Source: Ruania zhangjianzhongii (GTDB lineage: Bacteria; Actinomycetota; Actinomycetes; Actinomycetales; Beutenbergiaceae). Taken from it: a DNA stretch of 64,000 nucleotides. This document shows, one piece after another, positions 1-64,000 of this stretch. Under the pieces are notes generated by a model that saw only the letters and a list, made by a program, of their open reading frames with translations, did no database searches and was not told where the DNA came from. Position numbers and translations under genes: made by a program. The stretch covers positions 3,772,882 through 3,836,881 of the forward strand of contig NZ_CP042828.1 in assembly GCF_008000995.1 (NCBI RefSeq), written 5' to 3'. Position 1 is the first letter of the stretch; each line of letters opens with the position of its first letter.

Positions 1-33
1 TAAAATGTCAGGGATCGTTTCGAGGAGGAATCG

Positions 34-1833
34 ATGACATCCAGCAGCACCCCCAGACGACGGATTCGCGCCGCCGCCCTGACCGCATCAGCCGCGTTGG
101 TGCTGGCCGGGTGCAACCTGTTCGGTGACGGCGGCACCGACGGCGAGGGCGAGGGCGGCGACGGCGGGGCAAGCAGCGGTGGGCACATCACCGTCCAGGC
201 CACGAACTTCGCCCACATCGACCCGCAGTCGATCACCTTCGGCATGTGGCTGGTGCAGAAGGGGCTGCTGGAAGGATTGGTGCTGCAGACCCCCGATGGC
301 ACCGACGTCCGCCCAGCGGTCGCCCAGGAGTGGGAGGTCAGCGAGGACGGGATGACCTACACCTTCCACCTCAACCCCGAGGCCTCCTGGTCCAACGGTG
401 AGCCGGTCACCGCCGACGACTTCGTCTGGACCTATCAGCGCCTGCTCGACCCGGACCGCGGTCCCGGTGGTGTCACCACTGAGGCCTCCTCCTACCAAGT
501 GACGATGGGGATCGAGAACGCCGAGGCGTACAGCACCGGTGCCGAAGAGGACTTCGGGGCAGTCGGGGTGGAAGCGATCGACGAAGCCACGCTCGAGTTC
601 ACTCTAGAAGCCCCCAACCCGGGCTTCGTGATGGGGCTGACCCACCCCTCGATGCTGCCGCTGCATCCGGAAACCCTCGAAGGTGAGGGCGACTGGCAGC
701 AGCCGGAGAACTGGGTCGGCAACGGTCCCTACAACCTGACCGACTGGGTCGCCAACTCAAGCATGCGCCTGGAGCGCAACGAGGAGTACTGGGACGCCGA
801 GAACGTCGCCCTGGACACGATCGACGTCCAGCTGATCGAGCAAGGATCGATCAACACCACCGTGCCGTACGAGAACGGCGAAGTGGACATCCAGGCCCTC
901 GGCGAGCCGGCCGACGTCTCCCGGTTCATGAACGACCCGGAGCTGGCCGACCAGGTGCACGTGCTGGAGAACTCCGGCACCACGTATCTGGCCCGGCTGC
1001 ACAGCCAGAACACCTTGCTGGAGGACCCGCAGATCCGCAGCGCGCTGAGCCTGGGTCTGGGCCGCGAGGAGATCGCCGGGATCAGTCCGACCAGCCAGCC
1101 GGCCTCCACGCTGGTCTCCCCGCTGGTGCCGGGCTGGGACGAGAGCATCGCCGCCCACGACCAGATGTGGGGCGAGGAGGCCGTCGCGGAGGGCCAGCGT
1201 CTGCTCGCCGAAGCCGGCTACCCCGACGGCGAAGGCTTCCCCACGCTCCACCTGCTCGCCGGTTCGGACTTTCCGGAGCTGGACGCCGTCATCGACACCT
1301 GGCAGACCAACCTCGGGATCACTGTGAACAAGGACGTGGTGGAGGTCGGCGTCTACGTCGAGCGCCGGGCCGAGCTGCACGAGGAGGACTACCTCGGCTT
1401 CTGGTACGGCTCCTTCTCCGGGGTGAGTACCTGGCCCTATCAGGCCCAGCAGCTCTGGGACCCGACCTGGACCCGCGAGTACGCGCTCAGCGCCGACGGG
1501 TACCAGGAGTACCTGGAGGTCGGCCAGGACAGCAACCTGGGCGCAGTCGAGCGGAACGAGCAGCTCGAGGAGATCCTGGCGACCGAGTCTGCCCCGGAGG
1601 CTCAGGCCTATGCCGAAGGCGTCGAGGCGGCCGGTGAGACCGTTGTCGAGGAGGAGCAGCACGCGATCCTGGCGGAGGCAGCCGCCGCCCGTGAGCAGTC
1701 CCAGATCTTCATCCCGGCCACCTGGAGCTCCACGGTCATCGTGGCTCAGCCACGCGTGCAGGGCCTGGAGCTGCGGGCGCAGGCCGATCGCTACTACTTC
1801 AGGGACCTCTCGGTCGACGACGATGCGGAGTAA
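34..1833 (+). CDS. Family-5 ABC importer substrate-binding lipoprotein
   Basis: Binds a solute outside the membrane and delivers it to the permeases encoded next. The 599-residue protein starts with a lipoprotein signal: basic RRRIR at 8-12, a hydrophobic stretch, lipobox LAGC with Cys27 as the lipidated residue, then a Gly/Asp/Glu linker to about residue 50. The rest matches the SBP_bac_5 fold known for dipeptide, oligopeptide and some oligosaccharide or nickel systems; the characteristic block ADDFVWTYQRLLDP is present. An AGGAGG-type ribosome site lies 8 nt before the ATG. It is the first gene of an operon with two permeases, a double ATPase and a Tat-exported protein. The substrate cannot be read from sequence; the neighbouring secreted enzymes suggest a glycan breakdown product rather than a peptide (inference). 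Confidence 0.93.
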   Translation: MTSSSTPRRRIRAAALTASAALVLAGCNLFGDGGTDGEGEGGDGGASSGGHITVQATNFAHIDPQSITFGMWLVQKGLLEGLVLQTPDGTDVRPAVAQEWEVSEDGMTYTFHLNPEASWSNGEPVTADDFVWTYQRLLDPDRGPGGVTTEASSYQVTMGIENAEAYSTGAEEDFGAVGVEAIDEATLEFTLEAPNPGFVMGLTHPSMLPLHPETLEGEGDWQQPENWVGNGPYNLTDWVANSSMRLERNEEYWDAENVALDTIDVQLIEQGSINTTVPYENGEVDIQALGEPADVSRFMNDPELADQVHVLENSGTTYLARLHSQNTLLEDPQIRSALSLGLGREEIAGISPTSQPASTLVSPLVPGWDESIAAHDQMWGEEAVAEGQRLLAEAGYPDGEGFPTLHLLAGSDFPELDAVIDTWQTNLGITVNKDVVEVGVYVERRAELHEEDYLGFWYGSFSGVSTWPYQAQQLWDPTWTREYALSADGYQEYLEVGQDSNLGAVERNEQLEEILATESAPEAQAYAEGVEAAGETVVEEEQHAILAEAAAAREQSQIFIPATWSSTVIVAQPRVQGLELRAQADRYYFRDLSVDDDAE

Positions 1834-1863
1834 GCGGGCACTGATGACGAGGAGGGGACAGCC

Positions 1864-2913
1864 GTGATCTCCTTCATCGCCCGCCGCGTGGTGCGGATGT
1901 TCGTCTCCCTGATCGCCGTCTCCATCCTGGCCTTCACCCTGTTGCAGATGGCGCCGGGAAGCTTCGCCGACATCCAGCGCGCCACCTCCGGAGCCACCGG
2001 GATGGCCGGTGGGGACATGCAGTCGGTCGCTGGGGAGTTCTCCTCCCGCTACGGCGACGACGTCCCGGCCTGGCAGCAGTACCTGATCTTCATGCGGGGC
2101 GCACTGACCTGGAACCTCGGGCCGTCCTACCGGTACCCGGCCCAGAACGTCGAAGACCTCATTGCTCAAGGGTTCCCGATCTCGGCCACCCTGGCAGTGC
2201 TGGCGGTGCTGGTCGCGCTGACCATCGCCATCCCGGTCGGTGTGATGGCGGCGCTGCGGCAGAAGAGCCTCTGGGACACCGGGTCGATGTTCGTGCTCAC
2301 CATGGGCCACGCCCTGCCGAACTACCTCACCGGGGTCTTCCTGGTGCTGATCGTCTCCGGGTGGCTGCGCATCCTGCCGGCCGCCGGCTGGTCAGGACCA
2401 GAGCATCTGGTGTTACCTGTGCTCGCCCTCGCCGTCGGACCGCTGGCGGTGCTGGCCCGCTACGTGCGCTCAGCGATGCTGGAGACGCTGCGGGAGGAGT
2501 ACGTCACCGCCGCCCTGGCGAAGGGTGGTCGGTACTACGTGGTGATCATCAAGCACGTGCTGCGCAACTCCCTCGTCCCGCTGGTCACCGTCAGCGGTCC
2601 GATGCTGGCGGCACTGATGACCGGCACGGTGTTCATCGAGACGCTGTTCCGGATCCCGGGTCTGGGCCTGGCCTTCGTCCAGGCGGCGAGCAGCCGGGAC
2701 ATGCCGCTGCTGATGGGCACCACCTTGTTCTTCGCCGCCATCTTGATGGTGACCAACCTGATCGTCGACCTCGTGTACGGCCTTCTCGATCCGCGCGTGC
2801 GCGCAGAAAGTGGGCGGAAGCCTCGTGGCACTCGAAACCGCAGAACCGCACTCTCCGACCCCTCAACAGACGCAGAAGACGGGCGTCGGGCCGTGGTCCA
2901 GGGCGTGGACTAG
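1864..2913 (+). CDS. ABC importer permease, DppB/OppB type
   Basis: Inner-membrane permease of the family-5 importer. About six membrane segments follow a first segment near residues 8-30; the EAA-type loop that docks the ATPase is visible around LREEYVTAALAKGG, followed by LRNSLVPLVT. GTG start preceded by GAGGGGACAGCC. The last 30 or so residues after LLDPRVRAE are basic, low in hydrophobicity and overlap the start of the next permease by about 90 nt; most relatives end near DPRVR, so this tail is an extra produced by read-through of the overlap. The substrate is unknown. Confidence 0.92.
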   Translation: MISFIARRVVRMFVSLIAVSILAFTLLQMAPGSFADIQRATSGATGMAGGDMQSVAGEFSSRYGDDVPAWQQYLIFMRGALTWNLGPSYRYPAQNVEDLIAQGFPISATLAVLAVLVALTIAIPVGVMAALRQKSLWDTGSMFVLTMGHALPNYLTGVFLVLIVSGWLRILPAAGWSGPEHLVLPVLALAVGPLAVLARYVRSAMLETLREEYVTAALAKGGRYYVVIIKHVLRNSLVPLVTVSGPMLAALMTGTVFIETLFRIPGLGLAFVQAASSRDMPLLMGTTLFFAAILMVTNLIVDLVYGLLDPRVRAESGRKPRGTRNRRTALSDPSTDAEDGRRAVVQGVD

Positions 2914-3727
2914 GTTTCGGCGCAACCGGATCGCCGTCATCAGCCTGGTGGTGGTCCTGGTCCTGGCGCTGGTCGCGATCCTCGCACCGGTCATCGCTCC
3001 GTACGGCCACGCCGAGACGAACTACGACCAGACCCTGGCGCCGATCGGCACTGCCGGCCATTTCCTCGGCACCGACGTCCTGGGCCGGGACATCCTGTCC
3101 CGGATGATCTTCGGCTTCCGCACCGCTCTGCTGGTAGCTGTCGTCGCCGAGATCATCTCGGTCGTGTTCGCCCTGCTGGTGGGGGTGACCGCGGGGTACC
3201 GCGGCGGACGGGTCGGATCGTTCCTGATGGCGATCACCGACGTGATGTACGCCTTCCCCGGCTACCTGTTCGCGGTGCTGCTGGTCACCGTCTTCGGCCG
3301 CAGCTTCTGGGCCGTCATGCTCGCGATCGCGATCGCCGGCTGGGTCACCCAGGCGAGATTGATGCGCGCCCAGGTGATGACGCTGAAGCGACGAGACTTC
3401 GTCGAGGCAGCCATCGGGATGGGAGCGAAGGGACCTACCATCGCCACCCGGTACATCCTGCCCAACGCCATCGGTCCGCTGTTGGTCACCACGAGCTTCG
3501 CCGTCCCCGCAGCGATCACCACGGAGGCCGGGCTCTCCCTGCTCGGGATGGGCATCGCCGATATGCCTTCCTGGGGGGCGATGATCAACGAAGGGGTGCG
3601 CTACGCCACCTCGATGCCGCACATGGTCATCTCCCCCGCTCTTGCCTTCGCGATCACCCTGCTGGCCTTCACCTGGATCGGCGACGGGATCCGCGACGCT
3701 TTCGATGTCACCCAGGAGGAAGGATGA
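2825..3727 (+). CDS. ABC importer permease, DppC/OppC type
   Basis: Second permease of the importer. The N-terminal part carries the short DppC-type leader and first membrane helix (AVISLVVVLVLALVAILAPVIAPYG), the diagnostic GTDVLGRDILSRMIFG block, and an ATPase-docking loop (RRDFVEAAIGMGAKG). The start is ambiguous: GTG at 2825 has GGCGGAAG just upstream and gives 300 residues; GTG at 2810 is in frame but has a weak ribosome site. Either way the gene begins inside the upstream permease gene, which implies translational coupling. It overlaps the following ATPase gene by ATGA. Confidence 0.9.
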   Translation: MALETAEPHSPTPQQTQKTGVGPWSRAWTRFRRNRIAVISLVVVLVLALVAILAPVIAPYGHAETNYDQTLAPIGTAGHFLGTDVLGRDILSRMIFGFRTALLVAVVAEIISVVFALLVGVTAGYRGGRVGSFLMAITDVMYAFPGYLFAVLLVTVFGRSFWAVMLAIAIAGWVTQARLMRAQVMTLKRRDFVEAAIGMGAKGPTIATRYILPNAIGPLLVTTSFAVPAAITTEAGLSLLGMGIADMPSWGAMINEGVRYATSMPHMVISPALAFAITLLAFTWIGDGIRDAFDVTQEEG

Positions 3728-5475
3728 CTCAGCAGTCCCCCCAGCCCACCACGGAGCAGACCGCGCAGCCGTTGTTGCAGGTGCGCGGGTTGCGCACCGG
3801 GTTCCGCCGGCCCGATGGCAGCACCTTCGTTGCCGCCGACGGCGTGAGCTTCAGTCTGGAGGAGGGCCGCGCCCTGGCGATCGTGGGTGAGTCGGGCAGC
3901 GGTAAGTCGGTCACCGTCCGCTCGCTGCTGCGCCTGCTCCCGAAGACCGCGTCGATCCTCGATGGTGAGGTGCTCTACCGCGGTCAGGACCTGGTCACCA
4001 CCGCCCCGAGCAAGCTCCGCCGGGTCCGGGGCCAGGAGATCGGCATGGTTTTCCAGAACGCGATGGAGGCGCTGAACCCGACGATCCCGGTGATCAAGCA
4101 GCTCGCCGAAGCCCTCACCTGGCACGACCTCTGCTCCCGGCGGGAGGCCCGCCGTCGTGCCGTACAGGTGCTGGAGGAGGTGGGCATCCCCGATGCGGCC
4201 CATCGGGCCTCGATGTACCCGTTCCAGTTCTCCGGTGGCATGCGCCAGCGGGCGATGATCGCGATGGCGATCATCAGCTCCCCCCGGCTGGTGATCGCCG
4301 ACGAGCCCACCACAGCTCTCGACGTCACCGTCCAGGCGCAGGTCCTGGACCTCCTGGCGCAGATCAAGGAGCAGGGCACCGGGATGATCATGGTCACCCA
4401 CGACCTGGGCGTGGCCCGGCGGTTCTGCGACGACGTGATCGTGATGCACCAGAGCACAGTGGTCGAGTCCGGCACGATCCAGGAAGTGCTGGACGACCCC
4501 CAGGACCCCTACACCCAGATGCTGCTCGCGGCCACTCTCGAGACCGGCCGCACCACCCGCCACGTGCCGATCCAGGCAGTCCCGGAGGGGTCTGGCCCGG
4601 GCGCCGAGGACGCCGGTAGCGATCCCGGCACCGGTAGCGCACCGCCACCGGGCCAGAGCGCCGGCGGGGCGGGCCTGACGGCCGGCAGCGCCCGACGGCC
4701 GTCCTCCGCGCAGCCGATCATCATCGCGAAGAACCTGCACAAGACCTTCCACACCTCCGGCGGTGAGATACCCGCCGTGCAGGACGTCAGCCTGCAGATC
4801 AAGCCGGGAAGCACCCTGGGGCTCGTCGGCGAGAGCGGGAGTGGCAAGTCCACGGTCGCCCGGCTGGTGATGGGCCTGTATGAACCGGACGAGGGTTCGG
4901 TGCACCTGGATGGGGTCGATGTGCACTCCAAAGCGGCGCACGAGCACCGGAACCGCATGCAGATGGTCTTCCAGAACCCGCACGGCTCGCTCATCCCGCA
5001 GTACACCGCCGGCACGAACATCACCGAGGCACTGCGGCTGCAGAAGATCGGCACCAAGTCCGAACGCATCGAACGTGCAGCGGAGCTGTTGCGCCTGGTG
5101 GGCCTGTCCCCGGACGACGCCCAGCGCTATCCCCAGCAGTTCAGTGGCGGCCAGCAGCAGCGCATCGCCATCGCTCGGGCCTTGGCGCCGGAGCCTGAGG
5201 TGCTGGTCTGCGACGAGCCGACGTCCTCTCTCGACGTGTCCATCCAGGCGCAGATCCTGGACCTGCTGGAAGAGATCCAGTCCCGGCTCGGTGTCGCCTA
5301 CCTGCTGATCTCGCACAACCTGGCAGTGGTGGAGAAGATGTCCGACACCGTGTCCGTGATGCGCCACGGCAAGATCGTCGAGCACGGCGACCGGGACGAG
5401 GTCTTCGCCAACCCCCAGCACCCCTACACCCATCAGCTGCTCGACGCGATCCTGCCGGTCCGGGCCGCAGCCTGA
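3724..5475 (+). CDS. Fused double ABC ATPase, DppD-DppF type
   Basis: Both ATPases of the importer in one 583-residue chain. Domain 1 has Walker A GESGSGKS at about 55-62 and signature FSGGMRQR; domain 2 has Walker A GESGSGKS at about 369-376 and signature FSGGQQQR; both have a DEPT(T/S) Walker B and the C-terminal oligopeptide-type extension (HPYT, DPYT motifs). The halves are joined by a Gly/Ser/Pro-rich linker near residues 290-330. The start overlaps the upstream permease stop (ATGA). Fusions of this kind are common in actinobacterial family-5 importers. Confidence 0.94.
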   Translation: MTQQSPQPTTEQTAQPLLQVRGLRTGFRRPDGSTFVAADGVSFSLEEGRALAIVGESGSGKSVTVRSLLRLLPKTASILDGEVLYRGQDLVTTAPSKLRRVRGQEIGMVFQNAMEALNPTIPVIKQLAEALTWHDLCSRREARRRAVQVLEEVGIPDAAHRASMYPFQFSGGMRQRAMIAMAIISSPRLVIADEPTTALDVTVQAQVLDLLAQIKEQGTGMIMVTHDLGVARRFCDDVIVMHQSTVVESGTIQEVLDDPQDPYTQMLLAATLETGRTTRHVPIQAVPEGSGPGAEDAGSDPGTGSAPPPGQSAGGAGLTAGSARRPSSAQPIIIAKNLHKTFHTSGGEIPAVQDVSLQIKPGSTLGLVGESGSGKSTVARLVMGLYEPDEGSVHLDGVDVHSKAAHEHRNRMQMVFQNPHGSLIPQYTAGTNITEALRLQKIGTKSERIERAAELLRLVGLSPDDAQRYPQQFSGGQQQRIAIARALAPEPEVLVCDEPTSSLDVSIQAQILDLLEEIQSRLGVAYLLISHNLAVVEKMSDTVSVMRHGKIVEHGDRDEVFANPQHPYTHQLLDAILPVRAAA

Positions 5476-5489
5476 GCGAAAGGCCAACG

Positions 5490-6995
5490 ATGCCGGCCAC
5501 TGCCACCTTCTCCCGTCGCGCCCTGTTTGCCGGCGGAGCCGGCGCCTTCGCACTGACCCTCACCGGCCCCGGCCGGGCGATGGCCACCACGTCCGATCTC
5601 ACCGAAGATCTGGACTACAGCTCCCCCGAAGCCTTCGCCGTGGCCGAGCAGGCCTATCTGGACCTGGCGGCGGAGAACAACGAGGCCGGTGGCTTCGCCT
5701 GGGGTGAGTCCTACTACCTGAACGCCCTGCTGCTGATGTACCGGGCGCACGGCGATCCCCAGTATCTGGACCAGTTCGAGGACCGCCTCGACCAGGTGCT
5801 GGCCAGCACCGATGCCGCTCGCGGGGTCAGTGACTACTCCGGCCGCTCGGGTCCGTGCTGGCGGGCTGGGGGCAACTACACCGCCGGCCACGGTGAGCTG
5901 CTGCTGACCGGCGGCGCTCCGGGGATCCAGGTGCGCTGGGCCGGGGCCACCTCCGGCGATGCCACGGCCACGGTCACTCGGATCGACGCCGACACCTTCG
6001 ATCTGGAGCTGTACCACCCCTCCTCCAGCATCACCCTGACCAGCCTCAGCCTGGACCCTGCCAGCCAGAGCTACGTCGTCGACGCGGTGACCGAGGCCTA
6101 CACCCCGTGGCAGCGGTGGACCGCGATCGATCATCGCGCCGAGCACGCCAGCGGCGAGGAGCTGGCCGAAACCGCCGTGGCCTTCGAGTCGCAGTTCTAC
6201 GCCTTCGCCGTGCACACCGGGATGATGGTCCTGCCGATGTGCCGCTACATCCGCCTGGTGGGCAGCACGCCGGAACTCTCCGGTCGGACCGCCAAGGCCA
6301 CCCGGCTGATGCGGGCGGTGCGCGAGTCCATGCGCTACCACCGCGATGACGTCCACGTGGACGAAGACGGACTCGGTGACTTCCGCGCGCCGCTGGGGGC
6401 GCCGGTTCCCTTCGACGGTGCGATCCAGCCGCTCAACCAGTCCCACGGGCTGGGGGCGGCCTTCGCCGAGATGTACGCGCTCACCGGGAACCAGCGCTAC
6501 CTCACCAAGGTCAACGGCCTGCTGAAGAGCCTGCGGTTGTCGCTGGAGAACCACGACGGTGCCTACCAGTGGCCGTACTGGCCGGTGCACTCCGAGATGT
6601 TCCAGGGCTACGAGATCGAGGACGAGGTGTCCAGCTACACCCCGTCCTTCACCCCGCACACCCAGTGGGAGGACATCAGCCACGCCGCGATCACCCTCGA
6701 GTTCATCCAGTCGGTGCACGAGTGTGGGATCGCGGACATGAGCGCCGACCGCGAGCGGTTCGCTGCCACGTTCACCGACACGGTGATCCGCAGTGAGGAC
6801 TCGCTCTGGTACCGGGTGGACGGTGCCACGGACACGACTCCGGCCACTGCGGTGCAGTCGGCCCGCTGGCTGATGCTGGACGATATCGAACCGGCCATCC
6901 GCGAGCAGGTCCTGCGGGTGTTCCGGGCCGAGGCGCTGGAGCCAAGCCAGGGCTCGCACACGCTGGGGATCGCCTACCTGAACTACACCGCCTGA
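5490..6995 (+). CDS. Tat-exported alpha/alpha-toroid-like protein, paralogue of 16417-18045
   Basis: Exported protein of unknown activity. The N-terminus has a twin-arginine signal (FSRRALFAGGAGAF, residues 7-20) ending near Ala-Met-Ala. The mature part is rich in paired helices with Trp, Tyr and Asn clusters (FAWGESYYLNALLLMY, then YLDQFEDRLDQVLAS), the look of (alpha/alpha)-toroid carbohydrate-active proteins such as epimerases, lyases or unsaturated-glucuronyl hydrolases. It is clearly paralogous to 16417-18045: WGE-Y, LLMY, DHVLAS/DQVLAS, RGV-D and ED-SHA blocks appear in the same order. It is last in the importer operon, 14 nt after the ATPase gene, with AAAGG before the ATG. I cannot name the reaction; a role on an extracellular glycan is inferred from neighbours. 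Confidence 0.8.
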   Translation: MPATATFSRRALFAGGAGAFALTLTGPGRAMATTSDLTEDLDYSSPEAFAVAEQAYLDLAAENNEAGGFAWGESYYLNALLLMYRAHGDPQYLDQFEDRLDQVLASTDAARGVSDYSGRSGPCWRAGGNYTAGHGELLLTGGAPGIQVRWAGATSGDATATVTRIDADTFDLELYHPSSSITLTSLSLDPASQSYVVDAVTEAYTPWQRWTAIDHRAEHASGEELAETAVAFESQFYAFAVHTGMMVLPMCRYIRLVGSTPELSGRTAKATRLMRAVRESMRYHRDDVHVDEDGLGDFRAPLGAPVPFDGAIQPLNQSHGLGAAFAEMYALTGNQRYLTKVNGLLKSLRLSLENHDGAYQWPYWPVHSEMFQGYEIEDEVSSYTPSFTPHTQWEDISHAAITLEFIQSVHECGIADMSADRERFAATFTDTVIRSEDSLWYRVDGATDTTPATAVQSARWLMLDDIEPAIREQVLRVFRAEALEPSQGSHTLGIAYLNYTA

Positions 6996-7026
6996 CCGGG
7001 CCGCGGCTCCCGGTGCCGGCGGTCAG
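6992..7026. terminator. Bidirectional hairpin between convergent operons
   Basis: The 27-bp gap between the converging genes is one inverted repeat: CTGACCG at 6992-6998 pairs with CGGTCAG at 7020-7026, and a nested CCGGG/CCCGG pair lies inside. Both genes' stop codons sit in the arms. There is no T-run, as is common in actinobacteria. Confidence 0.6.
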
Positions 7027-7949
7027 CGGCTGACCGGAAGCACCCGGTCCAGCACGTCGAGAGCGAGATCCTGGATCTCCGGCGGGAAGTCGTGGCCACA
7101 GTCCGGATGGACGGTGACCAGGTTCTCGTCCGCGTCCAGCGCGGCGTAGGTGCGCCGGGCGCGGCCGACCAGTCGCCGCACGCTGGCGCAGCTGAAGTTG
7201 TCGTCATGCTCTGGCGCGCTCACCAGCACCGTCCGCGGTGCGAGCGCGGCCAGCAGCTCGTCGAAGTCGAACGGGACGCCGTGCTCTTGGCCGAGGAGCG
7301 GCATGTAGCGTTCCTGCTGCCAACCGGACAGGTCGCCGCCGGCGTAGTCCGAGAACGAGTCGAAGCCACAGCTGGTCACCACCGCCTGGATCCGGGGATC
7401 GAAGACCGCGGTGTACAGACCGTTGTGGCCACCGAGGGAGTGGCCCACGGCGGCCACCGGTCCCGGGCGGACACCGGGCAGTGACTCCAGCAGGTCGATG
7501 CCCCGGACGTTGTCCCAGATCGCCTTCATCGTCCCGCTGCTATACCCCAGCGCGGCGAGATCCGGATGGTAGCCGGCCAGCAGGGGGTACGCCGGGGCGA
7601 GCACGACGTACCCGGCCTGGGCCACGCGCCGGCCGTAGTCCCGGCCGGGCCTGCCGCCCAGACCCACCACGACGCCGTGCCCGAGGGTGTCATCGGTCGG
7701 GTGCAGGGCCAGCGCAGCCGGGGCAGTGGCCTCCCCCTCGGCGACCGCCCGCGGCAGGAGCAGGTACGCCGGGGTCCACTGCCCGTCCTCCGACTGGTAG
7801 CTGAGCAGACGGCGGATCACACCGTCGGTCTCGACCTCTTCCGCCACGCGAACGGCCAGATCGGTAGGGCGCCGCTGCGGCAGGAACGGGCCGGTCACCT
7901 TCTCCATCTGCGCCTGGACCTCCGCCAGGGCCGGCGAGCTCGTGGTCAT
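7023..7949 (-). CDS. Alpha/beta-hydrolase of the dienelactone hydrolase / acetylxylan esterase type
   Basis: Predicted cytoplasmic serine hydrolase, 308 residues, no signal peptide. The nucleophile elbow GHSLGG (Ser171) is clear, and the C-terminal part has HPDCGHDFP with the likely catalytic His; an acidic residue near LVSAPEHDD may complete the triad. Proteins with this layout often remove acyl groups from sugars (inference). ATG at 7949 is preferred over ATG at 7958 because GAGAGG lies 9 nt before it, but abuts the other codon. It follows the DUF4091 gene at 63 nt on the same strand and is probably the last gene of that transcript. Confidence 0.85.
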   Translation of the reverse strand: MTTSSPALAEVQAQMEKVTGPFLPQRRPTDLAVRVAEEVETDGVIRRLLSYQSEDGQWTPAYLLLPRAVAEGEATAPAALALHPTDDTLGHGVVVGLGGRPGRDYGRRVAQAGYVVLAPAYPLLAGYHPDLAALGYSSGTMKAIWDNVRGIDLLESLPGVRPGPVAAVGHSLGGHNGLYTAVFDPRIQAVVTSCGFDSFSDYAGGDLSGWQQERYMPLLGQEHGVPFDFDELLAALAPRTVLVSAPEHDDNFSCASVRRLVGRARRTYAALDADENLVTVHPDCGHDFPPEIQDLALDVLDRVLPVSR

Positions 7950-8012
7950 CGGGGACATCCTCTCGGCAGTAGTCGTGGCGGTCGCAGGGCCAGCGGGCGG
8001 GCGGCGGCGCAG

Positions 8013-10820
8013 CTACTCCAGGAAGGTCAGCAGCACTGTGGCTCGTTCCTGCAGGTCCTCGCCAGCGCGATCGGTCAGGGTGTCGGAGTCGCGGACCCCG
8101 TCGAGATGGCGGCTGAAGCGTTCCAGCCACCGGGCGGCGGACTGCGTGTGTCCACTGGCCACCGCCTGCTGGGCCCGGTCCAGGGTCAGGGTCAACGGCC
8201 GCTCGATACCGCCGTCGACGTCACCGGAGGCGATGTACCCCTCCAGCGCCGCCACCAGCGCGCGGACCTCGCCGGGCCGCTGCAGGGTGATGATCATCGC
8301 CGCCACCTCGCTGCGCCAGGCCCGGTACTCGCCGGCGTCCCGGGTGAACTGCGCCTGGTCGGTCACGATCGCCTCGGCACTGAGCAGCTCGCGGGCGCGG
8401 GCCAGGTCAGGCTCGCCCGCGCCGTGCTGTTCGGCCCGGTCGATCGCCTGCTGCAGGACGTTGAGCAGGTTGAAGTCCTCCATCCCGTCCCGGAAGTTGT
8501 GCAGCCGCTGAGAGGCCAACGGGCCGTCGGCGCCGGGATAGAACAGCGAGCCGTCGCCGTTCGCCGTCTCGTAGGTCTGCGGATCCCAGTCGCTGAGCAC
8601 CCCATCGGTCATCGGCTCACGGTCGGGCCAGCGCATGATGTTGTAGTACAGGAAGCCGTCGACGCCGGTGGTGTGGGACAGCGGTCCGAGCAGCACCCGG
8701 GTGTCGCTCGGCGGATAGCCGTTGAACCAGTTCGGCAGCGGGTGGCGCACCGCCTGGTGGGTGTACCAGTACACCTCGTCGCCTCGCTGCTGTGCTCGCG
8801 CCATCGCCTCGGTGTCGAGGGTCTCCACCCCGGGCACCCAGATGTCGATCTCCTCGGCCAGTCCGGAGTCCACCCCGAGCGAGGGGTCCATGAACGTGCT
8901 CATCACCTCAAGATCGGGGAACTCCGCCTTGATCTGGCCGAGCACGGCCTGGGCCAGCTCGGTGTCGCTGCGCTCGTCGAAGCCGTAGATGTAGGCCTTC
9001 TCGGCCAGGCCGGCGTCCTCGTACTCGGCCATCGCCGCCCCGACGATGTCCAGGATCTCGTCGATCTCCGGTTGCCAGCTGTCCGGGTCCTCCGGATCGA
9101 ACTCCCGGTCGGCATAACCGGGCAGGTAGAGCACGTTGAACTGCCGCAGACCGATACGTTCCTCGAGCTCGAGCAGCTCGGCGACGGCGGGTGGCTCGGT
9201 GTTGTAGATGAGGTCCGGTTCGATCTTGAAGTCGCCGAGGAAGTCGATGTAGGCGTGCCGGAGGTCCTCGAACTCCCCCTGGCCGGCCGAGTCGTAGACC
9301 TGCTCGAGCATGTACCAGCGTTCGGAGTACTCCGTGGGCGCACCCGGGTCGGTGGACTTGGTGGTCATCGACGTCGCCAGGTCCGGGCGGTCCGGGATCT
9401 CGAACGGCCAGACGGTGGCTTCGACCTCCAGCTGCTGTGCCTCCACCCCGGCTGCCTCGAACTCCACGGTCACCGTGTACGTGCCGGGTGGGGCTTGCGC
9501 GGGGGCGTGGAGCTGCAGCCAGTACGGCTGGAGCACCCAGGGCTGCAGGTCCACACTGGTCAGGTCGGTGCGCACCGGATCGGGGATCCAGCCCTCGTAG
9601 TTCTGCGGGCGGCCGGGCATCGCCGGGAGCACCACGTCGGTGTTCTGCACGAAGACCGAGCCCAGCGGGTGCACCCTCGCCTCGAGCCCGGTCGGCGCCT
9701 CGGCCGCATCGTTCTCGGTCGGCCCATCGGCCGGATCGCTCTCGACGGCGTCACCCGGCCCGCGGACGTCCGTCACCCGTGCCTGCACATCGGCGAGGCC
9801 CTGGGTGTAGGGCAGCAGGACGGTCTGGATGGACTCGTACTCCCCCTGAGCCAGGGAGAGGCTCGGGTTCTGCTGGGTGCAGGCCGCGCAGGGCAGGTCG
9901 CTCGGGTAGACGAGGCTCATCGCGTCGGCGGTGGCGATCCCGAACGGTGCCTCCGGGCGTTGCCGGCGCGCCTGGACGAAGTCACCGAGCCGGTCCACAG
10001 CCAGGCCGGTCGCCTCGGTCTCCTGCCGGATCTGGTCGAGCTCGGTGAAGTCCCCGGTGAGGTCTTCGGCGCGCTCAGCCAGCTCGTCGAGACTGGCGGT
10101 GTGGTCGGCGGCGCGTGCGCGCAGGCCGGCGTCGTCGGGGTGATCGGCCTCGGGGATCTGCTCGCCGATCCGGGTCAGCGTGGTGCGCACCTCATCGATA
10201 CCGGAGAGCAGGTGGTCCAGCCGTTCCTGCCGGTCGCTCTCGTCCAGGATCGCCAGGCGCATGAAAGCGCCGAAGTGGCCGGTGGACAGCGGGTCCGTTC
10301 CGGTCGCCTCGATGGTCAGCGTGTGCCGTCCCTCGGGCAGCGCCCGGGTGTCGATGTGCTGGTAGCTGCCGGCCTGGATCGACTCGGCGTACAGGTTCAG
10401 CTCGGTCGGGGACTGCTCGTCCAGGGCCACCTCGTAGGTGCCGTAGCTCGGTGCCAGCAGCGGCTGCAGGGAGATCTCGTACTCCGCATCGGCGGGGACC
10501 TCGAACGCGAGGGTCAGCCGCTCCCCCGGTCCTGCCGAGTTCTGGAAGAGCAGGACGTCGATATCCTGGCCGATCTCCTCCCCCGTCATCACCCTCGTGC
10601 CCTGGCTGGCGTGGGCCACCTCCAGGTCGGCCGCCCGGTGGACGGTGCCGAAACCAGGATCCTCGGCAGCGTCCGCAGTGGCTGTGGCCGGCTCGTCCGT
10701 GGCTGGCTCCTCGGCGTCGGCGTCGGCGACTGCCGCCGTCGCGGACAGCGCGCCGAGTGCGAGCGCTGCACTGAGCACACCGGCCAGGCTCCGGGTGCGG
10801 TGGCTAGCTGCCGGCCGCAT
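8013..10820 (-). CDS. Secreted glycoside-hydrolase-like protein with DUF4091 domain
   Basis: A 935-residue exported protein. Sec-type signal peptide at residues 1-32 (ALALGALSATAAVADA), then an acidic Ala/Thr linker and a beta-rich region (about 55-205) like a carbohydrate-binding jelly roll (FGAFMRLAIL). A helical section (about 210-300) is followed by a TIM-barrel-like region (about 330-800) with acidic and aromatic residues expected of a glycosidase, ending in the DUF4091 signature: DGFLYYNIMRW, then DGSLFYPG and RLHNFRDGMED-NLL. DUF4091 proteins are thought to be glycoside hydrolases, but their substrates are poorly known. Its ATG shares one base with the stop of the upstream propeller gene (TGATG), so the two are translated together. 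Confidence 0.86.
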   Translation of the reverse strand: MRPAASHRTRSLAGVLSAALALGALSATAAVADADAEEPATDEPATATADAAEDPGFGTVHRAADLEVAHASQGTRVMTGEEIGQDIDVLLFQNSAGPGERLTLAFEVPADAEYEISLQPLLAPSYGTYEVALDEQSPTELNLYAESIQAGSYQHIDTRALPEGRHTLTIEATGTDPLSTGHFGAFMRLAILDESDRQERLDHLLSGIDEVRTTLTRIGEQIPEADHPDDAGLRARAADHTASLDELAERAEDLTGDFTELDQIRQETEATGLAVDRLGDFVQARRQRPEAPFGIATADAMSLVYPSDLPCAACTQQNPSLSLAQGEYESIQTVLLPYTQGLADVQARVTDVRGPGDAVESDPADGPTENDAAEAPTGLEARVHPLGSVFVQNTDVVLPAMPGRPQNYEGWIPDPVRTDLTSVDLQPWVLQPYWLQLHAPAQAPPGTYTVTVEFEAAGVEAQQLEVEATVWPFEIPDRPDLATSMTTKSTDPGAPTEYSERWYMLEQVYDSAGQGEFEDLRHAYIDFLGDFKIEPDLIYNTEPPAVAELLELEERIGLRQFNVLYLPGYADREFDPEDPDSWQPEIDEILDIVGAAMAEYEDAGLAEKAYIYGFDERSDTELAQAVLGQIKAEFPDLEVMSTFMDPSLGVDSGLAEEIDIWVPGVETLDTEAMARAQQRGDEVYWYTHQAVRHPLPNWFNGYPPSDTRVLLGPLSHTTGVDGFLYYNIMRWPDREPMTDGVLSDWDPQTYETANGDGSLFYPGADGPLASQRLHNFRDGMEDFNLLNVLQQAIDRAEQHGAGEPDLARARELLSAEAIVTDQAQFTRDAGEYRAWRSEVAAMIITLQRPGEVRALVAALEGYIASGDVDGGIERPLTLTLDRAQQAVASGHTQSAARWLERFSRHLDGVRDSDTLTDRAGEDLQERATVLLTFLE

Positions 10821-13456
10821 CAGCTGTGCTCCGGAACGATCCGCAACATCTCGGTAGCACCGAGCCGGGTGTAGAGGTTGCCGTAGTCATCGAGCGTCAG
10901 GTGCGGGCCGGCCCCTTCGTAGAGCACCTCGAGGCCGGACTGGGCCGCACCGCTGCGCAGTGCGCCGGCCGGGTCGAAGCCGAACACCCGCCCACCGACG
11001 TTGCCGTAGATCGTGCCGTCCTCGGCGGTGACCAGCTGGGCATAGTTGCCGGAGATCCGCCCCTCGGGCTTGAGGTCGGGAAACACCTCTTCGGTGTGGA
11101 TCCACTCCAACGTCTCCGGGTCCATCGCGAACAGCCAGCCTTCGGCGTAGAACCAGACCGTGCCGTCGGCGGCGGCGGTGGCCCCGCTCACCGCGCGCAG
11201 CCCGGGCTCGGGCAGGGCCACCTCGTCGACCTCTTCGGTGGTCTCGTCGAAGACCATCACGCTGGCTTCGTCCTGCTTCGGTCGCTCGGTGTAGGCGTAG
11301 TAGATGTTTCCGCCGCCGAAGATGCGGTCCCCGCTACCGGTAAGGGTGTCCACCGACTGGAGGCCGATCGGCCCTTCGATGGTGTGGCACTCGCCGGCAG
11401 CGGTGTCGAACCACCCGAAGGCGCCGACGTCCTGACCGGAGGAGCCCGCCTGACTGCCGTAGTAGAGCCGGTCACCGGAGCTGTGCAGTCCGTAGGGGCG
11501 GTTCTGGCCGGCACCGATCTGGCACTCCACTGTGGGCTCCTCCTCCGCTGCCAGCTGGGCGGGGGTGAAGGAGGTGATCTCCCCCCGGGGATAGGCGCCC
11601 TGGAAGATCCGGCCGTCGTGGCTGATCATCTGCTCGGCCTGTCCGCCGAGCTCGAACGTCTCGTGCGCGTCGTCGCGCATCGGCGTGTACCGGCCGATGC
11701 CGCCCTGCAGGTATCCGGAGCTCCAGATCGACCCGTCCGGACCGGTGGCCAGGCTGTTCACCCGCACCGACACGTCCGGGATGCCCTCGATCTCCTCGAC
11801 GCTGATCTCCTCGTTCTCGATGTTGTACCGGGTCAGGAACCCATAGGAGTTCAGGCCCACCAGAGTGGACCCGGGCCACGCGGGATCGTCCAGCTCGACG
11901 ATGTCCCACTGCCGGGCGAGGATCACCACGTCCTCGGGCAGCTGGGTCTCCTCGCCGGACTCGATGGTGTAGCGGAACAGCGGCCAGCCTTCGTGGCCGG
12001 CTTTGGTGTAGTAGATCTGGCCGTCGACGATAGGGCTGGAGCCGGGGTAGGCCACACCGCGGATCTCGTCGATGACCTCGGCCTGCAGCTCACCGCTGTC
12101 GGTACGGTCCACGTCGAGCACCACGAGCCAGTCGTTACCGGTGCTGCCGGCGTCTCCGGCCCAGGCCAGCACGTAGCCGTCGCTGATCGTCAGAGTGCGG
12201 ACCTCGACGGAGTCCTGGATCTCCTCATCCAGCAGCGGGGCGAGGTTCTCGCACTCGTTCGTGTCGATGCTGCAGGCGAACAGGTTGACCTGGTTCCCGG
12301 TGCCGACGAAGACGGTGCGGCTGGCCTCGTCATAGCCCAGGGCACGGGTGTAGTTCGCGTCCTCGGTCAGCGGCAGATCGCCGAGCACTCCGGTGAAGCC
12401 CTCACCCTCGGTGAACGTGTACACCGAGGCCCCGGGGTAACCCGCCGTGGGTTCACCCCAGCCACCCCCGTAGGCGTTGCCCTCCTCGTCGAAGGCGATG
12501 CCGTAGGCGAAGTTCCAGTGCGGGATGTCGGGCTTGCCGGCATTGACTGCTTCGTCCTCACCGGGGGTGTACAGCCACAGGGCAGCCGCGCCGTAGGTGC
12601 CCACGTAGACCGTGCCGGTCACCGGGTTCTGATTGACCTCCCAGCCTCCGGTGACCCCCGGCAGCCGCACGGTTCGGGTGACTTCTCCGGTGAGCACATC
12701 GGTGGCCAGCAGGATCCCGGGGTCGTCCTCGCTACCGGTGGCCATCGACCAGAGCACGTCGCGGCCGTTCTCATCGACGCCGGCGTCGCTGGACAGCATC
12801 CGGGGCTGGCGGACCACCTGAGCGCCCAGTGCGGTGTACTGCGCACTGAGCAGCACGTTGTCCACGCTCAGCTCGCCGATGGCGCCGACCTCGACCTGCA
12901 CACCGGTGGCTCCCTGCGGTGCCTCGGCACTGAGGTCCAGCCGGTCGCTGCGCACGTCGCGGCGGGTGTGTTCGACGTCGATCACCTCCCCGTCGGCGTC
13001 CACCCAGTGCAGGCCGAGCCAGGCGATCCTGCCGTCGTGCACATCCGCCCAGGCGGTATAGCTCTGCCCGGACTCGACCGGGGTGCTCTCGCTGATCACG
13101 CCGGCCTGGCGGCAGCTGCGGTCGGCGCCGATCAGCAGCGAGAGGTCTCCGGCGCTGGACCAGTCCTCGGTGGTGGAGAGCGCATCGGCACAGGCGTCAC
13201 CGGCGGGCTCGCCGTAGCCGTCGGTGAGGGACCAGCCGCCGAGCCCGTCCTCGAAGCTGTGGTTGGTCACCAGCGCGTCGCCCGACGCCGGGTCGGCCGC
13301 CGCCTGCGGTGGCTCGGTATCGGCAAGCGGTGTCCCAGCGTCGGCCTGGGCAGCCGGCATCCCGGCCGGATGCACCAACGCGGCGGCCAGCACGCCACCC
13401 ACGGCTACGGCAGCGAGGTGACGGAGAGACAGTCGACGGCGCTTCATTACGTCCAT
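10820..13456 (-). CDS. Secreted CBM-like plus beta-propeller protein
   Basis: An 878-residue exported protein. Signal peptide at 1-38 (LAAVAVGGVLAAALVHPAGMPAAQA). Residues about 60-210 (NHSFEDGLGGWSL, SYTAWADVHDG) look like a carbohydrate-binding beta-sandwich of the galactose-binding type. From about 215 to the end there is a series of beta-propeller blades (repeats such as GPDGSIWSSGYLQGGIGRY, TAAADGTVWFYAEGWLF, TAEDGTIYGNVGGRVFGF). No catalytic motif is recognisable; propeller lyases and lectin-like propellers are both possible. ATG at 13456 fits a leaderless start, with TAGGTT 6 nt upstream; MKRRR at 13447 is an alternative. It is coupled to the DUF4091 gene by TGATG. Confidence 0.83.
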   Translation of the reverse strand: MDVMKRRRLSLRHLAAVAVGGVLAAALVHPAGMPAAQADAGTPLADTEPPQAAADPASGDALVTNHSFEDGLGGWSLTDGYGEPAGDACADALSTTEDWSSAGDLSLLIGADRSCRQAGVISESTPVESGQSYTAWADVHDGRIAWLGLHWVDADGEVIDVEHTRRDVRSDRLDLSAEAPQGATGVQVEVGAIGELSVDNVLLSAQYTALGAQVVRQPRMLSSDAGVDENGRDVLWSMATGSEDDPGILLATDVLTGEVTRTVRLPGVTGGWEVNQNPVTGTVYVGTYGAAALWLYTPGEDEAVNAGKPDIPHWNFAYGIAFDEEGNAYGGGWGEPTAGYPGASVYTFTEGEGFTGVLGDLPLTEDANYTRALGYDEASRTVFVGTGNQVNLFACSIDTNECENLAPLLDEEIQDSVEVRTLTISDGYVLAWAGDAGSTGNDWLVVLDVDRTDSGELQAEVIDEIRGVAYPGSSPIVDGQIYYTKAGHEGWPLFRYTIESGEETQLPEDVVILARQWDIVELDDPAWPGSTLVGLNSYGFLTRYNIENEEISVEEIEGIPDVSVRVNSLATGPDGSIWSSGYLQGGIGRYTPMRDDAHETFELGGQAEQMISHDGRIFQGAYPRGEITSFTPAQLAAEEEPTVECQIGAGQNRPYGLHSSGDRLYYGSQAGSSGQDVGAFGWFDTAAGECHTIEGPIGLQSVDTLTGSGDRIFGGGNIYYAYTERPKQDEASVMVFDETTEEVDEVALPEPGLRAVSGATAAADGTVWFYAEGWLFAMDPETLEWIHTEEVFPDLKPEGRISGNYAQLVTAEDGTIYGNVGGRVFGFDPAGALRSGAAQSGLEVLYEGAGPHLTLDDYGNLYTRLGATEMLRIVPEHS

Positions 13457-13462
13457 GTCAAA

Positions 13463-13468
13463 AACCTA
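13463..13468 (-). promoter_or_regulatory. -10 element of a leaderless promoter for the propeller gene
   Basis: TAGGTT on the minus strand lies 6 nt before the ATG at 13456, in an AT-rich patch that contrasts with its surroundings. Transcription would begin at or beside the start codon. Confidence 0.5.
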
Positions 13469-13538
13469 TTACAAGCAAGGCACAAATAGAAGGCCTGGTC
13501 TCGATCCGGTGCCTGATCCCGTGCCTGATCCGCCCCGT

Positions 13539-14354
13539 TTACTCCGGTAGACCAGGCAGCACCCGTCGTGCGTTCTGTGCTGCCAGCGCCTGCCGGGCTG
13601 CGTCGTCGATCGTGGCAGTGGCGAGCTGGTAGGCGCTCGCCACCGGCTCTTGGACCGGCTGGCAGGTGCCGTAGGCGAGCATCGACGCCAGGGGGGTCTC
13701 GCACATGGTCCGCAACACACCGATCGGGCCGTTCATCCGCCAGGTGTCCAGCAGCACCCGGCGCAGGTCGTGACCGGCGTCCAGATTGGCGCGGACCTCG
13801 GTCCAGTCCCCCGATCGCAGGCCGCTGAGCACGATCGGCACCGGCTGCGCGAGGCGCAGGAAGTCCGCGATCTGACTGGTGGTGCATTCTTCGACGATGT
13901 ACCGCGGATGGCGTTCCCGTGGGTCTTCCAGGGTGGTGGACAGGTGCAGAGCGATCCCAGCGTCCTGGACGGCGGCGACCAGATCGGCCGCTGCCGGGTG
14001 GCCCAGGGTGTAACCGTGGTAGCCCGGCACGATCCGTACCCCGCGTGCCCCGTGCCCCAGCGCCCAGGCCAGCTCGGCCTGCCAGCCCGGCTCGGTCGGG
14101 TTGAGGATCGGCGTGAAGGAGAATCGCGGCTCTGCCTCGACCACGCGGTGCAGCTCCTCGTTGCCGCTGCGGGTGTCGTAGCCGAACACCGAGGCCAGGT
14201 GGCTCAGGCACAGGCCGGAGAGCCCGAGCCGGTCGGCCTGCCGGGTCAGTGCCGCGGCGTCGGCGTGCGCCTGCAGCCGCCATGGGAAGAGGCCGAGGAA
14301 CGCGGTGACGTCCACCGCCTGCTGGGTGGCGAAGGACTCCAGTGGATCGCTCAT
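13539..14354 (-). CDS. Amidohydrolase_2-like TIM-barrel protein without the N-terminal HxH
   Basis: A 271-residue cytoplasmic protein of the metal-dependent hydrolase superfamily. The start (VDVTAFLGLFPWR) matches the subgroup in which the usual metal-binding HxH is replaced by D-xx-AF-G-P-R; GNEELHRVV and later LHLSTTLEDPRERHPRY follow the family pattern. Function unknown; relatives include decarboxylases and lactonases of sugar acids, so a role on a uronate product is possible but unproven. The start is at 14354, overlapping the upstream gene's stop (ATGA), with GGAGG 7 nt before it. Confidence 0.78.
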   Translation of the reverse strand: MSDPLESFATQQAVDVTAFLGLFPWRLQAHADAAALTRQADRLGLSGLCLSHLASVFGYDTRSGNEELHRVVEAEPRFSFTPILNPTEPGWQAELAWALGHGARGVRIVPGYHGYTLGHPAAADLVAAVQDAGIALHLSTTLEDPRERHPRYIVEECTTSQIADFLRLAQPVPIVLSGLRSGDWTEVRANLDAGHDLRRVLLDTWRMNGPIGVLRTMCETPLASMLAYGTCQPVQEPVASAYQLATATIDDAARQALAAQNARRVLPGLPE

Positions 14355-15097
14355 GAGCGCACCTCCTTCAGCAGCTGGGCCATCGTCGCGCCCATCACCA
14401 GCTCGCTCTCCTCGGGCCGTAACTCGGCGGCCACGACTTTGCCGATGCTGTGCCCCATGCAGACGCCGTGCAGATCGGAGCCGAAGACCACGCGCTCGGC
14501 GCCGAGCCGGTCCACGGCGATCCGGACGGCACCGCTGTTGATCGGCGTTCCGGAGGTGTCGGTGCGGATGTTCGGATAGGGCGCGATCGTGTTCATCGCA
14601 GTTTCGACCTGTCCGCCGAGGTGGGCCATGATGATCCGCGCCTCCGGGTAGCGGGCACCGATCCTGGCGATGTTCTGCGCGTTCGACTCGTACGGCAGCT
14701 GACCGGCGGTCTTGCGCCAGGCGTGCATGAGGATCGGTATCCGGTACTCGATCGCCTGCTCCACCACGGGATCGACCAGCGGGTCGTCCGCCGTGGTGGC
14801 GACCCAGAGCTTGATCCCGACCATGCCGCGCTCCTCGACGTTGCGCCGCAGGTCCTCCAGTGCGGCGCTGCCGTGGCGCGGGTTCACATAGCAGTAGCAG
14901 GCAACGAAGTCCGGATGGTCGCGGTGCACGGCGTACAGGTCCGCGTTGGCGGCTTGCACCGCCTCCAGGCTCGGGTAGTGCTGGTAGCCGGCGATCGAGG
15001 AGACCATGATCGTGTCCACGCCGTGGGCGTCGCACTCCTCGATCACCTGCGGATGGAGCTGGGAGCCCTGCAGGTGCGCGTGTGCGTCGATGATCAC
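14351..15097 (-). CDS. Amidohydrolase_2 family metal-dependent hydrolase
   Basis: A 248-residue TIM-barrel hydrolase that begins directly with the metal site strand VIIDAHAHLQ (His-x-His at residues 6-8) and has HAWRKTAGQ, IIMAHLGGQ and FGSDLHG motifs for the remaining metal ligands and the catalytic Asp. GTG at 15097 is chosen because AGGTGG lies 7 nt upstream and the codon overlaps the aminotransferase stop (GTGA). Known relatives act on lactones, aromatic acids or sugar-derived acids. It is co-translated with the HxH-lacking paralogue downstream, and the pair may act together (inference). Confidence 0.83.
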   Translation of the reverse strand: MIIDAHAHLQGSQLHPQVIEECDAHGVDTIMVSSIAGYQHYPSLEAVQAANADLYAVHRDHPDFVACYCYVNPRHGSAALEDLRRNVEERGMVGIKLWVATTADDPLVDPVVEQAIEYRIPILMHAWRKTAGQLPYESNAQNIARIGARYPEARIIMAHLGGQVETAMNTIAPYPNIRTDTSGTPINSGAVRIAVDRLGAERVVFGSDLHGVCMGHSIGKVVAAELRPEESELVMGATMAQLLKEVRS

Positions 15098-16353
15098 CGC
15101 TGGGCCACCTGCTCTGCCACCTCGGCGCCGGCCTGGTCCAACCGGTGCACCGTCTCGGCGATGTCCTCGGAGGTGTGGGAGTAGTTCACGAACGGGACGT
15201 TGGTCAGGGACACCCCATGACGATAGGCCGCGCGGAAGAAGGTATCGAGGACGCCGGGCTGGCCGTCGGTGGGCCGGAACGTCGGGCAGGGCGCCAGGCC
15301 GGTCAGCACCAGCGGGATGGCTCGGCTCTGGAAGATCGCGTTCAGTCCATCCCGCAGCGCGGCCCCCTGGCGCCACAGGTGGCCGATCACGTCAGCACCG
15401 GTGTAGGTGTCCAGGCAGGCTGCGGCGGCCGCCAGGGAGAGCGCCTCCCCGCCGAACGTCGAGGAAACGACTGCGCGGCCGGGGCCGCAGGCCGCCATCA
15501 CCTCGCGGCGGCCGGCGTAGACGGCGATCGGCATACCGTTGGCCATCCCCTTGCCATAGACCATCAGATCGGCGCCCACCTCGAAGTACTCGTTCACGCC
15601 GCCGAGGGCGATCCGGAAGCCGGTCACGATCTCGTCCAGGATCAGCAGCGTGCCGTGCTGATCGAGCAGGGCGCGCAGCTGGGGATAGTACGTCGCGCCG
15701 TCGGCCATAGCGGCGTAGTCCGCGGCGACGACGACGGCGGCGACCTGGCCCGGATGCGCGGTGAGGATCTGCTCGACCGCCGCCAGGTCGTTCCATGGCA
15801 CCGGGTGGTGCAGCGCCGCGACGGCTGCCGGCACGCCGGCGGGCACCGGTGCCGGCTGTCCCGGGAGCGCGGCCGCGCCCGCGCCGAGGGCGTTCAGCCA
15901 GCCGTTGTAGCCGGTCTGGATCACGTGGTCGCGGCCGGTGTAGCTGCGCGCGATCCGGATCGCGGCGGCGATCGCCTCGCCGCCGGTCTTGAGGAAGCGG
16001 GCCTGGTCCATCCCCGGTAGCTGGGCACAGAGGCGCTCGGCAACCTCCGCCTCCAGCGGCGTCGGATGGCCGAACACGATGCCCCGGTCCAGCTGCGCGC
16101 GGATCGCCTCATCCACGGCCGGGTAGCGGTAGCCCAGGCTCACCGGGCCGAGAGAGTTTCGATAGTCGATGAACTCTCTGCCCTGTTCGTCCCACACCCG
16201 GCAGCCGTCTCCGCGGACGATCACCTCGGGCTCGTCGGGGAGCAGCCGAGGTGCTTTGGACGCGGTGCTCGAGCCGAACGGCATCACCGTGGCGAACCGG
16301 TCCGTCCAGGAGGTCTGGCTTCGCGTCTGATCCGTCATCGAGGGCGTACTCAT
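15094..16353 (-). CDS. Class III PLP aminotransferase, glutamate-1-semialdehyde aminomutase-like
   Basis: A 419-residue PLP enzyme. LLILDEIVTGFR carries the Asp (240) that pairs with the cofactor nitrogen; YGKGMANGMP carries the Schiff-base Lys268. The glycine-rich FLKTGGEAIAAAIRIAR segment and the C-terminal FVNYSHTSEDI fit the GSA-aminomutase subgroup. Chromosomal hemL normally sits with haem genes; here it lies between amidohydrolases and a secreted protein, so it is more likely a catabolic transaminase or aminomutase for an amino-sugar or amino-acid-like product (inference). ATG at 16353 has AGGA 5 nt before it; ATG at 16338 is possible. Confidence 0.87.
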   Translation of the reverse strand: MSTPSMTDQTRSQTSWTDRFATVMPFGSSTASKAPRLLPDEPEVIVRGDGCRVWDEQGREFIDYRNSLGPVSLGYRYPAVDEAIRAQLDRGIVFGHPTPLEAEVAERLCAQLPGMDQARFLKTGGEAIAAAIRIARSYTGRDHVIQTGYNGWLNALGAGAAALPGQPAPVPAGVPAAVAALHHPVPWNDLAAVEQILTAHPGQVAAVVVAADYAAMADGATYYPQLRALLDQHGTLLILDEIVTGFRIALGGVNEYFEVGADLMVYGKGMANGMPIAVYAGRREVMAACGPGRAVVSSTFGGEALSLAAAAACLDTYTGADVIGHLWRQGAALRDGLNAIFQSRAIPLVLTGLAPCPTFRPTDGQPGVLDTFFRAAYRHGVSLTNVPFVNYSHTSEDIAETVHRLDQAGAEVAEQVAQR

Positions 16354-16416
16354 CCTGGTCCTATCGCTGTGGAGTCATATCGCTGATTGCTCCCGAGGAA
16401 TCAGGGCTGCGGGTGC

Positions 16417-18045
16417 TCACCGTGGATTCCGCGGATTGGCAGAGGCATAGACGACGTGCGCCAGGCAGTACAGCGACGACGGGAGCTCGTCGAGAACGCC
16501 CGAGTCGAGCAGCGCACGGGTATGACCGAGCACCCCCTGGTTCCAGGGGGTCAGACTCGCCCAGGCCAACGACTGACGCTCGTAGGCCGGCATCCCGGTG
16601 GCACCATCGCCGTCCACAAAGCGAAAGACGCTGGGCGAACCGTCGTCTTCTGTCGTTGCCACATTCTCGGTGTAGGTGGCGGCCAGTCCGCGTAGCTCGG
16701 CCGTGCCGAACGGCGGGCGGCGCCCGGGCCGGAAGGACCGGAGGCCGCGGTAGTACTCGAGCGCGAAGTTCACATCGATCTGGGCGTGACTGGTGTCTTC
16801 AAGGACTTGGTTCGGCGGATACCAGGGCCGGTACTGCGAACGTGGGCTGTCGATGTCCCAGCCGTTGTAGGCATCCCCCTGCGGCCGCCAGTACGGCCAC
16901 ACGTAGGCCGAGCCGTCCGGCACCATGCTGTCTCGCAACGTCCACCCCAGGGCCGTGGCGCGGTCGATGTACTGACGGTCACCGGTGACGGTGGCCATCG
17001 CCGCGATGGCCCGGCCGAGGGCAAGGAAGTGGTTCAGCGGGTTGTCCATCCCGGCGTGCCACACCGGCGCATCGGGCAGCGTGACGTAGTAGCCCGACCC
17101 CTCCGTGGTCTCGCGCCACTCCGGGTCATGGACAGCGATCGCATCGGCGGCTGCCGCCAGATAGGTCTCGGCCCGCTGGGCGTAGGTCGGGTTCGACCGC
17201 AGGCCCGAGTCGCCTCGCACCAGCTGGGCGAAGAGCACCATCGGCTGCACGATCTGGCCAGTGTGCGCCTCGAAGATGTAGGGCGGCGAGTGCATCTGGT
17301 ACTCGCCCGGTGCGATATCGGTGGCCGCCGGGTCCGCACGGAGGTCTCGGAGGGTGATCAGCATCCGCTGCGGGGCTTCGGTCTTGAACCCCTCGAGCAC
17401 CCGCTGGACCGCGTAGTGAGGATCGGCCGGGTCGGCGCTCAGGCCCTCATGGGTTGTTGTTCGGTCATAGTGAGTGTTGTGCGCCGACAGGCCGAACTCG
17501 CCAGCGGCTCCCGACGTCACCGTGACGGTAGTCCAATCGGCATAGGCGAGCGCCGACCGCACTTCGAAGACCGGTTGCCCGGTCCTGTCCGGGATGGTGG
17601 CGTAGCCCACTGTCTGGTGGTGGTCCGCACGCCAGGCCGGGTGGGAGACGCCGGCGAAGTCGGTCACGCCACGTTCACTGTCCCGGCTGGCCAGCACGTG
17701 ATCGATGTGGTCGATCATCTTGTCCAGGTAGTGCGTGTCGTGAGTGGACTGATACATCAGCGCATAGCCCTGCAGCACATAGGCCTCACCCCAGGCAAGC
17801 TTCCCGCTCAGCCCGGAGCTGTCCTTGTCGTTCGTCTCGTGCTTGTACCCGTCGCCACCGTTCAGCGCAGTGTCCAGCCGATCAAAGTGCGCACGGGAGA
17901 TGAGATCGTCCGGCGCAGTGGCGCGTGCGAGCGGCGGACGGCGATCCAGGAGCGTCATGCCGACAGTGGCGGCGCCCACGATGCCTACGCCGCGCAAGAA
18001 CCCCCGGCGTCGCACCAGCCGATCATCGCGGTGCGGATGAGTCAC
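16417..18045 (-). CDS. Tat-exported alpha/alpha-toroid-like protein, paralogue of 5490-6995
   Basis: A 542-residue exported protein of unknown activity. GTG at 18045 is the start: AGGAG lies 5 nt before it, and the peptide then opens with a twin-arginine signal (LVRRRGFLRGVGIVGAA). The mature part shares ordered blocks with 5490-6995: LAWGEAYVLQGYALMY, YLDKMIDHIDHVLAS, RGVTDFAG, and EDTSHAQIDVNF near the C-terminus. Aromatic clusters such as YVWPYWRPQGDAYNGWD suggest sugar binding. It lies 63 nt upstream of the class III aminotransferase on the same strand. Like its paralogue it could be a lyase, epimerase or glycosidase; no diagnostic catalytic motif is recognised. Confidence 0.8.
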   Translation of the reverse strand: MTHPHRDDRLVRRRGFLRGVGIVGAATVGMTLLDRRPPLARATAPDDLISRAHFDRLDTALNGGDGYKHETNDKDSSGLSGKLAWGEAYVLQGYALMYQSTHDTHYLDKMIDHIDHVLASRDSERGVTDFAGVSHPAWRADHHQTVGYATIPDRTGQPVFEVRSALAYADWTTVTVTSGAAGEFGLSAHNTHYDRTTTHEGLSADPADPHYAVQRVLEGFKTEAPQRMLITLRDLRADPAATDIAPGEYQMHSPPYIFEAHTGQIVQPMVLFAQLVRGDSGLRSNPTYAQRAETYLAAAADAIAVHDPEWRETTEGSGYYVTLPDAPVWHAGMDNPLNHFLALGRAIAAMATVTGDRQYIDRATALGWTLRDSMVPDGSAYVWPYWRPQGDAYNGWDIDSPRSQYRPWYPPNQVLEDTSHAQIDVNFALEYYRGLRSFRPGRRPPFGTAELRGLAATYTENVATTEDDGSPSVFRFVDGDGATGMPAYERQSLAWASLTPWNQGVLGHTRALLDSGVLDELPSSLYCLAHVVYASANPRNPR

Positions 18046-18103
18046 GATTCTCCTGTCCGACGCGGTCCTGGCAACGCCTGTGGATGCCGTGTCACCACTG
18101 CAC

Positions 18104-19342
18104 TCACCCGCCCGCCTGGACCGTGCTGGATTGCAGCTCCGCTGCGGCGCCGGCCACCTTGGCCAGGGCGGACGCGACGGCACTGGTCTGATCCTCGGTC
18201 CCGGAGAGGTAGCGGTGCGGGAGCCAGATCGTGTCGGTGGAGACCAGGTCGGCCTGCGGGCACGGTGCCTCCGGGTAGGGCTGGCCCAGCCGGGCGGCCA
18301 CCTCCCGGGCGTCGGTGACCACTGCCTCGTTGCGGTGCAGCGGCACGTAGCCGGGCGAAGCGTGCACGCCTTCGGCGGCGAGCGCCTGCACGGCGGCGTC
18401 CCGCAGCCCGAGCCGGCCCAGCTCGGCCAGGCGCAAGATGAACAGGTGGTGCCCGTGGCTGGTGAGGTTCGGATCCGGCGGCGCGAGCTGGACGCCCTCG
18501 ACCCGCTCGAGCTCGGCGCGCAGCTGCTGGCTGCGGCTCTCCCGCAGCTCCTGGTCCGCGGGATGGCGCCGGAGCTGGGGGCGGAGCACAGCGGCCTGGA
18601 ACTCGGTCAGGCGCAGGTTGTAGCCGACGTGCTGGTGCTGATACCAGCCGCCGCCGCGGACCCGGCCCACGTTCACCAGCGAGTAGAGCGCGTCAGCGAG
18701 CGCGGGGTCGGAGGTGGTGACCAGACCGCCCTCACCGGCGGTGATGTTCTTGCTGCTCTGGAAGCTGAACGTGCCCATATCGCCGAGGGATCCGACGGCC
18801 TGGCCGCGGAAGCGGGTGCCGATCGCCTGGGCGCAGTCCTCGATCACCGCGATGCCGCGGGTGCGGCCCAGCTCGCGGAAGGCGTCCATATCGGCAGCGC
18901 GGCCGGCCAGGTGCACCGGGACGATGGCCCGGGTGCGTTCGGTGATCGCCGCGGCACTGGCCGCCGGGTCCAGCAGGTGGGTCTGCGGGTCGACGTCGGC
19001 GAAGACCGGCACGGCGCCGAGGAACAGCGCCGCAGAGGCGGTCGCGATGAACGTGTACGGCGGCACGATCACTTCGTCGCCCAGGCCCACGCCGCAGGCT
19101 CGCAGGGCCGCGACGATCGCCAGGGTGCCGTTCACCAGGGCGGTGCCGTGGGCCGCGTCCTGGTAGTGGGCGAACTCCTGCTCGAACTCGGCCACCACCG
19201 GCCCGGCAGTGCTCCCCCACTTCCCGGAGCGGTAGACCTCGAGGAGTGCTTTCTCCTCGTCGGCGTCCGGTTGCGGCCAGGTGGGAAAGTCGCCGAGGCC
19301 CTGCAGTGCAGGCGTGCCTCCATGGACGGCGAGCTCCGACAT
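18104..19342 (-). CDS. DegT/DnrJ/EryC1/StrS aminotransferase
   Basis: A 412-residue PLP-dependent sugar aminotransferase-like protein. The Schiff-base lysine is Lys198 in TFSFQSSKNITAGEGG; VIEDCAQAIG carries the cofactor Asp; NGTLAIVAAL is the phosphate-binding turn. The family usually aminates keto-sugar nucleotides or cyclitols; some members dehydrate. ATG at 19342 is favoured over ATG at 19369 because AAGGAG is 7 nt upstream. It leads the minus-strand catabolic transcript and is divergent from a second DegT gene, with which it shares only family features; both begin with the same (L/V)-x-GGTP motif. Confidence 0.9.
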   Translation of the reverse strand: MSELAVHGGTPALQGLGDFPTWPQPDADEEKALLEVYRSGKWGSTAGPVVAEFEQEFAHYQDAAHGTALVNGTLAIVAALRACGVGLGDEVIVPPYTFIATASAALFLGAVPVFADVDPQTHLLDPAASAAAITERTRAIVPVHLAGRAADMDAFRELGRTRGIAVIEDCAQAIGTRFRGQAVGSLGDMGTFSFQSSKNITAGEGGLVTTSDPALADALYSLVNVGRVRGGGWYQHQHVGYNLRLTEFQAAVLRPQLRRHPADQELRESRSQQLRAELERVEGVQLAPPDPNLTSHGHHLFILRLAELGRLGLRDAAVQALAAEGVHASPGYVPLHRNEAVVTDAREVAARLGQPYPEAPCPQADLVSTDTIWLPHRYLSGTEDQTSAVASALAKVAGAAAELQSSTVQAGG

Positions 19343-19458
19343 GGACAATCTCCTTCGAGTTACGGTCATGCCTTTATAGGCTTCACAGTAGCGACAAAAT
19401 TATGGATAGTCGATAGCGTGTGCGGAACGACCGCATCCGGAAAGGCGAGAACCCTGCT
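19343..19458. promoter_or_regulatory. Divergent promoter region between two DegT genes
   Basis: A 116-bp spacer with a marked AT-rich core (about 19368-19415) in an otherwise GC-rich region. It includes GCCT/AGGC arms around TTTA-T at 19368-19379 and TATGGA at 19401-19406, a possible -10 for the rightward gene. No regulator gene is adjacent, so the controlling protein is not evident. Confidence 0.45.
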
Positions 19459-20694
19459 ATGTCCGACCAGCTGGCCCTCGACGGCGGAACCCCGATCCGC
19501 AGCACACCGTTCCCGCAGGTGGGCGACGCCTCGGGACGCACCTTAGGTGAGGAAGAAGCGCAAGCTGCTGCCGCCGTCGTGCGCAGTGGGCGCCTGAACC
19601 TGACCGTGGGTGAGCAGACCCGGGAACTGGAGCGTGAGTTCGCCGACTACTACGGCGTGGGCCACGCCGTGGCCTCCACCTCCGGTACCGCGGCGATCCA
19701 TCTCGCCGTGGCCGCGGTCAACCCGGAGCCCGGTGCGGAGATCATCACCACCGGGATCTCCGATGCCGGCACCATCATGCCGATCCTGGCGCAGAACGCG
19801 ATCCCGGTGTTCGCTGACGTGGACGCGAACACCGGCAACCTGGACGTGGAGTCCGTGCGGGCGCTGATCTCCGACCGCACCTGCGCGATCATCGCCGTGC
19901 ACCTGTTCGGCTGCCCGGCGCCGGTGACCGAGCTGCGTGAGCTGGCCGATGCTCATGGCATCACCCTGATCGAGGACTCGGCGCAGGCGTATCTGACCAG
20001 GACGGACCCGGACGGTGCCCTGGCCGGCACGGTCGGGCACATCGGCTGCTTCTCCCTGCAGCAGTCCAAGCACATCACTGCCGGAGACGGCGGGCTGACC
20101 ATCACCGACGATGACCAGCTGGCCCGCCGGGCGAGGCTGTTCGCGGACAAGGCCTGGCCGCGAGACACCGGGGAGCGCACCCATTTGTTCCTCGGACTGA
20201 ACTACCGGATGACCGAGCTCCAGTCCGCGATCGCCCGGATCCAGCTCACCCGGTTGGCCGGTGTGGTGCAGCGCCGGCGGGAGCGAGCCGAGGAGCTGAC
20301 GGCCGTGCTGTCCGAGCTGCCCGGGCTCGAGCCGGCGCCGAGCCGCGGGCACAGCTACTGGCAGTTCCCGGTGTTCGTGGACGAACACACCGCAGGCGGG
20401 GACGCGTTCCGGTACGCCGAGGCGCTGGTCGCCGAAGGGATACCGGCCACCGGGGGCTACATCACCCGGCCGCTGTACCTGACCCCTGTGCTCACCGAGG
20501 CGCAGACCTATGGCACGTCGGGATACCCGCTGGCGCAGGCGAGACAGGAGTATGCCCCCGGGCTGTGCCCGGTGACGGAGTCGCTGATCAACGGCCGGCT
20601 GCTCGTGATCGCGTGGAACGAGCAGTACACCTCCGGCGATGTGGCCGATATCGCCGCCGGCCTGCGCAAGGTACACGCTGCGAGCCATGGCTGA
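19459..20694 (+). CDS. DegT/DnrJ/EryC1/StrS aminotransferase
   Basis: A 411-residue second member of the sugar-aminotransferase family. Lys204 in CFSLQQSKHITAGDGG is the Schiff-base residue; LIEDSAQAY carries the cofactor Asp; STSGTAAIHLAV is the phosphate loop. C-terminal motifs (GHSYWQFPVFVDE, PATGGYITRPLY) resemble cyclitol or amino-sugar members such as scyllo-inosose aminotransferases, only as a family hint. ATG at 19459 gives the usual N-terminus; an upstream GTG at 19420 would add 13 residues. The ribosome site (AAAGG) is rather far from 19459, so the start is not certain. It overlaps the next gene by 8 nt. Confidence 0.86.
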   Translation: MSDQLALDGGTPIRSTPFPQVGDASGRTLGEEEAQAAAAVVRSGRLNLTVGEQTRELEREFADYYGVGHAVASTSGTAAIHLAVAAVNPEPGAEIITTGISDAGTIMPILAQNAIPVFADVDANTGNLDVESVRALISDRTCAIIAVHLFGCPAPVTELRELADAHGITLIEDSAQAYLTRTDPDGALAGTVGHIGCFSLQQSKHITAGDGGLTITDDDQLARRARLFADKAWPRDTGERTHLFLGLNYRMTELQSAIARIQLTRLAGVVQRRRERAEELTAVLSELPGLEPAPSRGHSYWQFPVFVDEHTAGGDAFRYAEALVAEGIPATGGYITRPLYLTPVLTEAQTYGTSGYPLAQARQEYAPGLCPVTESLINGRLLVIAWNEQYTSGDVADIAAGLRKVHAASHG

Positions 20695-22063
20695 TCCGGT
20701 GGGGGGTACAACAGTGCGAGCGGGGGTCGCGGTCCGGGACGTCACGCCGGCGAGCGGGTCGCCGATGTCCGGTTACGGGGTGCGCACGGCACCGTCGTCG
20801 GGGGTGCACGATCCGCTGACGGTCCGCGCGCTCGTGGTCGAGCACACCGCTTTGGTGACCGTGGACGTCGTGGGCCTGCACGAGGACACCTGCGCCCAGG
20901 TGCGGGCCGCCTGCCGGCCCTGGGCCGAGCACGTCCTGGTGCACGCCACGCACACCCACGGCGGTCCGGTGAGCATGCCCGACCGGCTGGGCGAAGGCCT
21001 GGTCCAGGCCTGGCTGGAGACGGTGGTCCACGCCTGCCGGGACGCCGTCGCCGAGGCCAGCGCCGCGCAGCAGGAGGTCACCGTGCGAGCCGGTTACGGC
21101 GCCGACCCGGGGGTGGCGAACAACCGGCGCCGCCCGGACGGTCCGATGGACCCGGCGCTGCCGGTCCTCCAGCTCGCCCGCGCCGACGGCAGCGTGCTGG
21201 CGACCCTGATCTCCTACGCCTGCCATCCGGTGGTGCTGAGCGCGGACAACCTCCTGCTCACCGCCGACTACCCCGGCCCGACGCGCCGCGCCCTGGAGGA
21301 GCAGATCGGCGGCACGGTGCTGTTCGCCACCGCCTGTGCCGGGGACCAGAACACCGGCCACTCTGCCGAGGTCACCGCACAGGGCGAAGCCGACGACCGG
21401 ACCTTCGCCCGCTGTGAGCAGGTGGGGATGCGGATCGCCACTGCCGCCCGCGAGGCCGAGCTGCGCAGTAGACCCGAGGTGCACAGTGCTTCCGGGCAGC
21501 ACGGTACTTCCGAGCAGCACAGTAGTTCAGAGCAGCACAGCGGTGACGGCGAGGTGACCTCCGCAAGCTCCGCCGTCGAGCTGGCTCTGGACGTGCCCAG
21601 CGCGGCCGAGCTAGACCGCGAGAGGGAGCACTGGGCCGCCCAGGCGGCCACCGGCTCGCGGAACACCCCGCTGTACGAGAACTGGCACGAGTGGGCCGCC
21701 CGGACCGACCCGGCAGGTCCGGCGACCTGGCAGGCGCGGGTGAACGTGCTCCGCTGGGGTCCGGCGGTGATCATCACTATGCCGGGGGAACCGTTCTGCC
21801 AGGCCGGTCTGGACCTGCGAGAGCAGGTGGCCGGCGCTGCGGCAGTGTTCGTGCTCGGCTACACCGACGGCTGCCCGGGATACCTGCCCAGCGCCAGCGA
21901 GTACCCTTTCGGCGGGTACGAGGTGTGCGATGCGCACCGCTACTACGGGATGCCCGGACCGTTCGCGCAGGGGTCGCTGGAGCGGCTGGTGGACGGCGCG
22001 GTGAAGCTGCTGCCCACGGCCGGCGTCGAGGTCACCGGCGGCACCGGGGTCACTGCCGGCTGA
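20687..22063 (+). CDS. Neutral/alkaline ceramidase-like hydrolase
   Basis: A 458-residue protein resembling the N-terminal catalytic domain of neutral ceramidases. The opening RAGVAVRDVTPASGSPMSGYG and the metal-site motif HATHTHGGP (86-94) are diagnostic; ATCAGDQNTGHS fits the conserved catalytic region. There is no signal peptide and it is shorter than true ceramidases, so it is probably a cytoplasmic amidase of another substrate; such genes often occur in sugar-catabolic loci. A low-complexity Gln-His/Ser insert (about residues 265-287) interrupts the fold. ATG at 20687 overlaps the aminotransferase stop by 8 nt, so the two are co-translated. Confidence 0.8.
   Translation: MADPVGGTTVRAGVAVRDVTPASGSPMSGYGVRTAPSSGVHDPLTVRALVVEHTALVTVDVVGLHEDTCAQVRAACRPWAEHVLVHATHTHGGPVSMPDRLGEGLVQAWLETVVHACRDAVAEASAAQQEVTVRAGYGADPGVANNRRRPDGPMDPALPVLQLARADGSVLATLISYACHPVVLSADNLLLTADYPGPTRRALEEQIGGTVLFATACAGDQNTGHSAEVTAQGEADDRTFARCEQVGMRIATAAREAELRSRPEVHSASGQHGTSEQHSSSEQHSGDGEVTSASSAVELALDVPSAAELDREREHWAAQAATGSRNTPLYENWHEWAARTDPAGPATWQARVNVLRWGPAVIITMPGEPFCQAGLDLREQVAGAAAVFVLGYTDGCPGYLPSASEYPFGGYEVCDAHRYYGMPGPFAQGSLERLVDGAVKLLPTAGVEVTGGTGVTAG
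21479..21540 (+). repeat. In-frame 18-bp tandem repeat in the ceramidase-like gene
   Basis: CAGCAC recurs at 21497, 21515 and 21533, an 18-nt period encoding six-residue units ending in QH. It lies in a surface linker and keeps the reading frame. Confidence 0.7.
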
Positions 22064-22166
22064 GTCACTGCACCACCCCGCGGGTTCACTGCGCCGCTGC
22101 GTTCACTGCGCCAGCCCGCGGGTTCACTGCGCCCCCTCCCGCGTTCACTGCGCCAGCCCGCGGGCG
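22064..22166. repeat. Tandem copies of the 3' end of the adjacent pilus gene
   Basis: The motif TTCACTGCGCC, which contains the reverse-strand stop codon of gene 22145-22624, occurs at 22144 and again at 22123, 22102 and 22085, with a degenerate copy at 22064. Spacings are 21, 21, 17 and 21 nt. The whole 81-bp gap between the two convergent genes consists of these copies. Confidence 0.75.
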
Positions 22167-22624
22167 GTGACCTCGATCTCGAACCCGTCCGCCCAGGGCA
22201 TCAGCACCCAGGGCAGCACCGGCGGGCGCACCCGCGCGGACAAGGTCACCTCGGCCACCTGCCCGTCCGGGGTGCCCGTCGGTGCCGCCACGGCGAAGTC
22301 CTCGAACTCACCGGCCACCGAGGCGGGCGCCGCCGCCAGGTAGTCCTGCACCGCGGCGTGCACGGAGGCGTCGGTGAGCGGCAGGTGGGCCACACCGGGG
22401 TCGGTGTAGTAGGTCTCGGCGTCCACCGCATCGGCAGCGTCGGCGGCGAGCGCGTCGGCCAGGGCGAGCAGCTCCTTACGCTCCAGGTAGATCGAGGAGA
22501 TGGATGCGACCACCAGCACCAGGGCCAAGGTGATCACGCCGAACACCAGGGAGAGCAGCAGGATCTGCCCGTCCTCGCGGCCGGCGTTCACTCGCGCCCA
22601 CCGGGCACGCCACCAGGCGATCAT
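22145..22624 (-). CDS. TadG/TadE-like pilus-locus membrane protein
   Basis: A 159-residue protein with one N-terminal membrane helix after EDGQILLLSLVFG (about 20-45, ILLLSLVFGVITLALVLVVA) and an extracytoplasmic remainder, the layout of TadG-type pseudopilins at the end of actinobacterial Tad loci. The pilin-type Glu+5 is absent. ATG overlaps the stop of the upstream TadE gene (ATGA). Probably a minor pilin or assembly factor. Its last codons are copied several times downstream. Confidence 0.75.
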   Translation of the reverse strand: MIAWWRARWARVNAGREDGQILLLSLVFGVITLALVLVVASISSIYLERKELLALADALAADAADAVDAETYYTDPGVAHLPLTDASVHAAVQDYLAAAPASVAGEFEDFAVAAPTGTPDGQVAEVTLSARVRPPVLPWVLMPWADGFEIEVTARGLAQ

Positions 22625-23094
22625 TGCGTCTCCCGGAAGTCGTCGACGGCGGTCATCGCCTCGGCCTCGACCCGCACCGTATCGCTGAGCGCGTCATCGA
22701 GGAACGGCGGGGTCAGCGGGAGGGGTACGTCGGTGGCCACTTCCAGGTGCAGGTACGCCCCCGGGCTCAGGCACGGGTCCTCCTGGCAGGTCACCTCGAG
22801 CGCGCTGGGGCCGTCGACGTCCATCCCCTGATCCGCGAACGCAAGCTCGACTGCGACCGCGGCATCGGCAAGGCCCTGGTCGAAGCTCTCCGCCTGGGCG
22901 ATCAGCCGGCCAGCATCGCGGGCGGCGCCGTCGGCTGCGAACGTGGCGGCCTGGACTCGGCCGAGGGTGATGATCAGGTACACCGTGGGGATCAGCAGCA
23001 CGAGGGCGACGCCGAGGAACTCCACCACTGCGCTGCCGCTCTCGTGGTCGCGGAGCCGGGCCAGGCGGCGGCGTAGCCAGAGGATCGCTTTCAC
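22621..23094 (-). CDS. TadE-like minor pseudopilin
   Basis: A 157-residue protein. DHESGSAVVEFLGVALVLLIP (about 17-37) is a TadE-type prepilin signal: Gly, then a hydrophobic helix with Glu five residues in (VVEF), cut by a prepilin peptidase. The rest is extracytoplasmic and contains a Cys pair (CQEDPC) that could form a disulphide. GTG start with AAGGCGG upstream. It acts with the Tad ATPase and membrane platform encoded upstream to build or anchor a Flp-type pilus. Confidence 0.82.
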   Translation of the reverse strand: MKAILWLRRRLARLRDHESGSAVVEFLGVALVLLIPTVYLIITLGRVQAATFAADGAARDAGRLIAQAESFDQGLADAAVAVELAFADQGMDVDGPSALEVTCQEDPCLSPGAYLHLEVATDVPLPLTPPFLDDALSDTVRVEAEAMTAVDDFRETQ

Positions 23095-23134
23095 CGGTCC
23101 GCCTTCGATGCCCGCTGCAGTGCCTCACTCCGGC

Positions 23135-23572
23135 TCATCGGCGTTCGTCCACTGCCCGGCCGGTCACGTCGATCATCCCGGCGGGCCCGAGCAGTCCGAG
23201 CACCGGCACCGGGGCGGCGATGTGCACCTCCACCACCTGGACGTCGCGGTAGTCGGCGCGCCCGGTCTCCACCTGTTGGGCGTAGTCAGCGGGCAGGGAG
23301 GAGTCGATCAGCCAGCGGGTGCGGGCGGCACCATCGGCCAGGGAGTTGCCGTCCAGCGCGGCGTACCGGGCCCCCTCGGCGGCGCTGTCGATGAGGCTGG
23401 TGCGCACGTGCAGGGTGAGCGCCAGTTGCACCACACCGAGCACCAGCACGGTCACCAGCACCGAGACGAGCAGGAAGTCCACCAGCGCTGATCCGCGGTC
23501 CTGGTCAGCCGGCCCGTTCCCCCGGCCATCCGGCCGCCGCTCCTGGTCAGGACCTTCAGGCGCCGAGGACAC
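23135..23572 (-). CDS. TadE-like minor pseudopilin
   Basis: A 145-residue protein with QDRGSALVDFLLVSVLVTVLV, a TadE-type signal helix in which the usual Glu+5 is Asp. The extracytoplasmic part has no Cys. The start is uncertain: GTG at 23572 overlaps the small upstream pilin gene by 17 nt and gives a short polar leader; an ATG at 23608 would overlap it more. No strong ribosome site is visible, so translation is probably coupled to the upstream gene. Confidence 0.72.
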   Translation of the reverse strand: MSSAPEGPDQERRPDGRGNGPADQDRGSALVDFLLVSVLVTVLVLGVVQLALTLHVRTSLIDSAAEGARYAALDGNSLADGAARTRWLIDSSLPADYAQQVETGRADYRDVQVVEVHIAAPVPVLGLLGPAGMIDVTGRAVDERR

Positions 23573-23759
23573 GGTCCATCGCGGTCTGGAACACCTGGCT
23601 GAGCGCATCGCCGGCGAGCGCCCAGATCAACACCACCAGCCCCGCCGTCATCAAGGTGACCATCACCCACCCGGGCACGTCGCCACGGTCCGGCTCGGCA
23701 CGTAACCGGCCGACGGCGCCCGCCCACCAGCGGCGCATCTGCAATCGACTCGCTCTCAT
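23556..23759 (-). CDS. Small pilin-like membrane protein of the Tad locus
   Basis: A 67-residue protein with a polar N-terminus, DRGDVPGW and then one hydrophobic helix (VMVTLMTAGLVVLIWALAG). It sits where Flp pilin genes lie in actinobacterial Tad loci, but the classical Flp processing motif (Gly with Glu five residues on) is not present; the DVPGW form is typical of an actinobacterial variant. ATG at 23759 has GGGAG 7 nt before it; ATG at 23765 is too close to that site. Confidence 0.68.
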   Translation of the reverse strand: MRASRLQMRRWWAGAVGRLRAEPDRGDVPGWVMVTLMTAGLVVLIWALAGDALSQVFQTAMDRVLGA

Positions 23760-23825
23760 CGTCATACTCCCTCTCTGCCCGGCCGAACGGTGACCGTCCA
23801 GCTCTCGTCGTTCGACTCACGCCAC

Positions 23826-23841
23826 GGCGCAGCTGCGCGCC
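23826..23841. other. Palindrome between tadC and the pilin gene
   Basis: A GC-only inverted repeat centred on CGCAGCTGCG lies in the 93-bp gap between tadC and the pilin-like gene. A hairpin here could stabilise or attenuate the pilin part of the transcript; no separate promoter is obvious. Confidence 0.35.
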
Positions 23842-23852
23842 GCACGCTCTGC

Positions 23853-24788
23853 TCATCCGATCCGCAGCACCACCAACCCTGGGAAGATCGCGAACAGGAT
23901 CGAGATCGGCAGGATGATGAAAACGACCGGTATCATCATGAAAATCTCCCGCCGACCGCCCTCCTCCATCAACGCCCGGTGCCCCACTTCACGCGCATCC
24001 TGCGCTTGCGCACGAAGCACATCCGCCAGCGGAGTGCCACGATCGACGGCGGTGGCCACGCCGTCGGTGAACCGCGCCACACTGGACAAGTCCGTGCGGG
24101 CAGCCATCCGGTCCAGCGCCTGGGTGAGCGTCCGACCGGACCGGACATCGGCCAAGGTGAGCTCCAGCTCGGCGGAGAGGTCGCCCCGCGTCGTCCGGAC
24201 CACACGCTCCAGCGCAGCGACTGGGGACTCCCCCGCCGCCACGGCCAAGGCCAAGAGCTCGGCGACGGTCGGGAACTCGGCGATCATCCGCTTCTCCCGC
24301 GCATTGGCTTGATGGCCCAGATACTGTTCCCGGGCCACTGCACCGGCCACGCCGGCCAGCACCACCAGAATCACCAGCGCAGGAAACGGAGCGTCCCTGG
24401 TGGTGCCCAGTACCAGCGCGAGCGCCAGGCCACCGGCCAGACCGAGCGCAGCCCAGATCACCTGCTCCACCCGAAAATGCTCGACGGTCATGGCCGAGCC
24501 CGCCCGGGTCAGCCGGCGCTGCACACCAGTAGCGGGACTACCGATCCGATCGAAGGCTCGCACCAGATCCCCGAGCACCGGTTGCAGCATGCGTTCCAGG
24601 GTGGGGAACGGAGTATGTGCCGGTCGGCTCCGCAACAGGCGCGACGTCGACGGCCGGTCACGCAGGTAAGGCGAGACCCGGTCGATGAGCCGCACCCGGC
24701 GGGCACTCAGCCGCCAGAGGACAAGGACCAGACCGAGACCGAACGCCAGCCCGAGCCCGGCGCCGGCCAGTGCCGCGCTGCTCGCCAT
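23853..24788 (-). CDS. tadC: Tad pilus inner-membrane platform protein TadC
   Basis: A 311-residue T2SSF-domain protein. An N-terminal helix (about 5-25), a cytoplasmic region with FPTVAELLALAVAAGESPVAALERV and RGTPLADVLRAQAQDARE, and a C-terminal hydrophobic hairpin (FMMIPVVFIILPISILFAIFPGL) are typical. With TadB it forms the platform on which the TadA ATPase works. ATG at 24788 shares a base with the tadB stop (TGATG). Confidence 0.88.
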   Translation of the reverse strand: MASSAALAGAGLGLAFGLGLVLVLWRLSARRVRLIDRVSPYLRDRPSTSRLLRSRPAHTPFPTLERMLQPVLGDLVRAFDRIGSPATGVQRRLTRAGSAMTVEHFRVEQVIWAALGLAGGLALALVLGTTRDAPFPALVILVVLAGVAGAVAREQYLGHQANAREKRMIAEFPTVAELLALAVAAGESPVAALERVVRTTRGDLSAELELTLADVRSGRTLTQALDRMAARTDLSSVARFTDGVATAVDRGTPLADVLRAQAQDAREVGHRALMEEGGRREIFMMIPVVFIILPISILFAIFPGLVVLRIG

Positions 24789-25645
24789 CAGCGCAGCACC
24801 CGTTCGTCCTCGGGCAGCCGACCCAGGCGCACCATCACCAGGTAGGCACCGACCGAGGCGACACCGCCGATGAGCAGCACCAAGGCTCCCACCGCTGAGT
24901 TGAACGCCTCCACGGTCTGCGGCCGGGTGCTCAGCATCGCCAGGATCAGCCATGGCGCGGCAGCCGCCAACCGTGCCCCGTTCACCGTCCAGGACTGCCG
25001 AGCCTCGAGCTCACCGCGAGCACGCAGGTCCTGGCGCAGGAACTGGGAGAGCGTGCGCAGCAACCGGCCCAGATCGGTGCCGCCGACCTCGCGAGTGAGT
25101 CGCAGCGACTCGATGAGGCGGTCAGCCACCGGGTCGGCAAGCCGAACTTTCAGCCGCTCGAGCGCATCGATGAACCGCCCGGTGGCACGGTAGTCCTCAG
25201 CGAACTCCGCAAACGCCGGCCGGAGCTGCTCGGGTCCGCGCTCGGCCAGGCTGCCGACGGCCTCGGGCAGCGACATTCCTGCGCGGATCGCCGAAGCGAG
25301 ATCGTCGACGGCGTCCGGCCACAGCTCACGTAGCGCCACCCGTCGACGCCGAGCCCGGACGCGGATGTAGGTCTGCGGTGCCAACAGGGAGAGCAGACCG
25401 AAAGCCGCAGCGATCGTCGGTGACCCGGTCAGGCCGAGCACCACCACCCCCACCACCACGGCGACCGCCACCGAGGTGGTGAGCACCGCCGTCGGCGTGA
25501 TCGTGGGCATCCCGGCCTGGACGAGCAGATCGGTCAGCTTGCTCTGCCTGCGCTCGCCCCGGTCGCGTCTCGGTGTGAGCGGCCACCAGGACCACCAGAG
25601 GCACACCAGACCGGCGCCGAGGAGGAGTCCGACGATGGTGCCCAC
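24788..25645 (-). CDS. tadB: Tad pilus inner-membrane platform protein TadB
   Basis: A 285-residue T2SSF-domain protein: N-terminal helix at about 3-20, a helical hairpin at 55-90, the conserved ELWPDAVDDLASAIRAGMSLPEAV block, and two C-terminal helices. GTG start 3 nt after the tadA stop, so expression is coupled. It is the partner of TadC in the pilus platform. Confidence 0.88.
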   Translation of the reverse strand: MGTIVGLLLGAGLVCLWWSWWPLTPRRDRGERRQSKLTDLLVQAGMPTITPTAVLTTSVAVAVVVGVVVLGLTGSPTIAAAFGLLSLLAPQTYIRVRARRRRVALRELWPDAVDDLASAIRAGMSLPEAVGSLAERGPEQLRPAFAEFAEDYRATGRFIDALERLKVRLADPVADRLIESLRLTREVGGTDLGRLLRTLSQFLRQDLRARGELEARQSWTVNGARLAAAAPWLILAMLSTRPQTVEAFNSAVGALVLLIGGVASVGAYLVMVRLGRLPEDERVLR

Positions 25646-25648
25646 GCT

Positions 25649-26881
25649 TCAGCCCTTGGCCAGGAGGTCCTGGAGCTCGAACCCCGCCCGCTCGAACCGT
25701 TCCGGGTGCGGCGGGAAGCCGCCGGTGCGGACAAGGTCCCCGCCGGTGCGCGAGTACAGCGGCGACAGCTCAACGACGCCAGCTTCCACGCGTCCGGAGA
25801 GCGCGACGATCTCGGCGACCTGCCGGTGCCCGTCGGCGTGCAGGTCCAGGTGCACCACCAGGTCGAAGGCGGCAGCCACCGTGGGGACCACGAACTGGGC
25901 GGAGACGTTCTCACCTGCGAGCAGGGGCAGCGTCGTCATCTTCACGACGGCGTCGCGCGCGGAGTTGGCATGGACCGTGCACGCGCCAGGGATGCCCGCG
26001 TTCAGGGCAATCAACATGTCCAGCGCCTCGGCCTCGCGCACCTCCCCGATGATCAGCCGGTCCGGCCGCATCCTCAACGCTTCTTTCACCAGGCGGCGCA
26101 GGGGAATCTCGCCGGTACCCTCCAGATTCGGTTGCCGGCACTGCATCGCCACCCAGTCGCGGCAGTGCAGCTGGAGCTCGAAAACCTCCTCGCAGGTGAC
26201 CACATGCTGATGCGCGGGTATCGAGCCCGCGAGCGAGTTGACCATGGTGGTCTTGCCGCTCTGGGTGGCTCCGGAGACCAAAATGTTCAGCCCGCTGGCG
26301 AACGCCGCGTGCAGGAATGCGGCAGCGGCCTCGGTCAGCGACCCCAGGGCCACCAGGTCGGCGAGACTGCGCGAACGGACCAGGAACTTGCGGATGTTCA
26401 CCGCCCAGTGCCGGCGGGTGACGTCCGGGATCACCACATGCAGCCGCTCCCCGGTGGGCAGCGTGGCGTCCACAAAGGGGGTGCTCAGATCGAGGCGGCG
26501 ACCCGAGGTGCGCAGCATCCGCTCGACGAGCTCGTGCACCTGTTCTTCGGTGAGCATCGTGGTGGTCAGCTCGGGCCGACCGTGTCGCGCGACAAATACT
26601 TTCCCTGGGGCGTTGATCCACACCTCCTCGACCTCGGGGTCGTCCAGGTGCTGCTGCAGGGCGCCCAGTCCGACGATCGCGTCGCGCACCGACTTCACGG
26701 CCGCGTCCAGGTCATCGAGGCGGGGCACCAGGCCCTGCAGGGAGCGGTCGTCGTAGTCGGCGACGGCGTCCCGGATCAGGGTCTGCACGTCGCCGTGGTC
26801 ACGGCCCGGGTCGAGCCCGCGACGGCGGATCAGCTCGCGCACCTCGCCCTCGAGGAGCGCTACCCCTTCGGCCATCATCAA
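25649..26881 (-). CDS. tadA: Tad pilus/type II-IV secretion ATPase TadA
   Basis: A 410-residue CpaF-type hexameric ATPase that powers pilus assembly. Walker A is GATQSGKT (204-211); the Asp box (VVTCEEVFELQL), Walker B (RLIIGEVREAEAL) and His box (GACTVHANSARDAV) are all present. The N-terminal domain contains the CpaF-type VEEVWINAPGKVFVARHG. Start is one of three consecutive ATG codons at 26881-26873. First gene of the Tad operon; no tadZ/cpaE or prepilin peptidase gene lies upstream, where an MFS gene begins. Confidence 0.92.
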   Translation of the reverse strand: MMMAEGVALLEGEVRELIRRRGLDPGRDHGDVQTLIRDAVADYDDRSLQGLVPRLDDLDAAVKSVRDAIVGLGALQQHLDDPEVEEVWINAPGKVFVARHGRPELTTTMLTEEQVHELVERMLRTSGRRLDLSTPFVDATLPTGERLHVVIPDVTRRHWAVNIRKFLVRSRSLADLVALGSLTEAAAAFLHAAFASGLNILVSGATQSGKTTMVNSLAGSIPAHQHVVTCEEVFELQLHCRDWVAMQCRQPNLEGTGEIPLRRLVKEALRMRPDRLIIGEVREAEALDMLIALNAGIPGACTVHANSARDAVVKMTTLPLLAGENVSAQFVVPTVAAAFDLVVHLDLHADGHRQVAEIVALSGRVEAGVVELSPLYSRTGGDLVRTGGFPPHPERFERAGFELQDLLAKG

Positions 26882-26932
26882 CGTCCCAGATTGCCCGCCC
26901 CATCCGCCCCGGCGCGGTGAATGCGGTCCAAC

Positions 26933-28231
26933 CTAGCGAATCTTGGGCCGGCGCGTGGCCCGATTGTGGATAAGTCTGCCGATCCGGTCGATTGCCTGCC
27001 GGCCGGCACCGCCGAGAACGGCGAAGCCCAGCAACGCCACCAGGGTCGGTACCAGGGCCACTGGCGCGAGCGTCTCGAGCGAGGCCCGCTCCAGCACACC
27101 GCTGCCGAGCGCAGAACCCGCGGCGATGCCCAGGTTCATCGCCACCGGTATCAGCGTTCCGGCGGTGGTGCGGTGCCGCGTACCGGCTTGGCGCATCACC
27201 CGTGTCTGGATCGCCGGCCCCAGGCCACCGACGGTCAGTCCCCAGACGAGCACGACGGCCACATCCGTGATCGCGCTGCCGCCGATCAGCATCAGCCCGG
27301 CCAGGCTGAGCGCCAGCATCCCGGCAAGCACGATGGGAACGGCCGCCGGGTAGCGATCGCTCGTGGCTCCGACGCCCACCACACCGCCGACGCCCACCAG
27401 CCCGAACAGCAGCAGCAGGAGCAGCGGTGTGGGCACGGCGCTGGGCTGGAACAGTTCGGCGACGAAGGTGAACGCCGCGAAGTGTCCGATCAGCAGGCTG
27501 CCACCGAAGGCGGTCGTGACCAGGATCGGGCCGAGCCCGCGCAGCCGTTGCCTGGCGCCCACCTCGGCCTCGGCCTCGACCGGCTGGTCCTCGTGCCGGA
27601 CCGGATAGCGCCGCAGGACCAGGAGAATGGCGGCGGCCGCCAGCAGGGTGAGCGCCGCGAGCGCCAGGAACGGCGCCCGCCAGCCGACCCACTGTGCGAT
27701 CGCGTTCCCGGCGGGGATGGCCGCTACGGTGCCGAGGGTGCCACCGAACAGCACCACCGCCGTCGCGCGTCCGATCTGTACGGCCGGCACGATCGATGCG
27801 GTGTGTGCGTTGATGGTCGACCAGAGCAGACCGGTGGCCGCTGCGGCCACCAGCCGCGAGGCCATCGCCACGGGGTAGTCGCTGGTGGTCGCGGTGACCA
27901 CAGTGGCGAACGCGGCGACCAGTAGTGCCCCGGCAATGACCGTCGGCCGCGGCACGCGGGCGGTGACTCGAACGAGGGGGAAGCTGGCCACCACCACGGT
28001 CAGCGCCCAGGCGGAGACCAGCAGCCCCGCGCGGGCTAGGGACACGTCCAGCCCGGCCGCCAGCTGCGGCAGCACCGCGGTGGGCATCATCTCGCCACTG
28101 ACCACCACGAAGATCGCCACGGTCATGGTGATCAGAGCCGGCCAGGGCAGTCGGTCCGGACTTCTCTTGCCGGCGACGGCGGAGGATCGGGTGTCGTGGT
28201 CGTCGCGGCGGCGGCGTAGCTGTTCCGTCAT
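26933..28231 (-). CDS. MFS exporter, DHA1 type
   Basis: A 432-residue major-facilitator protein with 12 predicted helices and a polar cytoplasmic loop in the middle (VRHEDQPVEAEAEVGARQR). The first helix (ALITMTVAIFVVVSGEMMPTAVLP) and the motif-C-like AIPAGNAIAQWVG fit drug/sugar proton antiporters. ATG at 28231 fits a leaderless start, TACCGT lying 7 nt upstream. The promoter has a 20-bp spacer between TTGACA and TACCGT and carries a MerR-type palindrome also found before the MerR gene at 32142, so induction by that regulator is likely. It probably exports the compound the MerR protein senses. Confidence 0.88.
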   Translation of the reverse strand: MTEQLRRRRDDHDTRSSAVAGKRSPDRLPWPALITMTVAIFVVVSGEMMPTAVLPQLAAGLDVSLARAGLLVSAWALTVVVASFPLVRVTARVPRPTVIAGALLVAAFATVVTATTSDYPVAMASRLVAAAATGLLWSTINAHTASIVPAVQIGRATAVVLFGGTLGTVAAIPAGNAIAQWVGWRAPFLALAALTLLAAAAILLVLRRYPVRHEDQPVEAEAEVGARQRLRGLGPILVTTAFGGSLLIGHFAAFTFVAELFQPSAVPTPLLLLLLFGLVGVGGVVGVGATSDRYPAAVPIVLAGMLALSLAGLMLIGGSAITDVAVVLVWGLTVGGLGPAIQTRVMRQAGTRHRTTAGTLIPVAMNLGIAAGSALGSGVLERASLETLAPVALVPTLVALLGFAVLGGAGRQAIDRIGRLIHNRATRRPKIR

Positions 28232-28236
28232 CTGAC

Positions 28237-28277
28237 CGACGGTAGAGTTTGACATTGGTGTCAATGTCAAGGTGGTG
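28237..28277. repeat. Direct repeat copy A of the MerR-type promoter
   Basis: These 41 bp are repeated at 32094-32135 with one extra base and three mismatches. The copy contains the -10, the whole palindromic operator and a GGTGGTG tail. The two copies bracket the DeoR/LacI-type regulator and polysaccharide lyase genes. Confidence 0.8.
28249..28270 (-). promoter_or_regulatory. MerR-type operator in the MFS promoter
   Basis: A perfect 9-bp inverted repeat, TTGACATTG and CAATGTCAA with 4 bp between. Read on the minus strand it begins with a -35 TTGACA; the -10 TACCGT follows after 20 bp, the over-long spacing that MerR-family activators correct by distorting DNA. Confidence 0.72.
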
Positions 28278-28281
28278 TGGC

Positions 28282-29409
28282 TCACCGGCTACCGGGGTCG
28301 CGCCGTCCGGCGCGGAGCACCAGCTGCGGAGCCACCGTCACCTTCTGCGACGAGCGCTCGGTCGCGGGCTCGAGTGAGCGCTCCACGGCGAGCCGGAGGG
28401 CGAGCCGGCCGACCTCTCGCTTGGGTGGTGCGATCGCATCCAGCGGCGGGTCAGCGAGGGCGGCGATCTCATCGTCGTAGGCGATCAGATCCAGCTGGGC
28501 GGGGATCGTCACCCCTCGCTCGCGTGCGCGTTGCGCCAGCACCCCGGCGGCGACGTCGGAGTGCACCAGAGCACCGGTGATCCCGCGGCTGGCGAACCGG
28601 TCGAGGATCTCGTCCATGCGAGTCTGCATCGCCGGCTCGTACTCCGGGGCGGAGGCGATCGTCAGGTGTTCGCTGCGCCCAGTGTCGAACAGTGGGCGCT
28701 TCGTGTCGAATCCGGCCTGCAGCCAGCCGGCCGTTGCCGTGGACTCGGCGCACACCAGCGCCACCGCCCGGTGGCCCAGGTCGGCGAGCCGCTGGAACGC
28801 GAGGCGAGCGCCCAGGGCATGGTCCGACCGGACCGAGTCGAGGTCGGTGAACTCGTCCCCGCCGTCTCGTTCCATCAGCACCACCGGCACCGCCTGCTCC
28901 TGCAGCAGCCGGTAGGTGCTCGGATCGCGTTCGGGCGTCTGGGCGGGGGTCACGACCAGCGCGCTGACGCCCCGCCTGATGATCCGGCGGATCTGTTCCT
29001 GCTCCTGTGCCACGCTGTAACCCGAGTTCGCGAACGCGATCGGCACCCGCGCGGCCGCGGCCGCCTCTTTCATCCCGTCCAGGACACGCAGGTAGTAGTA
29101 GCGAGTGGACGGGATGATCAGCCCGATGGCGCCGGCCTGCGAGCGCCGCGCCGGGCGGCGTTCCCTCGGGCTTGGGAGAGGTTCCGGGCCTCCGGTTGAT
29201 TCCCCCTGGCCTGCGGTGGGACCCGGCCGACCGACGGCGATCGCGCGGCCATACGCTCGGCGTGCGACGCCCTGGGCGACCAGGACGTTGAGGTCCCGCC
29301 GGATACTCACCGGAGACACCGCCAGCGCCGCTGCCAACGACGAGACGCTGACCTGGCCGGTGATGGCCAGCTCCCGCTCGATATACATCCGGCGTTCGGC
29401 AGCTCGCAC
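28282..29409 (-). CDS. Transcription regulator: DeoR-type HTH joined to LacI-type sensor
   Basis: A 375-residue hybrid regulator. The N-terminal 60 residues are a DeoR helix-turn-helix (VSSLAAALAVSPVSIRRDLN, then RRAYGRA); after a Pro/Arg linker, from about residue 95, comes a periplasmic-binding-type domain (GAIGLIIPSTRYYYLRVLDG, GVSALVVTPAQTPE, DLIAYDDEIAALADPPLDAI) that senses a small sugar. GTG at 29409 is chosen because GAGAGG lies 5 nt before it; an ATG at 29463 lacks a site. It is divergent from the family-8 polysaccharide lyase gene and is the obvious candidate for its control and its own. Confidence 0.85.
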   Translation of the reverse strand: MRAAERRMYIERELAITGQVSVSSLAAALAVSPVSIRRDLNVLVAQGVARRAYGRAIAVGRPGPTAGQGESTGGPEPLPSPRERRPARRSQAGAIGLIIPSTRYYYLRVLDGMKEAAAAARVPIAFANSGYSVAQEQEQIRRIIRRGVSALVVTPAQTPERDPSTYRLLQEQAVPVVLMERDGGDEFTDLDSVRSDHALGARLAFQRLADLGHRAVALVCAESTATAGWLQAGFDTKRPLFDTGRSEHLTIASAPEYEPAMQTRMDEILDRFASRGITGALVHSDVAAGVLAQRARERGVTIPAQLDLIAYDDEIAALADPPLDAIAPPKREVGRLALRLAVERSLEPATERSSQKVTVAPQLVLRAGRRDPGSR

Positions 29410-29637
29410 GTCGACCTCTCCTGAATCCGCGACCATCGGCGCCGCCGTGGTGGAACCGGTCAACCGATCAGATCGGGTTCACGGTACGCCAGCCACAGAA
29501 GGGCAGACCATTGGCGACCTGCTCGGCCCAGTGACGCGCTCGGCAGAGGTGATCGTTTGAACGGTCTGTTTTGACAGACCTGGCCGGCCAATGGATGGAT
29601 AGCGGAATCTCGAACCCTCACCGCGGAAGGTCTTGCT
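29410..29637. promoter_or_regulatory. Divergent control region between regulator and polysaccharide lyase
   Basis: A 228-bp spacer. It contains a perfect inverted repeat, GGTCTG and CAGACC at 29563-29580 separated by 6 bp, overlapping a TTGACA -35-like hexamer about 60 bp before the lyase ATG. This is the best candidate operator for the adjacent regulator; I did not find a second copy in the window. Confidence 0.5.
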
Positions 29638-32058
29638 ATGGATTCTCACGACGGCGTGCAGACGAATCTGTCCCGACGCAGCCTGCTCCTTCTTGGCTCG
29701 GCACTGCCGCTGGCAGCGGCGATCCCGGTGTTCGGTCCGGGAGCGTCGCCGGCGCACGCCGCCGATGCGTTCGAGGATCTGCGGGTGCGGTGGGCGCACT
29801 ACCTGACCGGCGGCCCCGACCTCGACCTCGACCACCCGCAGATCGCACCCCAGGTGGCCAGCCTGTCCGACGATGCCGCCGAGCACCTGGCGACTGCGGA
29901 CCACAACCCGTCAGCTGACGCCAGCATCTGGGCCGACCTGCCGATGGTCAGCAACGACGCCGCCAACATGGACCTCACCTACCAGCGGATGCTCGTCATC
30001 GCGACGGCCTGGTGCACTGCGGGCACGGACCAGCATGATGCGGCCGAGGTGCAGGAGGTCCTGATCCGCTGGTACCGGCACATGTACACCTCCTGGTACA
30101 ACCTGGAGAACTGGCGCGGCGGTAACTGGTGGTTCTGGGAGATCGGGATCCCCAGGGATCTGGGCTACCTGTCGATCTTGTTGGCCCCGGTGCTGACCGA
30201 GGAGGACCGGATCGCGGCCACCGACCGGATCCGGCGGCAGGCTCCCGACCCCAACCTGCGCACCGGCACGTCGTTGCGCGAGACCGGCGGCAACCGGGCC
30301 GACAAGGTCTTGGCCTGCATCTTGCGCGGTGTGGTCGCCCACAATGAGGATGACATCACGTTGGCGCGCGACGCGCTCAGCGACGTCGAGGGTGACGGTG
30401 CCCGGAGCCTGTTCCAGTACGTCTCCTCGGGCAACGGCTTCTACCCGGACGGTTCCTACATCGACCACGGCTACCTGCCCTATGTGGGGACCTACGGCAA
30501 TGTGGCGCTGATCGGTGTGGCCCGGTCGCTGATGCTGCTGTCGGGCAGCCCCTGGGCGGTCACCGACCCGAACGTCTCGGTGATCCTCGACGCTCCGGAG
30601 AAGTCGTTCTCGCCGTTCATCTGGAGCGGCCGGATGATGGAGACGGTGCGCGGCCGCGCCGTCTCGCGCGAGCACGAACGGGACTACGACGACGCCTGGT
30701 CCGCGGCCAACGCCGTCATGCTGCTGGCCACACAGATCGACGAGCCGTACCGCTCGACCTACCGGTCGCTGGCGAAGGGGTGGCTGACCCGGTGCAGTGC
30801 GGACTACAGCGCGGCGGCCGACCTGAGCGACCTGTCCCGCGCACTGCCCCTGCTGGCTGACCCGAACGTGCCGGCGGCGCCCGAAGGCACCGGCCATCGG
30901 CAGTTCGGCAGCCAGGAACGCATGGTGCACCGCGGCGAGGGATGGGCCTACACGGTCGCCACGTCCTCGGCCAGGATCGGGCGGTACGAGTGGGGCAACA
31001 ACGAGAACAATCTCGGCTGGCACCAGGGCGATGGTGCCGCCTACCTGCACCTGGAGCACGACCAGGGTCAGTTCGCCGACGACTACTGGCCCACCATCGA
31101 CCCGTACCGCCTGCCAGGCACCACAGCGTCCCTCACCCCGCGGGAGAGTGGCGAGTCCGGTGCCGGAACTGGCATCCCCCGCGCGGCGAACCGCTGGGCC
31201 GGCGGCGTCGGGCTGAGCGCGAGGTGGGGCACCGCCGGGATGGACCTGACCAACAGCCTGGGCACGGTCACGGCGAAGAAGTCCTGGTTCCTCCTCGACG
31301 ACATGGTGATCGCCCTTGGTTCCGGCGTCTCTGCCGACGGGGATGACGCCGAGACCATCGTGGAGAATCGGTCTTTCCCCCGCGGCCGCTCCGGGGCGCT
31401 GACCGTCGGCGGCAGGACCATCACGACGACGAACTACCGCCGCACGCCCGGCTGGGCGCATCTGGAGGATGTGGCCGGCTACGTCTTCCTCGGTGAACAG
31501 CAGGTCCGTGCCGAGGTCGCCAATCGCAGCGGGTCGTGGCAGGAGATCAACTCCGGCGCCGACACCGGCGGCAGCCCCGATGAGGTCACCCGCAGCTACG
31601 CCACCCTGGCGGTCCAGCACCCGGCCGGCACCAGCGGAGGCCAGTACGGATACGTCATCCTGCCCGGCCGAAGCCCGCAACAGACCCGGGCAGCGGTGCG
31701 GACCCTCGATCTCGAGGTGCTCCGTCAGGACGACGTGGCGCACATCGTCCGGGTGCGCCAGAGGGGCCGGTGGTTCCTGTTCGCCCACCTCTTCGCGGCA
31801 GCCACGGAGGGTAACGTGCGAGCGTCCGGACCCTGCGCGGTCCTGGCCTCCGGTACTGGCAACACCGCCGCAGTCGCGGTCTCCTCACCGTCGAAGTCGC
31901 TCGAGCACGCGAGCATCGAGCTGGACCTCGGCCGGCCCTTCCGCCGCGTGACCGCAGCACACGAACGGCTCGCGGTCACCGGCGGGCACCAGATCGCGAT
32001 CGAGGCCGAGTTCGCCCATGCAGCTGGCGCGTCGTTCGAGGCTGAGCTGCGCGTCTGA
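29638..32058 (+). CDS. Tat-exported polysaccharide lyase family 8 (hyaluronate/chondroitin/xanthan lyase type)
   Basis: An 806-residue exported lyase that cleaves a uronic-acid polysaccharide by beta-elimination. Tat signal LSRRSLLLLGSALPLAAA (11-28). The N-terminal alpha/alpha-toroid carries PL8 hallmarks: NWRGGNWWFWEIGIPRDLG (158-176), RETGGNRADK with Asn219, DGSYIDHG with His277, YVGTYG with Tyr286 and GRMMETVRGRAVSR with Arg340. The spacing of the His, Tyr and Arg is as in characterised PL8 enzymes. Beta-sandwich domains follow (YEWGNNENNLGWHQGDGAAY; C-terminal YVILPGRS). Which polymer it cleaves is not decidable. GGAAGG lies 7 nt before the ATG. It is divergent from a DeoR/LacI-type regulator. 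Confidence 0.9.
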   Translation: MDSHDGVQTNLSRRSLLLLGSALPLAAAIPVFGPGASPAHAADAFEDLRVRWAHYLTGGPDLDLDHPQIAPQVASLSDDAAEHLATADHNPSADASIWADLPMVSNDAANMDLTYQRMLVIATAWCTAGTDQHDAAEVQEVLIRWYRHMYTSWYNLENWRGGNWWFWEIGIPRDLGYLSILLAPVLTEEDRIAATDRIRRQAPDPNLRTGTSLRETGGNRADKVLACILRGVVAHNEDDITLARDALSDVEGDGARSLFQYVSSGNGFYPDGSYIDHGYLPYVGTYGNVALIGVARSLMLLSGSPWAVTDPNVSVILDAPEKSFSPFIWSGRMMETVRGRAVSREHERDYDDAWSAANAVMLLATQIDEPYRSTYRSLAKGWLTRCSADYSAAADLSDLSRALPLLADPNVPAAPEGTGHRQFGSQERMVHRGEGWAYTVATSSARIGRYEWGNNENNLGWHQGDGAAYLHLEHDQGQFADDYWPTIDPYRLPGTTASLTPRESGESGAGTGIPRAANRWAGGVGLSARWGTAGMDLTNSLGTVTAKKSWFLLDDMVIALGSGVSADGDDAETIVENRSFPRGRSGALTVGGRTITTTNYRRTPGWAHLEDVAGYVFLGEQQVRAEVANRSGSWQEINSGADTGGSPDEVTRSYATLAVQHPAGTSGGQYGYVILPGRSPQQTRAAVRTLDLEVLRQDDVAHIVRVRQRGRWFLFAHLFAAATEGNVRASGPCAVLASGTGNTAAVAVSSPSKSLEHASIELDLGRPFRRVTAAHERLAVTGGHQIAIEAEFAHAAGASFEAELRV

Positions 32059-32093
32059 CCGGCTCCGGGCCACCGCGCGTAGCCGCCGTGGCT

Positions 32094-32135
32094 CGACGGC
32101 TAGAGTGTGACATTGATGTCAATGTCACGGTGGTG
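32094..32135. repeat. Direct repeat copy B of the MerR-type promoter
   Basis: 42 bp matching 28237-28277 at all but three positions and one indel, in the same orientation. To its left GCGTAGC also resembles the sequence left of copy A, inside the MFS gene start, which suggests a decayed remnant of that gene's 5' end. Confidence 0.75.
32107..32128. promoter_or_regulatory. MerR-type operator before the MerR gene
   Basis: Perfect inverted repeat GTGACATTG and CAATGTCAC with 4 bp between, nearly identical to the operator at 28249-28270. It lies 13 bp before the MerR start codon, as expected for autoregulation. Confidence 0.7.
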
Positions 32136-32141
32136 AGTCAG

Positions 32142-32567
32142 ATGAGGATCGGTGAGCTGGCGCGACGCTCGGATGTGGCGCCCCGGCTGTTGCGCTATTA
32201 CGAGCAGCAGGGGCTGATCCAGGCCGCACGTGCCGAGAACGGCTACCGCGAGTACGCCGAGGAGGATGTAGCGCGGGCACAGCGAGTGGCGGCCATGGTC
32301 CGCTCCGGGATCCCGACCCGACTGGTCCGGGCCATCCTCGATCTGGAGACCACCCCGAGCGCTGGAGTGGCCAAGTGCAGCCGGCTCCTTGCCGAGCAGC
32401 TCGCCAGCGAGCTGACCGAGATCGAGGGCCGCATCGACTGCCTGGCGAAGAGCCGGGACACGATCCGCGGCTTTCTCGCCCAGACCGAGCACAGCGCGCT
32501 GGTCACGCCGGCGGCGACCACCGCTGCATTCGACCAGCGACCGCGGCGGCCAGTCGCTTCGGGGTGA
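32142..32567 (+). CDS. MerR-family transcription regulator
   Basis: A 141-residue regulator: winged HTH at the start (MRIGELARRSDVAPRLLRYY, then GLI and YREYAEEDVARAQRV), a dimerisation coiled coil at about 75-120 (LLAEQLASELTEIEGRIDCLAK), and a short C-terminal tail. There is no Cys-rich metal site, so an organic ligand or none is likely. ATG at 32142 is the family's usual start; ribosome site weak. It likely controls itself and the MFS exporter 4 kb away through matching operators. Its 3' end overlaps the convergent flavin monooxygenase gene by 65 nt. Confidence 0.88.
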   Translation: MRIGELARRSDVAPRLLRYYEQQGLIQAARAENGYREYAEEDVARAQRVAAMVRSGIPTRLVRAILDLETTPSAGVAKCSRLLAEQLASELTEIEGRIDCLAKSRDTIRGFLAQTEHSALVTPAATTAAFDQRPRRPVASG

Positions 32568-33621
32568 TGCCGGTCAGCACGTCCCGCGCCACCGCCCCGA
32601 GCGGTGAGCGCAGCTGGGCAACGCGGCCGGCGGCGCGGGAACTCCGCGCGATCTGCTGGCTGCGCCTGCGGCGGACGGTGTCGTAGCGCTGCAGGGCCGC
32701 CGGCAGCTCCCGGCCCCGGAGCAGCAGGGTGAGGGTGACGGCATCCTCGATGGCCTGACCGGCACCCTGGCCGAGGTCCGGGGTCATCGCATGCGCGGCA
32801 TCGCCGAGCAGCACGGTGCGGCCGCGGACGAACGAGTGCAGCGGCCGGGCGAGGTCGTGGATGTCGTGCCGGAGCACAGCGTCAGGGTCGGTGGCTTCGA
32901 CCAGGTCGCCGATCGGGTGGTGCCAGGACGCGAACCGGTCCAACACGGCCTGGCGCTCATCGGGGAAGCTCGTGCCGGCCGGCAGGGCGTCGGTGGCGAA
33001 CCAGTAGACCCGGCCGTCCGGTAGCGGCACGATGCCAAACCGCCTGCCCCGACCCCACGTCTCCCCCGCGCCCCCGCCGACCTCGGCCGGCTCGGTCGTC
33101 ACGCCTCGCCAGGCGGTGTAGCCGGCGTAGCGCAGCCCGGTGTCCAGGCCCAGGGCGTGGCGAGCAGCGCTGCGGATGCCGTCCGCCGCGACTACCAGGT
33201 CGTAGGTCTGCGCGCCGCCGGAGGCGGTGAGTGTGGGTGACCCGTCGGCGGCGACGGTGGCCGTAGCACCCGACCGGAGCGTCCCCTCGCGCAGCTGCCC
33301 GAACAGCGCCTCGTGCAGGTCGGCGCGGTGCAGCACCCGGAGGGTGTCCACCGACCCGGGAGGACTCAGCACCACCCAGCGTCCGGACGGGGACCGTTGC
33401 CCGGTCGTGGTCACCGTCTCCAGGGTCGCGGGCGCTGCCAGCACCTCACCCAGACCCACCGCTTCCATGGCGGCGATGGAGTTGCCGAACAGGGAGATGC
33501 CGGCACCCACCGCGCCCGGTTGCTCCTGCCGCTCCAGCACGGTGGCCTCGTGCCCGTCCCGCTGCAGAGCGGCGGCGGCCACCAGCCCGCCGATCCCGGC
33601 GCCGATGATCCCGATCCGCAT
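32503..33621 (-). CDS. FAD-dependent monooxygenase, group A (PHBH fold)
   Basis: A 372-residue flavoprotein. The FAD dinucleotide motif is GAGIGG with following LERQEQPGAVGAGI; the DG motif is VVAADGIRSAARHAL; the second FAD site is VLLGDAAHAMTPDLGQGAGQAIEDA. Such enzymes hydroxylate aromatic or polyketide-like compounds with NAD(P)H and oxygen. ATG at 33621 begins directly with the FAD strand; a GTG at 33627 has AGAGG 9 nt upstream and would add two residues. It is divergent from a TetR gene and probably under its control. Confidence 0.88.
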   Translation of the reverse strand: MRIGIIGAGIGGLVAAAALQRDGHEATVLERQEQPGAVGAGISLFGNSIAAMEAVGLGEVLAAPATLETVTTTGQRSPSGRWVVLSPPGSVDTLRVLHRADLHEALFGQLREGTLRSGATATVAADGSPTLTASGGAQTYDLVVAADGIRSAARHALGLDTGLRYAGYTAWRGVTTEPAEVGGGAGETWGRGRRFGIVPLPDGRVYWFATDALPAGTSFPDERQAVLDRFASWHHPIGDLVEATDPDAVLRHDIHDLARPLHSFVRGRTVLLGDAAHAMTPDLGQGAGQAIEDAVTLTLLLRGRELPAALQRYDTVRRRRSQQIARSSRAAGRVAQLRSPLGAVARDVLTGITPKRLAAAVAGRMQRWSPPA

Positions 33622-33663
33622 ACTCACTGCTCGCTTCCTCTTGCCGTATTCCATCACGAACCC

Positions 33664-33669
33664 TACAGT
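33664..33669 (+). promoter_or_regulatory. -10 element of a leaderless promoter for the TetR gene
   Basis: TACAGT lies 7 nt before the ATG at 33677, in the 55-bp spacer shared with the divergent monooxygenase gene. Confidence 0.5.
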
Positions 33670-33676
33670 TGGGCAC

Positions 33677-34288
33677 ATGCCCAAGTCGAACGCACAAGAC
33701 CGAGGGGACCTCTCCGCCGTCGCCCGTGGCCACGCTGTCCGCACCAGACTGCTGACCGCAGCAGCGGACCTGATCGGCGAGATCGGCTGGAACGCCGTGA
33801 GCACCCGGAACCTGGCCGAGCGCGCCGGAGTGGGGCCCGGCCTGGTGCACTATCACTTCGACTCGTTGCAGGCGCTGCTGCGCCAGGCGGCGCTGGCCCA
33901 GATGCGCCACGTCCTCGAGGAGGTGAACGCAGCGGTCGGAGAATCCGGCGACCTCGCCGGGAGCCTGGAGGCCATGCTGTCCCAGCTCGATGACTACACC
34001 GGCGCCGACCCGTCGTCCCTGCTGGTGATCGAGGCCTACCTCGCCGCCACCCGCGACCCGGAACTGCACACCCAGATGGCCGAGCTGATGCTGGGCTGGC
34101 GCACGGCCGTCTCCGAGGCACTCAGCGCCGCCGGGCATCCCCACCCGGAGGCCGCCGCCGCCCTGCTCCTGGCAGCACTGGACGGTCTGTTCCTGCAGAA
34201 GGGACTGGACCCGGACCTCAGCCACACCCAGGTCGCACCGCTGCTGCGCCAACTGATCCAACCCGAGACCACAGGAGGCAACCGATGA
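33677..34288 (+). CDS. TetR-family transcription regulator
   Basis: A 203-residue repressor. The HTH is clear (AADLIGEIGWNAVSTRNLAERAGVGPGLVHYHF); the C-terminal helical domain binds an unknown ligand. Leaderless start at 33677. It sits between two flavin monooxygenase genes: divergent from one and overlapping the next by ATGA. Both oxygenases are therefore likely to be its targets, perhaps to modify or inactivate a toxic aromatic compound (inference). Confidence 0.9.
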   Translation: MPKSNAQDRGDLSAVARGHAVRTRLLTAAADLIGEIGWNAVSTRNLAERAGVGPGLVHYHFDSLQALLRQAALAQMRHVLEEVNAAVGESGDLAGSLEAMLSQLDDYTGADPSSLLVIEAYLAATRDPELHTQMAELMLGWRTAVSEALSAAGHPHPEAAAALLLAALDGLFLQKGLDPDLSHTQVAPLLRQLIQPETTGGNR

Positions 34289-35487
34289 AAGCACTGATCT
34301 GCGGGGCCGGGATCGCCGGTCTGGCCCTGGCGAACCGACTCGACGCCCACGGCTGGGACGTGATCGTCCTCGAGCGCACGCCGGGACCGCGCGAGGAGGG
34401 GTACATGGTCGACTTCTCCGGCCCCGGCTTCGAGGCAATCACCGCGATGGGGCTGCGGGAGCAGCTCCTCGCTGCCGCCACCTCTGTGGGCGAGTTCCGT
34501 TACATCGACCGGGGCGGCCGCGCCACCGTGAGCCTCGACTACGACCGGTTCGTGACCGCCCTCGACGGCGAGATCGTGAGCATCATGCGACCCACGCTCG
34601 AACACCTGCTCCAGGAGTCGCTGAGCGAACGCGTCGACGTCCGCTACGGCCTCAGCATCGACGAGGTCACCGATCAGGCCGATTCCGCGACCGCCGTGCT
34701 CACCGACGGCACTCCGGTGACAGCGGATCTCGTGGTCGGCGCGGACGGGGTGCACTCCCGGGTCCGCGCGCAGATCCTCGGCCCCGAGCGGGATTACCTG
34801 CGCTATCTCGGCATGCACACCGGCGCCTTCATCTTCCACGACCCTGAACTGTTCGACCACGTACACGGCCGGTTCGTCCTCACCGAAACCCTCGACCGGC
34901 AGATGGGCTTCTACGGTCTGAGCGAGGGCCAGGTGGCGGTGTTCACCGTGCACCGGACGGCAGACCCCACCCGGCCGGAGGACCCGCGGGCCGAGCTGCG
35001 GTCCCAGTTCGCCGGGATGGGCGACATGGTCGACCGAGCACTGCGGCACTGCCCGCCACCGGCGCAGATCTACTACGACCAGGTCGCTCAGATCCTCGCA
35101 CCCCGCTGGCACACCGGGCACGTCGCCTTGGTCGGAGATGCGGCGTACGCCGTGTCCTTGGTAGCCGGGCAGGGCGCGTCGCTGGGTATCGCCGGTGCCT
35201 ACGTGCTGGCCGAGATGCTCGCCGCACACGCCACCGTGCCCGAGGCGTTGGCCGAGTACGACCGGCGCTGGCGCCCCGTCGCCACCGAGGTGCAGGACTC
35301 CGCCCGGGACCGGGTGGTCGAATGGTTCCTGCCTACCTCGCGGCTCACCCTGCTGCTGCGCCGCTGGGGCTTCCGGGCGATGAAGCTGCCCGGGTTGAGC
35401 AAGGTGATGGTCGGCTCGCTGCTGCCGAAGGACCACCAGACTGTCACCGAGCTGGCGAGCGCCACTCACTGGGAGACATCGGCCTGA
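34285..35487 (+). CDS. FAD-dependent monooxygenase, group A
   Basis: A 400-residue flavoprotein: FAD motif GAGIAG with VLERTPGPREEGYMVDFSG, DG motif VVGADGVHSRVRAQIL, second FAD motif ALVGDAAYAVSLVAGQGASLGIAGAYVL. The family includes tetracycline-inactivating Tet(X)-like and aromatic hydroxylases; the sequence alone does not choose. Overlaps the TetR gene by ATGA, so it is co-translated with its likely repressor. The C-terminal helix (RLTLLLRRWGFRAMKLPG) may be membrane-associated. Confidence 0.88.
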   Translation: MKALICGAGIAGLALANRLDAHGWDVIVLERTPGPREEGYMVDFSGPGFEAITAMGLREQLLAAATSVGEFRYIDRGGRATVSLDYDRFVTALDGEIVSIMRPTLEHLLQESLSERVDVRYGLSIDEVTDQADSATAVLTDGTPVTADLVVGADGVHSRVRAQILGPERDYLRYLGMHTGAFIFHDPELFDHVHGRFVLTETLDRQMGFYGLSEGQVAVFTVHRTADPTRPEDPRAELRSQFAGMGDMVDRALRHCPPPAQIYYDQVAQILAPRWHTGHVALVGDAAYAVSLVAGQGASLGIAGAYVLAEMLAAHATVPEALAEYDRRWRPVATEVQDSARDRVVEWFLPTSRLTLLLRRWGFRAMKLPGLSKVMVGSLLPKDHQTVTELASATHWETSA

Positions 35488-35554
35488 GGTTCGCCCTGGC
35501 CCCGCCGCGGGGATGCGACGATGTCCCGAGACAGTCCCCCGCCCGGAAGGTGCC

Positions 35555-36025
35555 ATGTCGACGATCGCTGCCCGCCCCGCACGCCTGTACGGCGTGCTCG
35601 CCCTCGCCGAGATGATCACCTGGGCGCTGCTGCTCAGTGGCATGTTCGTGAAGTACGTGCTGGATGGCTGGGACGGCTTCGTACGCATCGGCGGCAGCAT
35701 CCACGGGTTCGTCTTCCTGTCCTATGTGGTCGTGACCGTCCTGGTCGCCGTCGACCAGCGGTGGAAGTTCTCCTCGCTCGCCCTCGGGCTCGGCTCCGCG
35801 ATCATCCCGTTCCTCACGCTGCCGTTCGAGCGGTCGGCGGCCCGGCGCGGCATGCTCGGTGCGACCTGGCGGCTGCGCTCCGAGGAGCCGACCACGCCGG
35901 TCGAACGGGTCGCGGCGCTCGCGCTGAAGCATCCGGTACTCGCAGCGGTCACCGCCGTGATCGTGGTCGCGGTGGTGTTCTCGGTGCTGCTCTCCCTCGG
36001 TCCGCCGACCGAGTGGTTCAGCTGA
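35555..36025 (+). CDS. DUF3817 membrane protein
   Basis: A 156-residue integral membrane protein with DUF3817 features: RLYGVLALAEMITWALLLSGMFVKYV, GGSIHGFVFLSYVVVTV and the PFERSAAR motif, with four predicted helices including a C-terminal one at about 128-150. Function unknown; widespread in actinobacteria. GGAAGG lies 4 nt before the ATG at 35555. Confidence 0.85.
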   Translation: MSTIAARPARLYGVLALAEMITWALLLSGMFVKYVLDGWDGFVRIGGSIHGFVFLSYVVVTVLVAVDQRWKFSSLALGLGSAIIPFLTLPFERSAARRGMLGATWRLRSEEPTTPVERVAALALKHPVLAAVTAVIVVAVVFSVLLSLGPPTEWFS

Positions 36026-36128
36026 GCCTGACCGAGGCCCGCGGCGCAGACCGTGCGAGGGGGCCGAGCCAGCCCTTGGGTCGGCCCGCGCCGCGATGAC
36101 CGCCGGCCGGCCGATGTTCGCGCCGGCC

Positions 36129-37097
36129 TCAGCCCCGCGCCGCGACCGTCCGGAACCCGGCGTTCCCCATCGAGGAGTCCGGGGTGTTCGAGGAGCGGGC
36201 GGCGTTGCGGTACCTGTTGCAGTAGGAGTCGTGGCACAGGTAGGAACCGCCACGCATCACCCGGGCGGTGCCGATCTTGGCCCCGGCCGGCTCATGCTCG
36301 GGTGAGCGGGCGTAGTAGCGGGCGTTGAACCAGTCCGCGCACCACTCCCACACGTTGCCCACGGTCTGCCACAGGCCGTAGGCATTCGGGGAGAAGGTGC
36401 GCACCGGCGCGGTGGTGAGGAACCCGTCCTCGGTCGTATTCGAGCGTGGGAAGTCGCCCTGCCAGATGTTCGCACGCCACTTTCCGCCCTTGCCCGGAAA
36501 CTCCCCTCCCCAGGGGTACCGGACGCCGTCGATGCCGCCTCGGCTGGCTGCCTCCCACTGCGCCTCGGTGGGCAGCGCGCGCCCGGCCCACGCGCAGTAG
36601 GCCGCGGCGTCGTTCCAGGACACGTGCACCACCGGGTGGTCCTCGACGCCCTCGATCGAGGAGTCCGGGCCGCCCGGGTGTGCCCAGTCGGCGCCCTGGA
36701 CGCCGTACCACCACGGTGTTCCGGTGGCCGGGCCCATCACAGCCTCCTTCGGAGCGGCGAGTGCCAGGTGGAACACTGCGGAGAATCCGAACGACTCCGC
36801 TTCGGTGCGGTACCCGGTCGCGGCCACGAAGCGGGCAAAATCGGCGTTGGTGACGCTGGTGGCGTCGATGCTGAACTCCTCCAGGCGCACCGGGTGCACC
36901 GGCGTCTCCCCGTCCGCTGGGTAGCCCACACCGTCCGCATCGCCCATCTGGAAGGTCTGCGCCGGAACCACCGCCTGCTCGATGCCGTGCCGCTCCCCCG
37001 AGGCGCTACCCAGCGCGAGATCAACGGAGACCGGCCCCTCCGCCGTCGGCTGCTTCTTCGCCCCTTCATCGCGCATCGGCGCACAACACGAAGACAC
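36129..37097 (-). CDS. Formylglycine-generating enzyme (SUMF1/FGE)
   Basis: A 322-residue copper enzyme that oxidises the Cys of CxPxR motifs in sulfatases and related hydrolases to formylglycine. The C-terminal active site MRGGSYLCHDSYCNRYRNAA is intact, with Cys288 and Cys293 five residues apart as in true FGEs; many SUMF-like proteins lack them. VWEWCADWF and the N-terminal TFQMGD fold marks are present, and the SSCCAP start is common in actinobacterial FGEs. GTG at 37097 is chosen because AAGGAG lies 5 nt before it. No sulfatase gene with CxPxR is in the window, so its client is encoded elsewhere. Confidence 0.92.
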   Translation of the reverse strand: MSSCCAPMRDEGAKKQPTAEGPVSVDLALGSASGERHGIEQAVVPAQTFQMGDADGVGYPADGETPVHPVRLEEFSIDATSVTNADFARFVAATGYRTEAESFGFSAVFHLALAAPKEAVMGPATGTPWWYGVQGADWAHPGGPDSSIEGVEDHPVVHVSWNDAAAYCAWAGRALPTEAQWEAASRGGIDGVRYPWGGEFPGKGGKWRANIWQGDFPRSNTTEDGFLTTAPVRTFSPNAYGLWQTVGNVWEWCADWFNARYYARSPEHEPAGAKIGTARVMRGGSYLCHDSYCNRYRNAARSSNTPDSSMGNAGFRTVAARG

Positions 37098-37129
37098 TCC
37101 GGCTCCTTCCACAGACCGCGGGCCAATCT

Positions 37130-37552
37130 TCACACAGTGAGCTGCACGAAGGCGCGCAGCTCCGGATCGTGGTCATGAGTCTCGGTGAACCCCAACGCTG
37201 TGTAGAAGGCGCGCTGGGCCGGATCGGCGTCGGTGAGCAGCACCCGCTGACGCACGTGTGGGTCCGCGGCGAGCACCTCCTGCACCAGGCGCCGGCCGAG
37301 CCCGCGGCGCTGCCAGTGTGGATGCACCAGCACATCCTGCAGGTAGACGATCGTGACGGCGTCGGAGATGGTGCGGGCCAGCCCGACCAGCACGCCCTCC
37401 GCACGTGCGAGCGCCACCCGGTGCGAGCCACGCACTGCGGCCAGCAGCATCGCCGGCTCGCGGGTATACGCGGACCAGCCGACCGCGTCGTACAAAGTAG
37501 TCAGCTCGGCCTCGGTCACGGTCTGCGGGTCGGTGAGCTGCACTGTCGGCAC
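37130..37552 (-). CDS. GNAT-family N-acetyltransferase
   Basis: A 140-residue acetyltransferase. The acetyl-CoA loop is HPHWQRRGLGRRLVQ, preceded by the beta-4 strand VYLQDVLV and followed by LTDADPAQRAFYTALGF. Substrate unknown. GTG start with TAGGCT 6 nt upstream, so leaderless. Its stop lies 32 bp upstream of the FGE start on the same strand; the two may share a transcript. Confidence 0.87.
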   Translation of the reverse strand: MPTVQLTDPQTVTEAELTTLYDAVGWSAYTREPAMLLAAVRGSHRVALARAEGVLVGLARTISDAVTIVYLQDVLVHPHWQRRGLGRRLVQEVLAADPHVRQRVLLTDADPAQRAFYTALGFTETHDHDPELRAFVQLTV

Positions 37553-37558
37553 GGCACG

Positions 37559-37564
37559 AGCCTA
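37559..37564 (-). promoter_or_regulatory. -10 element of a leaderless promoter for the GNAT gene
   Basis: TAGGCT on the minus strand, 6 nt before the GTG at 37552. Confidence 0.5.
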
Positions 37565-37608
37565 AGACGTCGATCCCCGTTCGGCCTGCAGACCCGAGCC
37601 GGATTGCC

Positions 37609-37614
37609 TAGGGT
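37609..37614 (+). promoter_or_regulatory. -10 element of a leaderless promoter for the small membrane protein
   Basis: TAGGGT, 5 nt before the ATG at 37620, divergent from the GNAT promoter. Confidence 0.42.
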
Positions 37615-37619
37615 CAGGT

Positions 37620-37961
37620 ATGGCAAGCGTCGGCACTTCGCTCCCCCGGCTCCCCCGGCAGGACTCCCCCTCCCAGAGTTCCCGGGTGCGCGGACTTCTC
37701 GGGCTCCTCTGCGCGGCCAGCGGCCTGCTGCTGATGATCGCGCAGGTGCCGTTCTTCGTCTCCATCGCGCTCACCGCGCCGCTGACTGCGCGGATCGGGC
37801 TCGGTGCGCTGTGGCTGCTGCAGTTCACCCTCGGGGTGCACTGGCGGAGCAACCGGCCGATGCTGCCGCTGCTGCTGGCCGCGCTGATGACCGGCACCTG
37901 GTACCTGCTCGGTGTGGTCGCCGCCCCCTATCTGGGCTGGACGCTGGAGCCGCTGGGCTGA
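37620..37961 (+). CDS. Small hypothetical membrane protein
   Basis: A 113-residue protein with three predicted helices (GLLGLLCAASGLLLMIAQV, IGLGALWLLQFTLGV, LLLAALMTGTWYLLGVVAA). No family recognised. The ATG at 37620 has no ribosome site but sits 5 nt after a -10 hexamer. It ends 29 bp before the SRAP gene, so the two may be co-transcribed. Confidence 0.65.
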   Translation: MASVGTSLPRLPRQDSPSQSSRVRGLLGLLCAASGLLLMIAQVPFFVSIALTAPLTARIGLGALWLLQFTLGVHWRSNRPMLPLLLAALMTGTWYLLGVVAAPYLGWTLEPLG

Positions 37962-37990
37962 GTGTCACCGGGCGGTGGCAGAGTAGAGGT

Positions 37991-38851
37991 ATGTGCGGAC
38001 GGTACGCCTCATTTCGGGAGGCGCAGGACTTGGCCGACGCGTTCGACGTCGAGGAGATCAGCGCGGCCGCACGCGAGGCACCGGCTAGCTATAACGTCGC
38101 GCCTACCGATGGGGTCCGGGTGGTCATCGAGCGCACCCCCAAGGCCACCGGCGACGGCGCAGCCTCACCTGGCCAAGGCGGCTCACCTGCCCAGGAACAC
38201 AGCTCGCAGAGCGGGCGTGCCAGCACGCCTGCCGAGGAATACGGTGCCGCCGGCGAGGCGGGCAACAGTTCTGCTCAGGCCTCCGCGCCGGTACGGCGGG
38301 AGTTGCACCTGGCGCGCTGGGGGCTGGTGCCCGGCTGGGCGAAGGATCTGAGCGTGGGTTCACGGATGTTCAACGCCCGCTCGGACTCGCTGGCCACGAA
38401 GCGCTCGTTCTCGCCCTCCTTGGCGAAGCGGCGCTGCCTGGTGGTGGCCGACGGCTATTACGAGTGGCTGAAGGAGGAGGCGCCCGGGCAGTCCAAGCCC
38501 AAGCGCACCCCGTTCTACATCCACCGCACCGACGGCGCCCCGATCGCCTTCGCCGGCCTCTATGCCTGGTGGCCGGACCCGACTAAGGACAAGGGCGACC
38601 CGGACCGCTGGGTGCTGTCCACGACCATCGTCACTACCGACGCCCACGGCGGTCTGGAGCAGATCCACGACCGGGAGCCGGTGGTGCTCGCCGAGGCAGG
38701 GGCCCGTGCCTGGCTCACGCCCGAGATCAGCGGTGCGGATGAGGCGCTGGCAGTGCTGACCCGAGAGGGTCCGGCGCTGAGCTGGTACGAGGTGTCCTCG
38801 CGGGTGGGGTCGGTGCGCAACAACGATGCGAGCCTGATCGACGCGGTCTGA
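37991..38851 (+). CDS. SRAP/HMCES (YedK-type) DNA abasic-site protein
   Basis: A 286-residue SRAP protein that covalently shields abasic sites in single-stranded DNA through Cys2. MCGRYA starts exactly with the catalytic Cys; NVAPTD, MFNARSDSLATKRSF, ADGYYEW with the active-site Glu, and TTDAHGGLEQIHDR with the His are all present. Residues 50-100 are a Ser/Ala/Gly/Glu low-complexity insert that makes it about 60 residues longer than YedK. AGAGGT precedes the ATG at 37991. Confidence 0.92.
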   Translation: MCGRYASFREAQDLADAFDVEEISAAAREAPASYNVAPTDGVRVVIERTPKATGDGAASPGQGGSPAQEHSSQSGRASTPAEEYGAAGEAGNSSAQASAPVRRELHLARWGLVPGWAKDLSVGSRMFNARSDSLATKRSFSPSLAKRRCLVVADGYYEWLKEEAPGQSKPKRTPFYIHRTDGAPIAFAGLYAWWPDPTKDKGDPDRWVLSTTIVTTDAHGGLEQIHDREPVVLAEAGARAWLTPEISGADEALAVLTREGPALSWYEVSSRVGSVRNNDASLIDAV

Positions 38852-38887
38852 GCGGCGGGCTTACCCGGCGTCACCCCCGCTGCCACC

Positions 38888-38992
38888 TCACGCGGCGTCG
38901 TCCAACGCGACCACCTCACGCGGCATCGTCCAACGCAGCCACCTCACGCGGCGTCGTCCAACGCAGCCACCTCACGCGGCGTCGTCGAGCGC
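38888..38992. repeat. 28-bp tandem repeat made of the 3' end of the adjacent gene
   Basis: TCACGCGGC starts at 38888, 38916, 38944 and 38972, an exact 28-nt period with few differences. The last copy is the real 3' end, including the stop codon, of the minus-strand gene 38972-39394. The array fills the gap to the convergent SRAP gene. Confidence 0.82.
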
Positions 38993-39394
38993 GAACGGAA
39001 GCACGGCTCCCTCGGCGGCGAGGAACACCGCGCGCACTCGCACGTCTGCCTCAGACATCGCCAACCGCAGCATCGTGTGCCAGGCGTGATCGGCTTGGGT
39101 GCGCCGCGAAGGTCCGGGTCGCTCCAGCAGCATCACCACGCACCCCTGGGGCGCGGATCCGGACAGCAGGGAGCCAAGCGCTTCGGCGATCCGGGTGGTG
39201 CCCTCGGCGTCAGGCAGGTCGGGTATCTCCTCGATCGGGATGATCTCCGGCAGCGGCACATCCTCCTCATCGAGCAGCAGCACCCACAGCGTGCGCATCC
39301 GGGGATGGACGCCGTGGTTGATGAAGCGGGCCCAACGCAGCAAGTCGGCGTCGGTGCGCAGCGGTTCTTCCGGGGTGACGGGTTCGATCTCCAT
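38972..39394 (-). CDS. Hypothetical acidic protein
   Basis: A 140-residue soluble protein of no family I recognise. It starts MEIEPVTPEEPLRTDADLLR and has a middle strand pattern (WVLLLDEEDVPLPEIIPIEEIPD, VVMLLERPGPSRRTQADHAWH, RAVFLAAEGAVLPF) reminiscent of small actinobacterial proteins that resemble JAB/RadC-like folds; this is only an impression. Minus strand; CACGCT lies 6 nt before the ATG. Its last codons and stop are duplicated three times downstream. Confidence 0.7.
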   Translation of the reverse strand: MEIEPVTPEEPLRTDADLLRWARFINHGVHPRMRTLWVLLLDEEDVPLPEIIPIEEIPDLPDAEGTTRIAEALGSLLSGSAPQGCVVMLLERPGPSRRTQADHAWHTMLRLAMSEADVRVRAVFLAAEGAVLPFALDDAA

Positions 39395-39571
39395 CGGCCC
39401 AGCGTGCGTGACCTCCGCGCACGGCGAGAGAGTTATCCACAGAGCCGCCTCGACAATGCCTTCCCGGGCGAGTTCTCCACAACTGCGCTACCCCCGCGGA
39501 CTGATGCTCCGCCGTCGTGCTCCACCTGCGGTTGGACGCCGATACCGAACCGCCGCTCGTACGCTGGGGCT
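39395..39571. other. Divergent spacer with two DnaA-box-like sites
   Basis: A 177-bp spacer between divergent genes. TTATCCACA (a perfect DnaA-box sequence) lies at 39433 and TTCTCCACA (one mismatch) at 39473. The -10 TACGCT at 39560-39565, 6 nt before the GTG at 39572, gives a leaderless promoter for the histidine kinase gene. Confidence 0.45.
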
Positions 39572-41032
39572 GTGACACAGCCGGCGACACCGCCACGGAC
39601 GGGCTCCTCCTGGGCGCGCCCGTTCACTGTCGACGCCATCATCGCCGCCATCCTCGTGTTCACCCTCGGCATGCTGTCCGTGGCGATCGGCATCGCCTCC
39701 AGCAGCGCCGTGGGTGGCATCGTGGCCGCGTTGACCGGCCTGGGCATGCCGGCCGCGCTCGCCTGGCGGCGCACCCGACCAGTGGCCTCCTCGGTGGCCG
39801 TGTACGCGATGGCGCTGGCACACGTGCTCGCCGGAGTGATCCTCACCGGCTCCGACGTGGTGATCTTCATCGCGCTGTACTCGGTGACCGTATACGGCCC
39901 GGTGTGGGCCCGGCGCACGGCGCTGTTCTCCGGCATCTTCGGCTGCCTGATCATCGGCGGCTGGCTGTTCTTCGCCCGGGGTGAGGTGACCACCAGCGCA
40001 GTGGTCGCTTCGCTGAGCGTCGCAGGGTTGCTGTCCGCGTTCGTGCTCGGCACCTGGGCGATCGCCCTGATGCGGCGCGCACGGGTGGTGCAGATCGAGA
40101 CGCTCGCCGAACGCGCCGCCCGGCTGGAGGTGGAGCGGGACCAGCAGGCGCAGATTGCCACCGCCGCCGAGCGGGCCCGGATCGCCCGCGAGATGCACGA
40201 CATCGTGGCGCACTCGCTCTCGGTGATCATCGCGCAGGCGGACGGCGGCCGGTACGCGGCCGCCACCTCCCCCGAGGCGGCTACGCACGCGTTGACCACG
40301 ATCTCCGAGACCGGGCGGGACGCACTGGCGGACATGCGCCGGATCCTCGGAGTACTGCGCAGCGACGGGCGCGGCGATGCGGCGCTCACCCCGCAGCCGG
40401 CACAGGCCGACCTGGACACTCTGGTCGCTCATGTGCGCGATACCGGGCTTGCGGTCTCGCTGGTGCGGATGGGCACGGCGCGGGCACTACCGCCGGGCGC
40501 CGGGCTGACGATCTACCGGATCGCCCAGGAGTCGCTGACGAATATCCTCAAGCACGCCGGTCCGGGCGCCGGCGCCACGGTGCTGCTGCAGTGGACGCCG
40601 GCCAGCCTGGTGCTCCAGATCGACGACGACGGTCGGGGCGCCGCAGCGTCCTCCGACGGAGCCGGGCAGGGGCTGCTCGGGATGCGAGAACGAGCCACGA
40701 TGCTCGGTGGCACCCTCGCTACCGGACCGCGCCCGGGTGGCGGCTACCGGGTACATGCGGAGATCCCGGTGCCGGCCGGGGCTCCGGTGGTGGGCCACCC
40801 GGGCCAGTCCGAACCGGCCGGTGTTCCCCGCGGCGCCCCCACCGGGCGACCGTGGCCGCCACCCCAGGCTCCACAGCAGGCATTGCCGATCCGGCCGCCG
40901 AACACCGTGGGCCCGGGCCGGCCGCCGACGGCACCGCTCACCTCTGGCCATCCCGCACCTGCCGAGTGGCAGACTGGGGCTGGCCAGCCCTACCCCGCCT
41001 CTCCCGATCATGAGGACCACTCCCGACGATGA
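39572..41032 (+). CDS. NarL-type sensor histidine kinase
   Basis: A 486-residue membrane kinase. About five hydrophobic helices (20-170) are followed by a coiled linker and a HisKA_3 domain with His209 in REMHDIVAHSLS; the HATPase part has QESLTNILKHAG, DDDGRG and GLLGMRERA. A Pro-rich C-terminal tail of about 80 residues is unusual and probably disordered. GTG at 39572 is leaderless. It overlaps its response regulator gene by ATGA and would phosphorylate it. Confidence 0.9.
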   Translation: MTQPATPPRTGSSWARPFTVDAIIAAILVFTLGMLSVAIGIASSSAVGGIVAALTGLGMPAALAWRRTRPVASSVAVYAMALAHVLAGVILTGSDVVIFIALYSVTVYGPVWARRTALFSGIFGCLIIGGWLFFARGEVTTSAVVASLSVAGLLSAFVLGTWAIALMRRARVVQIETLAERAARLEVERDQQAQIATAAERARIAREMHDIVAHSLSVIIAQADGGRYAAATSPEAATHALTTISETGRDALADMRRILGVLRSDGRGDAALTPQPAQADLDTLVAHVRDTGLAVSLVRMGTARALPPGAGLTIYRIAQESLTNILKHAGPGAGATVLLQWTPASLVLQIDDDGRGAAASSDGAGQGLLGMRERATMLGGTLATGPRPGGGYRVHAEIPVPAGAPVVGHPGQSEPAGVPRGAPTGRPWPPPQAPQQALPIRPPNTVGPGRPPTAPLTSGHPAPAEWQTGAGQPYPASPDHEDHSRR

Positions 41033-41733
41033 CCATCGACCCACCGGCCACCGGTGCCCCGATCCGAGTCGCCCTGGTGGACGACCAACAGCTGGTGCGG
41101 GCCGGGTTCGCCCTGGTGATCAACTCCCAGCCGGACATGGAGGTGGTGCTCGAGGCCGGTGACGGCGCCCAGGCGCTGCGGTTGCTCACCTCACACCAGG
41201 TGGACGTGGTGCTGATGGACATCCGGATGCCGATGATGGATGGGCTTGCCGCCACCGCGCAGCTCACCGACGCGGACACCAGCCGCGTGGGTGAGTCCCC
41301 GCGCGTGGTCATCCTCACCACGTTCGACCTGGACGAGTACGTGCTCCAGGCGATCAAGGCCGGTGCCAGCGGCTTCCTGCTCAAGGATGCCCCGCCGGAG
41401 GAGATGCTCACTGCGATTCGGACTGTGCACAGCGGGGACGCGGTGATCGCACCGTCCAGCACGCGCCGGCTGATCGCCCACCTCGCGACGGTGCTCCCGG
41501 ACGAGCAGAAGGCACCGGCGACGATCCTGGACTCGCTCACCGAACGCGAACGCGAGGTGCTGGTGCTGATGGCCCGCGGCCGCACCAACTCCGAGATCGC
41601 TACCGACCTGTTCGTGGCCGAGGCGACGGTGAAGACGCACGTCGGCCGGGTGCTGGCCAAGCTCGGCGCCCGGGACCGGGTGCAAGCGGTGGTCACCGCC
41701 TATGAGACCGGGCTGGTCAATCCCGGCTCGTAG
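41029..41733 (+). CDS. LuxR/NarL-family response regulator
   Basis: A 234-residue two-component regulator. Receiver domain with acidic pocket Asp18-Asp19 and phospho-acceptor Asp64 (VVLMDIRMP), conserved LTTFDLDEYV and KAGASGFLLKD; C-terminal GerE helix-turn-helix (LTEREREVLVLMARG, TNSEIATDLFVAEATVKTHV). The likely target is the ABC transporter downstream, an arrangement common for FtsX-type exporters that answer cell-envelope stress (inference). Confidence 0.92.
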   Translation: MTIDPPATGAPIRVALVDDQQLVRAGFALVINSQPDMEVVLEAGDGAQALRLLTSHQVDVVLMDIRMPMMDGLAATAQLTDADTSRVGESPRVVILTTFDLDEYVLQAIKAGASGFLLKDAPPEEMLTAIRTVHSGDAVIAPSSTRRLIAHLATVLPDEQKAPATILDSLTEREREVLVLMARGRTNSEIATDLFVAEATVKTHVGRVLAKLGARDRVQAVVTAYETGLVNPGS

Positions 41734-41887
41734 CCGGTTGCGCGGACGCTCGTCGGCCGGATGCTGGTGTGCCGGTCGATAGCCGCTGGCGGCCGGTCGC
41801 CGGTCACCGGTAGACCAGCAGACCGGTTCGATACTTCCTGCGGCGAGGCGATACCCGGGAGCACTACTGCCCGGGCCAAGTAACGAA

Positions 41888-41899
41888 TGAATCGATTCA
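41888..41899. promoter_or_regulatory. Perfect 12-bp palindrome upstream of the ABC transporter
   Basis: TGAATCGATTCA, an AT-richer island just before the hexanucleotide repeat and 190 bp before the ABC transporter operon. It could be a binding site for the response regulator encoded just upstream; no second copy was found. Confidence 0.35.
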
Positions 41900-41900
41900 C

Positions 41901-41969
41901 GGGTGCGGGTGCGGGTGCGGGTGCGGGTGCGGGTGCGGGTGCGGGTGCGGGGGCGGGTGCGGCTGCGGG
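41901..41969. repeat. GGGTGC hexanucleotide repeat
   Basis: Eight perfect GGGTGC units (41901-41948) and three degenerate units. The run of regularly spaced GGG could fold into a G-quadruplex. It occupies much of the 368-bp spacer between the response regulator and ABC transporter genes; nothing else in this spacer suggests a gene. Confidence 0.85.
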
Positions 41970-42088
41970 ACGGGGGTGAGGCGGGCGCTGGCTGGCGGGG
42001 TGGGTGGAGCCGTGTCACCCCCGGGTCCACCTACGGGATGACAGCAGAACCAGCCCCTGGCGCGACGACGACCCCGGCCCGTGCTCCG

Positions 42089-42094
42089 TAGCGT
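42089..42094 (+). promoter_or_regulatory. -10 element of a leaderless promoter for the FtsX-type ABC operon
   Basis: TAGCGT, 7 nt before the ATG at 42102. Confidence 0.5.
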
Positions 42095-42101
42095 CAGCAG
42101 C

Positions 42102-42872
42102 ATGACGACAACAGCGCAGAACCCACCGGCCGCAGTCAGCGCCCGCGACCTCACCAAGGTCTACGGCAGCGGCGATGTGGCAGTGACCGCCCTCGACCAG
42201 GTGAGCGTGGACTTCGCCCGCGGTGCCTTCACCGCCATCATGGGCCCCAGCGGCTCCGGCAAGTCCACCCTGATGCACCTGCTCGCCGGGTTGGACTCGG
42301 CCACCTCCGGCCGAGTGGTGCTCGGCGGTACCGAGCTGACCAGCCTCACCGACTCCCAGCTCACCGTGCTGCGCCGGGAGCGGATCGGGTTCGTGTTCCA
42401 AGCGTTCAATCTGCTGCCGATGTTCACAGCGGAGCAGAACATCACCCTGCCGTCCGAGCTCGCCGGAAGCAAGATCGACCAAGAGTGGTTCGACCTGCTG
42501 GTGGGCACCTTCGGGCTGACCGACCGACTCTCGCACAAGCCGCACCAGCTCTCCGGTGGCCAGCAGCAGCGGGTGGCGATCGCCCGTGCGCTGAGCACCC
42601 GGCCGGATGTGATCTTCGCGGACGAGCCGACCGGCAACCTGGACTCCCGGTCCGGGGTGGAGGTGCTCTCGTTCCTGCGCCGCAGCGTGCGCGAGCTGGG
42701 TCAGACCATCGTGATGGTCACCCATGACCCCGCCGCTGCCTCCTACGCCGACCAGGTGGTACTGCTGGCCGACGGCCGGATCGCCGGCACCATCGCGGAC
42801 CCGACCCCGGACTCCGTGATGGCCGGACTGGATGCGCTGCGCGCTGCCGAGACCACCGCGACGGCCCGCTGA
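42102..42872 (+). CDS. ABC transporter ATPase, MacB/LolD type
   Basis: A 256-residue ATPase: Walker [11 protein letters not shown]-loop [18 protein letters not shown], signature [15 protein letters not shown], Walker [14 protein letters not shown] and switch His in MVTHDP. This subgroup works with FtsX-like permeases in resistance or envelope functions rather than import. ATG at 42102 is leaderless; its stop shares a base with the permease start (TGATG). Confidence 0.93.
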
Positions 42873-45433
42873 TGCTTCGCCTCACCCTCACCCAGATGCG
42901 CGCGTCCGCGGGCCGGCTGGTGGCCGCGGGGATCGCGATCCTGCTCGGCACCGCGTTCGTCGCGGCCAGCCTGATGGCGGGCGCGGTGATGGAACGCACC
43001 ACCTATGACGCCGTCACCAGCCAATACGCCGACGCCGACCTGGTCCTGTCCGGGGACGCGATCACTCCCGAGCAGGTGGACCAGGTTCGCCACACCGACC
43101 AGGTCGCCGCCGCGGACCCGATGACCAGGGTGGGCGGACAGCTCGAAGCCGGGGCGCGCACCGAGTACGCCTCCCTCGGCGCCACCGCGAGCGACGAACG
43201 GCTGAACAGCGCGACCCTCACCGATGGTGAGCTGCCTACCCAGACTGGACAGATCGCCGTCGCCGAAGGGGCAGCCCAGCGCCTCGGCCTGAGCATCGGC
43301 GACGAGTTCACTCTGGTCCAGGAACAGTGGCAGTCCACTGACGACGGCGGCACGGTGACCAGTGAGGACCGCCCGGTCACCGTGGTCGGGCTGATCGCCT
43401 CCCCGGACACCTATCTGTTCGCTCCCATCGGTGCGCTGGTCACCGCCGACGATCTGGCCGAGATCCTCGCGTACTCCGCACCGGAACAGGAGGGCGCAAG
43501 CAGCGAAGTGCTGGTCGCCCTGGAGCCCGGCGCGGACGTCCACGCGGCCGCCGCCGAGCTCTCCGACCTCGCCGGCAGTGGCGCGCGGGTGGAGACGGTG
43601 GAGGAGATCGCCGAGCACCAGACCGCCGATCTGACCGGATCGGACCGCACCATGCTCGCCCTGCTGCTGGCGTTTGCCGCGGTGGCTCTGATCGTGGCCG
43701 CGCTGGTGATCGCCAATACCTTCCAGGTGCTGGTCGCGCAACGCACCCGCACGCTGGCGTTGCTGCGCTGTGTCGGCGCCGACCGCCGCCAGATCCACAC
43801 CTCGGTCCTGGCCGAAGCAGCGATTCTGGGCGCGGTCAGCTCACTCGCTGGTGTCGGCGTCGGAGTGGGCCTGATGGCTGTCGGGCTCCGGGTGCTGGCC
43901 GGCTCTGACGCGCAGATCCCGCTGTCCACCGATCTGGTGATCACCCCGGCTGCGGTGATCGTCCCGGTGCTGACCGGCCTGGTGGTGACGATCGCGGCGG
44001 CGTTGCTTCCGGCCCGGCTTGCCACCCGGGTGGCGCCGCTGGCCGCGCTCCGGCCCGCGGATGCACCCCCTACCTCCCGCGCCTCCAAGGTGCGGGTCGT
44101 GATCGCGGCAGTGGCCGTGGTCGGTGGCGGCGCGCTGCTCGCCCTCGGTCTGTCTCTGGCCGGCTCCGGTGGCGACTCGGACCTGCTGATCGTCGCCCTG
44201 GGGGTGGGCATGCTCGGCGGATTGCTCTCCCTGTTCGGGCTGCTGCTCGGCTGTGTGCTGATCGTGCCGGCACTGATCCGGCTGGTCGGGCGCCTGCTGC
44301 AGCGCAACGTCCCGGCCCGGGTGGCGGTGGCGAACGCGGTACGCAACCCCCGCCGCAGTGCGGCCACCGCCAGCGCCTTGGTGATCGGGGTGACCTTGGT
44401 GACGATGATGAGCACCGGTGCGCTCGCCGCCGGCAACGCACTCAGCTCAGAGCTGGACTCACGCTTCCCGGTGGACCTGGAAGTCAGCACGGCGACCACC
44501 CTCGGCGACGAACAGGTCCAGGCGGTGACCACCACCGACGGCGTCCAGGACACCGCCCTGCTCGCGAGCACGGCGACCACCGGGGACCTGCCGGACCTCG
44601 GTGAGGTGAGCCAGGACGTGGCCGCGGTGGCGACCGGCGACCTGAACCAGGTGGTCCGCAGCAGCGACGCGACCGCCGGGCTGGCCGAGGACACCATCGT
44701 GGTCGGCCACCAGCTCGCCGAGGGCTATCAGCTCGATACCGGCGACGAGATCGCGCTGACCGGCAGGAGCGAGGAGGAGGTGACGTTGACCGTCGCGGTG
44801 ACCAGCCTAGACGGCACCACCTCGCTCGTCACTCCCGACGTTCTCACCCGCCTCGACCCGGAGGCCCAGACCACGATCCTCTGGGCCCGGGTGGCCGAGG
44901 AGGGCGAGTACGACACGGTGACGGCGGTCCAGTCCAGTCTCACCGACGCCTCGCAGACGCTCGACGGTGCCGACACCCCGATGGTCAGCGGCGCCGCCGT
45001 GGAGCGGGCCGGATACCAGCAGGTGGTGAACACCATTCTCGCCGTGGTGATCGGTCTGCTCGCCGTCTCCGTGGTGATCGCGCTGATCGGGGTGGCGAAC
45101 ACGCTGTCCCTCTCGGTCCTCGAACGACGGCGGGAGTCGGCCATGCTCCGCGCGCTCGGCCTCACCCGTGGTCAGCTTCGCGGGATGCTCGCGATCGAGG
45201 GTCTGATGATCGCCGGCGCCGGGGCGCTGATCGGGATCGTCGCCGGTCTCGTCTTCGGCTGGGCCGGATCGGCCATCGTGCTGACCCAGATGGCCGAGGT
45301 GCCGATGGTGGTGCCGTGGCGGGACCTGGCGCTGGTCGCCGGCGTCTCGCTCGCGGCGGGGCTGCTCGCTTCTGCGCTGCCGGCCCGCTCGGCGGCACGC
45401 ACGCCCCCGGCCGCGGCGCTCGCCGTGGACTGA
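42872..45433 (+). CDS. FtsX-like ABC permease with duplicated core
   Basis: An 853-residue permease with two FtsX domains. The layout is helix (20-42), extracytoplasmic domain (about 45-250), three helices, a linker, two further helices, a second extracytoplasmic domain (about 520-720) and three final helices ending with the RSAARTPPAAALAVD motif typical of MacB-type permeases. It works with the ATPase encoded just upstream, probably in export or extraction of an envelope-active compound. Follows a two-component system. Confidence 0.92.
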   Translation: MLRLTLTQMRASAGRLVAAGIAILLGTAFVAASLMAGAVMERTTYDAVTSQYADADLVLSGDAITPEQVDQVRHTDQVAAADPMTRVGGQLEAGARTEYASLGATASDERLNSATLTDGELPTQTGQIAVAEGAAQRLGLSIGDEFTLVQEQWQSTDDGGTVTSEDRPVTVVGLIASPDTYLFAPIGALVTADDLAEILAYSAPEQEGASSEVLVALEPGADVHAAAAELSDLAGSGARVETVEEIAEHQTADLTGSDRTMLALLLAFAAVALIVAALVIANTFQVLVAQRTRTLALLRCVGADRRQIHTSVLAEAAILGAVSSLAGVGVGVGLMAVGLRVLAGSDAQIPLSTDLVITPAAVIVPVLTGLVVTIAAALLPARLATRVAPLAALRPADAPPTSRASKVRVVIAAVAVVGGGALLALGLSLAGSGGDSDLLIVALGVGMLGGLLSLFGLLLGCVLIVPALIRLVGRLLQRNVPARVAVANAVRNPRRSAATASALVIGVTLVTMMSTGALAAGNALSSELDSRFPVDLEVSTATTLGDEQVQAVTTTDGVQDTALLASTATTGDLPDLGEVSQDVAAVATGDLNQVVRSSDATAGLAEDTIVVGHQLAEGYQLDTGDEIALTGRSEEEVTLTVAVTSLDGTTSLVTPDVLTRLDPEAQTTILWARVAEEGEYDTVTAVQSSLTDASQTLDGADTPMVSGAAVERAGYQQVVNTILAVVIGLLAVSVVIALIGVANTLSLSVLERRRESAMLRALGLTRGQLRGMLAIEGLMIAGAGALIGIVAGLVFGWAGSAIVLTQMAEVPMVVPWRDLALVAGVSLAAGLLASALPARSAARTPPAAALAVD

Positions 45434-45470
45434 GCGCGACCGCCTGGCGCCCGGCGGATCGGAGGCAGCC

Positions 45471-45512
45471 TCCGGGATCCGAGGCAACCTCTACGTTGGC
45501 TCCGATCCCGGA
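45471..45512. terminator. Strong hairpin after the FtsX-type permease gene
   Basis: Arms 45471-45488 and 45495-45512 pair at 16 of 18 positions around a 6-nt loop; the outer 9 bp (TCCGGGATC with GATCCCGGA) pair perfectly. No T-run follows. It lies 38 bp after the stop codon and separates this operon from the FtsK-like gene. Confidence 0.6.
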
Positions 45513-45602
45513 AGCTACCTCCGACGCCGGGTGGCCCCGACAGCAGCCGCCGTTGTCCACAGGGCTCCGGCGGCTTCTGCGCACGCCGGGCACGATCGAG
45601 GG

Positions 45603-48600
45603 ATGGACATTGCTGCACGACACCACCTCGCGGTGACCGCCGGGCCCGGGGTGGGCTGGGTGGTCCCGCTGTGCGCGGGCGCAGTGGTGGTGGGCCGCGG
45701 TGAGGACGCCGACCTTCCGCTCCCCGATCCGGCTCTCTCCCGCCGGCACCTGCGGGTCCGGGACCGCGGCGGGCGGGTCCGGATCCAGGATCTGCGCTCG
45801 GTCAACGGCACCCGGCTGCGGCTGGCTCGAGGTCAGCCGGCGGCCGGTGCACCGCCCCGGCCGGCCCGGTGGACCACCCGGGCGGGACGCCGCTGGCGAC
45901 CGCTGCCGGTGGGCAGCCGCATCCTCGCCGGGTCGTCGGTGCTGGAACTACGGGCGCACCCCGGGATGGTGCTGCCGGCCGACCCGGAGCACGCAGCCGA
46001 CCTCGGTGGTGGTCTCCTCGGCCGGCTGATGCTGCCGCTGCTGATGTCGGTGTCCACGCTGCCGCTGCTGCTCGGTGGCGGGGGCGGCCGGTGGCGGGTG
46101 GTGCTGCTGATCGCGCTGCCGGTGGTGCTGATCGCGGCGATCCTGTGGCCGGCGTTGCGGGAGCGTGCCCGGCGGCTGCGCCGGGCCGTGGGTGGCCAGG
46201 AGCCTGAGCCACCCGTTCCCCAGCCGATCGCGGATCCGGCTGCGCTGCTCGCCGCGGCCGGCGCCCCGGTAGTGCTTCCGGAGGAGGGTCCGCGCTGGGA
46301 GATCGGCCGTGCGAACGTGCGCGCACCGGTGCCGCGCCGACCGGATGGCCTGCTCCGCGGGCGGGTGGGCCGCCGCGCGGAGCGGATGCGGTTCGTGCCG
46401 ATGCCCGCACCCGGGTCCGGACTGGCCCTGGTGGGTGCGGCGGAATCGGTGACGGCGTTGGGCCGGTGGATCGCGTTGCGGCACGCGGCGATGACCGCGG
46501 AACGGGTGCAGGCTCCCTGGCCGGAACTTGCCGGTCTGGCCAAGCAGCGTGGAGCCGTCGACGGCGTGCCGCTGCTTCGGGTGGTCGAGGCTCACTCTGG
46601 TCTGGACTTCCCTACCGCCGAGGAGGGTGCCCGGTACCTCGTGCTGGCAGCCGGGATGGCACAGGTGCCCCGGTGGTGCTCAACCGTGGTGGAGGTGCGC
46701 ACGGGGCACGATCGTCAGGTAGGTGCGGACTGGGCCCGGGCCGTGGTGGCCGAGCTGAACCACTCCCCCGACGGCGCAGCCACCGTGCCCAGTGCGGTGC
46801 ACCTGGCCGAGCTCCTTCCCGAGTCGGAGGAGGCGCTGCTGACCGGGTGGGCAGAGCCGGCGGTGCGGGCGCCGCTCGGCATGAACGACCAGGGTCCGGT
46901 CTGGCTCGATCTTGCCGAGCATGGTCCGCATGCGCTGGTGGCCGGCACCACCGGATCGGGGAAGTCGGAGCTGTTGCTCGCCTGGATCCTCGCCCTGGCA
47001 CACCAGGGCTCGCCAGCGGACACCAGCTTCGTGCTGTTCGACTATAAGGGCGGGGCGACGTTCACCCCGCTGCGCGAGCTCGCCCACGTCGCCGGGGTGC
47101 TCACCGACCTGGAGGAGTCCGCGACGGCACGGGCCCTGACGAGCCTGCAGGCGGAGCTGCGGGCCCGAGAGCGCGCGCTGGCCGCGGTCGGCGCGCACGA
47201 CCTGGCCGAGCAGCGCCGCCGGACCGAGGGAGCCAACCGGCTCGGCCGGCTCCTGGTGGTGGTGGACGAGTTTCGGGTGATGGCCGATACCCACCCGGAG
47301 CAGCTGGAGGCTCTGGTCCGGTTGGCTGCCCAGGGCCGGTCGCTGGGCATCCATCTGGTGCTCGCCACCCAACGCCCGGGTGGGGCGATCACGCCGGACA
47401 TGCGCGCGAACCTGACGGTGCGGCTGTGCCTCCGAGTGCTGGAGGAGACCGACTCCCTCGACATGCTCGGCGACTCCACCGCCGCGCGTCTGCCGCGGAT
47501 CCCCGGGCGAGCGGTGCTGCGCACCGAGATCGCGCAAGAGGTGCAGGCGGCGTGGTGCGGAACCGCGGCCGAGGGGTGGGTGACCAGACGGGTCACGGCG
47601 CTGAACCGGGCGGCCCTGCTGCTGGTCGACCAGGAGCCCTGGCGCCGCGCGCTGCGACGGCCGTGGGCGCCGCCGCTCCCGGAGTCCTGGTGGGCGGAGC
47701 AGCCGGCCGCCGGCAGTGCAGCGGCCCCCGACCACGCGCTCGCCTCGGCCGACGCCGGTGCAGCGGCGCCCGACCACGGGGTCGCCTCGGCCGACGCACC
47801 CACAGTCCACCGACCGCTCGCCCCGGCCGATGACGAGTCATCGTCGCGCTACCGCCTGCCCTGGGCGCTGCTGGACCTCCCCGACGAGCAGCGCCTGGGC
47901 ACGCGGTGCTTCACCGGTGGGACCCTGCTGGTCAGTGGCCCACCAGGCAGTGGACGCAGCACGGTTCTGCGCGCGCTGATCGAGGCGGCGTTGCGCAGCG
48001 GGACGTGTGTGCATGTGCTCGCTGAGGACGCCGAGGCGTGGCCCGGCCACGACGCGCCGGCCGCCGGCACCTGGTGCCCCACCGACGATCCGCGACGCTG
48101 CCGTCGGCTGCTGGAGCGCCTGCTCGCCGGATCGACTCCCGGGCTGCTCGTGATCGACGATGTGGAAGCGGTGGCGACGTGCCTGGACGAGGTGGGCAGC
48201 CTCGGCGATGGCACCGAGCTGCTGCAGAGCGTGCTCCGCCGGTCCCGGCGGCTCGGGCTGGACGTGGTGCTGACCGCGGCAGAGAGCTCCCGGCGGTGGG
48301 CAGCCTCGGCGGATCAGCAACTTCTGCTCTGCCCCCGGGATCCTGCCGACGCGGTACTCGCCGGGGCTCCCCGTGGGTTGGTCGCCTCGGGCTGGCCGCC
48401 GGGGCGTGGGGTACTGCTCGGGCGCGGTGACGCCTGGGTGGCTCAGGTCGCGCTCGCCGCACCGGACCCGCAGGAATGGCAGCCGGCCGGTGCGGACCCG
48501 CTGCGGTTGGCGCCCTTGCCGGTCACTGTCCGGCTTGCCGAGGCGCCACCGGGCGATCAGCCCTCGGACTCTTCTGCGCCGCCGGACTGCGGTGCGATCC

Positions 48601-49259
48601 CTGGCACTCCTGCACCACCGGGCAGCGGCGCGATCCCCGGCACTTCTGCGCCACCAGGCAGCGGCGCGATCCCCGGCACTCCTGCACCACCGGGCCGCGC
48701 AGCACTGGCTCTTGGCCGGGGCGGGGACGATGCCTCATGGCTGCATCGCACGATGGACCGCGGCGACACCTGGCTGGTCTGCGGACCACCGGGTTCGGGG
48801 CGGTCGAGCGCGCTGGCGGCGATCACCGCCCAGCTCACCGGGCACGGTTGGCAGGTGTTTCAGGGAGGCGAGCCGCTCTCCAGCCAGAGCGCGGACGCGC
48901 TAGCGCCGTCGGGCAGGGAAACCGGAGCCCCGCAGGTACTGGTGATCGACGACGCTGACCGGCTCCCTGGCGCCGCTGCCGAGCACTGGGCAGCGTTCCT
49001 GGACGAACGACCAGGTGTCTGCGTGCTCGGCAGCGCTCGAGCCGAGTCACTGGCCAGCTCGTTCCACCCGCTCGCGATGCGGCTGCGCGAACCCGACCTG
49101 AGCCTGGTGCTCGCCGACCCCCGGCCGGCGCACGCGTCACTGGACCTCCGGAGCGTCCAAGACCCGGTCACCCGGCCCGGCCGCGGTGTGCTGGTCGACT
49201 CCACGGGCGCCGTACCGCTCCAAGTGACCACAGTGGACGGCGACTCCCGCGCGGACTAG
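45603..49259 (+). CDS. FHA-FtsK ATPase, EssC/EccC-like
   Basis: A 1218-residue membrane ATPase. FHA domain at about 20-120 (VVVGRGEDADLPLPDPALSRRHL, SVNGT), two helices at 143-159 and 164-184, then three FtsK/SpoIIIE-type ATPase modules with P-loops GTTGSGKSE (about 447), GPPGSGRST (about 779) and GPPGSGRSS (about 1061). FDYKGGATF and ATQRPGG in module 1 are the marks of type VII secretion ATPases. No WXG100, EccB/D/E or mycosin gene is nearby. Two in-frame repeats lie in linkers. ATG at 45603 starts the FHA strand; CACGAT lies 6 nt upstream. Confidence 0.88.
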   Translation: MDIAARHHLAVTAGPGVGWVVPLCAGAVVVGRGEDADLPLPDPALSRRHLRVRDRGGRVRIQDLRSVNGTRLRLARGQPAAGAPPRPARWTTRAGRRWRPLPVGSRILAGSSVLELRAHPGMVLPADPEHAADLGGGLLGRLMLPLLMSVSTLPLLLGGGGGRWRVVLLIALPVVLIAAILWPALRERARRLRRAVGGQEPEPPVPQPIADPAALLAAAGAPVVLPEEGPRWEIGRANVRAPVPRRPDGLLRGRVGRRAERMRFVPMPAPGSGLALVGAAESVTALGRWIALRHAAMTAERVQAPWPELAGLAKQRGAVDGVPLLRVVEAHSGLDFPTAEEGARYLVLAAGMAQVPRWCSTVVEVRTGHDRQVGADWARAVVAELNHSPDGAATVPSAVHLAELLPESEEALLTGWAEPAVRAPLGMNDQGPVWLDLAEHGPHALVAGTTGSGKSELLLAWILALAHQGSPADTSFVLFDYKGGATFTPLRELAHVAGVLTDLEESATARALTSLQAELRARERALAAVGAHDLAEQRRRTEGANRLGRLLVVVDEFRVMADTHPEQLEALVRLAAQGRSLGIHLVLATQRPGGAITPDMRANLTVRLCLRVLEETDSLDMLGDSTAARLPRIPGRAVLRTEIAQEVQAAWCGTAAEGWVTRRVTALNRAALLLVDQEPWRRALRRPWAPPLPESWWAEQPAAGSAAAPDHALASADAGAAAPDHGVASADAPTVHRPLAPADDESSSRYRLPWALLDLPDEQRLGTRCFTGGTLLVSGPPGSGRSTVLRALIEAALRSGTCVHVLAEDAEAWPGHDAPAAGTWCPTDDPRRCRRLLERLLAGSTPGLLVIDDVEAVATCLDEVGSLGDGTELLQSVLRRSRRLGLDVVLTAAESSRRWAASADQQLLLCPRDPADAVLAGAPRGLVASGWPPGRGVLLGRGDAWVAQVALAAPDPQEWQPAGADPLRLAPLPVTVRLAEAPPGDQPSDSSAPPDCGAIPGTPAPPGSGAIPGTSAPPGSGAIPGTPAPPGRAALALGRGGDDASWLHRTMDRGDTWLVCGPPGSGRSSALAAITAQLTGHGWQVFQGGEPLSSQSADALAPSGRETGAPQVLVIDDADRLPGAAAEHWAAFLDERPGVCVLGSARAESLASSFHPLAMRLREPDLSLVLADPRPAHASLDLRSVQDPVTRPGRGVLVDSTGAVPLQVTTVDGDSRAD
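47716..47799 (+). repeat. In-frame 42-bp repeat in an FtsK-like gene linker
   Basis: Two 42-nt copies starting at 47716 and 47758 encode the 14-residue unit A-A-APDH-x-x-ASADA. It lies in the Pro/Ala linker between ATPase modules 1 and 2. Confidence 0.75.
48591..48698 (+). repeat. In-frame 36-bp repeat in an FtsK-like gene linker
   Basis: Three 36-nt copies at 48591, 48627 and 48663 encode GAIPGT(P/S)APPG(S/R). They form a Pro/Gly linker before ATPase module 3. Confidence 0.82.
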
Positions 49260-49669
49260 AGAACGCCGTCGGGACGGCCGTGCTGAGCAGTGGCCGCCAA
49301 CGAAGCCGGCAGCAACAGGCACACCACCACGATCACGGGCAGGACCAGCGCGGGCACGAGTGCCCACCACTCCAGCGCGCCCCAGGAAGTGACCGCTACG
49401 AAGAACTGCAGCAGTTGCCACGTGATCACCGGACCTCGGCCCCACCGCTTTCCCTGCCACATCGCGCGCACAGCAAGAAGGAGGAATCCACCGATCAGGA
49501 TGAGGACGGCAAGCACGCCAGCATTGGTGCCGAGCATGTCCCCGTGGTCCAGCAGAGAAGCGACCACGACCCCGATACCGAGCACCACGAGAACGGCAGC
49601 TTCGAGCAGCACCACAGCCAGGCCGATCAGCAGCGGTGCCGAGCGGGAGGCAGGCTTCTCGTCAGTCAC
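49256..49669 (-). CDS. Small hypothetical membrane protein
   Basis: A 137-residue protein with four predicted helices (LLIGLAVVLLEAAVLVVLGIGV, AGVLAVLILIGGFLLLA, a WQLLQFFVAV segment, LVPALVLPVIVVVCLLLPA). No family named. GTG at 49669 fits a leaderless start, TAGGGT lying 6 nt upstream; GTG at 49675 directly abuts that hexamer. Its stop codon overlaps that of the convergent FtsK-like gene (shared CTAG). Confidence 0.75.
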   Translation of the reverse strand: MTDEKPASRSAPLLIGLAVVLLEAAVLVVLGIGVVVASLLDHGDMLGTNAGVLAVLILIGGFLLLAVRAMWQGKRWGRGPVITWQLLQFFVAVTSWGALEWWALVPALVLPVIVVVCLLLPASLAATAQHGRPDGVL

Positions 49670-49675
49670 CCTCAC

Positions 49676-49681
49676 ACCCTA
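49676..49681 (-). promoter_or_regulatory. -10 element of a leaderless promoter for the small membrane protein
   Basis: TAGGGT on the minus strand, 6 nt before the GTG at 49669. Confidence 0.42.
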
Positions 49682-49951
49682 GCCAGCACGAGCACGAGCC
49701 TTGGTGAGCAATACCACAGAGGTGGCGAACTAGTCTCCGGCGACATCGCAGAGTGGCGCGATTCGGCGGCTGATGTGACTCATCTCTCAGGCAACATTGA
49801 TTGAAAGTTCGCAAGAACCCCTTGTGTACGGCGAGTGAACCATGTGACAGTTGTTCTTAGAGAAATGACGCGAACGCGCGGTTCTCACCTCCTGCCTGAC
49901 GATCGAATCGGGCTCCCAGCGCGTTTGCATGCCCCTAGAAGGAGAGTACGC
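49682..49951 (+). promoter_or_regulatory. Upstream control region of whiB1
   Basis: A 270-bp region without a gene, relatively AT-rich at 49790-49870. It contains GTTC/GAAC arms at 49807-49818 and two TGTGAC half-sites (near 49774 and 49843) like those of CRP-type regulators, which control whiB1 in mycobacteria; this link is a guess. GGAGAG lies before the whiB1 ATG, so the gene has a leader. Confidence 0.35.
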
Positions 49952-50200
49952 ATGGATTGGCGTCACGACGCGGCCTGTCTCACTGAAGACCCCGAGCTGT
50001 TCTTCCCCATTGGGAACACCGGTCCGGCGCTGTCTCAGATCGAAGAGGCTAAGGCCGTCTGCCGCCGGTGCCCGGTGGTCGACACCTGCTTGAAGTGGGC
50101 GATCGAGACGGGGCAGGACGCCGGAGTCTGGGGCGGGATGTCCGAGGACGAGCGTCGCGCTCTCAAGCGCCGTACCGCCCGGGCGCGCCGCGCCGGCTAA
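49952..50200 (+). CDS. whiB1: WhiB-family iron-sulfur regulator, WhiB1/WblE type
   Basis: An 82-residue regulator with a 4Fe-4S cluster held by Cys9, Cys37, Cys40 and Cys46. MDWRHDAAC, DPELFFP(I/V)GN, the CxxC motif, TGQDAGVWGGMSEDERRALKRR and the basic tail match WhiB1 (WblE), an essential partner of the principal sigma factor in related actinobacteria. ATG at 49952 has GGAGAG 6 nt upstream. The pdtaS-type kinase gene faces it across a terminator, the same order as in Mycobacterium tuberculosis. Confidence 0.95.
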   Translation: MDWRHDAACLTEDPELFFPIGNTGPALSQIEEAKAVCRRCPVVDTCLKWAIETGQDAGVWGGMSEDERRALKRRTARARRAG

Positions 50201-50216
50201 CCGGACTGCACTTCTC

Positions 50217-50251
50217 GAACGGCCGATCCCCACTCCGGGGGTCGGCCGTTC
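50217..50251. terminator. Hairpin terminator between whiB1 and pdtaS
   Basis: GAACGGCCGA and CCCC pair with GGGG and TCGGCCGTTC around a 6-nt loop with a single bulged T, 16 bp after the whiB1 stop. It is placed to stop both convergent transcripts. Confidence 0.7.
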
Positions 50252-50357
50252 AGTATGTCCGGCCGGCTGAAGGCTGGGCTGGCTGAAGGCTGCCGCGGCC
50301 CGGGTGTGCCGGTCCCGAGCTGACTGGTTCTGGTGGGCTCGTCTGAAGTGGCGCGGC

Positions 50358-51821
50358 TCAAGCCTCGCGGATCTCCGCCAGCCGCGCCTTGAGCACCACT
50401 TCGGTTCCGCCACCCTCCAGTGGCGCCCAGTCGATGCTGCCGTCCAGTTCGGTCGCCACCAGAGTGCGCACGATCTGGGTACCCAGCCCGTTCATCGCCG
50501 CCTGTGGTTCCATCCCTGAACCGTCGTCCATGACCCGCACGCGGAGCATGTTGCCGGAGCGCTCGGACTCGATCGTGACCGTGCCGCCGACCTTAGCCAG
50601 ACCGTGCTCGACGGCGTTGGTCACCAACTCGGTGAGCACCACCGCCAGGGCGGTGGCATCGGTGGCCGGGACCCGGCCGAAGGTGCCGGTGCGCACGGTC
50701 TTCACGTGCGCCTCACCGGAGGCGACGTCAGCAGCCAGCCGCAGCGTGCGTCCGAAGACCTCGTCGAAGTCCACCACCTCGTCGATCGTCTGGGAGAGCG
50801 CCTCGTGCACAGTGGCGATCGTAGCCACCCGGCGCATCGCCTCCTCGAGGGCGGAACGAGCGTCGGTGGAGTCGGTGCGGCGCGCCTGCAACCGGAGCAG
50901 GGCGGCCACGGTCTGCAGGTTGTTCTTCACCCGGTGGTGGATCTCCCGGATGGTGGCGTCCTTGGTGAGCAGCTCACGTTCCCGGCGGCGCAGTTCGGAA
51001 ACGTCGCGCACCAGAAGCACCGCCCCCACTCGCTGGCTGTACTCGGTGACCGGCACCGCACGCAGGGACAGGCTCACCCCTCGCGCCTCCACCTCGGTGC
51101 GCCAGGCCGCCCGGCCCATCACCACCAGCGGCAGCGACTCGTCCACGGGGGAGCTCGCCTCGATCAGCGGGGTGACCACCTCGGCGAGCGGACGCCCGAC
51201 GATCTCGTCGGTCACCCCGAGCCGGTGGAAGGCGGACAGCGCGTTCGGGCTGGCATACAGCACGTCGCCCTCGCTGTTCAGCCGAACCAGCCCGTCACCC
51301 ACGCGCGGTGCCCCACGGCGCGGGCCGGTAGCAGCGTTCGGGAGGGGGAACTCACCGCGGGAGATCATCCCGCACAGCTCGTCAGCCGACTCGACGTAGT
51401 TGACCTCGAGCCGGCTAGGCGTGCGGCTGGCGCCGAGGTAGGTCTCCCGTGCGATCAACGCCAGAGTCCTGCCGGCCCGGACCACCGGGATGATCTCCTC
51501 GCGGATGGCGTATGTGCCGTTCCATCGGGCCTCTTTGGCGCGGCTGATCCCCTCGCGCTCGCGTGCCCGCGTGAGTGTGTCGCGCAGACTGTCCGGCACA
51601 CTCGAGCCGACGACGTCGTCATGGTGCACGGTTGCACCGGTGGACGGGCGGGAGTGCGCCACCGCGACGAAGTCTCCCCCCGTGGTGGGGAGCCAGAGCA
51701 CCAGGTCGGCGAAGGCCAGGTCGGAGATGACCTGCCAGTCGCCCACCAGCAGGTGCAACCACTCGGCGTCCTGAGTCGTCAGGTCGCTGTGCTGCTTGAC
51801 TAATTCACCCATCGTGGACAC
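50358..51821 (-). CDS. pdtaS: Sensor histidine kinase PdtaS-type
   Basis: A 487-residue soluble kinase. GAF-like N-terminal domain (about 15-155), PAS domain (about 175-280, LNSEGDVLYASPNALSAF) and a HisKA_2 domain with the phosphorylation site in EIHHRVKNNLQ, then a HATPase domain (LTELVTNAVEHGL, DDGSGM, GLGTQIVRTLV). It matches PdtaS of mycobacteria, whose regulator PdtaR acts on RNA by an ANTAR domain; no pdtaR is in the window. GTG at 51821 is leaderless (TAGGCT 6 nt upstream); ATG at 51827 abuts that hexamer. Position next to whiB1 supports the name. Confidence 0.9.
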   Translation of the reverse strand: MSTMGELVKQHSDLTTQDAEWLHLLVGDWQVISDLAFADLVLWLPTTGGDFVAVAHSRPSTGATVHHDDVVGSSVPDSLRDTLTRAREREGISRAKEARWNGTYAIREEIIPVVRAGRTLALIARETYLGASRTPSRLEVNYVESADELCGMISRGEFPLPNAATGPRRGAPRVGDGLVRLNSEGDVLYASPNALSAFHRLGVTDEIVGRPLAEVVTPLIEASSPVDESLPLVVMGRAAWRTEVEARGVSLSLRAVPVTEYSQRVGAVLLVRDVSELRRRERELLTKDATIREIHHRVKNNLQTVAALLRLQARRTDSTDARSALEEAMRRVATIATVHEALSQTIDEVVDFDEVFGRTLRLAADVASGEAHVKTVRTGTFGRVPATDATALAVVLTELVTNAVEHGLAKVGGTVTIESERSGNMLRVRVMDDGSGMEPQAAMNGLGTQIVRTLVATELDGSIDWAPLEGGGTEVVLKARLAEIREA

Positions 51822-51827
51822 GCGCAT

Positions 51828-51833
51828 AGCCTA
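51828..51833 (-). promoter_or_regulatory. -10 element of a leaderless promoter for pdtaS
   Basis: TAGGCT on the minus strand, 6 nt before the GTG at 51821. Confidence 0.5.
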
Positions 51834-51960
51834 CGCATCCCGAGCCGGGACTCTGACCGACCCGGCGGCATTCGCCGGTGACCTCGCCGACAGTGTGCCG
51901 ACCACGAACCCTGGTGGGCGGACTGCACATCCGCTACCGACCGCGAGTCCTGGTCCGACA

Positions 51961-51982
51961 TGCGTCAGACGCGCACTACTCT
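51961..51982 (+). promoter_or_regulatory. Palindrome and -10 element before the IclR gene
   Basis: TGCGTC-A-GACGCG at 51961-51973 is an almost perfect inverted repeat directly before the -10 TACTCT (51977-51982), which lies 6 nt before the ATG at 51989. The related TGACGCAT and ATGCGT recur at the end of the IclR gene, just before phoD (about 52770-52798). This is a candidate operator for the regulator itself and phoD. Confidence 0.48.
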
Positions 51983-51988
51983 GTCGCG

Positions 51989-52780
51989 ATGCAAGCTGAT
52001 CGGCAGGACGGCCAACGCGTTGAGGCGCTCACTCGCGGCCTCACCGTGTTGCGGAAACTGGTCGACGCCGGACGGCCGCTCAGTGCGACCGCCATCGCAC
52101 AGGAGATGGGACTGCATCAGTCGTCGGTGTCCCGGCTCCTGGCTTCGCTGACCGACACCGGGTTCGTCCGGAAGACCTCCGCCGGTTTCACCCCGGATTT
52201 CGGCGTGCTGTCCCTGGCCTCCGCCAGCGAGCAGTTCCCACTGATCGATCGGCCTCGGGCTGCGATGCGGCGCATCGGCGAGCGGGCGGGAGGTCTGAAC
52301 GTGTCCCTCGGGATGCTCTGGCGCAGGCAGATGATCTACTTCCTGCGCAGGCTCGCCTCCGGGGAGATGATCGACTTCTGGTGGTCCAACTATCCGATCC
52401 AGGTCTCTGCCCCGGGCATGCGGCTCCTCCTCGACCAACCGGAGCACGATGCGTTGGCGACCCTGCAGGCCTCCCGGGTACGGCACGGGTGGCACGGCAA
52501 TCACGACGTGCTGCCCGCGACCGAGGAAGCAGCGCTCGCAGCGGCACGGGAGCGGACCGAGCACGACGTCCTGGTCCTGCGGCACTGGCACAACCCGGGC
52601 GAAGTAGGCGCCGCCATCCCGATCCGTGCCGATGAGGCCTACCCGGTGGCACTCGCGCTGTCCGGACCGGCTGAGATTGCCGACGATGCCACCCTCCGCA
52701 TCTGGCTGCACGACTTCCGCCGCGAGGTCGAGGCCACGCTCCAGAACAACCCTCGCCTTGGACATGCGCATGACGCATAG
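51989..52780 (+). CDS. IclR-family transcription regulator
   Basis: A 263-residue regulator: winged HTH at about 12-70 (VEALTRGLTVLRKLVDAG, GLHQSSVSRLLASL) and an effector-binding domain with the family pattern (APGMRLLLDQPEHDALATL, AAIPIRADEAYPVALALSG). ATG at 51989 is leaderless. It ends 32 bp before phoD on the same strand, and shared TGCGTC-like half-sites suggest that it controls phoD, which would be unusual for a phosphatase gene (inference). Confidence 0.88.
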   Translation: MQADRQDGQRVEALTRGLTVLRKLVDAGRPLSATAIAQEMGLHQSSVSRLLASLTDTGFVRKTSAGFTPDFGVLSLASASEQFPLIDRPRAAMRRIGERAGGLNVSLGMLWRRQMIYFLRRLASGEMIDFWWSNYPIQVSAPGMRLLLDQPEHDALATLQASRVRHGWHGNHDVLPATEEAALAAARERTEHDVLVLRHWHNPGEVGAAIPIRADEAYPVALALSGPAEIADDATLRIWLHDFRREVEATLQNNPRLGHAHDA

Positions 52781-52800
52781 TCAGGGAAAGTCATGCGTGC

Positions 52801-52806
52801 TAGCGT
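52801..52806 (+). promoter_or_regulatory. -10 element of a leaderless promoter for phoD
   Basis: TAGCGT, 6 nt before the ATG at 52813. Confidence 0.48.
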
Positions 52807-52812
52807 GCCACG

Positions 52813-54408
52813 ATGGTCGGGATACAGCAGTCTGACTCCCTGTTTCGTGACACCACTATGGGCCGCCGGGCCTTGTTGGGTGGGATGGGCGCCGCAACTC
52901 TGGCCTTCACCTTCAACATGCCCGACCCCGCGTCCGCCCGGGTCCGGGAACCACGGTTCCCGTCCAATCCCTTCACGCTCGGCATCGCCTCCGGAGATCC
53001 GCTCCGCAATGCCGTCGTCCTGTGGACACGGCTTGCCCCGGAGAAGTTCGCTCCGTACGGCGGCCTGGACCCGAGCGCATCGATCCCGGTGCACTGGCAG
53101 GTGTCCAAGGACGAGAACTTCACCACCATCGCCCGGGAGGGTACCGAGCTCGCCCATCCGGAGTACTACTTCTCTGTCCATGCCGACGCTCGAGGTCTTC
53201 GGCCCAGCTACACCTACTTCTACCGGTTCATCGCCGGTGACTACGTCAGCGAGGTCGGCCGCACCCGCACGGCACCGGCCCCTGGGACACGCCTGGGCCA
53301 GCTCAACTTCGCCTTCGCCTCCTGCAACTCCTTCGGCGCCGGCTACTTTACGTCCGCACGGCACCTGGGGGACGAGGACCTGGACCTCGTCTTCTTCCTC
53401 GGTGACTACATCTACGAGTACGCCATCAGCACGGAGACGAGTCTGCGCGTGGGGATGGAGCCCGTCCCGACCGAGCTGAACGTCGAGACGGGATCACTCA
53501 GCAGGTACCGGCTGCAGTACTCGTTGTACAAGTCGGACCCGGACATGATCTATGCGCACCGACAGGCACCGTGGATCGCCACCTGGGACGACCACGAGGT
53601 GGAGAACGAGTATCCGGTGGAGGAAGCCACCGCTGACGATGTGGTGCGGAGAGCCAACGCCTACCGGGCCTACTGGGAACACATGCCGCTGCGAAAGCCG
53701 CAGCGGCCGGCGGGGCCAGAAGCGCGGATGTACCGCAGCTTCGACTACGGCCGCCTGGCGCGTTTCAACGTGCTGGACGTCCGCCAGTACCGCAGCGTGG
53801 AGTTGTCCACCAAGCCGATCCCCGACTCACCCGAACGGCGGGACTCCGGCCGGACGATGCTGGGTGCTGACCAAGAGTCCTGGTTCCTGCAACGCCTCAC
53901 CTCCTCACCTGCCCGCTGGAACATCGTCCCGCAACAGGTCTTGATGGGGATGCTGGACACCCTGCCGGGCGAACAGTCGCAGTTCGCCCCCGCCGGGTGG
54001 GACGGCTACCAGGCGTCCCAACAGCGGGTGCTCAACACCGTCGCCGAGCAGGACGTCTCCAACTTCGTCGTCCTCACCGGAGATATCCACCGCAACTACG
54101 TGTTGGACCTCAAAGCCGACTACGACGACCCGGACTCAGCGACAGTCGGCGCGGAGTTCGCCGGCACCTCTCTGACCAGTGGATCCGACGGCACCGATGA
54201 TGACAGCGGTCTTGACGACCGTTATGCGGCCAACCCTCACCTGCACTGGGGCTCACTGCAGCGTGGCTACGTCCGATGCCACCTGGATGAGGACCTGCTG
54301 CAGGTGGACTACCGGGAAGTGCCGTACGTCACCACGCCGGGCGCTGCGGTCTCGACGCGCTCCTCGTTCGTGGTCGAAGCCGGAGTGCCCGGCGTCCAGA
54401 ATGCCTGA
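52813..54408 (+). CDS. phoD: Tat-exported alkaline phosphatase/phosphodiesterase PhoD
   Basis: A 531-residue exported metallophosphoesterase. Tat signal MGRRALLGGMGAATLAF (16-32). PhoD N-terminal domain (about 50-150, TLGIASGDPLRNAVVLWTRL), then the metal-binding core: ASCNSF, FFLGDYIYEY, WDDHEVENEY and TGDIHRNY. PhoD enzymes bind Fe and Ca and release phosphate from diesters and monoesters outside the membrane. A C-terminal acidic loop (GSDGTDDDSGLDD) may bind calcium. It follows an IclR regulator gene rather than phosphate-regulated genes. Confidence 0.92.
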   Translation: MVGIQQSDSLFRDTTMGRRALLGGMGAATLAFTFNMPDPASARVREPRFPSNPFTLGIASGDPLRNAVVLWTRLAPEKFAPYGGLDPSASIPVHWQVSKDENFTTIAREGTELAHPEYYFSVHADARGLRPSYTYFYRFIAGDYVSEVGRTRTAPAPGTRLGQLNFAFASCNSFGAGYFTSARHLGDEDLDLVFFLGDYIYEYAISTETSLRVGMEPVPTELNVETGSLSRYRLQYSLYKSDPDMIYAHRQAPWIATWDDHEVENEYPVEEATADDVVRRANAYRAYWEHMPLRKPQRPAGPEARMYRSFDYGRLARFNVLDVRQYRSVELSTKPIPDSPERRDSGRTMLGADQESWFLQRLTSSPARWNIVPQQVLMGMLDTLPGEQSQFAPAGWDGYQASQQRVLNTVAEQDVSNFVVLTGDIHRNYVLDLKADYDDPDSATVGAEFAGTSLTSGSDGTDDDSGLDDRYAANPHLHWGSLQRGYVRCHLDEDLLQVDYREVPYVTTPGAAVSTRSSFVVEAGVPGVQNA

Positions 54409-54683
54409 CCGCACCGTCCGTTCCGGGTGATCGGCGGTTGCCGCCCCGGCGGTCCTGGCTGATCGGCCGTACCCGCTGATCCGGCCGTACCCGCTGATCC
54501 GCCGTGCGCGCAGCGGGTCGTGCTGGTGCGGTGCGGTGTGTTGGTGGCGTGTTTGTAGCGCGTCGGTGGGCACCTACCTGGCCGTGGTGCGGGTGGTCGA
54601 CGCGTTGGAGTGTGCTGGGTGCTGTTGCCCGGGGTGTGTGGGTTTTGCTGCTCTGGTGGGGCCGGTGGTGGTTGGTGGTTGGT
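54409..54683. other. Spacer with an exact 18-bp tandem repeat
   Basis: The 275 bp between phoD and the convergent HNH gene contain an exact 18-bp tandem duplication (54465-54482 and 54483-54500, starting GGCCGTACCCGC) with degenerate copies around it, and a GGCGG/CCGCC hairpin near 54433. The right half (54540-54683) is strongly G/T-biased on the plus strand, like the 3' end of the HNH gene. I see no gene. Confidence 0.5.
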
Positions 54684-56120
54684 TTATTGGCGTTGTGGTG
54701 GTGTGGGTGGGGGTGGGGTGTGGGTGGCTGTTGGGGGTGGGATGGTGGTGATCTCTTGGCCGTGGGGGTCGGTGAAGGTCCACCATCGGGGCTGGTCGGG
54801 GCTGTGGGCGGGGTGGGCGGTGATGCTGAGGTGGTGTTGGTGGACGAGGGTGTGGTGGTACCAGCACAGCAGGATCGCGTTCTCGGTGCTGGTGTGTCCT
54901 TGGTGGTACCACCAGATGCTGTGGTGGATCTCCCCTTGTCCCGGGGGTGCGGTGCAGGAGGGGTATTGGCAGTGCCGGTCCCGGGCGATCACGGCCCGGG
55001 TCTGGGCGGGGGTGAATAAGCGTTGGGTGCGTCCGGAGTCCAGGATCTCGCCCTCGGGACCGAAGATGACCCGGTGGAACTCTCCATCGCAGACCAGCTT
55101 GGTCAGTTGCCCGTGCGGGATCGGGGTGCCATCAGCAAACGTGGCCGGTGCCGTCCCGCGCAGGAGGTCGTAGTCCAGTCCGGCCGGGATCACCACCCCA
55201 CCACCGCTGGCATTGGCATCACTGAGGGTGGGTTGGCCGAAGGCGTCTCGGGGGGTGCAGGTGGGTCCGGTGGCGCCGAGGAGGCGTTCGAGGGTGGTGT
55301 AGTCGATGGTGATCGCTAGGTGGGGTCGGATCCGGGCTCCGGGTTGCAGGGTGCCGGCATCGAGGAAGGTCCGGCACAGGTGCACCAAGGCATCCGCGCG
55401 GCGTTGAGCGGGGGTGCGTTCATCCCCGGCAGCCGGGGTACCGATCACGGCGTCCAGGGCGGTGTTGATCACGGCTCCTTCTTCGGTGCCGAGCCAGCCA
55501 CGAATATCGGTCCCGTCCAGCACCTGGGAGACGAACAGCTCCCGCGTCGCGCCCTGCTCGCGCCAGTTCCGGTCCCCGGCACCGGGGTCGGTGCGCAGCG
55601 CCCAGGTCTTGACCACCCCGGTAAAGTCCTCGGCGTTCATCCGCCCGGCCGCAGCGACGAGGAATCCCTCACCCATGGCCTCGTCCTCGAGCTGGGCCCG
55701 TTGGCCCTCGCTCTTGGTGAACCGGGCCAGTACCCGGGCGTGCTCGAGTCCTAACTGCCCCTCAGTCAAGGCTTGGGCGGTCAAGGGGAGGCGCTCGCGT
55801 AGGTCGCGGGCCAGCATCCGCGTCGCGTGCGAGGTCGACCGGCGCCGGTGGGTGTGCAGGCTCCACCAGGCGGCGAAGGACTGATACCCGCCCCTGGACC
55901 ACGCCTGCCCGGAATCGATACCCCCTGCGCACTGGGTCTGCAGCGCTTCCACCGCGCGGGTGACCTGCTCCACCCCGGCGACCACGACCCCGGCATCAGC
56001 CTCGGTGAAGGAACCGAACGAGGCCCGCGCCAACACCGACAACTCCTCCCGCACCCCCGCCAGGCGCTCACACACCTGCCCCGCCGTGACCGGGATCTGC
56101 GTATCCGTGGTCAACGTCAT
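54684..56120 (-). CDS. DUF222/HNH endonuclease domain protein (13E12 family)
   Basis: A 478-residue protein: DUF222 region (about 30-330, with AAWWSLHTHRRRSTSHATRM and ALTEGQLGLEHARVLARF) and a C-terminal HNH nuclease motif CQYPSCTAPPGQGEIHH, then NAILLCWYHHTLVHQ. The tail is extremely Pro/His/Thr-rich. Such genes are repeated in many actinobacterial genomes and are often called REP13E12; their role is unknown, with mobility suspected. GGGAGG lies before the ATG at 56120. A repeat-rich spacer lies upstream. Confidence 0.9.
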   Translation of the reverse strand: MTLTTDTQIPVTAGQVCERLAGVREELSVLARASFGSFTEADAGVVVAGVEQVTRAVEALQTQCAGGIDSGQAWSRGGYQSFAAWWSLHTHRRRSTSHATRMLARDLRERLPLTAQALTEGQLGLEHARVLARFTKSEGQRAQLEDEAMGEGFLVAAAGRMNAEDFTGVVKTWALRTDPGAGDRNWREQGATRELFVSQVLDGTDIRGWLGTEEGAVINTALDAVIGTPAAGDERTPAQRRADALVHLCRTFLDAGTLQPGARIRPHLAITIDYTTLERLLGATGPTCTPRDAFGQPTLSDANASGGGVVIPAGLDYDLLRGTAPATFADGTPIPHGQLTKLVCDGEFHRVIFGPEGEILDSGRTQRLFTPAQTRAVIARDRHCQYPSCTAPPGQGEIHHSIWWYHQGHTSTENAILLCWYHHTLVHQHHLSITAHPAHSPDQPRWWTFTDPHGQEITTIPPPTATHTPPPPTPPQRQ

Positions 56121-56310
56121 ACCTCATTCACCTCCCTTCCCATATGCCGAATTGTTCTGCTCTACTCTTACGCTTCTACGAACTAGTGTTCGAGGTTTCT
56201 GTTTCTACTATACCCACCACCACCGACACCCCATCAAACACCGACACACCCGGATTTGAGAACCGCTGACGAAGCCGAGACTACCGACCCGGGCACGACT
56301 ATCTTGGACC

Positions 56311-56390
56311 GCGACGACCAGACGCGAAGGGGTGCGACCACCCCACCACCACGGATCGCGACTACCAGACCTCCAGGGGTGCGACCACCC
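56311..56390 (+). repeat. Two 33-bp direct repeats
   Basis: 56311-56343 and 56358-56390 match except for 5 positions; each ends GGGGTGCGACCACCC. The start-to-start distance is 47 bp. Confidence 0.72.
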
Positions 56391-56458
56391 GATCTGCGCG
56401 CCGTTTACTACGATCCTGCCCCACCCGAGGGCTCACACCACCACACCCACGAAGGGGG

Positions 56459-56580
56459 CTGTGGAAAACCTGGCACCAAGATCCCGAAACACAATCGGGG
56501 GTGTGGAAAACGTGGCAATAAGTCCCCGAATCACCGGGAGGGTTGTGGAAAACGTGGCAATATTGGAACGCTTCATTCGC
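56459..56580. repeat. Three-unit 42-bp tandem array with DnaA-box-like cores
   Basis: GTGGAAAAC begins at 56461, 56503 and 56545, exactly 42 nt apart, each followed by (C/G)TGGCA. The core read on the minus strand is TTTTCCACA, one base from the DnaA box. Sequence outside the cores is partly conserved. The period is a multiple of 3, so open frames on both strands show 14-residue repeats. Confidence 0.78.
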
Positions 56581-56813
56581 CGCCCTGGATATCTCAATCG
56601 ATCCTCTAGACCGCGACCGCTCCTTGCTGCGACAAAAATGCTTGATATAGCCGCGCAACATGGCGTTCACGAGCTCATCGGGCCCCGCCACGCGATCACC
56701 CGCCCCAGCCGCCACGAGATCGCTGATAGGCGACCCGTCCACGCTCCGTGCACCGCTCCGCCCACCGCGTCGACCGGGCCGAGCACGCCCGCGACTCCCC
56801 CAACCAGGCCACG

Positions 56814-56819
56814 TATCAT
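56814..56819 (+). promoter_or_regulatory. -10 element of a leaderless promoter for the RpiB-like gene
   Basis: TATCAT, 6 nt before the ATG at 56826. Confidence 0.55.
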
Positions 56820-56825
56820 GGAGGC

Positions 56826-57314
56826 ATGCGAATCGGTATCGGGAGCGACGCCTCCGGCAGCGAGCTCAAGTCTCTGGTCATCACCCATCTGCGCGAGCAG
56901 GGACACGACGTCGTGGACTACGGCTTCACGCCGGAGACCGGCGGGGAGGCCGAGTACTCCGCCACCTACGCCCGGGAAGTCGCCCACGCGATCCGCGACG
57001 AGACAGTGGAGCGTGGTGTCCTGATCTGCGGAACCGGGATCGGCATCTCGATCTCAGCGAACAAGGTGCGCGGTATCCGCGCCGCGGTCTGCTCTGAGCC
57101 GTTCACCGCCCGGCACACTCGGGAGAACAACGGCTCCCAGATCATCGCCTTCGGCGCCTTCGTGGTGGGCCCGGAGATGGCCACCAGCATCGTGGATGCC
57201 TTCCTCGGCGCCACGTTCAAGGGGGAGAGCGACCCGGAGTTCGTCGGCCGGTTCAACAAGATCGCTGCCATCGAGAACGAGGAGCTGGCCGCCTCCGAGG
57301 CAGCGGCGAGCTAG
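56826..57314 (+). CDS. RpiB/LacAB-family sugar-phosphate isomerase, atypical
   Basis: A 162-residue sugar-phosphate isomerase homologue. The fold and catalytic Cys68 (LICGTGIGISISANK) are conserved, as are CSEPFTARHTR and FGAFVVG. Yet the usual N-terminal SDHAG is SDASG (His replaced by Ala9), and the usual active-site His of the QHN motif is Asn (ENN). It therefore probably does not work as a plain ribose-5-phosphate isomerase; related RpiB-like enzymes act on tetrulose or other sugar phosphates. Leaderless start. It stands alone, followed by the convergent exporter genes. Confidence 0.82.
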   Translation: MRIGIGSDASGSELKSLVITHLREQGHDVVDYGFTPETGGEAEYSATYAREVAHAIRDETVERGVLICGTGIGISISANKVRGIRAAVCSEPFTARHTRENNGSQIIAFGAFVVGPEMATSIVDAFLGATFKGESDPEFVGRFNKIAAIENEELAASEAAAS

Positions 57315-57351
57315 AACCACACCACCCCGGGCGACATCGCCACGCCGCCCG

Positions 57352-58515
57352 CTACAGCGCCCGGGCGATACTCCGCCGCAGCAGCAGGCTGCCCAGCAGC
57401 AGCACGGCGACCGCCATCGCCACCAGCACTGCGAGCGGGCCGAGGATGTCGCCGAGGCCACCGTCGTGACGCTGGATCTCCGCAAACGCCCGATAGGCCC
57501 AGCCGTGCGGGGTGAACGAGGAGACGAACTGCAACGACGCCGGGAAGATCTCCTGCGGCACCATGCAGCCGCCGAGCGCCGCCAGTACCAGGGCGATCCC
57601 CACCCCGAACCCGGAGGCTGCACCTTCGTTGTCCAGCAGGGATCCGATGGTCATCGCTGCTCCGGCTGCCACCGCCGCGAACACGGCCAGCACCAGCACG
57701 CACAACCAGATGTTCCCCCAGCTCACCCCGAACAGCACAGTGGTGCCGGCCATCACGTAGACCCCTTGGAACAACGCGATGACCCATCGGCCGAATACCT
57801 GACCGGCCACCACGGAGACCACCGACACCGGCGCGGCGAGGGTCCGGGCGATCACTCGGTTCCGCCGGGCATCGATCAGCGTTGCCGAGCCGGCCAGGGC
57901 GGTCAGGAACACGAACAGCAGCGCCTGGGACGAGGCCCCGACGTCGAACCCGGTCACGCCGGCGAACGCCTGACTGACCTCATCGACATCCACCACCTCC
58001 AGGTCCGCCGGTGGCACCTGCTCCTCGGCGTCCTGCCACGCCGCCGCAGCATCTTCCTGGCCCACCCCCGCGTCCGTCAGGGCCGCGACTCCGGCCTGCT
58101 CACGGTCCAGCTCGTCCACCCCGGTCTGTACCAGCTGGGCCACGGCCGAGGCATTGCTGGATGCCGCCGAGATCATCTCCAGCTGCACCGGCTCACCGGT
58201 ATCGAAGGCAGCGGCATCGTCGGCGTCGATCAGCACACCTACATCGGCCCGACCGCGCGCGAGCGTCTCCCGAGCGTCGTCGGCTGAGCTGACCTCCACG
58301 GTGAGGTCCCGCTCGGTCAGTTCGGCGGCGATGCGCTGCCCGAGAGCGCTGGAGTCGTCAGTGAGGACCACTCGGCCGTTGCTGGCGCCGCCCCCGAACT
58401 GAGCGCCGATCACCACCACCAGCATGAACGGGAAGATGAAGGTGAAGAAGATGTTCGACCGGTCCCGCAGGAATCGGCGCAGCTCCACTGTCGCCACCGC
58501 CCACGCCGCGCTCAT
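57352..58515 (-). CDS. ABC-2 type export permease
   Basis: A 387-residue permease of the ABC-2 family: first helix (NIFFTFIFPFMLVVVIGAQF), a large extracytoplasmic domain (about 45-205) and five C-terminal helices with the PQEIFPASLQFVSSFTPHGWAYRAF signature. ATG at 58515 has GGGAGG 6 nt upstream. Last gene of an exporter operon with a second permease and a frameshifted ATPase. Confidence 0.9.
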   Translation of the reverse strand: MSAAWAVATVELRRFLRDRSNIFFTFIFPFMLVVVIGAQFGGGASNGRVVLTDDSSALGQRIAAELTERDLTVEVSSADDARETLARGRADVGVLIDADDAAAFDTGEPVQLEMISAASSNASAVAQLVQTGVDELDREQAGVAALTDAGVGQEDAAAAWQDAEEQVPPADLEVVDVDEVSQAFAGVTGFDVGASSQALLFVFLTALAGSATLIDARRNRVIARTLAAPVSVVSVVAGQVFGRWVIALFQGVYVMAGTTVLFGVSWGNIWLCVLVLAVFAAVAAGAAMTIGSLLDNEGAASGFGVGIALVLAALGGCMVPQEIFPASLQFVSSFTPHGWAYRAFAEIQRHDGGLGDILGPLAVLVAMAVAVLLLGSLLLRRSIARAL

Positions 58516-58573
58516 CGCGCACCTCCCCATGACCCGCACTGCCGCGCGAGCGGCACCACTGCCCCTGCCGCGC

Positions 58574-59734
58574 TCACTGCGCCACCCCGCGATTCGGGAT
58601 CAGCCGCGAGGCCACCAGGCACACCACAGCGAAGCCCACCATGATCGCCACCGGCACCCCGATCTCGCCCAGTCCACCGCCGCCGGAGGTGATCCCCAGC
58701 CCTCGGGTGAAGGCGGCGATCGGATTCAGGTCCACGATGGTGCCGAGCACCCCCTGCGCGGTGATCGGGAAGAACGCCCCTCCGGACATCCCGAGCACCA
58801 GCGCGATGATCGACTGCACCACATTCGCCTGTTCGGCGGTGCGCGCCAGCCGGACCACCACGAACGTCAGCGACGTCGCGGCCAGCACCGCAGCGAGTAC
58901 CAGCGCCCCCACTGCCGGTACCGAGCCGAAGTCGACCCCGAACAACAGGGACCCCACCGTCAGCAGCACGCTGGTGGCGACCAGCCCCAGCACGAACGCG
59001 GTCAGCGCCTTGGCCGCCACGATCGTCGACATCCGCACCGGCATCGACCGCAGCCGCACCAGCGTGCCCTCCTCGCGCTCGGTGATCAGCCCGAGCACTC
59101 CGAACCCGACGGTGAACATCAGGAACAGCCCCGCCTGACCAGCGATCAGCATGCCACCGGTGCTCAGCTGCTCCGAGGATGCCTCACCCTGTTCCAGCTG
59201 CACCTGAGCCTGCGCCGCAAGCACCTGCTCGGCGAGCACACCGGCGTGCTCGGGATCCAGTCCGGCCGTACCGGCCGCCACAGCGGCCACCGAAGCACCC
59301 CGGAACTGCTCCACCACCCCCTGCGCCACGGTGACGAGCACCTGCCCGGACAACCCTGCGCCGTCGCCGATCACGAACCGCACCGGCGCCTCCTCACCGG
59401 AAGTGAGCGCAGCGGTGAACCCCTCGGGCACCACCATGCCCAGATCGGCCGAACCGGCCTGAACTTCCGCCCGCGGGTCTTCGCTGTCGATCACGGTCAC
59501 GTCCACGATGCCGGTGTCGGCCAGAGCATCGACGAGCACACCGGCGAGCTCGTCGTCGGACTCAGCGGACACCGCCAGGTCCACGGGCTCGAACTCCCCC
59601 TCGTTCACCCCACCGAGGAGCAGGTTGAGCACGGTCATCAGCGCCAGCGGAACCGCCAGGGAGAAGATCAGCACCGATTTGTCTCGCAGCCGGCGGCGCA
59701 GATCCACCGCGGTCATCGTCAGCAGGGCGCGCAT
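58574..59734 (-). CDS. ABC-2 type export permease
   Basis: A 386-residue second permease of the same operon: LRDKSVLIFSLAVPLALMTVLNLL at the start, an extracytoplasmic domain to about 200 and a C-terminal helix bundle (FFPITAQGVLGTIVDLNPIAAF). It lies 3 nt after the ATPase gene. Degenerate copies of its 3' end (ending CACTGCGCC on the plus strand) seem to occur just downstream at 58535-58573. Confidence 0.9.
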   Translation of the reverse strand: MRALLTMTAVDLRRRLRDKSVLIFSLAVPLALMTVLNLLLGGVNEGEFEPVDLAVSAESDDELAGVLVDALADTGIVDVTVIDSEDPRAEVQAGSADLGMVVPEGFTAALTSGEEAPVRFVIGDGAGLSGQVLVTVAQGVVEQFRGASVAAVAAGTAGLDPEHAGVLAEQVLAAQAQVQLEQGEASSEQLSTGGMLIAGQAGLFLMFTVGFGVLGLITEREEGTLVRLRSMPVRMSTIVAAKALTAFVLGLVATSVLLTVGSLLFGVDFGSVPAVGALVLAAVLAATSLTFVVVRLARTAEQANVVQSIIALVLGMSGGAFFPITAQGVLGTIVDLNPIAAFTRGLGITSGGGGLGEIGVPVAIMVGFAVVCLVASRLIPNRGVAQ

Positions 59735-59737
59735 GGT

Positions 59738-60692
59738 CTAGTCCCGCAGCTCCTTGCCGGTCAGATGCAGGAACACCTGCTCCAGATCCGGCCGGGTGAT
59801 CTCCACATCGGCCAGCTCCAGCTCGCGCGAGGCCGCGGTGACGATCGCGGCCAGGTGCGCGGGTGCGTCCGTCACCGAACACACCACGCCGCCGCTGACC
59901 AGATCCACCCGCTGCACCCCGGCCACCTGCTCCAGCGCACGCACGGCGGCGTCGGTGTCCCCGGTTCCGGCCAACCGCACCTGGTCGAGACCGCCGACCA
60001 GCCGAATCAGCTCGGCGCGGGTGCCCTCCGCCTGGATCGCGCCGGAGTCGATGATCCCGATCCGGTCGCAGAGCCGCTCGGCCTCCTCCATGTAGTGCGT
60101 GGTGTACAGGACCGCCATCCCCTCACCGGAGAGGGGCTTCGACCGACTCCAGGATCGCGTTCCGGGACTGCGGGTCCACGCCCACGGTGGGCTCGTCCAG
60201 GATGAGCAGCGCGGGCCGGTGCAACAGCCCGGCGGCGATGTTCAGCCGTCGCTTCATCCCTCCGGAGTACTCCTTCACCGGGTCCTTGGCGCGGTCCGCG
60301 AGCCCCACCACCTCGAGCACCTCGTCCACCCGGGCTCGCAGCTCGCTGCCGCGCAGGTTCTGCAGCGCCCCGAAGTAGCGCAGGTTCTCCCGGCCCTTCA
60401 GGTCCGGGTAGAGGGCAAGGTCCTGCGGCACCAGCCCGATCCGGGACCGGATCGCCACGTGCCGGGGACCCATCGGCTCACCCAGCAGGGACACGCTGCC
60501 GGAGTCCGGGGCGAGCAGACCGGCGATCATCGAGATCGTGGTGGTCTTACCGGCACCGTTCGGGCCGAGCAGCCCGTACGTCTCCCCCGGGGCGATCTGC
60601 AGCGAGACTCCGGCCACGGCCTGCAGGCCGCCGAACGAGCGCGTGACGTTGTCCACGCGCACCACCTCGGCGCTGGTCCCGGCTTCTGTCAT
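59738..60692 (-). pseudogene. ABC-2 exporter ATPase gene interrupted by a +1 frameshift
   Basis: The 5' part (60123-60692) encodes Walker A GPNGAGKTT, signature YSGGMKRRLNIA and Walker B LLILDEPTVGVDPQSRNAI, then shifts frame after ESVEA and stops at once. The rest continues in another frame from 60118 with the switch-His region VLYTTHYMEEAERL. Deleting one C from the CCCC run (GGGG at 60133-60136 on the plus strand) restores ...ESVEALSGEGMAVLYTTHY, the standard sequence. This is either a real inactivation or a sequencing error in a homopolymer. Both permease genes downstream are intact. Confidence 0.88.
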
Positions 60693-60759
60693 CGCATGCC
60701 CCGTCCCTGGCCGGCCGACGTCTCTCCGCGCCGAATACTACTCACCTGTGCGGGCCGCG

Positions 60760-60765
60760 TAGGCT
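60760..60765 (+). promoter_or_regulatory. -10 element of a leaderless promoter for the NUDIX gene
   Basis: TAGGCT, 6 nt before the GTG at 60772. The minus-strand TAGTAT at 60735-60740 in the same spacer may serve the exporter operon. Confidence 0.5.
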
Positions 60766-60771
60766 CGCCGT

Positions 60772-61608
60772 GTGTCGCACCCTGCTCGTGGAGACCTGCT
60801 CGCCGTGGCCGACCGGGCCCGCAACGGCACCTTCGAAGCTCTCGCCGGCCCGCACTCCTATGACGCGGCCGCTGCCACCGGTTTCCGGCAAGCTGCTGTG
60901 CTCGCCCTGTTCACGCCGACGGCGCAGCGCACCGGCGCAGGTCCCCTCGCCGTTGATCAGTCGGTCACCGTGGGTACCGAGTCGGTCACCGCAGCAGGTC
61001 AGCCCGCCGCTGCGATCGATGCCGACGACGGCGCAGCCCGGCGGGAGCGGGCATCGGCACCGTCCGAAGCGCTTCTGGATACCGACGTGTTCCTGGTGCA
61101 GCGGTCCCCGCTGCTGCGCCACCACCCCGGGCAGATCGCGCTCCCGGGCGGGTCGATCGACCCCGGCGACGACGGACCGGTGGCAGCGGCCCTGCGAGAG
61201 ACCGAGGAGGAGACCGGCATCAGTGCCGACCAGGTGGAGGTGCTCGGCGAGCTCCCGCCGGTGCTGGTACCGGTGAGCTCGTTCGTCGTCACACCGGTGC
61301 TGGCCTGGGCCCCCTCGGTGCGGGCGGGGCGGGTGCTGGATACCGCGGAGGTGCTGCACACGCTGCGCGCGCCGGTCGATGAGCTGCTCGATCCGGCCGC
61401 GCGTGCCACGGTGTGGATCGGCGGTCACGGTTCCAGCGGATTCCGGGTGCCGACCGGCTGGGTGTGGGGCTTCACCGGTAACCTGCTGGACCACCTGTTC
61501 ACCGCGCTCGGCTGGACCCGGGACTGGGACAGCTCGGTGCGGCACACGATGAGCTGGGACGAGGCGCGCGGCGCACAGCTGCTCGGCCACGTACCCTCCC
61601 CGGACTGA
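60772..61608 (+). CDS. NUDIX hydrolase, CoA pyrophosphatase type
   Basis: A 278-residue NUDIX enzyme. LRHHPGQIALPGGSIDPGD followed by ALRETEEETGI is the CoA-pyrophosphatase (NUDT7/8-like) form of the NUDIX box, with the metal-binding REXXEE Glu residues. An Ala/Asp-rich insert (about 50-100) separates the first strand from the box. It would hydrolyse CoA or its oxidised derivatives. Leaderless GTG start, divergent from the exporter ATPase. Confidence 0.87.
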   Translation: MSHPARGDLLAVADRARNGTFEALAGPHSYDAAAATGFRQAAVLALFTPTAQRTGAGPLAVDQSVTVGTESVTAAGQPAAAIDADDGAARRERASAPSEALLDTDVFLVQRSPLLRHHPGQIALPGGSIDPGDDGPVAAALRETEEETGISADQVEVLGELPPVLVPVSSFVVTPVLAWAPSVRAGRVLDTAEVLHTLRAPVDELLDPAARATVWIGGHGSSGFRVPTGWVWGFTGNLLDHLFTALGWTRDWDSSVRHTMSWDEARGAQLLGHVPSPD

Positions 61609-61642
61609 CGCCGGAGGCCAGCGAGACCCGACCGGCCCTGCC

Positions 61643-62206
61643 TCAGCGCGGACCGATCAGTTCCGCCACCCGACGGTGCGCGATCCGGCGGGCGCGTGCG
61701 GGGTCGATCCGGCCATCCTCGGCGACGATGCTCACCGCCAGCCCGTCCAGTAGAGCGAGCAGCTCGGTAGCGTCCTGCTCCGCGGTGTCAGCGCGCCCGC
61801 CGGCGGCCGGCAGCAGTAGCCGCAGGCCCGCGCGCATCCGGCCCCACAGGTCGGCATAGGCCGCCGCGGCGGCGTCGTCCACGGTGGCGCGGGCAGCGAG
61901 GGCCAACCAGATCCTCGCCACCACATTCTGGGCGTCCGCGGGTAGGAGCCGGTCCACGAGGGCGGACAAGCGCTCGGCCGGGTCCTCGATCTTCTCCAGC
62001 TCGCCGTACCGCTCCGCGGCGCCGGTGGCGATCGAGGCCATCGCGGCGGTGAGCATCTCGGCCTTGGTCGGGAAGTGGTGCTGCACTGCGCCCACCGATA
62101 CCCCGGCGCGGGCGGCGACGGCACGCACGCTCAGCCCCTCGAATCCGGACTCCGCCACGATCGCGATCACTGCAGTCACCACGCCGTCCCGCGCGCTCGA
62201 ACTCAT
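61643..62206 (-). CDS. TetR-family transcription regulator
   Basis: A 187-residue repressor with HTH GFEGLSVRAVAARAGVSVGAVQHHF and a helical ligand domain. ATG at 62206 overlaps the stop of the membrane-protein gene (ATGA), so both are made from one message. The operator at 62813-62846 before that gene is its likely site. Convergent with the NUDIX gene. Confidence 0.88.
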   Translation of the reverse strand: MSSSARDGVVTAVIAIVAESGFEGLSVRAVAARAGVSVGAVQHHFPTKAEMLTAAMASIATGAAERYGELEKIEDPAERLSALVDRLLPADAQNVVARIWLALAARATVDDAAAAAYADLWGRMRAGLRLLLPAAGGRADTAEQDATELLALLDGLAVSIVAEDGRIDPARARRIAHRRVAELIGPR

Positions 62207-62802
62207 CGGTACCTGCTTCCGCGATAGGTGCTGTACAGACGCCATGCTGCCATCCCGGCACGGCGGGCCAGCTCGGTGGGCTCAGGTTGCGAGTCCGCGG
62301 GTGCGCGGTGCGCCACCGCAGCCACTGCCAGGAGCAGGACGCCCAGCCCGAGCAGCGCCGCCTCGACCGCTTCCATCAGCAGCTCGACCACGACGGTGAG
62401 ACCTTCGTGCCCTTCGATCGGAATGTCGACGGCACGGGTCACCACACCGAGTACCCCGAACACCAGTCCGCCGAGGATCCAGCCCATCGGCCGGCTCCGG
62501 TCCGGCCGGTCGACCAGGGCTGCGACCACCAGCAGCGCGACCGCCACTACCAGGAACAGGAACCGCAGCCACGCCCAGGACCCCATCTGCTCCAGCACGC
62601 CCGCCATACCGCCACCGGAGCCCAGGGCGGTAGCGAGACTCGCCCGTTCACCGATCACGCCGATCCCGGAGGCCAACGCGGCCACCACGCAGCCCGCGAT
62701 CCCCCACCCGAACGCAGCACGCGACCGCCGCCGGTAGCGCACCAGCAGAACTCCCGCCGCGACCGGGGCCAGCAGTCCGAGCAGCTCGATGATGCGGAGC
62801 AT
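62203..62802 (-). CDS. Hypothetical membrane protein, TetR partner
   Basis: A 199-residue protein with four or five helices (IIELLGLLAPVAAGVLLV, FGWGIAGCVVAALASGIGVIG, RFLFLVVAVALLVVAALV, MGWILGGLVFGVLGVVTRAV, ALLGLGVLLLAVAAVAH). No family recognised. ATG at 62802 has GGAG 5 nt upstream; a GTG at 62805 is next to it. It leads the two-gene operon with the TetR repressor. Confidence 0.8.
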   Translation of the reverse strand: MLRIIELLGLLAPVAAGVLLVRYRRRSRAAFGWGIAGCVVAALASGIGVIGERASLATALGSGGGMAGVLEQMGSWAWLRFLFLVVAVALLVVAALVDRPDRSRPMGWILGGLVFGVLGVVTRAVDIPIEGHEGLTVVVELLMEAVEAALLGLGVLLLAVAAVAHRAPADSQPEPTELARRAGMAAWRLYSTYRGSRYR

Positions 62803-62812
62803 CACTTCTCCA

Positions 62813-62846
62813 ATACGATCGACATGGTCATGAAGTACGATCGTAT
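62813..62846. promoter_or_regulatory. TetR-type operator upstream of the membrane protein-TetR operon
   Basis: Inverted arms ATACGATCG (62813-62821) and CGATCGTAT (62838-62846), the second within the perfect 10-bp palindrome TACGATCGTA. It begins 11 bp before the start codon, covering the promoter. Confidence 0.68.
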
Positions 62847-62959
62847 GGCTAGGACGACGCGCCGCACAACCCCCTCGCGCCGATGGGAGTGCATGGTGGG
62901 TGACCTGAGCGTCGCTCCGCGGCCGTTTCGCGACGGAAATCTCACCCGGCGAGCACAGT
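62847..62959. other. Spacer, no gene seen
   Basis: GC-rich sequence between the operator and the terminator of the epimerase gene. Short open frames are present but have no ribosome site and no homologue I recognise. Confidence 0.4.
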
Positions 62960-63000
62960 CGACGGCGGAGCTCACCTGGGCCAGGTGAGCTCCGCCGTCG
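62960..63000. terminator. Perfect 19-bp stem terminator for the epimerase gene
   Basis: 62960-62978 and 62982-63000 are exact complements (CGACGGCGGAGC at the outer end) with a 3-nt loop, 20 bp after the minus-strand gene's stop. No T-run. It is one of the strongest hairpins of the window. Confidence 0.78.
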
Positions 63001-63020
63001 TACGTGGTTGCGATGGGCGC

Positions 63021-63998
63021 CTAGACGCGCCGGAGCACCTCGTCGAAGATCGCATCCAGGTGCGGGTCACCGCCCTGCCGGGCCTCGTCGGCCAGGTACC
63101 AGTCCAGGCTCTCGCCGAAACCCTCCTCGAGCGTCGCGGTGGGCGCGAACTCGGGCACCAGGGCGCGGATCTTGCTGTTGTCCAGGACGAAGTCGTTGGC
63201 CTTGTCCCCCAGCGCGGAAGCGCCCACGCGTTCGTCGACGGCGGCGATCGCCTCCGCGGGTACGTGCGCGAGCTCTGGCGTCACCCCGAGCAGATCGGCA
63301 AGGGTGGTGTAGATCGCGTTCCAGGTGGGCGCCAGATCGGAGGTGATGTGAAATGCCTCGCCGAGCGCCTCGGCCCGGCCGAACAGCCCCACGAAGCCGA
63401 TCGCGAAGTCCTTCGCCCGGGTCACCGTCCACCGGGTAGTGCCATCGCCGAGCACCACCACCGGGGCACCACGGCGCAGCCGCTCCACGTCGGTCCAGCG
63501 CCCAAGCGTGGGAATCCGAGTGCGGTCATAGGTAGCCGAGGGCCGCACCACCGTGACCGGGAAGTCCGACTCCTCGTGGGCCCGCAGGAGCAGTTCTTCG
63601 CTGGCCGCCTTGTCCCGGGAGTACTGCCAGTACGGGTTCTCCAGCGGAGTCTCCTCGGTGACCGGAAGCCGTGCCGGCGGGGTCTGGTAGGCGGAGGCAG
63701 AGCTGATGTACAGGTACTGGCCGGTGCGCCCAGCGAACAGGTCGACTGCAGTGGCCGCATGTTCAGGGGTGAAGGAGATGAAGTCGGCGACCGAGTCGAA
63801 GCTCGCATCCCCGAGCGCAGCACGTACTGCGGCCGGGTCGCGGACATCGGCATGCACGCTGCGCACGCCGCCGGGCAGGCTGCGCACACTGGACTCACCG
63901 CGGTTCAGCACGGTCACGTCCCAGCCGCGGGCCAGCGCTACCGGCACACAGGCCGCGCTGATCTGACCGGTACCTCCGACGAACAGCACACGGGGCAT
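63021..63998 (-). CDS. NAD-dependent epimerase/dehydratase-like protein
   Basis: A 325-residue short-chain dehydrogenase-fold protein. Cofactor motif VGGTGQIS, Asp in HADVRD and YQYSRDKAASE-like active site (YWQYSRDKAA) are present; YISSASAYQ gives the Ser/Tyr region. The closest general class is the UDP-glucose-4-epimerase-like extended SDRs of unknown substrate. Start at 63998, 2 nt from the window edge, so its promoter and upstream neighbour cannot be seen. Confidence 0.87.
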   Translation of the reverse strand: MPRVLFVGGTGQISAACVPVALARGWDVTVLNRGESSVRSLPGGVRSVHADVRDPAAVRAALGDASFDSVADFISFTPEHAATAVDLFAGRTGQYLYISSASAYQTPPARLPVTEETPLENPYWQYSRDKAASEELLLRAHEESDFPVTVVRPSATYDRTRIPTLGRWTDVERLRRGAPVVVLGDGTTRWTVTRAKDFAIGFVGLFGRAEALGEAFHITSDLAPTWNAIYTTLADLLGVTPELAHVPAEAIAAVDERVGASALGDKANDFVLDNSKIRALVPEFAPTATLEEGFGESLDWYLADEARQGGDPHLDAIFDEVLRRV

Positions 63999-64000
63999 GG

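Follow-up and report, generated by a model that had tools for sequence, protein, structure and literature searches.

A regulator–lyase module that probably entered a MerR–MFS divergon in Ruania, leaving a copy of the intergenic promoter on either side

In divergons of the MerR family an overlong promoter spacer and autoregulation are general behaviour, and MerR promoters have spacers of about 20 bases. Usual target-site duplications are much shorter than 41–42 bases. In the open-licence literature we found nothing related on the operator letters, the MerR–MFS pair or the promoter duplication described here. The locus lies in a 64,000-nucleotide stretch of the Ruania zhangjianzhongii genome (contig NZ_CP042828.1, positions 3,772,882 to 3,836,881; the window), whose own genome is labelled G000 in the comparisons below. 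From left to right it carries genes for an MFS transporter (-), a DeoR/LacI hybrid regulator (-), a PL8 lyase (+) and a MerR regulator (+), and all four were matched by Pfam models, in agreement with the first-pass annotation of this DNA:

26933..28231, minus strand: MFS transporter gene, 432 aa, ATG at 28231 (PF07690, E 1.3e-37; predicted to be leaderless, 7 nt after its -10 box)
28282..29463, minus strand: DeoR/LacI hybrid regulator, start codon uncertain (PF08220, DeoR HTH; PF13377, LacI-type sensor)
29638..32058, plus strand: PL8 family polysaccharide lyase, 806 aa (Pfam domains PF08124, PF02278 and PF02884; tree, see below)
32142..32567, plus strand: MerR family regulator, 141 aa (PF13411, E 4.4e-16)
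28278..32093, no strand: putatively inserted regulator–lyase module (~3.8 kb; single-copy relatives have no such module between their MFS and MerR genes)
29563..29580, no strand: palindrome GGTCTGT-TTTG-ACAGACC, lying between the genes of the hybrid regulator and the lyase (candidate operator of the former)

The MerR helix-turn-helix scored 59.2 bits against a cut-off of 21.6. The protein also matched 14 NCBIfam models (ZntR, CueR, CadR-PbrR, SoxR and MerR among them), each below its curated cut-off; assignment to a named metal- or redox-sensing subfamily was not supported. All three lyase domains (N-terminal alpha, super-sandwich and C-terminal) scored above their cut-offs. The palindrome between the two inner genes has one exact occurrence in the genome and one other site at 3 mismatches, which suggests that the inner pair may answer to its own regulator and not to MerR.

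The module is bracketed by a direct repeat, annotated at first pass as 41 bp and 42 bp and confirmed here by a local alignment which ends at exactly those coordinates. The alignment of 28237–28277 with 32094–32135 spans 42 columns, of which 38 are identical, 3 are mismatched and one is a 1-base gap; its score is 62, whereas none of 500 single-base shuffles scored above 31. The two copies lie in the same orientation, as expected if one intergenic region of a divergent MFS–MerR pair was doubled. Allowing up to 3 mismatches, the 20-base core gave four hits in the window, representing two places on both strands (0.01 expected), and with up to 2 mismatches these were the only two places in the whole 5.1-Mb genome. 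Looser scoring extends the repeat to 28174–28326 and 32037–32189; this extension arises with loose scoring only, has no null model behind it and was not counted as homology. The features assigned within the repeat, with boxes placed by eye and by consensus from the sequence, are:

28237..28277, no strand: MFS-side copy of the putatively duplicated intergenic promoter (38/42 aligned columns identical to 32094–32135)
28239..28244, minus strand: TACCGT, predicted -10 box for the MFS gene (14/14 other sites have TANNNT here, with the same 20-base spacer)
28249..28264, no strand: 16-base dyad, the predicted operator for MerR (from dyad counts at 16 sites)
28265..28270, minus strand: predicted -35 of the MFS promoter, TTGACA (TTGACA or TTGACC in 14/14 other sites; hexamer favoured by the search pattern)
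32094..32135, no strand: MerR-side copy of the intergenic promoter, by alignment to the MFS-side copy (leftward MFS promoter decayed, -35 GTGACA, -10 TAGCCG)
32101..32106, plus strand: TAGAGT, predicted -10 box for MerR, immediately next to the operator (TARANY in 16/16 sites, partly fixed by the search pattern)

That each copy contains a full palindromic operator holds, in that a 22-base palindrome (9+4+9) is perfect in both. Across the sites of 14 relatives, however, a shorter dyad of 16 bases (7+2+7), which excludes the -35 hexamer, is the better description, with 0–2 mismatched pairs compared to 0–3 for the longer palindrome. The two operators are near-palindromes, so they also pair in inverted orientation.

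The first-pass annotation proposed that the MFS and MerR genes were once adjacent, and that relatives with such a pair around a single promoter copy, lacking the lyase module, would support insertion. Using a 28-letter operator–promoter pattern we found the site in 15 of 396 genomes of the order, and in 11 of these the MFS and MerR genes stand divergently around one site (G086, G027, G018, G014, G093, G285, G308, G043, G153, G166 and G074), the other four being G000, G007, G327 and G236. A search of the class, which shares genomes with that of the order and is not independent of it, found the site in 13 of 246 genomes and added two further MFS–site–MerR pairs (G603 and G438). Adjacency of the two genes is thus supported by 13 single-copy divergent pairs, which span seven families and lack the module: no regulator or lyase match at E 1e-3 was found in the roughly 3 kb covered at each locus. 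The opposite pattern, in which relatives would all carry the four genes and both copies, was not seen, as two sites occurred in G000 only in both searches; the pattern was built from early hits, favours similar sites and detects second sites at up to 2 mismatches, missing weaker ones. The genus is taken as Ruania (Ruaniaceae, Micrococcales) from another of its members, G006, which shares 5214 identical bases with a Ruania rhizosphaerae record. Among eight genomes of the genus, a MerR match at E 1e-22 or better was present in G000 and G007 only, as was the site, and the single-copy outgroups therefore come from other genera.

Some sites have other neighbours. The site in G327 lies between MerR and another gene, which we take to be oxidoreductase-like, and that in G236 is accompanied by a weak MerR (32%) and an MFS match more than 800 bases away. 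At the sites of G539, G557, G424 and G579 there is a MerR match of 31–41% and no MFS match was found.

The promoter reading in the MFS direction is based on 14 relatives, G007 included, in which a -35 of TTGACA or TTGACC is followed by a 20-base spacer and a TANNNT -10 (TAGCGT in 9/14), with CAT, the reverse of ATG, 6 or 7 bases past the -10 in 13/14; the -35 was fixed by the search pattern, as were some of the other letters, which leaves the remainder of the -10, the CAT and the flanks as independent evidence. The MFS-side copy in the window fits this layout. The arrangement typical of MerR promoters, -35 and -10 hexamers 19–20 bases apart with a dyad between them, was found at the MFS-side copy and in all 14 relatives, with letters partly fixed by the pattern. 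In the MerR-side copy both hexamers of the MFS promoter are lost (GTGACA and TAGCCG) while the 22-base palindrome is still perfect, so the MFS promoter looks broken there, as would be expected of an unused half under relaxed selection. Conversely, the MFS-side copy retains GGTGGTG, a sequence belonging to the MerR leader. The idea that the module entered between two genes with a shared promoter, which is now present twice, is supported with one amendment: what the genes shared is more aptly described as a region between them with two overlapping divergent promoters and one operator than as a single promoter.

The second genome of the genus with the site, G007, is collinear with the window here, matching it at 83% as far as 28292 and again, at 81%, from 31980 onwards. 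Between the matched flanks it has 14 bases, and 3687 bases of the window (28293–31979), comprising nearly all of the regulator and lyase, are missing. No lyase at E 1e-60 or better was found in G007, although it retains lyase residues 787–805 of 806 at 94.7% identity, and since this remnant was kept, the module was present in the common ancestor of the two genomes and lost in G007, a step which the first-pass annotation had not foreseen.

Whether the promoter was doubled as early as the module entered is a separate question. Beside MerR, G007 reads TAGGCT where the window reads TAGAGT, and a MerR-side operator is not recognisable there (best match with 10/20 positions mismatched, equalled by 249 of 1000 shuffles). 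This would be expected if the module had entered between the operator and MerR with nothing being duplicated, and MerR had later regained an operator by copying or by convergence, which a common regulator selecting for alike sites could favour. We consider this course of events unlikely. A gapped alignment of the whole G007 MerR leader runs through the operator region and is equalled by 1 in 2000 shuffles (2 in 2000 for the last 48 bases), which suggests an eroded operator copy. Furthermore, the MerR-side copy in the window retains CGACGG, which in the relatives is the flank of the MFS -10 region. The right flank GGTGGTG is identical at 7/7 positions between the window copies but variable in the relatives (6/7 in G007 and G043, 1–4 of 7 in the other 12), and such flanks favour an old duplication. 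Finally, at the centre of the dyad G000 and G007 both read GGTG in their MFS-side copies, the MerR-side copy reads GATG, and among the 13 other relatives GATG occurs in 7 and GGTG in none; this one base speaks against recent copying from the MFS side. We infer from the G007 leader alignment and this centre base that the duplication predates the split of G000 and G007, although we are less sure of its age than of the insertion's, because the evidence of the centre is a single base.

A full intergenic copy at either end would also be left if the whole MFS–MerR unit had first been duplicated in tandem and the inner copies of both genes, MerR and MFS, had afterwards given way to the module. By eye the MerR-side copy may even keep a decayed MFS start (CGTGGCTCGACGGC, compared to CATGCTTCGACGC in G308 and G074). 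Yet two sites within 2 mismatches occur in G000 alone, in a search which misses weaker second sites, and under strict scoring the homology ends at 28237–28277 and 32094–32135 with no coding remnant, making this route very unlikely.

The origin of the lyase was examined in a tree of the window lyase, 15 of 80 lyase loci and 9 of 25 family matches (the window's own excluded). The window lyase pairs with that of a Pseudarthrobacter MAG (99/99) within a seven-row group from Pseudarthrobacter, Isoptericola, Knoellia and Myceligenerans (100/100), separate from a Ruaniaceae clade (100/100) of nine rows, two of them identical in sequence. L050 and L052, two further lyases from Ruania, sit elsewhere in the tree on long branches. 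Identity is 66–68% to L080, L081 and L083, three of the nearest lyases, compared to 42–46% to the ten best family matches. By its sequence kinship, then, the lyase is foreign to the main lyase clade of its family. Of the two lines of evidence suggested for the inner genes in the first-pass annotation, phylogeny is thus informative, placing the lyase outside that clade, and codon usage is not: in synonymous codon choice the regulator ranks at the 47th percentile and the lyase at the 68th when set against 129 background ORFs picked mechanically (candidates with GC3 <0.75 or <150 aa dropped; GC3 of the MFS gene is 0.871). Codon usage and GC were rejected as signs of foreign origin, both inner genes being native-like, which implies that the acquisition was not recent or was from a similar genome.

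A four-gene order with both copies could conceivably be ancestral, with recombination between the repeats having removed the module from the single-copy relatives. Loss of the module did occur in G007, but its breakpoints there lie within the module, and repeat recombination was not the route. The 13 single-copy genomes in seven families would each need clean or shared losses, the lyase lies outside the main lyase clade of its family, and the lyase tree does not follow the species tree. We regard this history as extremely improbable.

No donor locus was found among the 80 lyase loci kept from 139 lyase relatives. With a filter of >60 bits, a regulator match was present in two of the 80, adjoining the lyase in L094 (29%) and about 4.4 kb away in L114 (30%), and there was none in the DNA examined around the nearest lyases (L080–L086, some on short contigs). 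The ORFs around the lyase in L080, L081 and L085 differ among themselves, as judged by eye. A divergent regulator and lyase pair of this exact kind was not found elsewhere among the loci examined.

The first-pass annotation had seen no transposase or terminal inverted repeat, and this stands for what we scanned: no transposase family was matched among 14 proteins (nine chosen neighbours and the five of the locus), and no terminal inverted repeat was found at the inner ends of the module (150 + 150 bases), where the best inverted score of 19 is close to the shuffle mean of 19.6 and is equalled by 602 of 1000 shuffles. Among the 25 listed of 74 inverted pairs, only the palindromic operators pair.

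Taken together, the single-copy relatives, the scar in G007, the foreign kinship of the lyase and the decayed hexamers lead us to propose, with a probability of about 78%, that a 3.8-kb module entered a MerR–MFS divergon, that the intergenic promoter was doubled and that the copies then specialised. The ancestral state would have been a MerR divergon, in which the MFS and MerR genes were transcribed away from each other on either side of a single operator. Prior to the split of G000 and G007 within the genus Ruania, the DeoR/LacI-type regulator and PL8 lyase would have been inserted there, and the intergenic region would have ended up flanking the module on both sides. MerR is predicted from sequence to bind both copies, activating the MFS gene across a 20-base spacer from the MFS-side copy and regulating its own gene from the MerR-side copy, where the MerR -10 is followed immediately by the operator. 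Later, the MerR-side copy would have lost its unused leftward MFS promoter, and a deletion would have removed nearly all of the module in G007. We infer binding and regulation by MerR, a duplication as old as the insertion, and a single event behind both.

More specifically, but only tentatively and with the odds against it, a transposase-free insertion may have duplicated the complete divergent promoter in one step, so that both old genes kept a binding site and the copies could then specialise; the doubling may instead have come before or after the insertion. If general, insertions of this sort (e.g. by fill-in of a staggered break) would let foreign modules enter between divergently controlled genes with neither broken. 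The predicted MerR operator and MFS promoter are conserved over several actinobacterial families, and the locus offers a readable record of a foreign gene pair entering a regulated divergent pair without disruption, with three states visible: before (the single-copy relatives), after (G000) and lost again (G007).

In comparison with known systems, the lyase resembles PL8 hyaluronate and chondroitin lyases (HylB, chondroitinase AC) in carrying all three PL8 Pfam domains; it matches the NCBIfam model for HylB at E 5.3e-96, but with 322 bits it falls below the HylB cut-off of 1350. In four genomes of the family (G002, G004, G009 and G013) a relative of the regulator (33–37%) adjoins a PL8 gene on the same strand, whereas here the two are divergent, and the lyases of those pairs are 31–46% identical to that of the window; the pairing of such a lyase with a regulator of the DeoR/LacI type is thus nothing uncommon. 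As in transposon insertion with target-site duplication, the insert lies between direct repeats of its target, although here the repeat is 41–42 bases long, with no transposase among the 14 proteins and no terminal inverted repeat. The locus resembles the MerR family divergons of the SoxR, CueR and ZntR type, in which a MerR HTH protein adjoins its likely target and a dyad operator lies within an overlong spacer (20 bases here, as predicted), and differs from them in having the operator twice, flanking an insert. The kind of event is ordinary, but the example is unusually readable.

When the MerR protein encoded in the window (32142-32567) was aligned with those of relatives at loci L033, L034-L037, L064, L070-L072 and L075, C79 and C100 proved invariant in all 11 sequences. 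None of the NCBIfam models that the window protein matches gives it a score reaching the model's cut-off, and it is possibly a redox or metal sensor belonging to a subgroup that has no model in NCBIfam.

The 3' end of the MerR gene overlaps that of the convergent FAD monooxygenase gene by 65 bases (32503-32567). Another difference between the window and G007, the relative of the same genus, adjoins MerR (window 32517-35388 versus 17285-18417 of the G007 locus, L033) and is flanked by matching stretches. The FAD monooxygenase, TetR and FAD oxidoreductase genes of the window are replaced here by other ORFs in G007, which still carries a remnant tail of the FAD oxidoreductase gene.

The MFS-side promoter copy retains the former rightward -10 box of MerR (28243-28248), which now points antisense into the gene of the inner DeoR/LacI hybrid regulator, at its 3' end; this predicted box may be an antisense start under MerR control.

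The same operator is found in G327, a genome of the same order (L077, 1501-1528), where it lies between MerR and a non-MFS ORF, which we take to be oxidoreductase-like.
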